DNA of 64,000 nt from Promethearchaeota archaeon Loki_b31 (GTDB taxonomy: Archaea > Asgardarchaeota > Lokiarchaeia > Sigyniarchaeales > SOKP01), in NCBI GenBank assembly GCA_005222975.1, contig NJBI01000006.1, positions 38,698 to 102,697 of the forward strand, given 5' to 3'. Both the position numbers and the translations under genes were made by a program. This document shows, in pieces, positions 1 through 64,000 of the stretch (the stretch's first letter is position 1; each line of letters opens with the position of its first letter). The notes below the pieces were generated by a model. The model did not search any database and was not told the DNA's origin. It worked only from the letters and a program-made list of their open reading frames with translations.

Positions 1-1
1 C

Positions 2-145
2 TTCGGATACGAATTTTCTGGTTTTGATAAAGTACCTAAAAGTCTAGAAGAAGATTTAATTCTTGAAATTCGTAAGCGTAAAGGCATGCCTGATCATCTA
101 CCTAATACTTCAAGCTGGGATCGATTTATTTACAAGAAAACCTAA
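2..145 (+). CDS. 3' end of elongation factor 2-like protein (partial, 5' end outside window)
   Basis: Frame starting at base 2 reads FGYEFSGFDKVPKSLEEDLILEIRKRKGMPDHLPNTSSWDRFIYKKT*; resembles the EF-2 C-terminus (YxGFxKVPxxLxxxxxxxIRxRKG). Confidence 0.6.
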   Translation, partial: FGYEFSGFDKVPKSLEEDLILEIRKRKGMPDHLPNTSSWDRFIYKKT

Positions 146-184
146 AATTTTTTATTATTTCTGTTTCTTTTATATTATTTTTAA

Positions 185-757
185 TTACATTTTAGCTCTT
201 AAATAAAGCTTCCTAACTAAAGCTTGAAACGCTTCAATTACACCTTGGCCTGTTAAGGCGCTATTTTTAAAATACCCAAGAAATCTATTATCGATTACAT
301 ATTTTCCAACATTATAATCTGAAGTTGCTTTGTCTTTATTCAATGATAAATCGTTTTCATCAATTAGATCGATCTTATTACCAAATAGTACAATTGGAAT
401 GTTTCCACAATGTTCTTTAAGTTCATTGAGCCATTTATCAACAAGATTAAAGCTTGTAGTTTGTTCTGAAGCGTGAGAAAAGACAATGATGGCACCACTA
501 CTTCCTGTATAAAACTTTTGACGCATTACATTAAAACTATCTTGACCTGCTATGTCCCAAATGAACAATTCGACTTTTTCACCATCGACATCTTCTTCAT
601 ATTTCGAAAACTGAGTCCCCAAAGTAGAGATATAACTTTTCTGAAATGAATCTGTAGTATACTTTTTAATTAACGATGTTTTCCCGACGGCCGGAGCACC
701 TATAATAATTATTTTAAATCCAAAAGCTTTTTCAGACATAATATTTTGTAAAATCAT
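185..757 (-). CDS. Ras/Rab-like small GTPase
   Basis: P-loop GAPAVGKTSL, switch II WDIAGQD, GNKIDL, SALTG motifs. Confidence 0.93.
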   Translation of the reverse strand: MILQNIMSEKAFGFKIIIIGAPAVGKTSLIKKYTTDSFQKSYISTLGTQFSKYEEDVDGEKVELFIWDIAGQDSFNVMRQKFYTGSSGAIIVFSHASEQTTSFNLVDKWLNELKEHCGNIPIVLFGNKIDLIDENDLSLNKDKATSDYNVGKYVIDNRFLGYFKNSALTGQGVIEAFQALVRKLYLRAKM

Positions 758-877
758 TTCTTGCTTTTTTAATTAGTAATAATTAAATTTTTTAAATCTT
801 CACAAAAAGATATATTATACGTTGCTTCAGTGTTCAAGAGTATAGATTTGTTGAATAAATAAATAAGGAAATTTAAA

Positions 878-1438
878 TTATATAGTAGTTTTAAAGTAAA
901 GGTCTCTAACTAACTTTTGAAATGCTTCAATAACACCTTGACCTGTTAAAGCGCTTGTTTTAAAATATCCTATGAAATTATGATCTTTCGAATATTTTCC
1001 AATGTTGAAATCAGAATTTACTTTATCCTCGTTTAGAGCTAAATCTTTCTCATCAATTAAATCGATCTTATTTCCAAATAATGCAATTGGAATATTTCCA
1101 CAATATTCATTAAGTTCTTTAAGCCATTTATCAATGTGATTAAAACTTGTTACTTCTTCTGGTGCGTGAGAAAACACAATAATTGCAGCACTACTTCCAT
1201 TATAAAACTTACTACGCATTGTTTCAAAAACATCTTGACCTGCAATATCCCATATGAATAACTTAATTTGGTTCCCTTCTATGATCTCTTCGTACTTTGA
1301 AAACTGAGCGCCCAGAGTGGCGATATAATCCTTTTGAAATGATCCAGTAGTATATTTTTTAACTAGAGTTGTTTTTCCAACTGAGGGATCTCCCACTACA
1401 GTTATCTTAAATTTATACTCTTTTTCTTCGTTTGACAT
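878..1438 (-). CDS. Ras/Rab-like small GTPase, tandem paralogue of the neighbouring gene
   Basis: GDPSVGKTTL, WDIAGQD, GNKIDL, SALTGQG; very similar to the 185-757 product. Confidence 0.93.
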   Translation of the reverse strand: MSNEEKEYKFKITVVGDPSVGKTTLVKKYTTGSFQKDYIATLGAQFSKYEEIIEGNQIKLFIWDIAGQDVFETMRSKFYNGSSAAIIVFSHAPEEVTSFNHIDKWLKELNEYCGNIPIALFGNKIDLIDEKDLALNEDKVNSDFNIGKYSKDHNFIGYFKTSALTGQGVIEAFQKLVRDLYFKTTI

Positions 1439-1600
1439 AATAATATGTGAAAAAATGTCTTTTTTTAATTATTATTAATAAAATGTTTCAAATTATTTTA
1501 CTTATATACATTTATACAAATCTTAACATTTAAAGAATTAAAGGTTATTATTAATATTATAGGTATTTTTAGAATTAATTAGATTAGATATGGTTGAAGG

Positions 1601-2518
1601 ATGACAGAAGATCGAGAAAATCAGAAAGAAGAAAAAAGTAATGATGATAAACAAGAGTCAACACAAGACCAAAATGATTTAGAAACCTATTTATCAGATA
1701 TGAAAAATCTCGAAACTGACTTTTCTGATTTGGAAGATCTAGACCTCGATGAATTAAAAGAAATGCAAGAAGCAATAGCAAAAGTTAAAGAACTTGAGTC
1801 CTTAGAAAATGAAGAAGCCATTGAAAAGGGAATATCAAAAGAACTTGAGTTAATTGGATCTGAGCTCCAAACAAATGAACGCGAAGATTACTTAGCACAA
1901 AAGGAAGCAATGATTAGCGATTTCTCTGATCTTGAAGAAATCGATTTTGATGAGCTTCAGGATATGCAAAAAGCTATAGAAGCAGTAAAACAAGAAGATA
2001 GCCAAGTAACTGGGGAAGATATACTCCAAACTCCCGTTAGTAGAGGTGTATCTTCAGAATTAGAAGAACGTATCAAACAAGAACTTATAGAGCGGAAAAA
2101 AGAAAAAGCAAAGGAAATAATAACTCCAGAAAAATTTTTAGAGCGTGCCAAGAATAAACGCGATAAAATTTGGTACCACTCTCTTTATTATTTAGTTTAT
2201 CAAGCAGAAGATAATATCGCGAGTAAGGCGTTGCTTTATGATACGCTGAAAGAAATTACGAGCAAAAGCCCCATTGATCCCATACCGGAAAACCAATTCT
2301 ATTTTGGACTAGGTTATATATTGAGACTGACTCTAAATGATAAGAAAGTTGTTAAATATATGAAAGGAGGTAAACTCAATATTAATATTGGAATAAAAGG
2401 CATCAGAGAAATTTTAGAAAAAGTTGGAGAACCTATCAGTACAAGGCCTATTCTAAAAGAAGAAGAAAAGAAAAAAATGTACACAAATTTTCTAAAAGAC
2501 GAATTTCTTGATATATAG
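1601..2518 (+). CDS. Acidic uncharacterised protein with duplicated DFSDLEE(I/L)D(F/L)DEL motif
   Basis: 305-aa ORF; two internal motif copies; charged N-terminal half and a more globular C-terminal half. Confidence 0.75.
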   Translation: MTEDRENQKEEKSNDDKQESTQDQNDLETYLSDMKNLETDFSDLEDLDLDELKEMQEAIAKVKELESLENEEAIEKGISKELELIGSELQTNEREDYLAQKEAMISDFSDLEEIDFDELQDMQKAIEAVKQEDSQVTGEDILQTPVSRGVSSELEERIKQELIERKKEKAKEIITPEKFLERAKNKRDKIWYHSLYYLVYQAEDNIASKALLYDTLKEITSKSPIDPIPENQFYFGLGYILRLTLNDKKVVKYMKGGKLNINIGIKGIREILEKVGEPISTRPILKEEEKKKMYTNFLKDEFLDI

Positions 2519-2552
2519 AATTCTTCAATAAAATAAATAATGGTTAACAGTC

Positions 2553-3182
2553 ATGGAAGATAAACCCTCTCTTTTAATTATTGGGAATAGTAATGTAGGA
2601 AAGAGCTCAATTACCAAACTTTTGCTTCCAAATCCGAGAAAGTTTAAAGGAAAAACGGGTAAACAACCAGGAAGCACTTTACTAATTAAGCCTATAAAAC
2701 TACCTCAAATGCCGTACGACATTTTAGATTTACCTGGTTTTGGTTATATGAAAAGTTCTAGCCGACGCAGAGAGGAACACATAAAGAAGCAATTAGTTAT
2801 TCACATCGAAAAGCATCATAACGAATACTTTTTTGGTTTAGTAATAATAAACATTTTAAGAATTGAAGATGAGTTAAAAAAATATCACTTTCAAAGTCAA
2901 GTTACAATTCCGTTAACATTTGAATTAATTAAATTTTTAAAAGAATTTGACATCCCTCTTTTGGTTATTTTGAATAAAATAGATAAAATCTCAGTTTTTG
3001 ATAAGAAGAGAATAATCTCCTTATTAATTAATACCGCTAAGGATTATGGACTAAATCTAATTAATGTAAACGAGAGAATCGATAACGATCGCTCTAAAAC
3101 TCCCTATTTAGAATTCTCTGCGTTAAAGAAAACAAATTTAGCCAAACTGAAACGCACTATAAATACACACCTAAAAAATTAA
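2553..3182 (+). CDS. engB: EngB-like GTP-binding protein
   Basis: GNSNVGKSSITKLL, GKTGKQPGSTLLI, DLPGFGYMKSS, LNKIDKI motifs typical of the TrmE-Era-EngA-EngB-like GTPases. Confidence 0.85.
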   Translation: MEDKPSLLIIGNSNVGKSSITKLLLPNPRKFKGKTGKQPGSTLLIKPIKLPQMPYDILDLPGFGYMKSSSRRREEHIKKQLVIHIEKHHNEYFFGLVIINILRIEDELKKYHFQSQVTIPLTFELIKFLKEFDIPLLVILNKIDKISVFDKKRIISLLINTAKDYGLNLINVNERIDNDRSKTPYLEFSALKKTNLAKLKRTINTHLKN

Positions 3183-3206
3183 GTTTTAAAACTCTTTTAT
3201 GTGTTA

Positions 3207-4496
3207 TTATGGGGTTGTTATTTTTGGGTCTTTGTTTTTATCCCAATTTACGGCAAACAAAAAGTCCCTACTTGCCTTATTTGTGTATATTAAAGGAAAA
3301 TTTCCAATCTCTTCGAACTTTAGAGCTAATTCTTCTAAATATTCATATTCTGGGAAGTAATATTGAAGTTTTTTATCGCTTTTTAGCCTTTCGTTGATCA
3401 TGAGCGCTTTTGCTTGTAACGTAAATCCTTTTATTTCAAAAAAATTTGGATTAGCTTTATCAATTAATTTAATATAGTCCTTAATGTAATTTTCAGATAA
3501 ATTTAAGTTTTTTACAGCTGTTATTCTTACTAAGCTTCTACAAGATAAATTTTCAACTAAATCTAAGGTGTCTGATATTTTACTCCACCCATTTTTAATC
3601 ATAGAGCGGCAAACTTTTTTATACACCGTCTCGTTTGGTGCAGGTAAGGTTATATACAGTTGGGAAGGTAATGAATTTAAACTTTCAATCCTTTCTGGTA
3701 GTGTTCCGTTAGTTACAATAAATGAAGTCATATTACGATTCCGGAATTCTTCAACCAATCCGCCTATTTTGGGATATAATAGCGGTTCACCATCAAGGGA
3801 TATTGCTGCGTGATTTGGATTCATGGCTTCACCATGAACTTGCATTATCTCATCAGGAGTCGTTAATGCTAAATTGAATAACTTTACGATTTCATCTCGT
3901 GAATCAATACAGCATGAAATCTCTTTCTCGACTCTATAATTTTTCAATGTATCATCTATAGCCGTAATAAATTTTTGATTTTTTAGTAAATTAACAGCGC
4001 GGTCAACCTTGTTTTTACTTACATGAAGGTTTCTGGAAAGTGAATTTATATTATGATTTTCATCATTCGATAACATAAAATTGAGCATGTCCACCATAAT
4101 TTCGTAATTTTCAAGATATCTTCTTAATGGCAAATGATTTTTTATAATATCACGCTGGTGACGGATCATTTCATCAACTAGATCTTTTGGCTCGTCCGGC
4201 TCAACAATAAATTCATCGCCCAAACTTCCTAATTCAATATCTCTCCAACAGAATACGCATTGATGGTTGCAGAAAGGCATAGAAGGAGTATTTTGTAAAC
4301 ATCTGTGGCTTTGAATTCCAAAAACTCCTTTATAACAATTTCGATTATCTCTACCTGTTAATAATTTTTGTTCTAACCAATGACAAGGTTTAATTGCAGT
4401 GTGCTTATTCCTACCTATTATGCGATATGTCGTTTTTGTGTATTTTTCAACAAAATCGTTTGTAATTTTATTATTAACAATGTATTGATTTTTCAT
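3207..4496 (-). CDS. taw1: 4-demethylwyosine synthase TYW1/Taw1 (radical SAM) with central insertion
   Basis: IQSHRCLQNTPSMPFCNHQCVFCWRD radical SAM cluster motif; MNPNHAAISLDGEPLLYPKIGGLVEEF; TSFIVTNGTLPERI. Confidence 0.92.
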   Translation of the reverse strand: MKNQYIVNNKITNDFVEKYTKTTYRIIGRNKHTAIKPCHWLEQKLLTGRDNRNCYKGVFGIQSHRCLQNTPSMPFCNHQCVFCWRDIELGSLGDEFIVEPDEPKDLVDEMIRHQRDIIKNHLPLRRYLENYEIMVDMLNFMLSNDENHNINSLSRNLHVSKNKVDRAVNLLKNQKFITAIDDTLKNYRVEKEISCCIDSRDEIVKLFNLALTTPDEIMQVHGEAMNPNHAAISLDGEPLLYPKIGGLVEEFRNRNMTSFIVTNGTLPERIESLNSLPSQLYITLPAPNETVYKKVCRSMIKNGWSKISDTLDLVENLSCRSLVRITAVKNLNLSENYIKDYIKLIDKANPNFFEIKGFTLQAKALMINERLKSDKKLQYYFPEYEYLEELALKFEEIGNFPLIYTNKASRDFLFAVNWDKNKDPKITTP

Positions 4497-4663
4497 ATCA
4501 GAGTGCCACTATTTTTTCTTCGTATTCTAGTAGTTTATAATTATAGGTAAATGTATTTACTTAAGATATTAAAAATTATTATTTAAAAATATAAGTAGCT
4601 TAGTAATTAGCAAGCGACTTATAAAATATAATTGAAAACGGATTAAAATTTTTTCGAACTAAA

Positions 4664-5542
4664 ATGTTAAATAAAATAAAAAGCCAAATGCTTAATTTGG
4701 GGTTGAAATTTATCAGCGTTGACGACAAGATAGTGAGAATGATATTAGAAACTAGCTCTTCAAACATTAATGAGATTGTTATAATGCCCGCAGTTAAGAT
4801 AGTAATGAAAAAGTTAGTTAATAAGTTACAAAATAAGATCGTTCATGGTAAAGTTTACAATGGAATATTAAACGGAATTAGAGTAAGTTTAATTCGTTCT
4901 CAAGTAGGATGTCCAAACGCAGCACTTACAATAGAAAGTTTGAAACGTTCTAAAGCAAAAGTAATTGTTAGAGTGGATTTTTGTGGAGGTATTTATGGAG
5001 AGAACACCGATATTGATATTGGCGATGTTGTGGTTCCAAAATTGGCTTACTGCGATGATGGAACGACCCCTCAATATATTAGAGCTAATCAGGCGTTATT
5101 AAATCAACTAGAATCAATAAGTAATCCTTTATCAACTGTTCAAAATGTAATTGCAGGAAATCACACTATTTTTATTTCAAAACCAAATGAAATTTTAAAG
5201 GATTTATTAATCAAAGAAGCTCGTGCTTTTAATCCTGAAAAAGCAAAAGAAGTACTTCTTTGGACGATAGATGCGTTATTTTGTGAAACATTTGATTTTA
5301 TACGAGCATTAAAAGCAATCAATATCAAAGCAATCGATATGGAATCTTCGGTTTTATTTTTGTTAGGTCAACTCTATAACTTAAAAACAGCTTCAATTCT
5401 TTCAGTATCTGATTTACCAGGCCATCCTCAGTTTGATCTACTTAATTCAAACGAAATCCATCCTGATATGGAGGTGGGGGTTGATAACGCAATTAAAATT
5501 TTAATAAAAACCCTTCCAAAAATACAACACACTTTAGTTTAA
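4664..5542 (+). CDS. Nucleoside phosphorylase family protein (PNP/UDP phosphorylase)
   Basis: RVDFCGGIYGE..DIGDVVVP, IKAIDMESSVLF, SVSDLPG motifs. Confidence 0.85.
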   Translation: MLNKIKSQMLNLGLKFISVDDKIVRMILETSSSNINEIVIMPAVKIVMKKLVNKLQNKIVHGKVYNGILNGIRVSLIRSQVGCPNAALTIESLKRSKAKVIVRVDFCGGIYGENTDIDIGDVVVPKLAYCDDGTTPQYIRANQALLNQLESISNPLSTVQNVIAGNHTIFISKPNEILKDLLIKEARAFNPEKAKEVLLWTIDALFCETFDFIRALKAINIKAIDMESSVLFLLGQLYNLKTASILSVSDLPGHPQFDLLNSNEIHPDMEVGVDNAIKILIKTLPKIQHTLV

Positions 5543-5548
5543 ACAAAG

Positions 5549-6451
5549 TCATAAACCTTGTAATAATTTAGAAAAGTTAGGTTCTTTGAAAAACTCGTTA
5601 AACTTTTTGAGTAGTTCAATATTAACCAAATGTATTTTTTGATTTTGTTTATTCTTAATAGACTTTATTAAATCCAAATCTTTTAACTTTTTCATGTGAT
5701 ATTGAATTGTTCCAGAATAAACATCAAGATTTTCTCCTATTTTTGAAATGGCAATGCTCTCATCTTTAAAAATTGCCTCAATTAATTTTTGGATTAAGGG
5801 GTTTGAAAATATCACCTTATACTTATCGTAATCCTCGGGAACATCAACCAAGAAATAATGCAATGATTTTCCTATTTTTTTTGATCTAATAAGTTTAAAT
5901 CGTTCTAAAGTCATTATATGTTTCAAAAATGGCGTTCTTGTAATGTTTAATTCTTTTTCGATTTTTTCGTTCCTTGCGTGAATACCCGGATTTTCTTTAA
6001 TGAAGTTAAGAATTTTTGATAGTTTCTCGTTGTTTAGAATTTCTAACTTGGTTCTTCTTTCGTTGGTTACAATCCAACTCTTTTCTTCTAAACTTCTAAT
6101 GGCCAAAAATATTTCTTCTTTGCTATAACCTTTCTTATACGCAAGTTTTGCTATGCTCTTTGCGTATAACTTTTCAATTATGGGAAATTTCTGAAATTCT
6201 GCTTCAGAAGCGACTTCGATATCAAAAGCAGCGTCGTATCTTTTTAATTTTAAAATTGTTTCAGCTATTTTTAAAACATCCTTCTCTACTTCAGTTAATT
6301 CCTCAATTAACTTTCCTTGTTCTGCTATTTTTGGTTTTTTTACTGTTTTAACCTCTTGTAAAGGAGCGAAATTTAAACGCCTAAATGAACTTGCTTCTAA
6401 CTCTTTCATTTTTCTGTTTTCTCTAGTTTCTCTTCTTTTTTCAAGCGACAT
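5549..6451 (-). CDS. Winged-helix (ArsR-like) transcriptional regulator with two HTH segments
   Basis: C-terminal DESIAISKIGENLDVYSGTIQYHMKKLKDLDLIKSIKN and central NPGIHARNEKIEKELNITRTPFLKHIMTLERFKLIRSK. Confidence 0.75.
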   Translation of the reverse strand: MSLEKRRETRENRKMKELEASSFRRLNFAPLQEVKTVKKPKIAEQGKLIEELTEVEKDVLKIAETILKLKRYDAAFDIEVASEAEFQKFPIIEKLYAKSIAKLAYKKGYSKEEIFLAIRSLEEKSWIVTNERRTKLEILNNEKLSKILNFIKENPGIHARNEKIEKELNITRTPFLKHIMTLERFKLIRSKKIGKSLHYFLVDVPEDYDKYKVIFSNPLIQKLIEAIFKDESIAISKIGENLDVYSGTIQYHMKKLKDLDLIKSIKNKQNQKIHLVNIELLKKFNEFFKEPNFSKLLQGL

Positions 6452-6477
6452 TTTTTAAGAAAGTCTTTTTTTTATTA

Positions 6478-8046
6478 TTAGGCGTTTTTCTCTAAATATA
6501 CGACAAATTCTATTTGTTCCTCGCTATCCAAATATTTCAGTTCTTCCACTATTTTATCGTAATACTGTGGTTTAACATTTTGAAGCTTGCGTATTCTCTC
6601 TATCAATTTCTCTGGAATGGTCTCGTATAATTTTCTCAACGCTCCGATGTACTTCAGTTGTTCCTCCGCAGCTAAGAAAGCTAATTCTTTTAATATTTCT
6701 TTTCGTTGTTTTTTAGGTATATCAAGTTCTAATATCTGTTTTCTCAAATCTTTGGAGATGATGTTAAATATTTTTGAAAAGTACTCCTTTACTACCTTTC
6801 TATCCTTCTCGTTCTTAACTGGTAAAAGCGACTCGTGAAGTCTTAATTTAATTTCTTTCTCTTTCTTTTTTATTTCTTTAAATTTGGGAGGTTTTTCTTC
6901 TTCTTTATATTCCTCCTCGATAACTTTAATTTCTTCCTCTTCTTCTAACGGAAGCTCTTTTTCAGTACTAATTGTCTGAAATTTCGGTTCTGGGGGTATT
7001 TTATCTTGTTCTACCAATTTTAACTCTTCTTTTTTAACAATTGCTTCTATTTGCTCCACTTTCTGAACTGGAATGATTTCAATTTCTTTTCCTTTTAATC
7101 TAGGTTTTTCAATTAAATCGATTGGTTTTCCTACAAAAAGTAAAAATATTAAAATAGACTTTATCAAAATAAAGATCCCTATATTCAAAAAAGCTGTACC
7201 TATTGCTCCTAAAATGAATGTTCGAAGCGCATCACGACCTGTAAACTCTCGCTTCTTGTGAATTTTAGCTCTTGACTTTGAATCTATTATCAAGACGCTA
7301 ATAGGTATTACAAGAAATAAAAATATTGCAATGTAAGTATCCATGAAAAATATTCCTTCATGGAGTCTAAAAAAGTAAATATTAATAAGCCCAGAGAATG
7401 TTCCATAAAGCACAAGTAATACGATTACGAAACCTGCTTTTGCTGAAAAATTGTTTATTGAATTTTTTAGTTTAAGACCAAAATTATACGCTTTATGATT
7501 GTTGCTTTCATGGTTTATAATTGAGTATATAAAAATCAATATCCCTTTAATCAAAAGTATTGCACCAGTGCCGTAAATAAAACAACCTAAGATTCCATAA
7601 CAAATCGCATCTAGGGCAATGTCGTCGTAACTATCAGATTTAATTTTTGGGGAAATATACTTTGAGTCATATAGGATAATTAATACGCCACTACCTACAA
7701 TTAAATAAGAACTAATTAAATGATTAATTCCACTAGGTATAAATATTAAATTTAAAATTATAACTAAGATTAATAAGATAGCGATTGGAATACAATCAAA
7801 TTTATTTAATTTTTTTATTGCTTTATCAAGTTTAGATTTTTTCTTGTCCCTAATTGAAGACTTGGAACGTAAAAGAATCGATTTTTCTGATTTTTTTACA
7901 GAAGCTTGTTTAAATATTATTCCCGCCAAAGAGAAAGGCGTTCCACACATTTCACAGTAAACCTGTACTTTATTTTCTATAAGTTCAGATAACTCCTTTG
8001 GAAAACCATAATTACAAGAACGGCAAACATATAGCGTTTTATCCAT
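6478..8046 (-). CDS. Membrane protein with N-terminal zinc ribbon and charged C-terminal helical region
   Basis: CRSCNYGF...CEMCGTPF zinc ribbon, several hydrophobic segments, Glu/Lys-rich C-terminus. Confidence 0.65.
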   Translation of the reverse strand: MDKTLYVCRSCNYGFPKELSELIENKVQVYCEMCGTPFSLAGIIFKQASVKKSEKSILLRSKSSIRDKKKSKLDKAIKKLNKFDCIPIAILLILVIILNLIFIPSGINHLISSYLIVGSGVLIILYDSKYISPKIKSDSYDDIALDAICYGILGCFIYGTGAILLIKGILIFIYSIINHESNNHKAYNFGLKLKNSINNFSAKAGFVIVLLVLYGTFSGLINIYFFRLHEGIFFMDTYIAIFLFLVIPISVLIIDSKSRAKIHKKREFTGRDALRTFILGAIGTAFLNIGIFILIKSILIFLLFVGKPIDLIEKPRLKGKEIEIIPVQKVEQIEAIVKKEELKLVEQDKIPPEPKFQTISTEKELPLEEEEEIKVIEEEYKEEEKPPKFKEIKKKEKEIKLRLHESLLPVKNEKDRKVVKEYFSKIFNIISKDLRKQILELDIPKKQRKEILKELAFLAAEEQLKYIGALRKLYETIPEKLIERIRKLQNVKPQYYDKIVEELKYLDSEEQIEFVVYLEKNA

Positions 8047-8365
8047 TTAACTTCACACTTATATATTTAATAATTTTATTTAATTTTTTTAATTTTTGAA
8101 AAATAATTAATTTATTTTTCCAATCTTTAGTAAATAAACATTTCCCAATGTCGAAAAAGTGGTATATTTAACGCAGAACTTCCGATTAACATAACAGACT
8201 AACGCTCTGTGTAGCCACATTGTTAATACCTAATTATAATTGAAAAATAAATAGTTAATTTATAGAAGTAAGAATGTGAATATAAAAAAATTGGAGTCCA
8301 GTTTTTAAAAAATTCTTTCAAAATATAGAAACTTTCAGTTCTTCTAAATAACTTTGTAAAATTAA

Positions 8366-8866
8366 TTATGAAATTAAATATATCCAATCTAATTCTTTTA
8401 CTGTTTTATGAAGTTTATGATCGTCTTTCGTTGAATTATATTCTATATTAGTAAATAATTTATAAGCTTGTTCGCGAGATGTTTTAAGTCGTACTACATC
8501 GTCATTTTTACCGTGATAAGCTATAACAGGCACATCCACCGGATTGTATTTTTCTAAATCTAACACTGATGGCTCTAGATATGGTGCTAATAATATCAAT
8601 CTTTTAACCTTTTTAGGGTTTTGAAGCGTATATAATGCACCCATTAGACCTCCAAAACTTGAACCTATTAATACCCATAAGTCCTTTTCTCTTAAAATTG
8701 ATTTTAACTGAGCCATTCTCTTTTCAAGAAGGTCGTTAATTGATTTTTTTTGGTCAAACTCAATAAAATCAGGAGTAAGAATTTCTGGAATTAATTTTTT
8801 TAAATACACTCCTTTAAAACCCTTGCCCGAACTTTCAAGACCGTGTATGAAAATAATATTTTTCAT
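8366..8866 (-). CDS. Alpha/beta hydrolase (YqiA/UPF0227-like esterase)
   Basis: FIHGLESSGKG, nucleophile elbow GSSFGG, YHGKNDDVV, DDHKLHK. Confidence 0.85.
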   Translation of the reverse strand: MKNIIFIHGLESSGKGFKGVYLKKLIPEILTPDFIEFDQKKSINDLLEKRMAQLKSILREKDLWVLIGSSFGGLMGALYTLQNPKKVKRLILLAPYLEPSVLDLEKYNPVDVPVIAYHGKNDDVVRLKTSREQAYKLFTNIEYNSTKDDHKLHKTVKELDWIYLIS

Positions 8867-8893
8867 TTTATTAATTTAGTAGAAATAATTTTC

Positions 8894-9967
8894 TCATTTA
8901 TCCTGATCATTATCGAGGTCTTCAGGTGATAATGGGTTTAATTCTTTTTTTAATTCTCTAAATATCTTTCTCTGACCGAAAAAAATTAAAAGGAAAAGGA
9001 TACCAAAATAAATCGTGATTATAATTAGTGTTAAGAAATAATAGGCTTTTGTATACGAGATGAAATGTAGCGCAACTCCGATAATAAAACCCGTAAGCAA
9101 CCGAGATTCCGTAGTGCTTTTCCTAAATAAGAGCTTCTGAGTCCCCCAATCTATCATTCCAGGTATTGGAAAGACGATTATTATAAACAAAGCTATTTCT
9201 GCGCTAAATTGAGTGTTAATTATCAATTCAGTTAAGTGCGTAAAAAAAATTGACATAACTATTCCTATTATCATTCCTGAGCATCTTGAACAAAAATATA
9301 TTTTTGTCCTTCCAAATTGAAAATAAAATGTATGGTCGCTTGCTTCAACTGGGTGATGTGTTAAGAGTAAATAATATAGATGCCTTTCCTTTGAAGCTAA
9401 AATTTTGTCGTAGATAACTAAAAGAATAGGTATTAAAAAAATGGTTGAAATAAGCGTTTGCAAGAAAAATTTAAACCCAAAGTTGATAAAAATAGTTTCC
9501 AATTCTAAAGGATTTGAATATAATGAAAGTTGGAATACGATGATTAAAAACATCACAAGAAAAGAATTAATTACCAATAACAAAAAAGTGTAATAAACAG
9601 CCATACCTTTATGATATTTCAACGGCTTATATTTATATAAACCAGCTATCAAACCATAAATAGCCACAATAAGACACCAATCTAAGTAAATATTGTTATA
9701 AAACGCGAATTGGTATAGGAGTTCACCTAAAAATCCTGCTATGAACGCCTGAATTGGACCGGCTATTATCGAAAAAAATGTAAAAATTAATAGCAACAAC
9801 CCAAAAATTATTGAAAACTCATTAATTCCAATATATGGTATGGAAATTGAACCAAAAATTTCCGAGATATATATATAACTCATAATAATAAAAACTGTTA
9901 TGAGAATGTTCATAAATATCGATCTTAAGCAAAATTTTGGCGTCTTGTTAGCGGGGTCAACGCTCAT
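8894..9967 (-). CDS. Polytopic membrane protein, DUF2085-like C-terminal domain
   Basis: HHPVEASDHTFYFQFGRTKIYFCSRCSGMIIG matches the DUF2085 CxRCxG signature; N-terminal half is ECF S-component-like. Confidence 0.7.
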   Translation of the reverse strand: MSVDPANKTPKFCLRSIFMNILITVFIIMSYIYISEIFGSISIPYIGINEFSIIFGLLLLIFTFFSIIAGPIQAFIAGFLGELLYQFAFYNNIYLDWCLIVAIYGLIAGLYKYKPLKYHKGMAVYYTFLLLVINSFLVMFLIIVFQLSLYSNPLELETIFINFGFKFFLQTLISTIFLIPILLVIYDKILASKERHLYYLLLTHHPVEASDHTFYFQFGRTKIYFCSRCSGMIIGIVMSIFFTHLTELIINTQFSAEIALFIIIVFPIPGMIDWGTQKLLFRKSTTESRLLTGFIIGVALHFISYTKAYYFLTLIIITIYFGILFLLIFFGQRKIFRELKKELNPLSPEDLDNDQDK

Positions 9968-10004
9968 GCTAATCGCTCTTTAATACTAATAAACGTAAAA
10001 TAAA

Positions 10005-10679
10005 TTATATAAGCAATTTTTTATTAAAAATAAGATCTAGTTCCTCAATTAATGTTTTTTTTGTAAGTTCGAAGCCCTTGCGAAGTACATTTACAATAAT
10101 ATTCCTTCCTGCAGGAACATCTATAATATTATCGTCTTGTTCTACGACTGCAATGCTCTCGTCATTATAATCTAGTTGACGCATTAGAGCTTGAAGCGCA
10201 TTTTCTTTAGTTTTAAAAGTAGCTATCGATAATTCGTTGTAATCTTTTACTTCTTCTTTAACCTGTAAAAATAATATACACTCCTCTAATTGCGAAATAA
10301 ATAATTTTTTTGTAATGTCTTTTAATTTTTTATAGTGTTTATGATTTTTTTTACACTGCCTATCTGTCTGGTCATTTTTTAAGTAGCTTGGAAAATTTCT
10401 ATTAATAACATCGTCAAATTTTTCTTTGGAAATGTCTCCATTTTCTACAAGCAATTTAGCAGAATCTAGCGCGATTTTTATCTGTTTCAATGTCCCTACG
10501 CGGGCTTCATTATCGCTCCAATGTTGATAAAAAGATTTTACAATAGGTTTTATTACAAAATTCAAAAATCCCACGTTTAATTCTGAATCAATTAAATCTC
10601 TTCCATAATTAAGAGATAAGTCAGTTTGTGCTATCATTTTTTGTTCTACAATATTATAATTCCTTTGGATATAATTCAT
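10005..10679 (-). CDS. Uncharacterised protein, tandem paralogue A
   Basis: 224-aa ORF highly similar to the 10796-11452 product (RxYxIVxxxMIxQ..SL..GRxLIDSEL..G.LNFxVxPIVKxFY). Confidence 0.8.
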   Translation of the reverse strand: MNYIQRNYNIVEQKMIAQTDLSLNYGRDLIDSELNVGFLNFVIKPIVKSFYQHWSDNEARVGTLKQIKIALDSAKLLVENGDISKEKFDDVINRNFPSYLKNDQTDRQCKKNHKHYKKLKDITKKLFISQLEECILFLQVKEEVKDYNELSIATFKTKENALQALMRQLDYNDESIAVVEQDDNIIDVPAGRNIIVNVLRKGFELTKKTLIEELDLIFNKKLLI

Positions 10680-10795
10680 GATTAAATCTCCAACGATGTC
10701 AATAGTTTATAATTTTCTTATTATCCTAATTAAATTTTTAATATTTTTTGAATATAAAATTTAAAATATGTCATAAATTAATACTTTAATTATCA

Positions 10796-11452
10796 TTAGA
10801 TGTAAGTATCGTCTATAGCTTCAATAAATTCATTCTTTGTTGCTTCAAACCCTTTTCTTAGCGCTTTAATAATGATTTTCTTACCAGTTGGTAACGAAAG
10901 AATAGATGGATCGTCTTCAATAATTTTAATTCCATTTTCGACCTTTTCTAATTGCTTCATTAAATTTCTACTTGCCAGTTCTTTTGTTTTAAATGCAGCT
11001 CTACAAAGGGCTCCATAATCTTTTACATCCTCTTTAACTTCCAAAAAAGTTTTAACTTCTTTTAGATAATTGATGAAGGTGTCTTTTGAATTATTTTTTA
11101 ACTTCTCATAGTTTTTATGATGTTTGCTACATTGATAAGTAACTTGATCATATTTTAAAAAATTAGGAAAATTTTCTTCAATAATGTTATTAAAACTTTC
11201 TTCAGAATTACCGTTCAATAATAATTTCTTTCCAGCTTCTAGTGTGATATTTATTTGTTTTAATGTACCCTTTCTCGCGTCGTGTTTTGCCCAATAATCG
11301 TAAAACGCTTTGACGATCGGTCGTACTATAAAATTCAAAATTCCCGTATCTAATTCACTATCAATAAGCTTTCTTCCTAAAGCGAGCGAATTTTCCATTT
11401 GATAAATCATTCGCTCTTTCACAATGCCATAATTCCGTTCTAAATAATCCAA
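10796..11452 (-). CDS. Uncharacterised protein, tandem paralogue B
   Basis: 218-aa ORF similar to 10005-10679. Confidence 0.8.
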   Translation of the reverse strand: MDYLERNYGIVKERMIYQMENSLALGRKLIDSELDTGILNFIVRPIVKAFYDYWAKHDARKGTLKQINITLEAGKKLLLNGNSEESFNNIIEENFPNFLKYDQVTYQCSKHHKNYEKLKNNSKDTFINYLKEVKTFLEVKEDVKDYGALCRAAFKTKELASRNLMKQLEKVENGIKIIEDDPSILSLPTGKKIIIKALRKGFEATKNEFIEAIDDTYI

Positions 11453-11656
11453 GAGATATCCCCATGTAAAAAAAAAATCATATAATTGTTCAATTGAAAC
11501 TATATTAAAGTAAAGAAAAAGTTCAAAATTTTTTAACTTTTTTATATTTTTAATAGTCTTAAAAGTTTGACTCTAAAAAAGTAAGAATATAATAAGTAAA
11601 AACGTTTATAATTATATTAGTTTTTAATTATAAAATAACATCTTTAGATTAATCCC

Positions 11657-14600
11657 ATGCGTTACATCTTTAAAATTCTCTTATTGGGTTTAGATGGAGA
11701 AGATATTTCTTTTTACGCTCTTAGAGCATTCGGAGAAGAGGTAGAAAATAAAGGAGCGTATTTGGAGTGGTATAAGGAAGTAAAAGCCTTCGAGGATATT
11801 TGCAATTTAGAAGTAGACGCAATAACCGATGTTATTAACGCAGACTTTGATGAAATCATTCCAAAAGTCGATGGGATTGTATATTTTTTGAATCCTTTAA
11901 AAAAAGAAGAATTTGATTATTTCGATATTATAATACCTATTGTTAAATCTGTTAAAAGAAATATTCCTATTATTTTGATGTACTACGATCAACAAGGAAT
12001 TTTTCCTTTATCTATAAATGAATTGTTAGAAAGTCTTTGGTTCAAATATCTTGACGTAGAAGCATTTGTTAATCTACCCCCAAGAGAATTCCACCAAGTT
12101 TTGCAGTGTTTGTGTGTAGCAATGATAACGGGAATTTCCCCTCTTAACATTGAAAACGCGTGGATGAGGTTTCCCATTTATATCCAGCTAGCAAACATTT
12201 TTTTCAAAAAAGCAAAAAAAGAATTCAAACCCGAATTTTATTTTTTTGCTGCCCAAGCCATTAAAAAAGCTGCGATAATTGCTGATATATTAAATAAAGA
12301 GGAATTTTACATAATGTGCGAGCAAGCAGCTTTTCTCTATTCAAAAGTTAAGTTATATTTAGATGCTTCACAAATTTTACAAAATGTAGATAAAAGAAAA
12401 TCGGAAAACTTCAAGAAGTTATATGCAGATAGTATGGTTTTAGAAGGTAATAAATTATTTAATAAAAGACAATACGATCTTGCGGCAAGGCAGTACTTGG
12501 CAGCGGCTCAATGGTCGTCAATAGAACTCAAAGATAACGATTTGCGGGACGAATCATTTCTTTTAGCAATTAATTCTTGGATTTCTGCTTGTAAAGTTGA
12601 AAATGCGTTCAAAATTATCAATAGTCTCCCCCACGAAAAAACACTTCTTATCCTAAGTGAAATTCCTCAAAAAATTATTGCAATGGCAGATTATTTAATT
12701 AAAGAAAAGAAATATTTAGCTGCCCGCCATCAATTGTATAGTGCTGTCTCCGAATATCAACAAGAAGGCTTATTTGACGAATTAGAAAAATTTACTGATA
12801 AGTTAACTGAAGTTTTAATAACATTATTAAAACAACAGCTTAAGGAAGAAAAGAGGTTTTTTGCAAAGCAATCTTATGATGAGATCGAAAATCTTTGGGA
12901 AACTTATAACGTTAAAAAATCAAATGTAGACGCTCAATTAGAAAAATTAATTAAATTATTCTTAGACAATCTTGATTTTGGCAACGCTACAATTTTAATT
13001 AATAAGTTAAATTCCTTGTCAGTAAAGAAAAAATTAACGAAATTAAGCTCTAAAGTTGAAGATGAAAATAAGGAATTAATAAAGAAGAAAATAGAAGAAA
13101 ATATTGAGAAAGGTGTGGAAATTCTAAAAGGTTTCATAGAAAAGGAGTTAGAAATTTTTACAGAAATTAACACCCTAATAATTCAAGAAGCTAATTTATT
13201 AATTGAAAACAATGATTATCCAAAAGCCGCTAATCTGGTGAAAACCCAAGCAGATTTTTTCAAACGAATTGCTAGGGAAGATATTCAAAATCAAATGTTA
13301 AAAAAAAACTTAGATATCCTCTTAATCGGTAAAATTTTTGATCAATTTTTTAAAGTGTATTACGAATTATCAAAGAGAACAAAAAAGGAATATTTAAAGA
13401 ATAAACTTGCTATTATCATAGAAAAGTTAAATGAAATTGTAGAGGAACGAGATTACGAAAAAAACGAAGAAATATTTGAACTTTTTATCTCAATTTTTAG
13501 AGAACAAATGTTATACGAGCAATCTAAGGAAATTAGTAAAATCTTTATAGAATCAATCAAAACCGAAGGACTAAAAATTGTCGAAAGTGGCGAAGATAAA
13601 TTTCTTATCGAAGCTTCCCTGAATTTAATTAAAAAAGCTACAGATATTTCGTTAGCATATATGGAAAAACCGGAATTGAGCTTCAATAAAATTTATAAGA
13701 GGATTACAGAAATTTATATAACCTTAGATAATTTATCTTCCGCTCATGCCATTAACGATAAAATCGACGATAAATGGCTTAAAGCTGAGCTTAATAAGAG
13801 AATCGAAAATCTCGAGGCTGAAAAAAGCGCCATCATCGTTAAGAAAGCTGAAGAATCTTTTGAAGGGGAGGTTTTAAAAGAAAGACTCTCGATAATTCAG
13901 AGTAAAGCAAGAGAGGCGCTCCATGACAAGGAAAGGGAATTCAAACAGAGAAAAGCCTTGAAAAGAGCCTATTATATTGACGCATTAGAGTATTTGAGTA
14001 TGCAAGATTTAGATAATGCCATAGAGAAATATAAAGAAAGCATAAATCATTTAATTAGAATAAAAAAATATAATTTAGCTGGCGTTTCTTTAGCAGTACT
14101 TTTTTTAATGCTTATCAAACAAAATACGATTGAAGATATTAACAAAATACTAATACGCACAAAAACTAGTTTATCAAGTTTAGAAAAATCATTTACTGAA
14201 ACTTTTTCAGTATCTTTGGTTGAATACCTTATAGATATCGAGAAGTTAAGCGATCCTGTTGTGTTGAATGAATCAATACAGTTTATGGAAAATTTACCGT
14301 TATTTGAAGAAGAAATCCTCCTAATTTCTGATATCTTAGGCAAGTCACATAAAATGATTAGTGAACCTGAAGATTTAAAAAAGCAAATTATTGAAATCGA
14401 GAAAATAAAAGATAAAATTAACGAGTTAGCTAAAAGTATACGAAAAGAAAGGAAAGATGTTGCTAAAAGAAAATTAATGAGAAATCAATATTGGAAATTA
14501 GCTTTAGAGGATCTTTCTAACAAAAAATTTCAAGTAGCCATAAATGAATATAGTGATACAATTCCGAAATTGCTGGAAAAAAAATTTTATAAGCAAGCTT

Positions 14601-15400
14601 CAATAAGTCTGATATTAAGTACATTTTTAATAGTAAAAACAAAGGGCGCATCATTAGCTAAGTCCTATTTAAATGATAAACTAGCAAAACATAAAGAATA
14701 CGATCTTGAAGAAATGCCGGAGATACAAATCACAAAAGAGCTTCTTTCAGCGTTAGATAATAACTTTTTAGAACTAATAGGTTTATGTTTAGACCTTTTA
14801 ATAGATAAATTAACTCTTTTTGACCCTGAGATCTTATTACTTGAATCTCTTTTACCCGAAAAAGAAGAACGAGGAGAACAAGAAGTAAAATTAACGCGGA
14901 AAGAAATAGGCGAAATAAAACAACTTAATATAGAAAGGGATCAAATAAACAGTAAATTGCAGCAAAAAAAGGGAGACATTAAGAGAGAACAAAAAGAATT
15001 TTTAAAGAAACGTAGCGTAATGAAAAAGAGATATTACAAAGATGTAATTATATCTCTTAAAAGTAACTCATTTAAAAAGGCGGGTCTACAGTATCGCGAA
15101 TTAGCAAAAGCAATATCAAAAAGAAAAGACCTTAGAACCAGTTCACTATTAGTTCTTTTACACGGATTGTCCCTTCTAAAAGCAAACGAGCCGATTAAGG
15201 AAATAAAAACAAATGTTAAAAACTTTCTTGACTCATTAGGTTTAAATAAGCAATTAGTAGAAGATACGTTTCATATTACTCTCATAAAATTTTACCTAGA
15301 TGTGATTTCGCATAATCTTGATAAATATCTTCCACATATAAGAGAAATGTTAGAATTATTACCACTATTTGAAGAAGAAAAACAGTTAATTGAAATTTAA
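11657..15400 (+). CDS. Large alpha-solenoid/TPR-like protein with degenerate GTPase-like N-terminus
   Basis: 1247-aa ORF; N-terminus FKILLLGLDGEDISFYA (Arf-like start without GKT), later helical-repeat segments and three similar C-terminal modules. Confidence 0.85.
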   Translation: MRYIFKILLLGLDGEDISFYALRAFGEEVENKGAYLEWYKEVKAFEDICNLEVDAITDVINADFDEIIPKVDGIVYFLNPLKKEEFDYFDIIIPIVKSVKRNIPIILMYYDQQGIFPLSINELLESLWFKYLDVEAFVNLPPREFHQVLQCLCVAMITGISPLNIENAWMRFPIYIQLANIFFKKAKKEFKPEFYFFAAQAIKKAAIIADILNKEEFYIMCEQAAFLYSKVKLYLDASQILQNVDKRKSENFKKLYADSMVLEGNKLFNKRQYDLAARQYLAAAQWSSIELKDNDLRDESFLLAINSWISACKVENAFKIINSLPHEKTLLILSEIPQKIIAMADYLIKEKKYLAARHQLYSAVSEYQQEGLFDELEKFTDKLTEVLITLLKQQLKEEKRFFAKQSYDEIENLWETYNVKKSNVDAQLEKLIKLFLDNLDFGNATILINKLNSLSVKKKLTKLSSKVEDENKELIKKKIEENIEKGVEILKGFIEKELEIFTEINTLIIQEANLLIENNDYPKAANLVKTQADFFKRIAREDIQNQMLKKNLDILLIGKIFDQFFKVYYELSKRTKKEYLKNKLAIIIEKLNEIVEERDYEKNEEIFELFISIFREQMLYEQSKEISKIFIESIKTEGLKIVESGEDKFLIEASLNLIKKATDISLAYMEKPELSFNKIYKRITEIYITLDNLSSAHAINDKIDDKWLKAELNKRIENLEAEKSAIIVKKAEESFEGEVLKERLSIIQSKAREALHDKEREFKQRKALKRAYYIDALEYLSMQDLDNAIEKYKESINHLIRIKKYNLAGVSLAVLFLMLIKQNTIEDINKILIRTKTSLSSLEKSFTETFSVSLVEYLIDIEKLSDPVVLNESIQFMENLPLFEEEILLISDILGKSHKMISEPEDLKKQIIEIEKIKDKINELAKSIRKERKDVAKRKLMRNQYWKLALEDLSNKKFQVAINEYSDTIPKLLEKKFYKQASISLILSTFLIVKTKGASLAKSYLNDKLAKHKEYDLEEMPEIQITKELLSALDNNFLELIGLCLDLLIDKLTLFDPEILLLESLLPEKEERGEQEVKLTRKEIGEIKQLNIERDQINSKLQQKKGDIKREQKEFLKKRSVMKKRYYKDVIISLKSNSFKKAGLQYRELAKAISKRKDLRTSSLLVLLHGLSLLKANEPIKEIKTNVKNFLDSLGLNKQLVEDTFHITLIKFYLDVISHNLDKYLPHIREMLELLPLFEEEKQLIEI

Positions 15401-16326
15401 AAAGGATTAGCTATTGTACTTTTTGCAAATTTCATGAGATCTTTTACGCGCATCCTTAATGTAACTTCGGTAACGCGGGCTAACTTGCTAATTTCTTTCT
15501 GAGTGCGGTTTTCATTACAACTCCTAGATCCAATATAAATAGCCGCAGCGGCTATCCCTTTTGGGTCTTTTCCCGCAGAATTAAAACCGTTTTCAGAGGC
15601 AATTTCTATAATTTTGACAGCAATATTTCTACATTGCATAGATAACCTCAACTCGGAGTTAAATCTATCCACATATTTATCAGGGGTAAAATGTTGCACC
15701 TTCAGATTTAACTTTGGTAAAATTTCCATCAATATTAATCTATAGCTCTTAATCACTTTCTTTTTTGGTATTTGCGCGACTTTTGTAATTTCTTCCACAG
15801 TTCGAGGGATGCCGTGCACTCTCAATGCGCAAAATATTGAAGCAGCGAGTAGAGTATCGATACTTCTCCCCATTGTTAACTTTTTCTTTACGGTTTGCGT
15901 ATAAATTCTTAGCGCATCCTCAGCTACAGTATCTGAAATACCTAATCTTTTTTGTAACCTTTGTAAGTTAGGTAACGCAATCCATAAATTTCTCTCGTAG
16001 CTAGTAGTTAAGGATCTATGAATTTTTGCCAGTCTATTGAATTTAGATTTGTATTTTGGGCTTAACAAAATCCCCCGTGCGTCTCTACTACCCCTTATAA
16101 TCGTTCGTGGTCCTATAGGACTATAAACTCTTTCGTTACTCTTCCGTTTTTGGATTTCTTCTTGCGTGAAAGCTCTTCGAGGTGAATCGTCAAGAATTCT
16201 ATCATACACCAAACCACAATTCAAACAGACGTAGAAACCAAGTTCCTCACTGATTTTTGGAGAGTCACAGCAAAATTCTTCTTCCTTCTTGTCAAAATTT
16301 CCTCTATCTTTAAAACTTGGTGGCAT
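15397..16326 (-). CDS. tfb: Transcription initiation factor IIB (TFB)
   Basis: Zinc ribbon CC..CLNCGLVYD, B-finger-like region, two cyclin repeats (IDTLLAASIFCALRVHGIPRTVEEI; DPKGIAAAAIYIGSR). Confidence 0.95.
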   Translation of the reverse strand: MPPSFKDRGNFDKKEEEFCCDSPKISEELGFYVCLNCGLVYDRILDDSPRRAFTQEEIQKRKSNERVYSPIGPRTIIRGSRDARGILLSPKYKSKFNRLAKIHRSLTTSYERNLWIALPNLQRLQKRLGISDTVAEDALRIYTQTVKKKLTMGRSIDTLLAASIFCALRVHGIPRTVEEITKVAQIPKKKVIKSYRLILMEILPKLNLKVQHFTPDKYVDRFNSELRLSMQCRNIAVKIIEIASENGFNSAGKDPKGIAAAAIYIGSRSCNENRTQKEISKLARVTEVTLRMRVKDLMKFAKSTIANPF

Positions 16327-16535
16327 ATCATCCGTTTAAATTAAATGCAAATATTAGGAACATTCAATTTCAGTATAGTATTTAAAATAAACTATATATT
16401 TAAATCTTAATCTAATTTAATTTCTGTTGTGAAAATTTAGTCTATTTAACTATTATCTTATAAGTTTAAAAATTAATAATTATATTACTTCAAAGTTTAA
16501 TAAATAATTACAAATTAATACAAATTGTTAGCAAA

Positions 16536-17780
16536 ATGTCGTCCGATATCTCAAAAGTATTAAATGTCTTCTCAAAATTTCTAGACTCAAAAGTAGTTAA
16601 AACTGGTAAACTTAAAACCATTGAAGAAATAAAAAAATTACCAATATACTCTTATAAATTTCTTACAAAAAGCGAAGCTAAAGTTCTAAAAGGTATATTA
16701 GATATATCTAATATCGAAGAAGCTTCCAAATTAGACAAGGAAAATCCCTTTGAAGGTTTAAATAATATTGGTTCAACTAAAGACCCTATTAAAGTCGCTG
16801 AAATCCAAGACGAATTAAATGAAAAAATCGTGGTACTTAAAGAGAAATACCCCGAACTTGAAGATAGCTTAAAAAAAGCAATTGTTATTAGTTCTATAAT
16901 TACCAGAGTCGTAGATGAAGAAGATAGTTTCGAAAAAGCAGCGCAGAAAGTAATAATAATTGGGTTAGACAATGCGGGAAAGACTGCAATTTTGAACAAG
17001 TTTGGAGGGCGGTTAGGTATTAACGATTTAGCTAACTTGAAGCCAACTAAAGGTGTAGATCGTCGTTATATTAAAACTAAAGATTCTGATTTGGATCTTT
17101 ATGTCTGGGATATGGGGGGTCAAGCACAATACAGGAGTAAGTACCTAAAAAATCCAGAACAATATTTTTTGAATATTGATTTATTGATCTATGTAATTGA
17201 TGTGCAAGACTCTAATAGGTTCGTAGAATCTTTTGAGTATTTTGAACAAATTCTTAAAATTTTAGCCCTCATAGAAGAAGAACCTTTTATTTTAATATAC
17301 ATACACAAATGCGACCCGGATTTAAAACACGACCCCGAGACATTACTTAAGATCGAACTTCTAAAAGAAAACCTTAATCAGTTATTAACTCAGTACGGAT
17401 TCGATTATGAAGCTTATTTAACTTCCATCTTTTCATTAATCTCTACCGAACCTAAGTTTTCTAAATACATCAAAGAAGTAATGAGATCAACAGACTCGTT
17501 AACAAACCCAACTTTAAAAAAGGTTGAAGGTCTGGGAAAAACTTTAGAAGAAACTATGAACGCGGTTATACGCTTATCTGAAAGCCTTTCCAAACAATTA
17601 TCTGAATTAGATAACAGATTACGCGCAATTGAAAGCGGAGCGTTTCAAATGGCTCAAAGCGGAATTCCAATTGGGATTGCCAACCCTAATATAGCGTCAG
17701 AAAACCCAGCAGATTCCAGATCAACCGTTTTAAATGAATTGAAACAATTATTTGAAAAAAAACGTAAATTAAACCTTTAG
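16536..17780 (+). CDS. Arf-like GTPase with about 140-aa N-terminal extension and C-terminal coiled tail
   Basis: KVIIIGLDNAGKTAIL, WDMGGQAQYR, LIYVIDVQDSNRF; long extensions on both sides. Confidence 0.88.
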   Translation: MSSDISKVLNVFSKFLDSKVVKTGKLKTIEEIKKLPIYSYKFLTKSEAKVLKGILDISNIEEASKLDKENPFEGLNNIGSTKDPIKVAEIQDELNEKIVVLKEKYPELEDSLKKAIVISSIITRVVDEEDSFEKAAQKVIIIGLDNAGKTAILNKFGGRLGINDLANLKPTKGVDRRYIKTKDSDLDLYVWDMGGQAQYRSKYLKNPEQYFLNIDLLIYVIDVQDSNRFVESFEYFEQILKILALIEEEPFILIYIHKCDPDLKHDPETLLKIELLKENLNQLLTQYGFDYEAYLTSIFSLISTEPKFSKYIKEVMRSTDSLTNPTLKKVEGLGKTLEETMNAVIRLSESLSKQLSELDNRLRAIESGAFQMAQSGIPIGIANPNIASENPADSRSTVLNELKQLFEKKRKLNL

Positions 17781-17839
17781 ACCTTTCATTAGAATTGATT
17801 TATTGTAACTTGCTTTAGACCGATAAAGAGAGGTTCTAT

Positions 17840-18553
17840 TTATTTAATACTCTCAAAAATTTCTTTAATTCTTTTGTAAATAGCAACAAGAATAACTAAT
17901 GTATCTATCCCAATAACTAAAATTAAATACCATATGTTTTCAAATAGCAAGGGATTAATTACGTGATAATGAATAGTACCTCCATAAAATTGCTCAAAAA
18001 AAGTAATCATTCTCAACAAGATAGGTGCTACAATGATTACAGCTAATAAAAAACCAATAATCCCAATAAAAAAACCGAAAATCACATCGCTCGGGTAATG
18101 TACACCTAATTGAATCCTGGAAAAAGAAACAATCACAGTAAAAATAGAGACAATAATGGTTATCGCTATTGAATTTAACAAATAAGCAAATAACAATCCT
18201 TGAGAAATAACATTATAAACATGCCAAGAAGGAAAACTCCTTGAAGTTGGTTTTCGCTCTAGAACATTTATATCTTTTAGCGTTTCAAAAGGTCTTTCTC
18301 TATCAAAACTCTTTTTTACTGGAGCAATTATGATTACACCAAGTAAAAATATTGCAGAAATATTTGAAAACAAAAATGGCGCGTACCAAATGAATAAGTA
18401 AAACACCATTAGAACGATCCATAAAGTCTCTCTTCCAAAAAATGATACAATTTTTAGAAAATTAGTAAACACATTACCTCCAATGCCGTTATATTTTAAA
18501 ATAACTTTCTGATCCCAATTATTGAGCTTGTTAAATATATTTTTTGATTCCAT
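17840..18553 (-). CDS. PAP2-family membrane phosphatase
   Basis: KKSFDRERPFE, SRSFPSWHV, SRIQLGVHYPSDVIFG signature. Confidence 0.9.
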   Translation of the reverse strand: MESKNIFNKLNNWDQKVILKYNGIGGNVFTNFLKIVSFFGRETLWIVLMVFYLFIWYAPFLFSNISAIFLLGVIIIAPVKKSFDRERPFETLKDINVLERKPTSRSFPSWHVYNVISQGLLFAYLLNSIAITIIVSIFTVIVSFSRIQLGVHYPSDVIFGFFIGIIGFLLAVIIVAPILLRMITFFEQFYGGTIHYHVINPLLFENIWYLILVIGIDTLVILVAIYKRIKEIFESIK

Positions 18554-18567
18554 AATTATTGTGCTTT

Positions 18568-19362
18568 TTATTTGTTTGACCCTAAAAATTGGTACGCTTT
18601 CTTTACCTTAGGAATTTGTTCTTGAAAATACTTAACTGAATGAGAGTCTGACCCAACAAAAAATTTCGCTCGTTCTGATTTTAATTGCTGTACAATTTCT
18701 TTAGAAGGAAATGGTCGTTTAATTGGAAATTTTAAACCAGACAGATTATATTCAATGTGAATTCTGTTCTTTATACACAAACGGCCAAGATCTAATATCC
18801 GGTCTTCCGAAGTGTTACAATCGTCCAAAGCTTTTATGTCGTTATCGTTGATATAGCGGTAGATCGTGTCGATATGACAGACGTTTTTAAATATTTTAGA
18901 TTTTATCATCATCTCGCTAATTTCAAAATAGTCGTCTATAACTTGCTTCATTGGTATCTTTTCTAACAATTGTAATAATTTTTCTCTTGATGTTATCGGA
19001 TAGCGATAAATCCACTCGTGGATTGTTCCACCAATAAAATCCAATTCTTTACCGTAATCGTCCATAAATTCCATTAATTCTATTTCCCGATCTCGGTAAT
19101 ATTCTACTTCGAGACCGCTTAGGATGAAATTATAAGTTTCTTTTAACTCGTCTATCTCTTCAAGGTAATCGTCGATTTTGCTATCGTAAAACGGGTTTGT
19201 TTTGTCTTGTTCTATGTAATACAGTTCATAATGTTCAAGAAAACAGATGTTAATTTCATTTGCTTCAGCAATCTTAATATAATCTTCAAATACTGGACCA
19301 TTTTTCGAGATATCTGCGCTCCAGTTCGTATGGATGTGATAATCAGTATGTTTAAACTTCAT
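18568..19362 (-). CDS. PHP-domain (histidinol-phosphatase-like) hydrolase
   Basis: DYHIHTNWSAD, EHYELY, GGTIHEW, GSDSHSVKYF. Confidence 0.88.
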   Translation of the reverse strand: MKFKHTDYHIHTNWSADISKNGPVFEDYIKIAEANEINICFLEHYELYYIEQDKTNPFYDSKIDDYLEEIDELKETYNFILSGLEVEYYRDREIELMEFMDDYGKELDFIGGTIHEWIYRYPITSREKLLQLLEKIPMKQVIDDYFEISEMMIKSKIFKNVCHIDTIYRYINDNDIKALDDCNTSEDRILDLGRLCIKNRIHIEYNLSGLKFPIKRPFPSKEIVQQLKSERAKFFVGSDSHSVKYFQEQIPKVKKAYQFLGSNK

Positions 19363-19411
19363 AAGATTGTATTTTTAATAATTAAGAAAGTTAGATAAAA
19401 ATTTTGATTAT

Positions 19412-21319
19412 TTAATCCATCGAATTCTCCTTGTCAAAATACACTTCGTAAAACAATTCTTTTTCACCCACTTCAGGTGGATTAATTTTAGTATACCCTC
19501 CTTTTCGGATAATTTGGACTGTGCTTTTATTTTGAATGTGAATGCTGCCATAAAATCCTTTTATCCCTTTTTCTTTCGCGATGATAATTAAATGGCGATA
19601 GAGAAAGGAACCTATGCCTCTTCCTCTATAATCTTCTCTTACTACAAAACTATATTCTGCTAAATTCATGGCTGGATTTAAATAATAAGTAGCGTTTCCT
19701 ATCATGTCTTCGTTTCCGATCTCTCCCACATACGCCCCTATAGAAAATACCTTATTATAATCGATATTAACTTCACATTGCGTCTTAGAATGTGTGAATT
19801 CCTTCCTAACTTCAAAAAAACGTAAATATCTATCTCTCTCGTTTAAGGAATAATAAAGTTCTTTTAATAAAGGCTCGTCAGTGGTTCTAACTGGTCTAAC
19901 TACGATTTTTTCGTTATCTCTTGCGGTGTATATAGTTTCGTATATAGAAGGATAAATACATATTTTTCCTTGCTCGTCGCAAGGTAGAATTTGATCCGAA
20001 TAAATGTAATTTAACTTTTTCGCGTGTTCTAACAACTGTTCTCTAAATTTAGGGTGAGCTACGCAAATTAATTCAATAACTCGCTCTCTAATTGTCTTAC
20101 CGTGTACATAAGCAACGCCCCATTCGGTAACTACATAATGAATGTCTGCTCGAGATAAAATTACACCAGCACCTTCATCTAAATGAGGTACTATATTTGA
20201 AACTGTATCATTTTTTCTTGTCGACGAGAGCACAACAATCGGTTTTCCACCTTTAGAAAAAGCAGCCCCCCTCATGAAATCTACCGTATCCCCAATCCCA
20301 GAATAAAAGTTATACCCTTTAGTTGAAGTATTAACTTGCCCCGTTAAATCAATTTGCAACGCTTGGTTTATAGAAACCATTTTTTTATTCATTCCAATGT
20401 ATTTTGGATTACATACATAGTCACTAGGATAAAACTCAATATACGGGTTATTATTTACGAAGTCATATAATTTTTTAGTACCTAACGCGAAACTTGTTAT
20501 AATCTTTTCAGGGTGAAAATTCTTCTTTCTACAAGTTAGAACTGCGTTTTCTATCAAGGGAATTATATTATCAGTAATATAATGGCTATGCATGCCTAAA
20601 TCTTTTTTATTCATTAAATGTTTTAAGCAGGCGTTCGGTAAATAACCGTTACCAATATGAATTGTCGATTTATTTTCAATTAAATTTGCCACATTCTTTC
20701 CAATTTTTCCCGAAACATCAATTTTTTCTTTAAATTGGAACTCTAACAGTGGCGCATCGTTGTAAACGAAATAATCGATGTCTTTCATATGAATAAAGCT
20801 ATTACCCAAGGTTCGGGGCATTTGAGGGTTAATTTCTGCTATTGTTAGATAAGCAGCTTGGGCTATGGGTTTTGCTACATCAATGTTAATCCCAAACGAA
20901 CAAAAACCGTAACGATCTGGTGGTGTGACTTGAATAAGAGCAACATCGCAATTTTTACGCCCTGAAAGAAATAAAGAAGGAATTTCGCTTGCTAATATTG
21001 GTGTATAGTCAGCTTGCCCTTTATTTATCTCCTCTCGTAGGGTTTTACCTATGAAAAAAGCGTTATGTCTAAAAAGATCTTCCGCTTTATCTTTAAAGTA
21101 TTTTTCAGGACCAATCGTAAGAAAATGTATAATCTCCGTATCAATTAAGCTTTCAGAAGATTTAATTAATTCAGCAGTAAGCGCTTGAGGCTCCGAACAC
21201 GCAGAACCTATGAATACGCGATTCCCAAGAATAATCTTCTTTATGGCTCCTTTTGCAGTAATTTCTTTATCTTTCCATTTTTCCCGCCATTCCCCGTCTA
21301 ACGAATCAATTTGGTCCAT
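19412..21319 (-). CDS. Acetyl-CoA hydrolase/transferase-like protein fused to C-terminal GNAT domain
   Basis: CoA-transferase family sequence (GSACSEPQALT; GGKPIVVLSSTRKNDTVSNIVPHLDEGAGVILSRADIHYVVTEWGVAYVHGKTIRER) followed by a GNAT motif (YRGRGIGSFLYRHLI). Confidence 0.9.
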   Translation of the reverse strand: MDQIDSLDGEWREKWKDKEITAKGAIKKIILGNRVFIGSACSEPQALTAELIKSSESLIDTEIIHFLTIGPEKYFKDKAEDLFRHNAFFIGKTLREEINKGQADYTPILASEIPSLFLSGRKNCDVALIQVTPPDRYGFCSFGINIDVAKPIAQAAYLTIAEINPQMPRTLGNSFIHMKDIDYFVYNDAPLLEFQFKEKIDVSGKIGKNVANLIENKSTIHIGNGYLPNACLKHLMNKKDLGMHSHYITDNIIPLIENAVLTCRKKNFHPEKIITSFALGTKKLYDFVNNNPYIEFYPSDYVCNPKYIGMNKKMVSINQALQIDLTGQVNTSTKGYNFYSGIGDTVDFMRGAAFSKGGKPIVVLSSTRKNDTVSNIVPHLDEGAGVILSRADIHYVVTEWGVAYVHGKTIRERVIELICVAHPKFREQLLEHAKKLNYIYSDQILPCDEQGKICIYPSIYETIYTARDNEKIVVRPVRTTDEPLLKELYYSLNERDRYLRFFEVRKEFTHSKTQCEVNIDYNKVFSIGAYVGEIGNEDMIGNATYYLNPAMNLAEYSFVVREDYRGRGIGSFLYRHLIIIAKEKGIKGFYGSIHIQNKSTVQIIRKGGYTKINPPEVGEKELFYEVYFDKENSMD

Positions 21320-21510
21320 TTTAAGATTCTTATTTTATTTTATTTTAATTTTTCCTTTATTTTTAAAAAATAGTTAGGTCGTATATCTTTAATATTTTTA
21401 CTTTAATCACTTAAAATTTTTGAAATTAAAAATATACCTTTCAGCTATTCTTATAACTTTCTTCCACCAAAAATAGTAATTTAGTAATTTATTTATTTTC
21501 TAAATTCTTA

Positions 21511-21735
21511 ATGATCAATATGTCAAAATGTCCGTATTGTAATGTAGAAATCCATTTAGAAGATTTTTTCGATGTTATTGAGAAAGAGACTAAAAAAGGA
21601 ATAATTAAAAAAAGAATCGGAGCCTTTAAAGGAGAAAGAATAAATGTTGGAATTGGTTTTAATAGGGTAAGAATATGGGTTTGTCCATCGTGCGATAAGA
21701 TTTTAGGTTTTTCAGAATCTGCTTATAAAAGTTAA
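21511..21735 (+). CDS. Small zinc-ribbon protein
   Basis: CPYC...CPSC motif pairs in a 74-aa ORF. Confidence 0.7.
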   Translation: MINMSKCPYCNVEIHLEDFFDVIEKETKKGIIKKRIGAFKGERINVGIGFNRVRIWVCPSCDKILGFSESAYKS

Positions 21736-22008
21736 TGGTTCCATTTCTAAGATTTTTTATTTTAATAATTTTTTTGAACATTGTGTTTATTGAATCGTAT
21801 ACCCATAGTACCCTTTTTATATTATTTATAAATAAAATCTTTAAAAATAATATCACATATTATCTTCTTGAATCAATACTGTCCATTTAATCCAAAAAGT
21901 TTAAATGTGATAAGATTGAAAAAAAACCTTTAAAATTCTTAAAGAATTTAAAAAACCAAGAAAATCTAACTATACAATTAAATTAGTTATTCAAATTAGT
22001 GAAATATT

Positions 22009-23991
22009 ATGTCAGAAAAAGACACAAAAATGGAAAGTGTACTCACTGAAAATCGGATATTTAATCCCGTAGAACTCAATCCCGACTATGTGAAATCTGG
22101 AATGTCAATGGAAGAATACCAGAAGTTATATAAACGATCCATCGGAGATATGGAAGGGTTCTGGGACGAACAAGCTAAATCAATCGATTGGTTTAAACCC
22201 TACGATAAAGTATGGGAAAAAACTGATCTATTCCCTGGAAAATGGTTTGTTGGCGGAAAACTTAATGTAGCCTACAATTGTCTTGACAGACATGTGAAAG
22301 CAGGCAATGGAGATCGAGTCGCTATTATATGGGAGGCAGACGAACCCGGTCAAGTGAGAAAATTTACATATACCGAGCTTTTAAAAGAAGTAAGTAAAGT
22401 AGCTAACGGTATGAGAGATTTAGGACTGAAAAAGGGCGATAGAGTAACAATTTGGTTACCAATGATTCCCGAATTAGCGATAATAATGCTAGCTTGTGCC
22501 CGAATCGGTGTAATTCATTCCATAGTATTCGGTGGATTCTCGAAAGAAGCTGTGAAAGATAGAGTGAAAGATTCTGATTCGCGACTATTATTTACGAGCG
22601 ACGAAACTTTACGCGCTGGTAAAATCTACCCAAAAATGGCTGATGTCGTTAAAATTATTGATGATCTACCTACAATCGAACATGTTATTGTCGTTAAGCG
22701 TACAGGAAACGAAATCCCTCACACAGATAAAGACATATGGTATGACGAATTTATCGGTGGAATGAACGACGAGTGTGAACCCGAAGAGATGGACTCCGAA
22801 GATACACTATTTTTACTCTATACAAGCGGAACCACAGGAAAACCAAAAGGCGTTAAACACACAACAGCCGGATATATCTTATATACATCGATCACTCACA
22901 GAGTTGTATTCAACTACAAGGAAGGCGAAGTTTGGTATTGTACCGCAGACATAGGTTGGATAACGGGTCATAGTTATATCGTATATGGGCCTTTAGCGAA
23001 TGGAGCAACTACTTTAATGTTTGAAAGCGTTCCAACATATCCAGATGTAGATCGTTTTTGGGACATTGTAGAACGCCATAAAGTTAACCAATTTTATACA
23101 GCTCCAACTGCAATACGCGCTCTAATGAGACACGGTGATGAACCAGTAAATAAACACGATCTAAGTTCATTAAAAGTCCTGGGTACTGTTGGAGAACCAA
23201 TAAATCCTGAAGCATGGACATGGTATCATAGAGTTGTTGGTAAAGAGAAATGTCCTATAGTTGATACTTACTGGCAAACTGAAACCGGTGGGTTTATTAT
23301 GACCCCAATTGCTACAGCAACACCCACAAAACCTGGGTCTTGTTGCATGCCTTTTTTCGGCATCAAACCAGTTATTTTTGACTTAGAAGGTGATGAAATC
23401 ACCGAACCAAACGAAGGCGGTTACTTTGCAATTCAAACACCCTGGCCGGGAATGTTACGCGATGTTTGGGGTGATACAGAGAGATTTAAATCGACTTATC
23501 TCGAAAAATATCCAGGACATTATTACACTGGTGATGGAGCACGAACAGATGAAGATGGCTATTATTGGATCCTTGGGCGATTGGACGATGTTATTAAGGT
23601 ATCCGGACACCGCATAGGAACAATGGAAGTAGAATCTGCTATAGTGAGTCATCCAAAAGTAGCGGAAGCTGCCGTAGCACCCTTTCCGCATAAAATAAAA
23701 GGGCAAGCTATTTGGGCGTTCGTGACATTAATGGGTGGCATTGAAAAATCAGCGAAATTATCGAAAGAGATTCGTATGCATGTTAGACAAGAGATTGGTC
23801 CAGTATTTCAACCGGATGTAATTCAATTTGCTGATGCCTTGCCTAAAACGCGAAGTGGTAAGATTATGCGCAGAATTCTTAAAGCTATAGCTTCGGGCAC
23901 AGAAATAGGTAATGTTACCACATTAGCCGATCCTTCCGTCGTTGATGTATTGCTTGAAGAGCGGAAGAAAATGGATGTCGAAGTAGGTTAA
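22009..23991 (+). CDS. acs: Acetyl-CoA synthetase (AMP-forming)
   Basis: YTSGTTGKPKG, VFGGFSKEAV, DTYWQTETGG, RSGKIMRR motifs; full length. Confidence 0.96.
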   Translation: MSEKDTKMESVLTENRIFNPVELNPDYVKSGMSMEEYQKLYKRSIGDMEGFWDEQAKSIDWFKPYDKVWEKTDLFPGKWFVGGKLNVAYNCLDRHVKAGNGDRVAIIWEADEPGQVRKFTYTELLKEVSKVANGMRDLGLKKGDRVTIWLPMIPELAIIMLACARIGVIHSIVFGGFSKEAVKDRVKDSDSRLLFTSDETLRAGKIYPKMADVVKIIDDLPTIEHVIVVKRTGNEIPHTDKDIWYDEFIGGMNDECEPEEMDSEDTLFLLYTSGTTGKPKGVKHTTAGYILYTSITHRVVFNYKEGEVWYCTADIGWITGHSYIVYGPLANGATTLMFESVPTYPDVDRFWDIVERHKVNQFYTAPTAIRALMRHGDEPVNKHDLSSLKVLGTVGEPINPEAWTWYHRVVGKEKCPIVDTYWQTETGGFIMTPIATATPTKPGSCCMPFFGIKPVIFDLEGDEITEPNEGGYFAIQTPWPGMLRDVWGDTERFKSTYLEKYPGHYYTGDGARTDEDGYYWILGRLDDVIKVSGHRIGTMEVESAIVSHPKVAEAAVAPFPHKIKGQAIWAFVTLMGGIEKSAKLSKEIRMHVRQEIGPVFQPDVIQFADALPKTRSGKIMRRILKAIASGTEIGNVTTLADPSVVDVLLEERKKMDVEVG

Positions 23992-24110
23992 ATCATTTTT
24001 TTTTATTTCTTTTTATATTTATTACCTTACAATTTATTTATATCATTGTTCGAATATAAGATAACCAATATTTAAATGATCATATGTATATATATATCTA
24101 GTGAGTAAAA

Positions 24111-24344
24111 ATGCCATCACGATCAATTTCAATAAAGGAAGAAATCTATAATCAACTTGACAAATATCGATTAAAGAATGAAAGCTTCTCAGAGGCGATA
24201 AAAAGATTACTAGAATCTAACGCTGATATTCTAGATTTAGCTGGGGCTTGGAAAAAAATCAATGATGTGGAGCCTGCATTGGCTATAGTTGAAAAAATCG
24301 TAAAAAAAATACATGAAGAAGAAATTGATATTAAATTGATATAA
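24111..24344 (+). CDS. VapB-like antitoxin
   Basis: SRSISIKEEIYNQLDKYRLKNESFSEAIKRLL, immediately upstream of a PIN-domain gene. Confidence 0.82.
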   Translation: MPSRSISIKEEIYNQLDKYRLKNESFSEAIKRLLESNADILDLAGAWKKINDVEPALAIVEKIVKKIHEEEIDIKLI

Positions 24345-24345
24345 A

Positions 24346-24777
24346 ATGGCTGTTTTAATAGACACTAACATCATTATTGGTTTCTTGAAAGAAGATGCAT
24401 TAATTGTTGAAAAAATACGAGAATATATAAAAAACAAAATTCCTATTTTTACATCTACAATTTCTATTTATGAGATCTATACAGGAATTGTTGCTAATCT
24501 ATACCTAAAAGGGGGTAGACCATCCAAGGTTCCAGAATTATTAGTTGCTTATGATAAATTCCTTTTAAAGTGTGGAATTCTTAACTTTACAAGAGAATCT
24601 GCTGAAAAAGCAGCAGATATTTATGCGCAATCACAAGGAAAGGGAATCACTATTAAAGAAAAGGATTGTCAAATTGCTGGAATTGCGTTAGCTCATGGAA
24701 TTACAGAAGTCTATACTCAAGACGTACAAGATTTTTCAAGGATATTTGATATAGTTGGATTGAAATACATCGGATAA
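24346..24777 (+). CDS. VapC-like PIN-domain toxin
   Basis: VLIDTNIIIGFLK, IYEIYTG, KEKDCQIAGIAL, conserved acidic PIN residues; 1-bp gap to antitoxin. Confidence 0.87.
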   Translation: MAVLIDTNIIIGFLKEDALIVEKIREYIKNKIPIFTSTISIYEIYTGIVANLYLKGGRPSKVPELLVAYDKFLLKCGILNFTRESAEKAADIYAQSQGKGITIKEKDCQIAGIALAHGITEVYTQDVQDFSRIFDIVGLKYIG

Positions 24778-24875
24778 AAACCCGTTGAAACTTCTTTATC
24801 TAATCCTTTATTCCGAAGAATTAAGTCAACTTAAATTAATTTCTTATACTTTAGATAAACTTTCGTTTTTTTATA

Positions 24876-25030
24876 TTATTCCTTTTCCCATTTTTGGCGT
24901 TCGGATAGTACTTTAAAGATGTCAATATCCTTGTATATAATTCCTTCTTTTTTGGCTGGAAGCGCATGTTTAATTCGTTCTTTTTCGGGGGTCTTAATCA
25001 ATGAAACACCGAATTTTGTTACAAATTTTT
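24876..25030 (-). pseudogene. Gene remnant, about 50 codons open with no start codon
   Basis: Minus strand reads KFVTKFGVSLIKTPEKERIKHALPAKKEGIIYKDIDIFKVLSERQKWEKE* directly after an in-frame stop; protein-like composition in an otherwise empty spacer. Confidence 0.4.
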
Positions 25031-25285
25031 AGAAAATAACCCAACTAATGTTAAAAAGAGTAATTTTTGCGAATAAATTTTTAATCCTTTAGGAGACAAT
25101 CTTATTCTCCATAGGAAAAAAAAATTAACAATTTTTGTGTAGTTTTAAAAAACCCTTTTAAGAGGGTTAAACAAAGCGTTTATTGGGCTTTTTAAGTTAT
25201 TACTCATTTTACTATTAGACTGAGAAGTTATTTCATTTAGTGTAAGTTTATTTGTCAAGTATAAAGCTAGTAGAGGTTAACTTTT

Positions 25286-27064
25286 TTGAATTTAGAGAGA
25301 AAGAAGTACAAAAGTTATAAAACTTGGCTCCTTCACCATCTTTACAAAAATAAATTCTTGATATTGTTTGTTATAATAGGTATTATAATTGTTACTTTTA
25401 CAAGAACTCTAATACCTATAATTATTGGCGAGATAGTAGATGACGCCTTAATTGCTCTTGATTACGATAAATTCATAACGCTCCTTATTATGGGGTTAGC
25501 AATTTATCTTATCCGTAATGTTATGGATTATGGAACGATGATGACTGGCCACTATCTTGGTTTGAAAACCGAGCAAAATATGAGGCAAGAGTTTTTTGAG
25601 ACTATCCAGCATAAACCTTTAAGATATCACGATAACGCTAAAGCTGGGGATTTGCAGGCTCTAGCAACCAATGATGTGCGTATAATCAATACGATGATTT
25701 CCCACGGAAGTTTTTTTTTCTATCCATTCTTTCAAGTGGCAATAACTTTGCTCCTCCTTATTACTACAATAGATATAAGATTAGCTTTAGCATGTATTCC
25801 TTTTGTTTTTTTTTATATTTACTTTATTTTGTATTATCGCAGAAAAATTGCGCCGTTTGCCGCTAAAAGGTTAAGAAAACATTCAAATTTAGCAGTTGTA
25901 TTACAAGATAGTATAACAGGTGCCTCTGTAGTCAGATCTTTTGCTGCGGAAGGTTTAGAACGAAAAAAGTTTAAGAAAGCAGTAAACGCTTTTAGAGATA
26001 ACTCCATCGGAGAATATAAAGTACAAGCAAAATATTTTCCTATGTTAGTTCTATACATAACCATTGGAATTACACTTATTTTTAGCCTTGTATTTGTATT
26101 CCAGAATTCATTAACCATTGGAGAATTAGCCGCTACGAATCTACTTTTGATAACTCTTGTAGATCCAACTAACCTTATTTGGTGGGCTACTAATGATATG
26201 ATGAGTGGGTTTGCGGCTTGTTCACGCTTGTTCACAGCATTATCCAACGATTATAACGAGGATCAACGAATTAAGAACCAACCGTGGCCGAAGGAGTTCA
26301 AAGGAAAAATAGAATTTAGAGATGTAACTTTTGCATATGAAAATGGAGAAAAAAACCGACCTCCTGTCCTGAAAAATCTCAATTTCACTATCGAACCAAA
26401 CCAAAAAGTCGCTCTAGTTGGCCCCACAGGGTGTGGCAAAACAACTATCGCAAAATTACTGCTCCTCCTTTATGAACCCCAACAAGGGACCATTTTATTG
26501 GATGGAAAAAACATTCAGGATTATCCCCTTGAAGAATTAAGAAGAAAAATGGGCTATATAGAGCAAGACATCTACTTGTTTTCGCAAACTATACTTGAAA
26601 ATATCGCTTTTGGAAACCAAAATGCTATACACAACGAAATAATTAACGTAGCAAAACTTGCCCAAGTTGATGATTTTGTGCAAAATTTCACGGACGGATA
26701 CAATACAGTTGTAGGTGAAAGAGGAACGCGGCTCTCTGGAGGAGAGAAACAGCGGGTGGCTATTGCTCGAGCTTTTCTAACTAATCCTGCCATTCTAATA
26801 CTTGACGATTCTGTTTCTGCGATTGATAGTGAAACGGAGGAGAAGATTGGGCGAGCGATGGAAAATATAATAAAGAATAGAACTACTCTAATAATAACTC
26901 ATCGCCTTCATACCATACGGACATCTGATAAAATTTTAGTGCTCAAGCACGGAAGAATTGTAGCGGAAGGAAATCACTCAGAATTATTTCAAGCATCTGA
27001 AGATTACAGGCGAATTTTTGGGAAACGAGTGTCTTTATCAGATTTTAAAACGAATAATGCTTAA
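25286..27064 (+). CDS. ABC exporter half-transporter (TMD-NBD), TTG start
   Basis: GPTGCGKTTIAK Walker A, LSGGEKQRVAIARA signature, ILILDDSVSAID Walker B, ITHRL. Confidence 0.95.
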   Translation: MNLERKKYKSYKTWLLHHLYKNKFLILFVIIGIIIVTFTRTLIPIIIGEIVDDALIALDYDKFITLLIMGLAIYLIRNVMDYGTMMTGHYLGLKTEQNMRQEFFETIQHKPLRYHDNAKAGDLQALATNDVRIINTMISHGSFFFYPFFQVAITLLLLITTIDIRLALACIPFVFFYIYFILYYRRKIAPFAAKRLRKHSNLAVVLQDSITGASVVRSFAAEGLERKKFKKAVNAFRDNSIGEYKVQAKYFPMLVLYITIGITLIFSLVFVFQNSLTIGELAATNLLLITLVDPTNLIWWATNDMMSGFAACSRLFTALSNDYNEDQRIKNQPWPKEFKGKIEFRDVTFAYENGEKNRPPVLKNLNFTIEPNQKVALVGPTGCGKTTIAKLLLLLYEPQQGTILLDGKNIQDYPLEELRRKMGYIEQDIYLFSQTILENIAFGNQNAIHNEIINVAKLAQVDDFVQNFTDGYNTVVGERGTRLSGGEKQRVAIARAFLTNPAILILDDSVSAIDSETEEKIGRAMENIIKNRTTLIITHRLHTIRTSDKILVLKHGRIVAEGNHSELFQASEDYRRIFGKRVSLSDFKTNNA

Positions 27065-27076
27065 AGAGGTATCATA

Positions 27077-28897
27077 ATGGGACTCTATGCTGGAATGATG
27101 AACGAGGAACAGAAACGAGAATATTCCGATCGTGAACTACTAGTCAGGTTTGTTAGGAGAGTTGCACCGTTTAGGAAAAGCATAGTTCTAATCTCATTGC
27201 TTATCTTCATTACTGCAATAGCTGAAACTGTAAATCCTCTTTTAATTGGAATTGCAATTGACGAACTTTCTAGTATTAACAGTAATCCTCTGATTTTATT
27301 GGGAGTAGGGGGGCTGTACTTTATTCTTTCTATTCTACTTTGGATAATGTTTTTCTTACGGCGTAAAGAAATAGGAAAGTTTGTTCCTTTTTTTTTGGAA
27401 AAGCTCCGAATGGATACTTTTGATAAATTACAAGAGCAAGACATGAGCTTTTTCGATAAGCATCTGAGCGGTAAACTAAATACCAGAGTATCTAACGATG
27501 CCTTAGATTTGGGGAATACAACGCTCCTATTAGTGGATACTCTCGGTAACTTTCTTATAAGTGTATTGACCTTTGGAATGCTTCTATGGCTAAACCTGAC
27601 ATTAGCTCTCATAACATTAATAGCTATTCCTTTCATTTTTTTATTAGTTCTGTCGCTTAGGCGGTTAGTTAGGATTGTTAGTAGAGCTTACAGAAAAGCA
27701 ATTGGTAGTGTAAATGCTGCTATGGTTGAATCAATAGGGGGTATACATGTATCTAAAAGCTATGGACAGGAATCTACTGTTTCTAGGCAATTTCAAGAAA
27801 TTAACAAGCAATATTTTAAAGCAGGGTTTAGATTAACGTCCGTAACTCATATGTGGAGACCTCTGCTTGAAACCATTGCTTCTATTATGCTTATTATCAT
27901 CATTTTTTTTGGAGGTCAATTTGTCTTTCAAGGTATAACTAATCCCGGAACAATTTTTATGTTTGTTCTTTATATTCAGAAATTTTTCCGCCCTATAATG
28001 GTACTCTCCGTATTTTTCCCTCAACTTAGCTCAGGAATGGCAGCATATGAGCGAATACTAGATATCCTTGATTCTGAGCCAAATATAAGACAAAATCCAA
28101 ACGCAATTGATATCGATACTTTGGAAGGAGAAATTATTTTCAAAGATATCGACTTCTGCTATAGAGAAGGTGAATGGGTATTCAAAGGATTAAATCTGCA
28201 TATAAAAAAGGGAGAAAAAATAGCTATTGTGGGCCACACAGGGGCTGGGAAAACTTCATTGGTATCACTTTTAGCTCGATATTATGAGTTTCAAGGGGGA
28301 TCAATTGAAATTGATGGAATTGACATTAGGGACATGTCTTTAAACTCTTATAGAAGAAATCTAGGCAATGTACAGCAAGAAGTTTTTTTGTTTTCAGGTA
28401 CTATAGAAGAAAATATTCGATATGGCAGACAAGAAGCTTCAGAAGAAGATCTCTGGAACGCAATTAACACTGTGCACCTCGAAGAACTAATTGAATACCT
28501 ACCGGAAGGGTTGCAAACACAGATCGGTGAGAGGGGAAAAGGACTGTCGGCAGGCCAACAGCAACTAGTTAGCTTTGCTCGAGCAATATTAACTGATCCG
28601 CGGATTCTTATTCTTGACGAAGCCACATCGAGCGTTGATGCATATACTGAAGCAATTATTCAAGAAGCTCTTGAAGTTCTATTAGCAGATCGTACTTCAA
28701 TTGTTATTGCACATAGGCTCTCAACTATCGTGAATGCTGATCGAATAATTGTGATGGATAACGGGCAAATCGTTGAAGAGGGGACCCATCGTTCTTTGCT
28801 CGCACAAAGAGGAAAGTACGCTAATTTGTATAAAAAATATTTTGAGCATCAATGTTTCGATTGGCACCCGTCTCAAGTTTCTCAAGATATTGATTGA
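27077..28897 (+). CDS. ABC exporter half-transporter (TMD-NBD), probable partner of upstream gene
   Basis: GHTGAGKTSLV, LSAGQQQLVSFARA, ILILDEATSSVDAYTE, IAHRLST. Confidence 0.95.
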   Translation: MGLYAGMMNEEQKREYSDRELLVRFVRRVAPFRKSIVLISLLIFITAIAETVNPLLIGIAIDELSSINSNPLILLGVGGLYFILSILLWIMFFLRRKEIGKFVPFFLEKLRMDTFDKLQEQDMSFFDKHLSGKLNTRVSNDALDLGNTTLLLVDTLGNFLISVLTFGMLLWLNLTLALITLIAIPFIFLLVLSLRRLVRIVSRAYRKAIGSVNAAMVESIGGIHVSKSYGQESTVSRQFQEINKQYFKAGFRLTSVTHMWRPLLETIASIMLIIIIFFGGQFVFQGITNPGTIFMFVLYIQKFFRPIMVLSVFFPQLSSGMAAYERILDILDSEPNIRQNPNAIDIDTLEGEIIFKDIDFCYREGEWVFKGLNLHIKKGEKIAIVGHTGAGKTSLVSLLARYYEFQGGSIEIDGIDIRDMSLNSYRRNLGNVQQEVFLFSGTIEENIRYGRQEASEEDLWNAINTVHLEELIEYLPEGLQTQIGERGKGLSAGQQQLVSFARAILTDPRILILDEATSSVDAYTEAIIQEALEVLLADRTSIVIAHRLSTIVNADRIIVMDNGQIVEEGTHRSLLAQRGKYANLYKKYFEHQCFDWHPSQVSQDID

Positions 28898-28992
28898 TCA
28901 AATTAAGTTTAAGGAAATAGTCATCGATTTCAAAACTCTTTAAACCAAAAATAGCTTTCTCTATATAAGATCATAATAAAGAGAAAATATAT

Positions 28993-31032
28993 TTAAAAAG
29001 TTATCTTTGTGCTAAGCAAATCTTCATTTTTTGATGAAGCTCCAATGTAAATAGTATATTCGATACTCTCGACTTCCCATGCTCTATTATCAGGATTATA
29101 CCATGCAAAATCTTTTTTCTTCACATCAATAGATACAGTCTTTGTTTCTTTAGGTTTTAAAGCGACTCTCTTAAATCCACGTAACAGTTTTAAGGGACGA
29201 TCAACGCTAGAATTTTCAAAACCTACATATAACTGTACAATCTCTTCACCGGTAATAGCTCCAATATTCGAGATTTCCACACTAACACTAATTTTCTCTT
29301 CGGTTGATTCCACTCGAATATTTTTATATCTATATTCAGTATAACTCAACCCAAATCCAAAAGGAAATGCTGATTCTCGGCGTTCCTTTTCCATTAATGT
29401 GTATCCGTGATAATATCCGTATTCGATTTCGTCAACATATATGTCAAAGAATGGTAAATGTGCGGGATCTGTAGGGATTGTAAGAGGTAATTTTCCGCTT
29501 GGGTTAATTACTCCAAAAATAATGTCAGCTAAAGCGTTTCCTCCTTCCATACCTGAATACCAAACCATTAAAATAGCGGGGACTCTTGTTCTCCATTCTT
29601 CCATGAGAATAGCGCTTCCCCCAATAAGTACAACTACGCATTTTTGATTAACTTTTGATACGGCATTAATTAGTTTAATTTCATTCTCTCTCAAACCAAG
29701 GTTAATGCGATCTCCTAATCCCTTTGAAATATGTGGAATATATTCTCCCTCATCCTTATACGTGTAACCAACCATTAAAACTACCGCATCTACGCTTTGA
29801 GCAATCTGTTGAGCAACTTCAAGATCGCTACCATCGTTATGTATTATTTTTACTTTATCACCGAATCTATTTTCTAAACCGTGTAAAGGCGTAACAATAT
29901 TATTTTGGCGCACGTGACTGCTTCCATGATCACCCGTATTTTTTAAATCGGCTAATGGACCAATTACTGCTAAAGTATCAACTTCTTTAAAAGTAAAAGG
30001 TAAAATTTTACCTTGATTTTTAAGCAAGACCATGCTATTCTCGGCAACTTTGCGAGCTAAAAGAACATGTTCATCACAACCGATTAAAGTAGGATTGTAA
30101 TTTTGAGAGTCTTCTTTGGTAGTAAATCTTAACACTGTGCGGATTATTCGCTTTGCGGAATCTTCTATTAATTTTAAAGGAACTTTTCCTTGTTTCACTG
30201 CTTTTTCTAGTTTTCTTCCGTAATATTTTGCACGGGGCATTTCAACATCTAAGCCTCCCATGACCCCGCCAATGGTATCGTGGACCCCATACATCCAATC
30301 AGAATGCACAAAACCTTCAAACCCCCATTCACCTTTTAGTATATCTCTTAATAAGGGAGCATTATGACCACAGTATTCGCCGCGAACTTTATTATAGGCC
30401 GACATAACTGTAGCACAATCTTCCTCGATACAACGCTTAAAATGAGGAAGATAGACTTCTCGCAATGTTCGTTCGTCTAATTGTACATCAACTTTAAATC
30501 GCGAATGTTCAATGCTATTAGCAATATAATGTTTAACTGTGGCCATAACATTATGTTTTTGTACGCCACGTATCAAAGCTGCCCCAAATTCACCAAGATG
30601 AAAGGGATCTTCTCCGTAAGTTTCTTGAGCTCGACCCCACGCGGGATGCCGCAAAAGATTTACACATACACCTCCAAAAAGATTTCCTCCGTGAGCACGT
30701 GCTTCTTTACCGATAACTTCACCCACCTCTTCTTCGAGTTTAATATCCCACGAAGCCCCTCGAGCCATGGATACAGGGAAACAAGTAGAGCCGGGCATCA
30801 TTACACCCCTCGGACCATCCGTAAATAAGAACGGAGGTATACCTAATCGTTTAACGCCCCCACCTGGATAAGCACGCACGCCGAACTTTCGATCTTTTAG
30901 CAACAATATAAAAAAATGATTCCCCGACATTATATCAATCTTTTCTTTTAATGTCATTTCGGATAAAGCATAATCTACATATTCGTCTATTTCTCTATCT
31001 GACATTCCTTTTTTGATTTTAGATTTTATCAT
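28993..31032 (-). CDS. Glycoside hydrolase family 3 beta-glucosidase-like enzyme
   Basis: TVKHYIANSIE, GFVHSDWMYG, GGNALADIIFGVINPSGKLPLTIP, C-terminal fibronectin III-like domain. Confidence 0.93.
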   Translation of the reverse strand: MIKSKIKKGMSDREIDEYVDYALSEMTLKEKIDIMSGNHFFILLLKDRKFGVRAYPGGGVKRLGIPPFLFTDGPRGVMMPGSTCFPVSMARGASWDIKLEEEVGEVIGKEARAHGGNLFGGVCVNLLRHPAWGRAQETYGEDPFHLGEFGAALIRGVQKHNVMATVKHYIANSIEHSRFKVDVQLDERTLREVYLPHFKRCIEEDCATVMSAYNKVRGEYCGHNAPLLRDILKGEWGFEGFVHSDWMYGVHDTIGGVMGGLDVEMPRAKYYGRKLEKAVKQGKVPLKLIEDSAKRIIRTVLRFTTKEDSQNYNPTLIGCDEHVLLARKVAENSMVLLKNQGKILPFTFKEVDTLAVIGPLADLKNTGDHGSSHVRQNNIVTPLHGLENRFGDKVKIIHNDGSDLEVAQQIAQSVDAVVLMVGYTYKDEGEYIPHISKGLGDRINLGLRENEIKLINAVSKVNQKCVVVLIGGSAILMEEWRTRVPAILMVWYSGMEGGNALADIIFGVINPSGKLPLTIPTDPAHLPFFDIYVDEIEYGYYHGYTLMEKERRESAFPFGFGLSYTEYRYKNIRVESTEEKISVSVEISNIGAITGEEIVQLYVGFENSSVDRPLKLLRGFKRVALKPKETKTVSIDVKKKDFAWYNPDNRAWEVESIEYTIYIGASSKNEDLLSTKITF

Positions 31033-31175
31033 TATGAACTCACATTAAAAATAAATATCCCATAGTTCAAAATCAAATTTACTTCTTAAAATTTAGCATT
31101 AAAATAACAGAAATTATTAGGAATTTTTAATTAATATTCTATTTTTTATGAAAATAAGTATATTTTAAAAAAAAT

Positions 31176-32438
31176 TTGTTGATAAAAATGATTGATAATA
31201 ATTACATGTATAAATTTATAGAAGATATTTGTAACGAAGTAGGACCCCGAGAATCAGGGACAGAACAAGAAATCTTAGCAGGTAATAGAGTAGAATCAGA
31301 ATTGAAAAAGTTTTGCGACGAAACACATCAAGAATCTTATACTAGTAGTCCTCATGCCTTTCTTGGAGGCATTAAATATGGTGCAATACTGGTCTTTATT
31401 GCTGGAGTTTTTTATTGGTTATCCTTGTTAATAGATATTAATATAATTTCGTTAAATGCATCCATAAATATAATCTTCTTATTAATTGCAATAACTCTTA
31501 TCGTGATAACGATTAGTTATTTCATTTTAGAGGTGATGAAATACCACGAAATCTTTGATTTTCTCTTTCCTAAACGGGAATCACAAAATGTTATTGGGAC
31601 AATTAATCCAAAAAACGAAGTGAAAAATATAATAATCTTTTCTGCACATCACGATTCTGCCTTTGAATTTAACACTTTCTACTATTTGAAGCGGTTCGGT
31701 CAAATTATTATAAATATTGGATATTTAGCCGTTGGAATAGTATTCATTGCGATAATTTTAAAGTTAGTTTTTTTCCTTTTATCAATTGAGCAACCGATTC
31801 TCTTTTTAGTTTTTGGCATTATCTTTATATTTTTCGTTCCAATTATACTAGTTTACGTTTTTTTCCACAGCTCAAAGCCTGTCCTGGGTGCGTTCGATAA
31901 TTTGTCCGGAGTTGCTATGGTGTTAGGGATTGGAAAATATTTATCTGAAAACAAGGGTAACAGCGAAATATTCCCTAACCATACAAGGGTTCAATTAATC
32001 TCGTTTGCAGGAGAAGAATCAGGCTTAAGAGGCGCAAAACGATATGTAAAAAAGCATTATGACGAATTACTATCAAGTGGAACGACTGTTGTGAACATGG
32101 ATAGCATTGCTAAAAAAGATATAATCGTAATACATGATAGAGAACCGGGAATAGGAGCTAAACACAATCCCGATGTATTTGAACCTCTTTTAGGAATCGC
32201 CAAAAAGGTGAATTTAAAAGTAAAATTAATGCCATTGCCTTTTGGTGCAACTGACGCAGCAGCCTTTAGTAAGAAAAATATTCCCGCTACTACCATTAGA
32301 GGTTTAAATCTAAAAGATGAATTAGCGCCCTACTATCATACAAGAAAGGATACGCCAGCAGTAATAGAAAAAGAAGCTTTAGGACAAATTGTACAAATTT
32401 GCCTTGATTACTTTAAACTAATAGATAATCAAAGATAA
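31176..32438 (+). CDS. M28-family metallopeptidase with transmembrane segments
   Basis: FSAHHDSAF, GAFDNLSGVAMVLGI, FAGEESGLRGAKRY, ATDAAAFSKKNIPATTI, hydrophobic segments. Confidence 0.88.
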   Translation: MLIKMIDNNYMYKFIEDICNEVGPRESGTEQEILAGNRVESELKKFCDETHQESYTSSPHAFLGGIKYGAILVFIAGVFYWLSLLIDINIISLNASINIIFLLIAITLIVITISYFILEVMKYHEIFDFLFPKRESQNVIGTINPKNEVKNIIIFSAHHDSAFEFNTFYYLKRFGQIIINIGYLAVGIVFIAIILKLVFFLLSIEQPILFLVFGIIFIFFVPIILVYVFFHSSKPVLGAFDNLSGVAMVLGIGKYLSENKGNSEIFPNHTRVQLISFAGEESGLRGAKRYVKKHYDELLSSGTTVVNMDSIAKKDIIVIHDREPGIGAKHNPDVFEPLLGIAKKVNLKVKLMPLPFGATDAAAFSKKNIPATTIRGLNLKDELAPYYHTRKDTPAVIEKEALGQIVQICLDYFKLIDNQR

Positions 32439-32479
32439 ACGTTAATCTCTATTAATTATTTTCAAATTTCCATTTTTAA

Positions 32480-32497
32480 AAGACTGTTGATAAAATA
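32480..32497 (+). repeat. IS left terminal inverted repeat
   Basis: AAGACTGTTGATAAAATA; identity extends 2 bp outward into the flanking AA/TT. Confidence 0.9.
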
Positions 32498-32750
32498 ATT
32501 AAGATTTGACTAATTTTAAATTCTCCCTTTATTGCTTTGATCACCCTTCTATTGTAATTTAACCACTCTATTTTGAATCGCCGCTATGGCAAAGAAAAAC
32601 TATAGCGTCATCGGCTACGATTTAGAGGATCTTGTATTTGAAAATCATCGAATTAGAACTCAATCACCAATCCTATATATCTGCGTGATATGCTCATATA
32701 TACCTACATATCACTCCTATTTTTAAACACAAACTAGGTATATTATCTAC

Positions 32751-33698
32751 ATGATATATCAAGAATATCTTCCATTTGAATCTTTACTCCAACAAGTAGA
32801 GAAAAAAGAAATTAAGCTGCCTTTTCCGCTGGAATATACCATTGAGAAAATTGAAAAAATCAAGAAGAAAATCCCCAAATCTTACGATAATATTGCCCGT
32901 ATCCTTGCTTTATCTCGTCCTGTGGTTGAATTAGTCCTATTTAAGAGGGATTATCAAGAACCAGAACGGGCTCCGAACTCTAGAGGTAGACCGGGCATCT
33001 CCACGACATCGCTCATTCTGATTCATTTATTGTCCAAAACCATGATTTCCGATAGTTATCGGCAGGCCGAGAGAATTTTAAATGCGCACCCCACTTGGTT
33101 AAAAGCACTCGATCTGAAAAAGGCTCCCAGTCATACAACTATGAGTAAATTCAGAAAAAACAGGGGGGTTGATTTTTTTGACTCCTATTTCCATCAACTC
33201 ACGGAGTTGCTGTTTGCGTTTGGTCTTATTAAGGAAAAAGACGACGTTATCGTTGATTCAGCTCCGATCGAGGCGTCTCAGAATTTTGCCCGTTCTAATT
33301 CTGGCATCAAGATAAATGAGGCGAAGCTACAAGAATTTTTTAATACCGTGGATTTTACGCCTGCCGCGAACTTAATTGCTCCTGCGTGTGAGCTGGGCCG
33401 TAAAAGAAAGTATTCTAACGAGGTCATCTTGAAATTCATCGCGTTCGAGAAGTTGTGCGGGTTCTTATCCCGCAATCAAGCGTTAACCTACCTAAAAAAG
33501 CACCCTAGTGCGGCTAAAATTGTAGGATTTAGTAGCGGGGACGTTCCTTCTACACCCTCAATAAATAATTATCTCAAGCGCATCCCTCCAATACCATGGT
33601 TAATGCGCGTGATGGTGGATTCTATCACGGAGTTTTTTGAATCGCAAGCGGATTACGACGATCACGACCCCTTGTCTTTTTTTTTCAGGTCGTTTTAA
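32751..33698 (+). CDS. DDE transposase, N-terminal part (frame A)
   Basis: Transposase N-terminal region, DSYRQAERIL, SHTTMSKFRKNRG, DVIVDSAPIEAS; frame ends just after a T9 tract. Confidence 0.85.
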   Translation: MIYQEYLPFESLLQQVEKKEIKLPFPLEYTIEKIEKIKKKIPKSYDNIARILALSRPVVELVLFKRDYQEPERAPNSRGRPGISTTSLILIHLLSKTMISDSYRQAERILNAHPTWLKALDLKKAPSHTTMSKFRKNRGVDFFDSYFHQLTELLFAFGLIKEKDDVIVDSAPIEASQNFARSNSGIKINEAKLQEFFNTVDFTPAANLIAPACELGRKRKYSNEVILKFIAFEKLCGFLSRNQALTYLKKHPSAAKIVGFSSGDVPSTPSINNYLKRIPPIPWLMRVMVDSITEFFESQADYDDHDPLSFFFRSF

Positions 33699-34254
33699 AA
33701 TAGGGAAACCTCGTCCCGATCCTGACGCCAAAATAGGATATTGTGCCGCAAAAAAACGAGCGTTTGTTGGGTATCGAGCAACCGTTATCATTGGTAGCGA
33801 GAACATGCCCATACTAGATTATCACCTCACACCGGCAAATCGTCACGATTCCGGTGCTTTCGTACCTCTTCTGTTATCCATGGAGGAGCACGAGACGCTC
33901 CCCCGTGTAGGTGCTTTTTACGGGGATAACGCTTATTTCACGACTGAGAATAGGGAATGGCTTAGATTTCATGAAAAACTGTGTAAACTCCATTCGAACG
34001 ATGAATCAGGTAAAATACCCAAAAATCGGCGCAGTGCGAAGAAAAAATCGCGCGTCCGTTCCAAGGTAGAATCGACCTTTGGCATAATGGAGGAAAACTA
34101 TAATTTCGGGCATACTCAACTGCGTGGATTCAATAACGTAAAGATTGACACGTGTTTAACATTTAGTGCGTGGAATCACTTCTTTCTACTATCCTATTTC
34201 ATGGAACGATTTGAAGATTGTATTAGTTTAAGGAGAATTTTTTATGAAAATTAA
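33637..34254 (+). CDS. DDE transposase, C-terminal part (frame B)
   Basis: KIGYCAAKKRAFVGYRATVII...LPRVGAFYGDNAYFT...RSKVESTFGIMEENYNFGHTQLRG; overlaps frame A at the T9 tract. Confidence 0.85.
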   Translation: MNRKRITTITTPCLFFSGRFKIGKPRPDPDAKIGYCAAKKRAFVGYRATVIIGSENMPILDYHLTPANRHDSGAFVPLLLSMEEHETLPRVGAFYGDNAYFTTENREWLRFHEKLCKLHSNDESGKIPKNRRSAKKKSRVRSKVESTFGIMEENYNFGHTQLRGFNNVKIDTCLTFSAWNHFFLLSYFMERFEDCISLRRIFYEN

Positions 34255-34270
34255 TAAGGAAGGGTTCTAA

Positions 34271-34288
34271 TATTTTATCAACAGTCTT
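34271..34288 (-). repeat. IS right terminal inverted repeat
   Basis: TATTTTATCAACAGTCTT, reverse complement of left repeat. Confidence 0.9.
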
Positions 34289-34289
34289 T

Positions 34290-34694
34290 TTAATAGAGAA
34301 AAATTATTTTCCGAATATACATTTCTATTTTTTCCAATATTATGTTAAAATTGGATTCATAATTAATATCAAAGACTAAAAAAGTTTTCTCGTCGCATTC
34401 AATAATAACAATTGTCTGTCCTTCTAACTCAGCAATAATTTTATTTACTTTTCTATCTCCCATTGTACGACCAAGATCTGTAGCACTTTCTAAAACCGAA
34501 GCGCACATCGATGTGAAGTTATTAAAATCTATGTCTTCCTTGAAATCTTTAGCGATAAGTCCACCGTTGCGATATGCGAATAAAACGCCGAGTAACTTGC
34601 CTTTATTCTTTAATTCAATCAAGATCTGGTTTAATCTTTCAATTTTTTGAGATTTTGGAAGTTCTATCTCATTCATCTTTATAATAATACTCAA
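34290..34694 (-). CDS. Roadblock/LC7-like domain protein
   Basis: GVLFAYRNGGLIAKDF...FTSMCASVLESATDLGRTMG...QTIVIIECDEKTFLVF pattern. Confidence 0.8.
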   Translation of the reverse strand: MSIIIKMNEIELPKSQKIERLNQILIELKNKGKLLGVLFAYRNGGLIAKDFKEDIDFNNFTSMCASVLESATDLGRTMGDRKVNKIIAELEGQTIVIIECDEKTFLVFDINYESNFNIILEKIEMYIRKIIFLY

Positions 34695-34717
34695 TTTTCA
34701 ATAAATAATTTATATTA

Positions 34718-36148
34718 ATGAGTCTTAAAATTTTAATATATATGAATAATCAAAGCTCTAAAATCGAGGAAATAATCCGTAATGCTAACAAAAAGTTTAT
34801 TGAAGAAGATTTAACAAATTTTCTAAAAATTTCGAGTTATACTTTAAATAAAGAAGCAATAATAGAAGCAAAAGATTTTATTATTTCATATATTTCTGAT
34901 TTTTGCGAAGATATTAAAGAGATCGAAGGGGAAATAAATCCTTTATTGTTAGCTAAGGTCAAAGGAAAGATCAAGGATTCTTTATTAATTTACATGATGT
35001 ACGATACGCAACCTGTAAATAAAGAAAATAAATGGATTAGTAATCCTTTTGGTGCTGAAGTAACGCAATTACCCAAACCCTTGGATAGATTAGGTAATTG
35101 CGTAATTGCAAGAGGTGCTTATAATTCAAAGACTCCTTTGTTATGCTTCCTAAACGTAGTAAAAATATTGAAAAAAGAAAAAAAGCTTCCAATTTCTCTA
35201 CTATTACTATTCGATGGGGAAGAAGAATTAGGCTCGCCTACTTTATTAAAAATACTTGAAAACAGAAAGAATTTATTTAACTCTTGTTTAGGTGCGTATT
35301 ATCCTTCAATGAAGCAAGATTTAAACGGTAATTCTGTTCTAAAGCTTGGTTACAAAGGTATTTTGTCGCTAACCGTAAAAGTCACATCTACAAATGAGGA
35401 AACACATTCTGCTTTTAGTTCGATGGTACCTAATCCTGCGCTTGATTTGATTTCTTTACTTAGTACCATTTATTCAAAAGACAAATTTAAAATTAATTCC
35501 TTACGTAATCCATACCATATGACCTCTGACGAGCAATCCATGATTAAAGATTTAATGAAAAAAATTGATCTTGAGAATATTAAAAATAAAGCTGGAATTA
35601 CGCAAACATTAGAAGATGATACAAAAAAATCTTTTGTTAATTACTTATTCAATCCAACTTTTAATATCTCCACCCTAAAATCGGGTTACTTAGAAGATGG
35701 GGTAAAAAACATGGTTGCAAACAACGCAGAATGTAACATCGATATAAGATTTGCCCACAATGTCTCTATTAACGATATTTATAAAGAAATTAGAAAAAAT
35801 GTATCTAATTTAGCAAGATATTCAAAATCTAAAATTGAATTAATTAAAAATATTGGTTACGAGCGCTCTAAAGTTAAACTCGATTCAATTTTAGTAAAAA
35901 GCCTTATAAAAAGTTTTGATATGTTAGGCATATCAACCCATATTTGGCCAATTAGTGCTGCTGCTGCTCCGTTAAGCAAGATACAGAAGGAGTTAGCGAT
36001 AGGTTTTGTCGTTGGTGGTTTAGGAATTGGAGGTTTTGCTCACGCCCCAAATGAATTTATCCAAATAAACTCAATTGTTAATACAAAACTTTCAAATTAT
36101 TTATTTTTACAAAACTATGCAATGTTGTATAATAAAGAAAGCAATTAA
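34718..36148 (+). CDS. M20-family peptidase/deacylase-like protein
   Basis: LLIYMMYDTQP, FDGEEELGSPTL, ETHSAFSSMVPNPALDLI. Confidence 0.85.
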   Translation: MSLKILIYMNNQSSKIEEIIRNANKKFIEEDLTNFLKISSYTLNKEAIIEAKDFIISYISDFCEDIKEIEGEINPLLLAKVKGKIKDSLLIYMMYDTQPVNKENKWISNPFGAEVTQLPKPLDRLGNCVIARGAYNSKTPLLCFLNVVKILKKEKKLPISLLLLFDGEEELGSPTLLKILENRKNLFNSCLGAYYPSMKQDLNGNSVLKLGYKGILSLTVKVTSTNEETHSAFSSMVPNPALDLISLLSTIYSKDKFKINSLRNPYHMTSDEQSMIKDLMKKIDLENIKNKAGITQTLEDDTKKSFVNYLFNPTFNISTLKSGYLEDGVKNMVANNAECNIDIRFAHNVSINDIYKEIRKNVSNLARYSKSKIELIKNIGYERSKVKLDSILVKSLIKSFDMLGISTHIWPISAAAAPLSKIQKELAIGFVVGGLGIGGFAHAPNEFIQINSIVNTKLSNYLFLQNYAMLYNKESN

Positions 36149-37311
36149 TACGAATGAAACAGCCCACCAAATCCTCGAAGCTCAGTTTCAATTGCTTGTT
36201 GAGGACACATTTCCATACAACAGAGACAAGAAATACAAACTTTTCTCAAGAATTCGGGATACTCATCAGTCTCAAAATTTATAGCATTCGCAGGACAATC
36301 TTCAAAACATTGTCCACATTTTTTACAAAGTTTCTTCTTTAATTTTGGAATTTTTTTAGTTACCTTGTAAACTATGCTCCTAGTTATAAAACTTGCGAGC
36401 TTAGTCATAAATTTCCCAGGAACTTTAAATTTTGGAGTTATGCTTTTAGCTTCTTCTAACGATAATCCAAAAATTTCAATATTATCAAGATTTCCTTCAC
36501 CGAGCCCTCTTTCAAATGCATTTTTCAAATGAGGAACGTATTTAAGTCCATCAAGTTCACCTATTTCTAATGCTACAACATCTAATGCTAATTCATCTGT
36601 TCCTACCAGAATTAAATTCCAGTTTTTCATATCACCAGAGACGGGGCCCATTGTTCCTTGCATAACTCTGTGCAGATCATAAATAACTAAACGATTTGGT
36701 TTATTTTTAAAAACCCAAGAAAAGTTGTCTGCTAAAGCTTCCCCAAATTGATCTGGATTTCTACCTAATAGATGGTATTTTGCTTTTAACCCTCCTGGAA
36801 TTATCCCCCAATAATTTTTTATAGCTCCTGTTATGGTGGCTTCTCCGTGAGTTTTTAACTTAGGTAAATTTATTAATAGGTCACAGTCATTTACAGGATT
36901 TGATACGTAATAATCTTTTAATCTTAATGCTCCTTCGATAACTTCGTGAACGGGGGTATCACGCTCAAAGTTAATGAATTTTATGCTTGCTTTTTCACAA
37001 ACCTCAAGTAAACTTATTTTTTTAGCAATTTGTTCGGCAGAAATTTTTATTTGTCCGGGAGAATCTCCTATACTAACATTCTCCATTGCCACTCCAATTT
37101 CTTTTAGGTATTTTATTACGCCTTCTACGAAAACAGGCTGAGTACAAGCATCTTTAGTCGCTCTCAATAGGTTAGGTTTTAATAGAATGTTCTTACAATT
37201 AAGAATGTCGAAATGAAAATCTTCTTCAATCATCTTTATAGCTGCTACTATAGCATCTGGGATGCTTTCGTAATCGTTTATGTTTATAATGCTTATTTTC
37301 GTTGACATCAT
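36145..37311 (-). CDS. DUF362 protein with C-terminal 2x[4Fe-4S] ferredoxin domain
   Basis: ILLKPNLL, INLPKLKTHGEATITGAIKNYWGIIPG, CKKCGQCFEDCP and CISCLCCMEMCP. Confidence 0.92.
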   Translation of the reverse strand: MMSTKISIININDYESIPDAIVAAIKMIEEDFHFDILNCKNILLKPNLLRATKDACTQPVFVEGVIKYLKEIGVAMENVSIGDSPGQIKISAEQIAKKISLLEVCEKASIKFINFERDTPVHEVIEGALRLKDYYVSNPVNDCDLLINLPKLKTHGEATITGAIKNYWGIIPGGLKAKYHLLGRNPDQFGEALADNFSWVFKNKPNRLVIYDLHRVMQGTMGPVSGDMKNWNLILVGTDELALDVVALEIGELDGLKYVPHLKNAFERGLGEGNLDNIEIFGLSLEEAKSITPKFKVPGKFMTKLASFITRSIVYKVTKKIPKLKKKLCKKCGQCFEDCPANAINFETDEYPEFLRKVCISCLCCMEMCPQQAIETELRGFGGLFHSY

Positions 37312-37577
37312 ATCCCCTATATTTAAATATTAACTACAAAATTAAAATATAACTTTTAATTGAAAAAAACTGTAATTACAGAAAACAAAAAACAAAAAAC
37401 AAGACATCTTTTTATTTTAGTAAAATTATCGGAAACAAATAATTTTTAAAAAGAAACTTTAATTATTATAATAACTTAAACTTTTTACTTTTAAAAAACG
37501 GTAAAAATAAAATAGAATGGTAAATCTTGCTTATTTTTACATCAAGTATGTATTAAAACGACCAAAATCAGGCGAGT

Positions 37578-38132
37578 GTGCGGAGAAGAATGGTTGAAAG
37601 CGATTTAATGTTTAAAATCTGTCTTTTTGGAGATGGTGGAGTGGGAAAAACTACTTTAATAGGTAGATATCTTACTGGAGTCTTTAAATCTGGCCAAACA
37701 ATCACTATTGGAGTTGATTTTCATGTCAAAAAGTTAGAAATAGAAGGAAAGAAAGTTTCTCTTCAAATATGGGATTTTGCTGGCGAGACTCGCTTCAGAT
37801 TTCTTTTACCAAGTTATGTAGTTGGTGCATCTGGTGGGATCTTTTTATATGATATCACAAGATTTAGCAGTTTGAAAAATTTTCCCGATTGGATCGAAAT
37901 TTTTAAAAAAGGATTCATTGGAGCTCAAGATAAACAGTTGCCTGTAATTATGGCGGGCAGTAAATTAGATTTAAACTATAAGCGAGCCGTTTCTAGCAAT
38001 GAAGCTTTTGATATGGCGAAAATACATAATCTTTACGGTTATATTGAATGTTCTGCTAAGGATGGAAGAAATGTGGAAGATATTTTTTATGAAATTACTA
38101 AATTAATGATGCACAGAGCGGGTATAATTTAG
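37578..38132 (+). CDS. Rab-like small GTPase (start possibly ATG at 37590 or 37608)
   Basis: GDGGVGKTTLIGRY, WDFAGETRF, GSKLDL, ECSAKDG. Confidence 0.92.
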   Translation: MRRRMVESDLMFKICLFGDGGVGKTTLIGRYLTGVFKSGQTITIGVDFHVKKLEIEGKKVSLQIWDFAGETRFRFLLPSYVVGASGGIFLYDITRFSSLKNFPDWIEIFKKGFIGAQDKQLPVIMAGSKLDLNYKRAVSSNEAFDMAKIHNLYGYIECSAKDGRNVEDIFYEITKLMMHRAGII

Positions 38133-38137
38133 TCTAC

Positions 38138-39040
38138 TCATTCTTTAAAAATTCCTAAAAGGGATTTTATAACTAAATTAGGAATTAAATTCTTATCAAT
38201 AACTTGAGAGCGAATCGCTTTTTCTTGATTTTTTTTAACCTCGCGTTCAGTCGTGACCCCTGTTAATACGAGTATAGTATTAATTCTGGCTCGATTTCCC
38301 GCTAAAATGTCTGTATTTAAACGGTCCCCGAATATCACTGATTTATCCGGTGATACATTCGTATGGTTTAATATCATTTGAATCCCGTAAGGATTGGGTT
38401 TACCAAAAATTTTTAGAGGTTTTTTGTTAGTACATGTTTCTACTGCGTTTACCATCACTCCTGCTCCAGGAAGTAATCCACTCGCAGCGGGTAATGTTGA
38501 ATCAGAATTTGTAGCGTAGAATTGAGCCTTACCTTGTAAAATGCAATTCTGAGCGAACGCTAGTTTTTTGTAGTTGAATTCTTTATCTAAACCCACGATT
38601 ACAAAATCAACGTTTTTATAGTTTGAGGTGGGGTTAACAATGGTATGTCCTTTTTCTTTTAATTCTTCCTTTAAACCAATTTCACCGATGACAAAAATAG
38701 TTGCATTTTGCTTTTGATTTGTAATTTCTTCCGAAGTAATCGAAGCGCTAGTATAAAAATCAGACACTTCACTATTAATATTAAAACCCTTTAAACGATC
38801 GACATACATTTGTCTTGTAACAGTAGAATTATTGGAATTATATACCACTTTAATTGAAATGTCTTTTAATTCTTGGATCACTTTATCGCTATTAGAAATT
38901 AATATATCTCCCCGGTAAATGACTCCGTCTAAGTCAAAAATTGCTAGTTCGATATTTTTTAATTCGTCAACTAATTCTCGCATGGCTAAATTTAATAAGA
39001 TTATTATTTTTATATGCTTTACTTTTCTAAAACCATCCAA
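38138..39040 (-). CDS. HAD-superfamily phosphatase (NagD/4-nitrophenylphosphatase-like)
   Basis: AIFDLDGVIYRGD, YNSNNSTVTR, FGKPNPYGI, FGDRLNTDILAGNRA; start likely the internal MRELVDELKN. Confidence 0.9.
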   Translation of the reverse strand: MDGFRKVKHIKIIILLNLAMRELVDELKNIELAIFDLDGVIYRGDILISNSDKVIQELKDISIKVVYNSNNSTVTRQMYVDRLKGFNINSEVSDFYTSASITSEEITNQKQNATIFVIGEIGLKEELKEKGHTIVNPTSNYKNVDFVIVGLDKEFNYKKLAFAQNCILQGKAQFYATNSDSTLPAASGLLPGAGVMVNAVETCTNKKPLKIFGKPNPYGIQMILNHTNVSPDKSVIFGDRLNTDILAGNRARINTILVLTGVTTEREVKKNQEKAIRSQVIDKNLIPNLVIKSLLGIFKE

Positions 39041-40190
39041 TAGGTAATCCTAATAGAAAAACGAGGAGTTGTATACCTATCGGTATAAATATAGGATTCA
39101 ATAAGTTATCTGCGGTAACTGCTGGTAAATAATCAGTTAAAAAGAAAATCAGAGCGCCCATTAAAGCATACACCGGTCCTACAAATACAAAACCGATAAT
39201 ATAAGCGATTGCAACGCCCGCAACAAAGCCCTCTACAGATTTTACTTCTTCATTCCTAAGCCTGACTTTATGTTTTCCATATCTTTTTCCAATTAAAGCA
39301 GCAGATGCATCAGAAAGGCACGCTATAAGGATTCCAGAAAAAAAAACGAAAATGTGAATGATACCAGCCATGTATAACATATATGAAAAGATAAAACCCG
39401 TGATGATATAAATCTGTGGTCCCGCTGCGTTTTTTTCTTTTTGTCTCAACATAGATTTAGTTAAGAAGTTAAAGAATGAATATTCTGGACCCCAAACGAT
39501 TCGAATTATATCAGATGCAATTGTAAAGGCTAAAGCAGCAATTAAAGCGAACATAGTAATCTCCACAACAGCTCGAAAATCTCCAAAACCATACGGAAAA
39601 TCGGCTATATCCCCCCATAATAAATTATAAGATGGTCCAATTTGGTGAATAAATGTTATAACGCTATCATTTACCAGCAGAGTTATTGGAGGGATTGTCA
39701 TAAAACCAAAAAAAGCCAAAAATATTAAAAGCCCTGATAAGTGAAAACTTTTTCTGATTAATTCCATCCTAAATGGGATTACTTCTCTGTAAGGGTTTTC
39801 TCTCGTCATTCTTCTAATGTATCTCCTTAAAATCGTTTTTTCTTTATTTTTACCTTCCTTTTTAAATTCATTCTTCTCCTCTCTCTTCATTTTATTTATA
39901 TCCATTCTGATGATTGTTGTAAATAAGAGATTAAAAAGTAGTGTCATGCCAATCCACCACACCATAAACCCGTTGTAAGGGAATGCTAAAAATCCGATAA
40001 CAGAGTTATAATATCCAAAAATTAAAAAACATATCCCGCAAAGAATCGATGAGATTCCTCCATACTTGTTTTTTGCCCTATATCCCTTGATCCCAATATA
40101 ATACATCAAACTCATTAGAACGAAAAAAAACAGCGATAATGTGGTATTATAAAGACTCTCCACTAAAGCCCAATATTCCATAATTAGCAA
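39027..40190 (-). CDS. Dolichol kinase/phytol kinase-like CTP-dependent membrane kinase
   Basis: RKSFHLSG, CLSDASAALIGKRYGKHKV, KSVEGFVAG, DNLLNPIFI motifs. Confidence 0.82.
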   Translation of the reverse strand: MLIMEYWALVESLYNTTLSLFFFVLMSLMYYIGIKGYRAKNKYGGISSILCGICFLIFGYYNSVIGFLAFPYNGFMVWWIGMTLLFNLLFTTIIRMDINKMKREEKNEFKKEGKNKEKTILRRYIRRMTRENPYREVIPFRMELIRKSFHLSGLLIFLAFFGFMTIPPITLLVNDSVITFIHQIGPSYNLLWGDIADFPYGFGDFRAVVEITMFALIAALAFTIASDIIRIVWGPEYSFFNFLTKSMLRQKEKNAAGPQIYIITGFIFSYMLYMAGIIHIFVFFSGILIACLSDASAALIGKRYGKHKVRLRNEEVKSVEGFVAGVAIAYIIGFVFVGPVYALMGALIFFLTDYLPAVTADNLLNPIFIPIGIQLLVFLLGLPIGWF

Positions 40191-40286
40191 TTTAATCCGT
40201 AAAGTTAATTATTCTTATAATTAACTATTAAATAATTATTCTTTGGTTTCTTTTATTAAAATATTAACAAAAATTAATCGTATTTT

Positions 40287-40850
40287 TTGATAAAAATGGA
40301 TGATTTAAAGAAAGAAAAAACCCAAGGCTTAGATTTTCAATACTTGGGGGATGTCATAGACAAGAAAAAGGAAATTGGTAATAAATACATCACTCCTGGA
40401 TTTGGATTAGCGGGCCAATTATTTTCCACGGTGGCAAAACATGTTATTAAGGAGTTAGGTCCCGAAAAAGGCGAAGCTCTTCTTAAAGATGCAATTGAAG
40501 AATTTGGACTTGAAAGAGGTAGGCGAATAGCAGAAAAAGTAAGAGCTGAGAATAAATCGCTGTCCTTAAAGAATTGGTTGATTTATACGGATATTGACTC
40601 TATTGAAAACTTTCGTCCTATCAGTAGCACACCTAATGGCGATTTCGTAGTGAAAATTAAACATTGTACATTTATTAATGCTGCTAAAGAATGGGGTTTA
40701 AATGAATATGCCAAAATTTATTGTAAATATGTAGATTATAAAATTCTTGAAGGATATAATCCTGATGTGAAACTTATTCTCGAATCTCGACACGATACTG
40801 GAGCTAATCGTTGCGTGTTTCGCTATGTTATGAAGGAAGAAAACAAATAA
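40287..40850 (+). CDS. L-2-amino-thiazoline-4-carboxylic acid hydrolase-like protein
   Basis: KHVIKELGPEKGEALLKDAIEEFGLERGRRIAEK...NEYAKIYCKYVDYKILEGYNPDVKLILES...CVFRY pattern. Confidence 0.7.
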   Translation: MIKMDDLKKEKTQGLDFQYLGDVIDKKKEIGNKYITPGFGLAGQLFSTVAKHVIKELGPEKGEALLKDAIEEFGLERGRRIAEKVRAENKSLSLKNWLIYTDIDSIENFRPISSTPNGDFVVKIKHCTFINAAKEWGLNEYAKIYCKYVDYKILEGYNPDVKLILESRHDTGANRCVFRYVMKEENK

Positions 40851-41245
40851 CTTATTAATAACATAAGTCAATATGAATATTTTCTTAGAGGTTTTATCAA
40901 AAATACAATCTATCAAACCCAACATATAGATGCTGCCATTAAACCAGAAAATATAAAGAAAATGATTGAAACAACTAAAGGTTTTAAATCTGGTTAACGA
41001 TAAAAAACACTAACAAAGAATTGTTTTCTATTAAATGATAAAATTATAAGTGTAATTTTGGATAATAGTTATAGCAAGGCACATATCTTTATCTACATAT
41101 TATAAACTTTAATAAACCTATAATTGAGTAGATTTTTATATAAACGAATAAAAAAAAAAATAAAAAGTACCAATCTATTTAAAATATAAGTGATAATTTA
41201 TCTTTATTATATTCTAATAAATAAGATTTATCTAATAAAAATCTA

Positions 41246-41638
41246 GTGAAGGAGAAAGTGACAGTAATGGACCCCAATACTCCCGATAGTCTTGATGATA
41301 TACTTAAAAGACTTCTTGGAGCAATTCCAGAAGTAAAGTCTGCTGCTATAGTATCAGCTGAAGGCCTTCCGATCGCTTCTGCACTTCCACAAGGCATAGA
41401 CGAGACAAGAATTGCCGCCATGACAGCCGCTCTTCTATCATTATCCGAAAGAGCGATTATAGAGATGGCTAAAGGGGATTTCGATCAGTTATATATAAAA
41501 GGAAGTGCAGGCTATCTTTTGGTCATGCAGGCTGGTCCAAACGCTGTTTTGACCGTTTCTACAACTAAAGAAGTTCGACTCGGGTTAATTTTATTAGATT
41601 GTAGAAGAACTTGCGAAAAAATAGCGCAGTTAATATAA
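41246..41638 (+). CDS. Roadblock/LC7-domain protein
   Basis: IPEVKSAAIVSAEGLPIASALPQGIDETRIAAMTAALLSLSERAI...YLLVMQAGPNAVLTV. Confidence 0.9.
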   Translation: MKEKVTVMDPNTPDSLDDILKRLLGAIPEVKSAAIVSAEGLPIASALPQGIDETRIAAMTAALLSLSERAIIEMAKGDFDQLYIKGSAGYLLVMQAGPNAVLTVSTTKEVRLGLILLDCRRTCEKIAQLI

Positions 41639-41805
41639 AAATTAGGATATTTTCTTAATTTTACAGTTTTTCAAAAATATAAAATCACTTAACCTTAATA
41701 TGTTATTACGAAAAAATCACAAATTATTAATTTTATGCTTAATTTGTTTTAACAATATTAACTATTATTAACAATACTATTAACAATAATAACTGGTGTA
41801 CTGAA

Positions 41806-42408
41806 ATCTTTAAACTGGTCGCCCTCCAAACTAAGGTGGAAATTCCACCGTTTCTCTTTGGTCAACCTAAAGAAGACAGCGCAAGAATTATCCTTAGTGA
41901 AGATTACGAAGGTATAATCACGAGAGATTACGGTTTTATTATTGCTATTGTTGATGTACTTGATGTAGGACTTGGTATCATTATTCCTGGAAATGCTAAC
42001 ACCTTTCATAATGTAGAATTCTCTATTTTAACTTTTAAACCTAAACTCGGAGAGGTAGTTGAGGGAGAGGTTGTTGAGTTAGTAGATTTTGGCTCATTCG
42101 TACGTTTAGGACCGTTAGATGGCTTAGTTCATGTCTCCCAGATATGCGATGATTATATCTCATTTGAACAGGTCGGTAATCGATTTATTGGTAAAGAAAC
42201 GGGAAAAATTCTTGAAGTTAACAACGATGTGAGGGCAAAAATTATAGCAGTTTCACTAGGTACTGGGCGGAGTGGTAAGCTAGGTTTGACGATGCGCCAA
42301 AAATTTTTAGGAAGACCAGAATGGATTGAAGCGGATATCGAGGAAGAGTACGCTGAAAAAGAAGCAAAGACTAAGAAACAACTGGAAGAGGAAGTCAGCG
42401 AAGAATAA
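41806..42408 (+). CDS. rpoE1: RNA polymerase subunit Rpb7/RpoE1; homology extends upstream of the called GTG (41836) to an ATC codon at 41806
   Basis: (I)FKLVALQTKVEIPPFLFGQ...VEGEVVELVDFGSFVRLGPLDGLVHVSQICDDYI...LTMRQKFLG. Confidence 0.93.
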   Translation: MFKLVALQTKVEIPPFLFGQPKEDSARIILSEDYEGIITRDYGFIIAIVDVLDVGLGIIIPGNANTFHNVEFSILTFKPKLGEVVEGEVVELVDFGSFVRLGPLDGLVHVSQICDDYISFEQVGNRFIGKETGKILEVNNDVRAKIIAVSLGTGRSGKLGLTMRQKFLGRPEWIEADIEEEYAEKEAKTKKQLEEEVSEE

Positions 42409-42449
42409 AGAATAATTTCATTATAAAATAAAAGTAGGCGAAAATATAT

Positions 42450-42638
42450 TTGAAAGAAAAAGCTTGTAAAAATTGCCATTTAATTACTAAAAAAGAACAG
42501 ATTTGTCCAAAATGCAAAACCCATAGTCTCAGCGATGATTATACCGGGGAAGTCATAATTATTAATCCTTCGGAATCTAGATTTGCGGAATATTTAAAGA
42601 TCCATTTTCCTGGGAAATATGCATTAAGAGTACGGTAA
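42450..42638 (+). CDS. spt4: Transcription elongation factor Spt4 (RpoE2), TTG start
   Basis: ACKNCHLIT..CPKCKTHSLSDDYTGEVIIINPSESRFAEYL..PGKYALRVR. Confidence 0.93.
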   Translation: MKEKACKNCHLITKKEQICPKCKTHSLSDDYTGEVIIINPSESRFAEYLKIHFPGKYALRVR

Positions 42639-42683
42639 TAAAGCACATATCCTTAATGATAAAGTCGTATCGTATCTTTCTTA

Positions 42684-43268
42684 TTAATTTGTCATTAATG
42701 ATACAAATTTCTTTACAACTTTCTTTATCCTTTTTTCAACATCTACCATAACGATACCTTGGGGAATCTGATGTTTTGAATCAGTTATGGGTGGTTGGCC
42801 GTAAAACACTAAACTTTTAACCGTTTCGTTAAGAGGGATGCTCAAAACCAACGGCAAGACTAATAAATCTTCTTCGCCTTTAATAACTTTAAATAATGTT
42901 CTTTTATTAGATGTTATAATCTCATCTAAAAGAGTAAAACTTTCTTTTTTAATACATCCTTCAGGGTTTTCAAATTCAATGATTTCTTCAAAATAATCCT
43001 CAATCTTTATTTTAATTTGATTTCTTTGAGTTTTTTCGTCAATAATGCAAAGTTTAACGAAAGATTTTAGAAAATCATTCGCGAGAAAATCCTTTGTTAC
43101 GATATCTCCAACTAAATAAACTTTGACTTCAAAATTAGCGTTTTTATAATTTCTAATATGTTCTTCTACTTCAGAGATAGTTTCTTTTCGCGTTCCTGCA
43201 ATTAACTTACCTAAAGGCTGAGAAAACTTATGCCTTTCGGTTGTAGGGATTTTTAAATTTTTATCCAT
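42684..43268 (-). CDS. GTP-dependent dephospho-CoA kinase (DUF359)
   Basis: VYLVGDIVT, EDYFEEIIEFENPEGCIK, GEEDLLVLPLV, VFYGQPPITDS..IPQGIVMVDV. Confidence 0.88.
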   Translation of the reverse strand: MDKNLKIPTTERHKFSQPLGKLIAGTRKETISEVEEHIRNYKNANFEVKVYLVGDIVTKDFLANDFLKSFVKLCIIDEKTQRNQIKIKIEDYFEEIIEFENPEGCIKKESFTLLDEIITSNKRTLFKVIKGEEDLLVLPLVLSIPLNETVKSLVFYGQPPITDSKHQIPQGIVMVDVEKRIKKVVKKFVSLMTN

Positions 43269-43274
43269 CTTAAA

Positions 43275-43511
43275 TCATTCCATTTTTATATTTTTTACTT
43301 TATTATAGAGATTAAAAGTTAAAATAAACAATAATACCCACAAAAATAGGCAACCAACAAAGATGCTAATGTATATTCCTGCGACTACATTTTTTAGAAG
43401 CAAATACAATACCATCGTAATAATAATTAATGCCACTTCAATGATTATCATAATTCTTGTTTTCAACAAGTAATTTTTAGATTTTGACATATTTATCTTA
43501 CAAAAAACCAA
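43275..43511 (-). CDS. Small two-helix membrane protein
   Basis: 78-aa ORF with two hydrophobic segments next to the DPCK gene. Confidence 0.5.
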   Translation of the reverse strand: MVFCKINMSKSKNYLLKTRIMIIIEVALIIITMVLYLLLKNVVAGIYISIFVGCLFLWVLLFILTFNLYNKVKNIKME

Positions 43512-43607
43512 AAATTTATTTTTTATTATTTCTTTAATTTTTTATAACTCAGAATTATCTTTAAATTAACTGATTATCTGAGAAAAAGAGTATTAAAAAG
43601 GTTCGAA

Positions 43608-43964
43608 ATGTCGTTTAATATTGAAATTTTGGAAGAAAAAATAAACCCATTAATCGATCGAACGGAATTAAAATTCAGAATCGATCATTTTAGTGCCGGG
43701 ACACCTAATAAGTTAGATGTGAAGAAGAAAATTGCAGCGTTGAAAAACGCAAACGAAAAATATACAATAATTCGTATAATTAAAACTCATTTCGGTAGCT
43801 CATACGATATAGGAGTAGCAAATATTTACAAGAACGCTAAAGAACTTCAATTCTATGAGCCTTTCCATATTCAAGTGCGAAATTTACCCAAAGACACGCG
43901 AGAAGACATTTATAAATTAAAGAAAAGAAAAGAACCTTACAAACACTTATTTGAATACGAATAA
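43608..43964 (+). CDS. rps24e: Ribosomal protein S24e
   Basis: EEKINPLIDRTELKFRIDH..TPNKLDVKKKIAAL, IRIIKTHFGSSYDIGVANIY. Confidence 0.93.
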   Translation: MSFNIEILEEKINPLIDRTELKFRIDHFSAGTPNKLDVKKKIAALKNANEKYTIIRIIKTHFGSSYDIGVANIYKNAKELQFYEPFHIQVRNLPKDTREDIYKLKKRKEPYKHLFEYE

Positions 43965-44001
43965 AATTATTAAATTAATTAAAAAATAAATTGAAGAATT
44001 T

Positions 44002-44238
44002 ATGTCAAATAAATCAAACGCATCCAAATTTTATAAAATTGAAGATGGTAAATTAGTTAGGACACATAGAGTCTGTCCTAAGTGTGCTCCCTCGGTATTT
44101 CTCGCGGACCACTACGATAGATGGTCGTGCGGAAAGTGTGGATACACTATATTCAAAAGAAAAGGCAAGAAGGGAGCTGCTACAGTTGCAAGACGTAGAA
44201 GAACCCGAACCCCTCGAAAACGCACTAAGTCAACTTAA
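44002..44238 (+). CDS. rps27ae: Ribosomal protein S27ae (no ubiquitin fusion)
   Basis: [43 protein letters not shown]. Confidence 0.92.
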
Positions 44239-44318
44239 ACTCTAATAATAAACTCCAAACTATCTTTTTCAGTAGCTCCTTTTAATACACCATTTTAACA
44301 TTGCTATATTTATATTAG

Positions 44319-45335
44319 GTGATCCCGATGAAATTAAAAAAAATTTTAGGTATTGAATCTACGGCTCACACTTGGAGTGTGGGTATTATAGGATTTGATG
44401 GAACGGTATTTAGTCTTGTAAATGATATGTATATTCCCGAAAAAGGTGGTCTTCATCCAGCTTTAGTAAAGGAGCAACATCTTAATAATTTTATGAATAT
44501 TATAAATAAGGCGTTATTAGAGGCAAGTATTTCAATACATGATATTGATTTAATCGCGTTTAGTAAGAGCCCTGGTTTAGGACCTATATTAAAAATTGGT
44601 GCCCAAGCTGCTAGAATGTTGACTCAACTGTTAGATATTCCAATAGTAGCGGTTAATCACTGCATTGCTCACATAGAAATTGGACGACTAATGTGTAAAA
44701 TTGAGGATCCTCTAACTTTATATGTATCAGGTGGGAATACGATTGTTAGTGCGTATGAGTCTGGAAGATATCAAATTTTTGGAGAGACTCTCGATATCCC
44801 TATTGGTAATTTAATAGATTCATTTGCCCGAGATGTTGGATTACCCCATCCAGGAGGTCCAAAAATCGAAAAATTAGCGTTTAACTCAAATAAATATTTG
44901 TCTTTGCCTTATGTTGTGAAAGGTATGGATTTATCTTTTTCAGGACTCTATACGGCCGCTAAGAGGTTATTAGAGTCCAAAGATTATAATAAGAAATATA
45001 ATTTAAACGATGTTGCTTATTCATTGCAAGAAACTGCTTTTGCTATGCTAACTGAAGTTACCGAAAGGGCTTTGGCTCACACGGAAAAAAAAGAAGTTCT
45101 ATTAACTGGTGGTGTTGCTGCTAATAAAAGGTTGCAAGAAATGATTAAATATATAAGTGCAGAACATAGCGCGAGGTTTGAAGTTGTTCCTTTAAAATAT
45201 TCGGGAGATAATGGCGCAATGATTGGATGGACTGGCTTTCTAAGGTATGAAGCTGAAGGGGGTCATACAGTTTTGGAAACGCAAATAAACCCTAAAGAAC
45301 GCATGGATCAAATCACAATTCCTTGGAGAGATTAG
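44319..45335 (+). CDS. kae1: KEOPS complex tRNA threonylcarbamoyladenosine protein Kae1
   Basis: LGIESTAHTWSVGII, SPGLGPILKIGAQAAR, VNHCIAHIEIGR, LYVSGGNT, GGVAANKRL. Confidence 0.96.
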   Translation: MIPMKLKKILGIESTAHTWSVGIIGFDGTVFSLVNDMYIPEKGGLHPALVKEQHLNNFMNIINKALLEASISIHDIDLIAFSKSPGLGPILKIGAQAARMLTQLLDIPIVAVNHCIAHIEIGRLMCKIEDPLTLYVSGGNTIVSAYESGRYQIFGETLDIPIGNLIDSFARDVGLPHPGGPKIEKLAFNSNKYLSLPYVVKGMDLSFSGLYTAAKRLLESKDYNKKYNLNDVAYSLQETAFAMLTEVTERALAHTEKKEVLLTGGVAANKRLQEMIKYISAEHSARFEVVPLKYSGDNGAMIGWTGFLRYEAEGGHTVLETQINPKERMDQITIPWRD

Positions 45336-45348
45336 GTGGTTTAAGAGA

Positions 45349-46023
45349 TTGATTAATGAGATTGTTATAGAAAAACTTTTTCACAAGGGTGCTGAAGCAA
45401 GTCTTTTCTACGGTCATTGGTTTGGTAAAGAAGTTATATTTAAACTCCGTATCCCTAAAAATTATCGTATAGAGCAGCTCGATAAAAAAATACGCGTTAG
45501 TCGAACCCTTAACGAGGCTAGAGCTCTGATAAAAGTTAAAAACTATGGTGTAAATGTTCCTCAAGTTTACGAAATTGACACTGAGAACTCTACAATCGTA
45601 ATGAAGTATATTAAAGGAGAAAAATTAAAAGATTTTATGAATTCAATAGAAGACGATAAAAAACAGCAAATCTATAATGAGATTGGTAAATATATCGCTA
45701 TTTTACACAAAAATGGCCATATTCATGGTGATATTACCACAAGCAATATCATTGTTACTCCAATTCAAGAAATTTTCATTATTGATTTTGGACTCCACAA
45801 TTACTCCGATTCCATTGAAGATAAAAGCGTTGATCTCCATCTTTTTAAAAGAGTTTTACTATCTTCTCATGGTGCTGATTATAAAATTTGTTTTGATGCC
45901 TTTTTAGACGGTTATCGCACAGAATATGGGAAAGCAAAAGTAAATGAAAGTAATGAAATCATAAGAAACATGACTACAATAGAAACAAGAGGTCGCTACA
46001 TCAAAAAGGAAGATAGAAAATAA
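45349..46023 (+). CDS. bud32: KEOPS kinase Bud32, separate ORF, probable TTG start
   Basis: KGAEASLFYG, VFKLRIPKNYRI, NGHIHGDITTSNII, IIDFGL, YRTEYG. Confidence 0.94.
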   Translation: MINEIVIEKLFHKGAEASLFYGHWFGKEVIFKLRIPKNYRIEQLDKKIRVSRTLNEARALIKVKNYGVNVPQVYEIDTENSTIVMKYIKGEKLKDFMNSIEDDKKQQIYNEIGKYIAILHKNGHIHGDITTSNIIVTPIQEIFIIDFGLHNYSDSIEDKSVDLHLFKRVLLSSHGADYKICFDAFLDGYRTEYGKAKVNESNEIIRNMTTIETRGRYIKKEDRK

Positions 46024-46289
46024 TGTAAAATTTTTTCACACTACCTTAAATTGTTAACATTAATTGTTCATTATAAAGATAAACACATCAAAATTATTTA
46101 CATCTGATATAGAGCCCTTTAAATACCTTCATATTCGGAGAGATAATTTTATATACAAGTTTAACTTATAAATTATTATTAAAAAGTTGGAATTTATTAA
46201 GGGCTAAGATTACTATAGCATTTGTAATTCTAAACAATACCACCTTTTGAATTTGAATTTAAAGATTAATAAGATTAGGGTTATTTAAA

Positions 46290-46511
46290 TTGCCAAAAAA
46301 TAAAAAAGAGAAGAAACCAAAAATGCAAAACATAACTATCAACATACCTGAGATATACGATGAAAATATTCAAAAATTAATAAAAATGAAAATAACAGCC
46401 AGTCGATCAGAAGCAATAAGAATTGCAATTCGAGAGTTCTTACACACCGAATATGATAATCTGAAGATACTTGGATATTTTGATTCTACTGGTCAAAATA
46501 AAAATCAATAA
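46290..46511 (+). CDS. Ribbon-helix-helix (CopG/MetJ-like) DNA-binding protein, TTG start
   Basis: ITINIPEIYDENIQKLIKMKITASRSEAIRIAIREFL. Confidence 0.75.
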   Translation: MPKNKKEKKPKMQNITINIPEIYDENIQKLIKMKITASRSEAIRIAIREFLHTEYDNLKILGYFDSTGQNKNQ

Positions 46512-46513
46512 TA

Positions 46514-46759
46514 TTATCTTCGCTTACGAATTTTTCGTGCTTCTCTTTCAACTTCCCTTAAAACAACAATATCGGCAATTTGTACAGGCCCCTTAACATT
46601 TCTCGTAAGAATTCGATTTTTATCGGGCCCTTCAAGAATTCTAACCTTAATTTGATTGATCTCGCCGGTTAAACCAGTTCTGCCAACAATTTGAAGAACC
46701 TCGGCAGGAATAGAGGCATCATACGCAGGTCTTCCTTTCTTTTTCTCAATCTTTACCAA
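46514..46759 (-). CDS. rps28e: Ribosomal protein S28e
   Basis: [64 protein letters not shown]. Confidence 0.94.
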
Positions 46760-46773
46760 GGACTTTCACCGAA

Positions 46774-47160
46774 TTATTTTTTTAATGCTTCTAACTTTTT
46801 AATTATATCTTCTAAAGCTTTGTCGTTTCCAGTTCCAATAGTTTCAATTGCTACAGCAGATGACGCGATGTTAATTCGAGCGGCGTTTCCCAATTCTTTT
46901 TTTGTTGCTACATAACAATAGGGAATAGATTTTTCTTCGCAGAGCAATGGCACATGAAACAAAATTTCAGGTGGACTTACATCTTCCGCCATAATAACAA
47001 GCTTCGCCAAACTTCTTTCTATTGATTTGGTTACCTCATTCATTCCTTTCCTTATTTTCGAATCCCTAGTTCCTGCGATTGTACTTAATGCATCCTTGAT
47101 GTCATTTTTTATCGCATCAGGAACTTTAAATTTTATATAACTCATTTTTTCTCTTTCCAA
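46774..47160 (-). CDS. rpl7ae: Ribosomal protein L7Ae
   Basis: GMNEVTKSIERSLAKLVIMAEDVSPPEILFHVPLLCEEKSIPYCYVATKKELG. Confidence 0.95.
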   Translation of the reverse strand: MEREKMSYIKFKVPDAIKNDIKDALSTIAGTRDSKIRKGMNEVTKSIERSLAKLVIMAEDVSPPEILFHVPLLCEEKSIPYCYVATKKELGNAARINIASSAVAIETIGTGNDKALEDIIKKLEALKK

Positions 47161-47439
47161 TATATATTTCTAATATATTATCATAAATCATCGATTTTTA
47201 ATATGGAATTAAATATAAGATTTAAAATAAAATTTTGGATTTACACTAAAAATAAGAGAAAATGGTCATAACCTATAAACACATAAGATTTACATCGAAA
47301 ATATGAACTATTTTTAGAATTGATAAAGTAAACATCCAAAAAGTGAAATCCAACATCATGGATAAGATCATATCTAAGAATTATTCGAATCTTTTAGAAT
47401 TCAATAAATAATACGAGTTTTTATGCTTAGTTTTTAACA

Positions 47440-47775
47440 ATTTTACGGGTGTAGTAACTATAGCTATTCTTAACGAAACCTTGAATACCCAAATTAGCGA
47501 GCTCAACGAATATTACGACGTTAAAATAGCCCCACCTGATAACCCCCTAGAGGTAAAGGTGATACGATTATTAATATCCCTCAACAATCAGAAAATAAAA
47601 GCCCTCCAAAAAGTCAACCGAAACCTACCAAATCAGATGGAAAATTTTGGGAAAACTTACAACGAGGAATTTCAGAGTTTATAAAAGGATTTAAGGAGTT
47701 TTTTGTAAAATCAGACGAAGAAATTAACAGAGAACTCAAGAAGAAGGAACATAAAAAAAATATATATGAGAAATA
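47440..47775 (+). pseudogene. Degraded gene remnant: two ORF fragments joined by a frame change
   Basis: NNFTGVVTIAILNETLNTQISELNEYYDVKIAPPDNPLE in one frame, then GDTIINIPQQSENKSPPKSQPKPTKSDGKFWENLQRGISEFIKGFKEFFVKSDEEINRELKKKEHKKNIYEK* in another. Confidence 0.45.
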
Positions 47776-47793
47776 GAATCTAAAAGGTGGCTC

Positions 47794-49458
47794 ATGCGAG
47801 AATATACTGAAAAAGAAAAAGAAAAAGAAAAAAAGAAAAAAGGTGAAAAAATCAGTGAGAATCTTGAAAATGAGTTTCAACCTGAAGAAAAACAACAAAA
47901 AAACGATGAAATGGAAAATGATTTCATTCCCATTGATGATAACCCTAATAACACAGATAAACTTGATAACGAGTTTGAACCAATAGACGATGCAGAATTA
48001 AAACCAAAATCTTCTTTACGAAAAACCCAGCAAGAAATTCAAAAAGCTAAAGATGATAAAAAAATCATAGTTTTAGAAGAAAGTGGAGATTTAGCTGAAA
48101 TGATTACTATCGCTCTTGGAGATGGATGTATTCCCAAAAATGCAGAGAGTTTTAAAGTAACATTAAACAGGTCTGAAGAAAAACAATATACAAAATATGT
48201 ATATGAATTAATGGAAAAGCAATATAATGCGATTAATTTATTGGATGACCTTAAGGCAGAAGTTGGTAACTTAGTTCCTAAGAGTGAAAAACCTAAGGGT
48301 AAATTGTCAAATGAAAAGCTATCAGTATATTTAGGGTTTGAAGAGAGATATATTCGCAAATTAAAGACAATTATTAAATCAAAAAACCCTGATTTTACTT
48401 TTTCTGAAGATCAATTGAATCAAATGCTTAAAAATTTAGAAGAGAGGTTTTGTGCAGAAAAAATTCAAGATTGTGTCAAAATGCTTCAAAAGTATAAGAT
48501 TTCAAATAAAATTTTGGAATATAGACATCAACAGTGGAATAAATATAATCCCAACTTGAAATTTGATTTCTTTTTGAACTTGGATAATACCGATAAAGGT
48601 TATTATTTCGGTTTATTGTTAGCAGATGGACTGTCTGAAAAAGGTGCTAATATTGGATTATTTTTGGAAAAAGAAGATAAAGATGTTATCATAAGATTTC
48701 GAAAAACTCTCGGAATCTCCAATGAAATCGAACATAAGATATCTAAACGAAAGAAAAAAACAGGAGAGTTTTCAGAAGATTTTGGAGTTAGAGTTGGCTG
48801 TAAACCCATGCTTGATGATTTAAAAAAATTAGGTTTTTTCGATTTTAAAGAAGGTAAACCTCTCCCTGAAGGATTTTTCTCAAAATTAGATAGAAATGTA
48901 GCTTTGTCTATTTTGTGCGGTTTCTACGATGGGGATGGAGAACAAGGTACTACAAAGATTCATAATACAAATAGATTATTCCTAGAGCAGATAAGAAGAG
49001 AATTTAATATAAAGAATAATGTTCAGCTAAAAAGAAAGGGTGGGAAAACCATAAAATATTCAGTACAATGTAGGGAATACATAGGCGATTTAAAGGATAG
49101 ATGGTACCTATCTCTAGGTGCTAAGGTTTTTAACGAAATGATGGAATCCTTTGAGGATAGCATGGAAAGAAAGCGAGAATACTATCCGGTAAGTACTCAC
49201 AAATTTGCATTTGAAGACTTAAAAGATACAATAAAAAATAGAAACAATCTCGAGAACATTCTACGGATGGCACCAGTTACCATTCTAATTAATAAGTTTG
49301 ATGTATCTTTTCAGACTTTTAAGAGACTTTGCAATGAATTTAATGTAGGACCGTTACCTCATTCATATTGGAAAAAAATTGAAAATAAAGATTGGAAAGC
49401 CGATTTTGAAGATAAATTTAAGACTTTCAAAAAAAATTATTTAGGGAACGAATTTTAA
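47794..49458 (+). CDS. Free-standing LAGLIDADG-type homing endonuclease-like protein with low-complexity N-terminus
   Basis: YYFGLLLADGLSEKGANIGLFLEKEDKDVIIRF and ILCGFYDGDGEQG; additional LAEMITIALGDGCIPKN motif upstream. Confidence 0.82.
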   Translation: MREYTEKEKEKEKKKKGEKISENLENEFQPEEKQQKNDEMENDFIPIDDNPNNTDKLDNEFEPIDDAELKPKSSLRKTQQEIQKAKDDKKIIVLEESGDLAEMITIALGDGCIPKNAESFKVTLNRSEEKQYTKYVYELMEKQYNAINLLDDLKAEVGNLVPKSEKPKGKLSNEKLSVYLGFEERYIRKLKTIIKSKNPDFTFSEDQLNQMLKNLEERFCAEKIQDCVKMLQKYKISNKILEYRHQQWNKYNPNLKFDFFLNLDNTDKGYYFGLLLADGLSEKGANIGLFLEKEDKDVIIRFRKTLGISNEIEHKISKRKKKTGEFSEDFGVRVGCKPMLDDLKKLGFFDFKEGKPLPEGFFSKLDRNVALSILCGFYDGDGEQGTTKIHNTNRLFLEQIRREFNIKNNVQLKRKGGKTIKYSVQCREYIGDLKDRWYLSLGAKVFNEMMESFEDSMERKREYYPVSTHKFAFEDLKDTIKNRNNLENILRMAPVTILINKFDVSFQTFKRLCNEFNVGPLPHSYWKKIENKDWKADFEDKFKTFKKNYLGNEF

Positions 49459-49526
49459 ACTATAAAAGAAAAGTTTTTCTAAAATGGATTATTTTTTTTT
49501 TTATCATATAAATATAGGTATTAAAG

Positions 49527-49727
49527 ATGATTATACCGATCAGATGCTTTTCATGTGGCCGCCTTATAGCCCATATCTATAAACCTTATTTGGAACTTAT
49601 TGAAAAAGGAGAAAGCGCTGAATACGCTTTTAAAGAGTTGGGTATTGAGAGGTTCTGTTGTAAAAGAATGATTGTCTCGCATGTAGACTTGATAGATGAG
49701 CTATTAAAGTTCCCAAGGCTACAATAA
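49527..49727 (+). CDS. rpoN: RNA polymerase subunit Rpb10/RpoN
   Basis: MIIPIRCFSCGRLI...ALKELGIERFCCKRMIVSHVDLIDELL-like sequence. Confidence 0.95.
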   Translation: MIIPIRCFSCGRLIAHIYKPYLELIEKGESAEYAFKELGIERFCCKRMIVSHVDLIDELLKFPRLQ

Positions 49728-49787
49728 GCTAAAAATGTTATCTTAAATATAGTTTTTCAGAATTAGAGTTAAAAAGTAATATTTTTT

Positions 49788-49970
49788 TTACTCTTTACCA
49801 TAAACGCTAGTCCATCTTACTTTTCTTGGATTACGCTTCTGTACCAACATAGCGACTCTACATTTATGTGTACAGAAATCTAGAATAGTTCCATCTTTCT
49901 TAATGTACATGTGTCCCCTTCCTATTAAGACATCCCCCTGACAAAAAGAGCATTTCTTTACTTTAACCAT
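49788..49970 (-). CDS. rpl24e: Ribosomal protein L24e
   Basis: KCSFCQGDVLIGRGHMYIKKDGTILDFCTHKCRV..KRNPRKVRWT. Confidence 0.95.
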   Translation of the reverse strand: MVKVKKCSFCQGDVLIGRGHMYIKKDGTILDFCTHKCRVAMLVQKRNPRKVRWTSVYGKE

Positions 49971-50002
49971 CGAATTTTCATCTCGCTCTGTTAATTAGAT
50001 TA

Positions 50003-50422
50003 TTATTCTTTCACTTTAAAGAGTTCAGTTTCTCCATATTTTACAACTTTAAGATTAAGTAACGTCATATCAAAAGAGACTTCGTTTCCCCTAACCATTT
50101 TTCTTCTTTTTTCTCCTTTTCTCTTTGGTTTATAACCAATAGCTTTTTTTGAAACTAAAATTCTCTTTTTTACGGGGCCGTGAACGTCTTTTCTCATAGG
50201 AAAACCGCTTTCGTCGGAACCACCCATGATTTGAAATTCGTAGTTAGGAAACCCAATTAGACCCCCTTTTATGACTTCCCCAATCTTCATGCCCTCAAAA
50301 CGGAATTTCTTTTCATCGATCTCAATTAATTTAGATAATCCCTTTCCCGGGCCTTCACTTCCCCCAGAAATATTTAGCTTATATACTCTTTTCTCTGAAC
50401 TCATAATTATCGAACTAACCAA
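50003..50422 (-). CDS. rps6e: Ribosomal protein S6e
   Basis: GEVIKGGLIGFPNYEFQIMGGSDESGFPMRKDVHGPVKKRILVSKKAIGYKPKRKGEKRRK. Confidence 0.95.
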   Translation of the reverse strand: MVSSIIMSSEKRVYKLNISGGSEGPGKGLSKLIEIDEKKFRFEGMKIGEVIKGGLIGFPNYEFQIMGGSDESGFPMRKDVHGPVKKRILVSKKAIGYKPKRKGEKRRKMVRGNEVSFDMTLLNLKVVKYGETELFKVKE

Positions 50423-50571
50423 AAGGAAATTACTAAGAAGAATGTCCTAAAATTTAAATATTTTATTGATTTTTGAGAGTTTTAGAATTTTTCAGAATAA
50501 TTTATTAAAAATAAAATTTATTTTAAAGATCAGTACCTATTAAAAATATAGAAAAAAATTGGGTTTAAAAT

Positions 50572-51396
50572 TTGCAAATTTTCGAGGCGCTAGAGTTACG
50601 CGAATTTCCTTATTTCTTGACTGTTGATGTTGAGGAAGGAGAAATTGTTGAAAAAGTTATAATGGATGATCTTAATAGTCGTAAAGTTTATTTGCTTATA
50701 GATCACGATACTAAAAGGATTTGGACTTACAATGGCCCTAATAGCTCTTTAAAACTTCAAGTTTTCGGAGGTATTTTAGCGGGAATGTTCCGTAAACAAT
50801 TAAGATTGTTCTACAGAATATATTCGTTAAATTTCTATTCTAAAGATAGGCCAGAGTTTCAAGAAGTAATGGATAAACCTATTGGAGCTGGAAGGGCAAG
50901 ATCTATCGATAAAAAGGATTTCTCTGATTCAGGAATGCAAAAAACAGCAAGAGAAATGATTATTCGCAATCCCAGATTAAGTAGAGCTATGGAAAATATA
51001 AATCTCTGTTCTAAACCGGAAGACCTTAAGAGAATCTTCATAATTGTTGGCGGCATTATTTATTCCGAAGAAGAGGTTCCAGAAGCTATGCTCATTGAGG
51101 AAAAAAGTTCCGCTAACCTTGTAAAAATGGGGAGATTGAATAATGGTTTCACATTATTTGACGATCGGAACTATTCTACACGAATAATTGTAAAAGATAG
51201 AGTAATTCAAGGGATTGAACTCTTTGTCCGTAATAACGATGAAATGCCCTCTTTACGCATCAAATCGCCTATAATTCACGAAGATAAAATAAGTGAAGAA
51301 GGTGATATGGAAAAATTGATTACTTCCTTCGAAATTCCTGACTCGATGCCAGATATCGAAGCAACGGAAGGTGAAAACCAAAACAAAAATACTTAA
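50572..51396 (+). CDS. Uncharacterised 274-aa protein
   Basis: ORF with distinctive KVYLLIDHDTKRIWTYNGPNSSLKLQ segment; TTG start. Confidence 0.75.
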   Translation: MQIFEALELREFPYFLTVDVEEGEIVEKVIMDDLNSRKVYLLIDHDTKRIWTYNGPNSSLKLQVFGGILAGMFRKQLRLFYRIYSLNFYSKDRPEFQEVMDKPIGAGRARSIDKKDFSDSGMQKTAREMIIRNPRLSRAMENINLCSKPEDLKRIFIIVGGIIYSEEEVPEAMLIEEKSSANLVKMGRLNNGFTLFDDRNYSTRIIVKDRVIQGIELFVRNNDEMPSLRIKSPIIHEDKISEEGDMEKLITSFEIPDSMPDIEATEGENQNKNT

Positions 51397-51632
51397 AAAA
51401 GTTAAAATGATTCTTTTAATAAATCCTAAAGCAAATAAACCCTACTGAGAAATACAAAACCGATTTCTTTAAAATACATAACAATATTAATATTTATAAT
51501 TATCTACTCTCTCACTTTTTTCAATTTCATTAAAGATAATTATATAATGGAGAATTTACTCTAATTTAATGTAGTTAAGTATTATTTTATAATATCTAAA
51601 AAATATAGAATTTTAAATAGATAATAATTGCG

Positions 51633-52913
51633 TTGTTTTATATGGCTAAAACTGACTATTTTATAGGAGAAGCACTTCTAGGTTCTGGGAGCTCAGTCGC
51701 TCATATCGATCTAATCATCGGCTCCAAAGATGGACCCGTGGGAATATCTTTTGCTAATGCCCTTAGTAACCCTTCAATAGGCCATGGAGGGCTTCTAGCG
51801 TGTATTAGACCGAATTTATTAACTAAACCTGTTAGTTTGGTAATTCCAAAAGTAACTGTCTCAAAAATGGAAGAAGCTAATAAAATTTTTGGGCCAGCTC
51901 AAGCCGCTGTTGCTAAAGCAATAGCGGATGCTGTCGAAGAAAACCTCATTCCGATGAATAAAATTGATGAATGGCTTTTAATTGTGAGCGTTTTTATTCA
52001 TCCTGAAGCAAAAGATTATAGGAAAATATATCAGTATAATTATGGTGCTACAAAATTAGCTATTCAAAGGGCTTTAAAAAATTATCCTCCAATTGAGAAA
52101 ATTTTCTACGATAAGGATCGCGCGAAACATCCTGTTGCTGGATTAAGAGTTCCAAGACTTTGGAGACCGCCCTATATACAAGTTGCTTTAGATGCGCCAA
52201 GTTTGGAACATCAATTGAAAGTTGTTAAGCAACTCCCAAAAAGCGATAGAATCATTTTAGAAATTGGAACCCCGTTTCTTAAGAAATATGGAGTAGAGGC
52301 AATTGAAAAGATACGGGAGATTGCTCCGGAGAAATTCATTGTCGCTGATTTAAAAACGCTTGACGTCGGCAAATTAGAGGTGGATTTTGCTTTTGATGCT
52401 ACTGCCGACGCCGTAGTAGCAAGTGGTTTGGCATCTCCCAAATCAATTGATAAGTTTCTATTAGAAGCAAGACGTCTTGGAATTTATGGGTTCGTTGACA
52501 CAATGGAAGTGGTTGATCCCATCGAGAAATTAAAGCAATTGAAACAAATACCCGATGTTGTCATTCTTCATAGAGCGATAGATGTAGAAAGCGCCATAGA
52601 AGGTTCAGATGACGCCCAAAAACAAAAATGGCAATTCGTTCCTAAAATAAAAGAACTGTATGCTGATAAAAAATTAGCATCTGGAAAAGATCGCGTGTTA
52701 GTAGCAGTTGCTGGAGGAATCGAACCATCTACAGCTGAATATGCTCTAAAAATGAAAGCAGATATCTTAATAGTCGGTAGATATATTACTTCCAGCAAAG
52801 ATATTAAGAACTCCATGCGTCAATTCATCAACATCTTGCCGGGATACTCTGATATAGACCTAAAGCGGATACATGTAGACGACGACGATATTAACAGCCT
52901 AAAATCTAAATAA
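51633..52913 (+). CDS. fae-hps: Bifunctional formaldehyde-activating enzyme/3-hexulose-6-phosphate synthase
   Basis: N-terminal Fae (IGEALLGSGSSVAHIDLIIGSKDGPVG.FANALSNPSIGH) joined to a C-terminal HPS barrel (DRIILEIGTPFLKKYGVEAI, VADLKTLDVGKLEVDFAFDATAD, VAGGIEPSTAEYALKMKADILIVGRYIT). Confidence 0.96.
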   Translation: MFYMAKTDYFIGEALLGSGSSVAHIDLIIGSKDGPVGISFANALSNPSIGHGGLLACIRPNLLTKPVSLVIPKVTVSKMEEANKIFGPAQAAVAKAIADAVEENLIPMNKIDEWLLIVSVFIHPEAKDYRKIYQYNYGATKLAIQRALKNYPPIEKIFYDKDRAKHPVAGLRVPRLWRPPYIQVALDAPSLEHQLKVVKQLPKSDRIILEIGTPFLKKYGVEAIEKIREIAPEKFIVADLKTLDVGKLEVDFAFDATADAVVASGLASPKSIDKFLLEARRLGIYGFVDTMEVVDPIEKLKQLKQIPDVVILHRAIDVESAIEGSDDAQKQKWQFVPKIKELYADKKLASGKDRVLVAVAGGIEPSTAEYALKMKADILIVGRYITSSKDIKNSMRQFINILPGYSDIDLKRIHVDDDDINSLKSK

Positions 52914-53165
52914 ATTTTAATTTTTTACCTTCTCTTTTTATTTCCCATAATAAAATTTAAACATCCATTAACTCTTAAAATTAAAAAAGAAAGAAATAAA
53001 TAAAAACCAAGAATTCAGTTCAGTTCAGTTCTAATTAAAAAGCATTCTCCATTTCCTATTTTCAACAATTCCTAATATTTCAATCAATTAAAAGATAACT
53101 ACATTTATATAAATTGAATCATATTATAATTAAGAAAAATCCATAAAGTAAATCAGTGAATAACC

Positions 53166-53675
53166 TTGAGCGAGATTACCGTATTCTTTATAATGGGAGG
53201 TATTATTTTTGTTGTTTGTTTTGTAATTGCTTACTGGATTATAAGAAAGATTTTAAAATCTGTTAAAAAAAAAAAAATTCCTAAAATTGCGACTAGTTTC
53301 AAATGTTTGGATGGGCATGTTGTAAGATCGAAAGGGGAATTAGTAATCGATAATCATCTCCATCGCCTTGGCATCGAACATGAATACGAAAATACGATAA
53401 GAATACGAGGTATGCCACTTAAATACGATTGGTATCTTCCAAAAGATAAGATTTATATCGAATATTGGGGGTTTTACGGGAAAAATTACATGAAAAGAAA
53501 AGAAGAAAAACTTAGCCTTTATCGAAAAGGTAAGTTAAAATTAATCTCAATCGAAGATATTATGTTAAAAGATATCTATACCAATCTAGAAAAGGAATTG
53601 AATAGATTTATAAAAAAGGATACAATAAAAAGACACTGTCCTAATTGCGGAATAGAATTAGATAAAAGGTTTTAA
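53166..53675 (+). CDS. Membrane-anchored PD-(D/E)XK-nuclease-like protein with C-terminal CxxC
   Basis: N-terminal hydrophobic helix; RSKGELVIDNHLHRLGIEHEYE...YDWYLPKDKIYIEYWGFYGKNYMKRKEEKLSLYRKGKLKLISIE; HCPNCG tail; TTG start. Confidence 0.65.
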   Translation: MSEITVFFIMGGIIFVVCFVIAYWIIRKILKSVKKKKIPKIATSFKCLDGHVVRSKGELVIDNHLHRLGIEHEYENTIRIRGMPLKYDWYLPKDKIYIEYWGFYGKNYMKRKEEKLSLYRKGKLKLISIEDIMLKDIYTNLEKELNRFIKKDTIKRHCPNCGIELDKRF

Positions 53676-53832
53676 GAAAAAATATGATTAAACTTTATCC
53701 TTTTCTTCTTTTTCTAATTGTTCTCTTTTCTTAAAAAGATATATGACGAAAAGTAATTACTTTTAATATAAAACAAGAATTCTATATAGTACTTCACACT
53801 TCTTTAAATAGATATAGAACAGGTGGAATACT

Positions 53833-55119
53833 ATGGAAAATGATTTTTGCATCCACACATTTAAAGGGGAAAGGTTACTTCCTGAATCTGTTCAATTATC
53901 TCCTGATGGTAAATATGTAGTAAGTTTTGCTTCTCATGATAAAACCTACATTTGGGAATTATCAAGTAGAAACTTAATAAAAACTTTTAATGGCTTAAGC
54001 TGGAATGTTGTGTCTGCTGATGGTAAATATATTGCAGGTGAATGGACAGATAAAAGAACATTTAAGAAAAATTTAAATATATTTAGATTTCCTGATGGAC
54101 CATTAATTAGTACAATAAATATTGAGATAAGAACTCATTATTGTATACTATCAATTGACTTCTCCCCAAGTGGAGACTACATAGCAATATTTGTAGAAGA
54201 TATGGACAATGATAGAGAACACGCAGAAATCTGGGATTTAAAATCCAATAAAATTGTTAAAAAATTAGAAGATTATAATTTTTGCATAATCTCCCATAAC
54301 TGGACATATATTATTTTCTTGGATAACGAAAATAATTTTCTTATTAAAGATTTCTGGTCTGAAGACTTGATAAATAAGATAAAAGGTGATACAGAAGATT
54401 TATGGGCAATTCGGACATCTCATGATGAGAACTATTTTATTGCAAGTTATGGGGAAGACTTAGAAACATTAGAAGAAAATCCTCAGCGGGATATGTATAT
54501 AAAAGTTTGGAATATCAAAACAGGAGAGTTAGTTTGGGACTTAAAAGGATCTATGTTTGGGTCAGTATCCACTATCTTTTCTCCTGACGGAAACTATATC
54601 GCTTCTGGATGGGCTGAGGGAACTATGATAGTCTGGGATTTTCAGAACGGAAAGCAGAAGTTAAAATGGCAAGGACATGATGATCACATCTCATCACTTA
54701 GTTTTTCTCAAGATGGAAATCTTTTAGCTAGTAGTTCATATGATGAAACTATTAAAATATGGGATTTTGCCGGATTAATCCAAGAAAAACAAAGAATTGA
54801 AATCTTATACACAGAGCAAAGAGAAAAAGAAAGACAATCAGAATTGAATAACAGAAAAATTATTAAAAGAATATTATTAGATTACAGTACTAAATTTGCT
54901 CGAATTCAAGTAAATGAACTAATTGAAAAAATAAAAATAAATGACGAAGACTTAATCATTGATGTAATAGTAGAAATGATCAGAAACAATGAGATCTACG
55001 CCGAATATTTTTTAAGTAGTAAAGCTGTTGTATTTAATCAACAAGCAAACATAGATGAAATTGATCGCTTAATGGCAACTTATAAAGAGTGGGAGAGTAA
55101 AAAAGAGAATAAAAAGTAA
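53833..55119 (+). CDS. WD40-repeat protein with C-terminal winged-helix/PCI-like module
   Basis: VQLSPDGKYVVSFASHDKTYIWEL, IFSPDGNYIASGWAEGTMIVWDF, LSFSQDGNLLASSSYDETIKIWDF; C-terminus IIKRILLDYSTKFARIQVNELIEKIKINDEDLIIDVIVEMIRNNEIYAEYF...IDRLMATYKEWE. Confidence 0.88.
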   Translation: MENDFCIHTFKGERLLPESVQLSPDGKYVVSFASHDKTYIWELSSRNLIKTFNGLSWNVVSADGKYIAGEWTDKRTFKKNLNIFRFPDGPLISTINIEIRTHYCILSIDFSPSGDYIAIFVEDMDNDREHAEIWDLKSNKIVKKLEDYNFCIISHNWTYIIFLDNENNFLIKDFWSEDLINKIKGDTEDLWAIRTSHDENYFIASYGEDLETLEENPQRDMYIKVWNIKTGELVWDLKGSMFGSVSTIFSPDGNYIASGWAEGTMIVWDFQNGKQKLKWQGHDDHISSLSFSQDGNLLASSSYDETIKIWDFAGLIQEKQRIEILYTEQREKERQSELNNRKIIKRILLDYSTKFARIQVNELIEKIKINDEDLIIDVIVEMIRNNEIYAEYFLSSKAVVFNQQANIDEIDRLMATYKEWESKKENKK

Positions 55120-55280
55120 ATTAGCATAACCAAGTTTTATCACCTAAGATGTAAAATATTTCTAAGAGAGCTTGAATAATAACTATTCTCCTTTTATATC
55201 CCCATCAAACTGTAAGACATTCATTTTTATTGAAGTTTTTTAAATTACTAATTATTCTTCTTTTCTAAAAAATTGAAAAC

Positions 55281-55298
55281 TGTTCCCATATGGGAACA
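55281..55298. promoter_or_regulatory. Perfect 18-bp palindrome, candidate operator upstream of multi-winged-helix gene
   Basis: TGTTCCCATATGGGAACA immediately followed by AT-rich TTTATATATTAA (candidate TATA box). Confidence 0.65.
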
Positions 55299-55358
55299 TT
55301 TATATATTAAAACTTCTATTACTTTATTGAAAAAAAAATAAAATTTGGGTTTCAATAC

Positions 55359-56738
55359 ATGCCAATAGAAGAAGATCGTATTCGAGAATTACCAAAAAGC
55401 CTTCAAGGGATAGAGATTATACTAACCTATTTAAACGAGAGAAATAAAGATTCTTTAAGCATAAGGAACATAAGTGAAAACACAGGACTTTCGATGCGAG
55501 TTACTAAAAACATTTTATTGCAATTAGAGAAATTTAATCAAATAGAAAGAGTCGTAGAAAAAAATAACATTCTTCCAAAATGGAGAATAACTAAGTTTGG
55601 AAAAAAAGTTCTTAAAGAAGCGGAAGGAATACAAAAAAAAATTGAATTTCCTAGTAGAGAAGATGAATTATTAACTAATATATTAATTCCAGATAACATT
55701 GAAGCTCTTAAGGCAAAAATTAAAGAAAACGTCGAAAATAATATTTCAAAATTAAAATCAATGCAAAATGACTTAAGTAAAACATTAGGAGCAGTATTGA
55801 ATTTAAATAATCCCATTTTTGAAGACTTGATGGGTGTTATCATTAACCGTATCAAATTTATTAGACAACAAATTACAAATTTTCCTTCAGATCCGTTAGC
55901 AGTTTATCAATTAAAGAAGATAGAAGAAAAGCAGAAAAAGGTTCCAAAAGAGGAGATGAAAACTCTGTTGGCAGAAATTTTCTTCATTGACTCTATTATG
56001 CACAATGAGTTGAATCGTATAAATGATTACAATATGAAATTATCTCAATTCTTAGAGAGAGAGAAAGCATCTAAAGGCTATTCAACAGCAAAAGATTTAC
56101 GTGAAGAAATCAGGATTTTTCTAAATTTAATTCGTAAAAGAGAGTCCATTAAAATTAATTCTCATGTCCTATCTCCTGAAAATTTAAGACTAGTTTCTAA
56201 AAATAAAATCACTCCAGAAATTTTAAATACCATAATCGAAAGTCCTATCACTGAAGAAGAACAAACTGAAGAAATTAAAATTATTGTAATAAGCCTTATA
56301 ACAAAATTAAATAAAGGAGAGAAACATATCGAAGGTTATACTGTTGATATAACTGAAAATATACCATTATATACTTTTTATCAATTAATACTAGACGAAA
56401 ATCCAAATTTTGATATTACTATCGAACAACTGGAGGAAATTATAAATTCGCTTGCGGAGGAAGGGTATCTGCCAGGTATTAAAATAATTCAAGAAGATGA
56501 GGATCACTACCTTAAACTAGTTCAGTTTAAAGTTAGAGATATTTCTAAAAATGAGTTAGAATTAATTACCAATGCGTTAAGATTTCAGAGCTTTGCATTA
56601 GCAGATATGGTTGGAGCAACGGGATGGAGCACTATTCAAGTGGTAAAGATTTTGAATCATCTTACTGAATTAGGAATTTTAAAATATTTAAAAAATCACC
56701 TCCATGGTGATCGTTGGTATATTGTATCTGAAAACTAA
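55359..56738 (+). CDS. Multi-winged-helix regulator-like protein
   Basis: N-terminal KDSLSIRNISENTGLSMRVTKNILLQLEKFNQIERV and C-terminal FALADMVGATGWSTIQVVKILNHLTELGILKYLKNHLHGDRWYIV HTH segments. Confidence 0.75.
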   Translation: MPIEEDRIRELPKSLQGIEIILTYLNERNKDSLSIRNISENTGLSMRVTKNILLQLEKFNQIERVVEKNNILPKWRITKFGKKVLKEAEGIQKKIEFPSREDELLTNILIPDNIEALKAKIKENVENNISKLKSMQNDLSKTLGAVLNLNNPIFEDLMGVIINRIKFIRQQITNFPSDPLAVYQLKKIEEKQKKVPKEEMKTLLAEIFFIDSIMHNELNRINDYNMKLSQFLEREKASKGYSTAKDLREEIRIFLNLIRKRESIKINSHVLSPENLRLVSKNKITPEILNTIIESPITEEEQTEEIKIIVISLITKLNKGEKHIEGYTVDITENIPLYTFYQLILDENPNFDITIEQLEEIINSLAEEGYLPGIKIIQEDEDHYLKLVQFKVRDISKNELELITNALRFQSFALADMVGATGWSTIQVVKILNHLTELGILKYLKNHLHGDRWYIVSEN

Positions 56739-56771
56739 AATTATTTAATATAAAAAATGTAAATAGAGAAA

Positions 56772-64000: not shown

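Follow-up and report, generated by a model that had tools for sequence, protein, structure and literature searches.

The window analyzed here is a stretch of 64,000 nucleotides from the genome of the Lokiarchaeon Loki_b31. It contains a palindromic promoter element, the gene directly behind it, and a series of further genes read in the same direction:

55281..55298, no strand assigned: predicted operator, the 18-bp perfect palindrome TGTTCCCATATGGGAACA, kept in 14 of 15 orthologous units
55299..55310, plus strand: TATA box TTTATATATTAA, kept in the aligned promoters, with no gap to the operator
55359..56738, plus strand: predicted autoregulator of 459 amino acids, with an N-terminal winged helix, a helical region and tandem Vps22-type winged helices
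55395..55589, plus strand: MarR/TrmB-like winged helix (residues 13-77), the predicted DNA-binding domain
56349..56732, plus strand: Vps22/EAP30-like tandem winged-helix domain (residues 331-458)
56772..57629, plus strand: SPFH/Band 7 protein, whose gene follows directly at nearly all orthologous loci
57874-59406 and 59415-60608, plus strand: two leucine-rich-repeat (LRR) genes, found at the corresponding position in the closest relative
61553..62911, plus strand: TPR gene, which the closest relative has as well

The palindrome, its promoter and the operon

Positions 55280-55310 read CTGTTCCCATATGGGAACATTTATATATTAA, and the ATG of the downstream reading frame lies at 55359. All nine base pairs of the palindrome match, and the symmetry stops before 55280/55299. 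The first-pass annotation, which had reported a perfect 18-bp palindrome abutting a TATA-like box ahead of this reading frame, was accurate in both respects. Within the promoter, the right arm of the palindrome sits where the BRE belongs, and the left arm lies 10-18 bp ahead of the TATA box; a dyad-symmetric site thus touches the core promoter directly, as expected of autoregulatory operators that overlap BRE and TATA box.

The window (31% GC) contains five perfect palindromes of at least 18 bp, where a first-order Markov model predicts 1.2, and palindromy alone is therefore weak evidence of function. Among these five, only TGTTCCCATATGGGAACA has 8 G+C in its 18 positions (0.075 expected), and it is the single match to this sequence in the window at up to three mismatches, versus 0.03 expected. 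Since symmetry by itself carried little weight, conservation had to decide.

The SPFH/LRR/TPR cluster named by the first-pass annotation exists as a local arrangement, but the conserved core comprises only the winged-helix and SPFH genes. The closest relative (genome G010, contig C77) has the same LRR-LRR-TPR genes and, behind them, genes for a UBA5-like E1, a JAMM protein, a ubiquitin-like protein (UBL) and a UFC1-like protein; the window reaches to the end of its contig, which stops before the place where this putative conjugation module would lie. At loci that lack the module (L047:9336-12863, L050:8421-10589, L049:5184-7148), the gene behind the SPFH gene varies and encodes beta-helix, TPR or membrane proteins, and these varied proteins share a C-terminal zinc-ribbon-like CxxC pattern. 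The arrangement is that of a constant winged-helix/SPFH pair with a changing cargo gene. Elsewhere in the window, positions 51633-52913 carry a gene in which a formaldehyde-activating enzyme is fused to a member of the OMPdecase/HUMPS family (hexulose-phosphate synthase-like).

Conservation and specificity of the site

Orthologues of the 459-amino-acid protein are patchily distributed: 15 full-length members in three families, the window protein included, were found in 14 of 196 genomes, with 37-100% identity. The palindrome and its TATA box head the transcription unit in 14 of these 15 cases, which are not independent of each other because the orthologues are related. Absence of the motif from orthologous promoters had been named beforehand as an outcome that would speak against an operator, and the opposite was observed. 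When eleven non-redundant promoters were aligned at the site, the palindrome held 1.18 bits of information per column and the TATA region 0.68, as compared with 0.23 and 0.21 in the two flanks, so that the site is conserved beyond the drift of its surroundings.

The operator of the closest relative (G010, contig C77) is identical to the window palindrome, and that of G053 is the variant TGTTCCCATATGGAAACA. In G078 and G074, whose proteins have just 38-39% identity, the site is nevertheless present and reads TGTTTCCATATGGAAACA (TGTTTCC...GGAAACA); both arms are altered together in a symmetric change. The operators of G013, G057, G043, G005, G038 and the second G010 copy (contig C49) are more degenerate; among the degenerate sites, five of nine positions still pair in G043 and six of nine in G066. 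The start of the contig falls inside the site in G063. The operons of G034 and G066 begin with other genes, and it is these that the site precedes, 1,222 and 434 bp upstream of the winged-helix gene and again with a TATA box. Two sites fill a divergent promoter in G057, the second and weaker copy facing the other operon of the conjugation module. Only in G019 was the orthologous protein found without a recognizable operator site.

Homologues that adjoin an SPFH gene but do not possess the N-terminal winged helix occur in G028, G125 and G189, and the nearest sequence to the operator at these loci is 5-6 mismatches away. Conversely, G053, G078, G074 and G066 possess winged helix and site, but no conjugation module at the locus. 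Hence, the site follows the winged helix and not the SPFH or conjugation genes; a DNA-binding-type domain is encoded in the very operon whose promoter carries the site, and the two occur together.

The genome-wide counts come from pattern searches. In its own 3.5-Mb genome, TGTTCCCATATGGGAACA has one exact match, the site reported here, and the four other sites found when three mismatches are allowed all fall within long reading frames. When operator and TATA box were searched together in 196 genomes at up to one mismatch, only carriers of the gene were found, and in these only the promoter in question; two mismatches yielded three matches in other genomes, all in reading frames. The 18-mer alone, with one mismatch, corresponds in other genomes to the part of the ribonucleotide reductase reading frame that encodes VSIWEQ, which also accounts for most near matches elsewhere. 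The frame that gave rise to one such one-mismatch match (L002:1-1825) has an apparent intein-like insertion. No regulon was found, either in the own genome (up to three mismatches) or in the relatives (one to two mismatches), the other near matches being coding. The first-pass annotation had proposed a search at zero to three mismatches, in which occurrence at random genomic positions would have discredited the operator; the search turned up no such scatter. A general BRE motif was considered and rejected, since other TATA-like sites of the window are not preceded by a sequence resembling TGTTCCCATATGGGAACA; likewise, GGRAACA is absent before them, a rough control as the true start sites are not known.

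The winged-helix/Vps22-like protein and the linked, putative conjugation genes

In the protein encoded at 55359-56738, a MarR/TrmB-like winged helix is fused to a Vps22-like domain of the ESCRT-II type. The first-pass annotation had named helix-turn-helix segments in this gene but missed the fusion. An AlphaFold model (pLDDT 82) displays a winged helix at residues 13-77, a helical region at 114-262, and C-terminal winged helices at 337-389 and 397-454. The N-terminal fold superimposes on MepR structures with an rmsd of 1.6 Å over 76 columns, and Pfam TrmB matches 10 of the 15 members (best 6.4e-7); for the protein of the window there are only weak HTH-model matches. Fold and profile match together place the N-terminus among TrmB/MarR-type regulators. 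The ligand-binding C-terminal domain of TrmB is missing, and we do not class the protein as TrmB because its C-terminal half is Vps22-like.

The best Foldseek matches of the model are to SNF8/Vps22 of ESCRT-II (E values 1.4e-4 and 2.2e-4, TM 0.46 by target), which alone reach E <0.001; MarR-type regulators, including MepR-DNA complexes, follow lower down. A sequence profile run against the PDB had SNF8 as its sole match, by itself not significant. Alignment with Asgard Vps22 by hhalign covers residues 330-457 with 99% probability (E 3e-18). Pfam EAP30 is matched by 3 of the 15 members (best 3e-4), and the G125 homologue scores above its cut-off. The tandem winged helices are accordingly homologous to Vps22. 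Of 228 Asgard genomes, 94 contain matches to the profile of the protein; most of these are proteins of 240-390 amino acids aligned to the C-terminal part, and those in G053 and G115 are canonical Vps22 (Pfam EAP30 2.8e-14 and 5.3e-20). The canonical Vps22 gene of G053 adjoins a gene for a Vps4-like ATPase; the window-type gene lies elsewhere, not in the ESCRT cluster with Vps4 and ESCRT-III. A viral origin was rejected, as a search of viral contigs with the protein profile yielded no relative.

Mean pairwise identity is 67% in the N-terminal winged helix, the most conserved part of the protein, 81% in its recognition helix, and 42% in the helical region. The recognition helix begins with SMR in all orthologues except that of G019, where it begins with STR. 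That this residue variant is linked to the missing site of G019 is suggestive only, being a single case.

In most relatives, the winged-helix/SPFH pair is neighbored by genes for a zinc-ribbon protein, a UBA5-like E1, a JAMM peptidase, a UBL and an E2; examples near Vps22-like and SPFH genes are L038:3468-7477, L125:1037-6758, L126:2323-8912 and L130:5554-10287. Against the PDB, the E1 matches UBA5 best (3e-56), followed by MoeB (4e-32). The best matches of the E2 are all UFC1 (1.5e-4), with Pfam UFC1 just under its cut-off; its structure model is poor (pLDDT 50). The modifier candidate is a UBL of 88 amino acids that ends in VG and does not match UFM1 significantly in sequence. UFC1-like genes are found in 18 of 228 Asgard genomes. 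Judged from these sequence matches, a UBA5-type E1 and a UFC1-type E2 occur together in what we regard as a putative UFM1-type conjugation module of Asgard archaea, which the first-pass annotation did not notice. According to a 2023 survey, UFM1 and UFC1 occur only in eukaryotes (PMC10183829). We found no description of a UFM1-type Asgard module in a literature search that was thin on subscription journals and preprints.

In G013 (L040:3247-4857), the module's zinc-ribbon protein carries a fused TIR domain at its N terminus (Pfam TIR_2 3.3e-14), and the winged-helix protein of this genome is prolonged at its C terminus by about 150 extra residues; both features hint at a role in conflict or immunity. 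We rejected an assignment as a defense system, for which the PADLOC hits were limited to the E1 fold in general, weak matches to winged helices, and the TIR domain in one relative.

Likely autoregulation and comparison with known systems

Archaeal winged-helix autoregulators of the Lrs14 and MDR1 type bind sites that overlap BRE and TATA box. Reading the palindrome as an operator is well supported, and we consider it likely that the operon starting at 55359 controls itself, because the conserved site adjoins the gene of a protein with a DNA-binding domain. That the protein would bind its own operator is suggested by the specificity for a single site, by co-occurrence and by conservation. Taken as a whole, the element is in our judgment rather likely a dedicated, BRE-overlapping operator that is bound by the operon's own product, with a probably repressive outcome. 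The product would attach to the palindrome as a dimer via its N-terminal winged helix, keep TFB and TBP off the promoter, and hold the operon low, i.e., the winged-helix and SPFH genes, the LRR and TPR genes where present, and in relatives also the UFM1-type conjugation genes. Release might occur when the Vps22-like C-terminal half engages a partner (SPFH protein, membrane or a modified protein); this is speculation, and such a signal is suggested by the Vps22-like half and the constant SPFH neighbor. Autoregulation of an SPFH/LRR/TPR cluster, as proposed by the first-pass annotation, is still the best reading, given one promoter site per locus that tracks the winged helix, but the name of the cluster applies only locally.

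The same autoregulator might instead activate its operon by recruiting TFB and TBP from a position next to the BRE. Activator sites usually leave the BRE free. Here no gap separates palindrome and TATA box, and with the right arm covering the BRE, TFB and the regulator would compete; a bound dimer would exclude TFB, which makes repression the likelier direction. Activation, to which we assign a clearly smaller chance, draws on the location of the site on the upstream side of the TATA box: OxsR, a TrmB-family regulator, was associated with activation where its motif preceded BRE/TATA and with repression where the motif followed (PMC9426492).

It is rather improbable that the operator serves another factor encoded elsewhere and that the winged-helix/Vps22-like protein is merely an ESCRT-II-like component or an E3-like adaptor. 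Its C-terminal half is clearly ESCRT-II-like, winged helices of ESCRT-II serve protein contacts (PMC10936438), and homologues without the N-terminal winged helix occupy similar loci; yet the promoter site is present solely where the winged-helix/Vps22-like gene is, is missing where the N-terminal winged helix is missing, and this winged helix is the best-conserved part of the protein. The conserved GGAAACA-TTTATA half does resemble an A-rich BRE next to a TATA box, so that the right arm could be a strong BRE with incidental mirror symmetry; the likewise conserved left arm and the missing GGRAACA at the other TATA-like sites of the window make a pure core-promoter element very improbable. Least probable of all, to a degree that we nearly discount it, is an RNA hairpin or a terminator of the upstream gene. 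The strand can fold into a 7-bp stem, but several of the sites are imperfect palindromes, the element precedes the TATA box and is hence outside the predicted transcript, and no Rfam or tRNA match was found; the upstream gene is not conserved, which disfavors a terminator, and is divergent in G078, G074, G053, G010 (C77) and G057.

Very little is known about gene regulation in Asgard archaea, and the palindrome is a cis element with comparative support that is small enough for in vitro testing. Of greatest interest are the architecture of the regulator, which would likely tie transcription to ESCRT-II-type machinery, and the system surrounding it. As the loci of relatives encode UBA5- and UFC1-like enzymes and a modifier, the system flagged by the operator bears on the origins of both UFMylation and the link between ubiquitin and ESCRT. 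We tentatively entertain the idea, more doubtful than not, that Lokiarchaeota made a transcription regulator out of an ESCRT-II subunit: by gaining a DNA-binding winged helix and a dedicated operator, a Vps22-like protein may have coupled the state of a membrane/SPFH and UFM1-type tagging system directly to the transcription of the genes that encode it.

With the Lrs14/MDR1-type regulators and OxsR (PMC9426492), the Loki_b31 system shares a palindromic BRE/TATA site, a MarR/TrmB-like winged helix and a regulator gene within the controlled operon, with the binding predicted in our case. It differs from them in that a Vps22-like half replaces the ligand-binding domain, and in having one dedicated promoter site with no regulon found. 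SPFH-ESCRT links in archaea are already known (PMC10936438). Asgard ESCRT-II Vps22 (cog.002769, PMC10936438) has the same tandem winged helices (the 99% profile match) and a preceding helical region, whereas the window-type gene lies outside the ESCRT cluster, is patchily distributed, and encodes an extra N-terminal winged helix of the DNA-binding type. Finally, the putative Asgard module resembles eukaryotic UFM1 conjugation (UBA5, UFC1, UFM1) in its E1 and E2 matches and in a candidate modifier that ends in VG; it differs in the lack of a significant match between its UBL and UFM1, in having a JAMM-type peptidase gene, and in its linkage to SPFH and Vps22-like genes.
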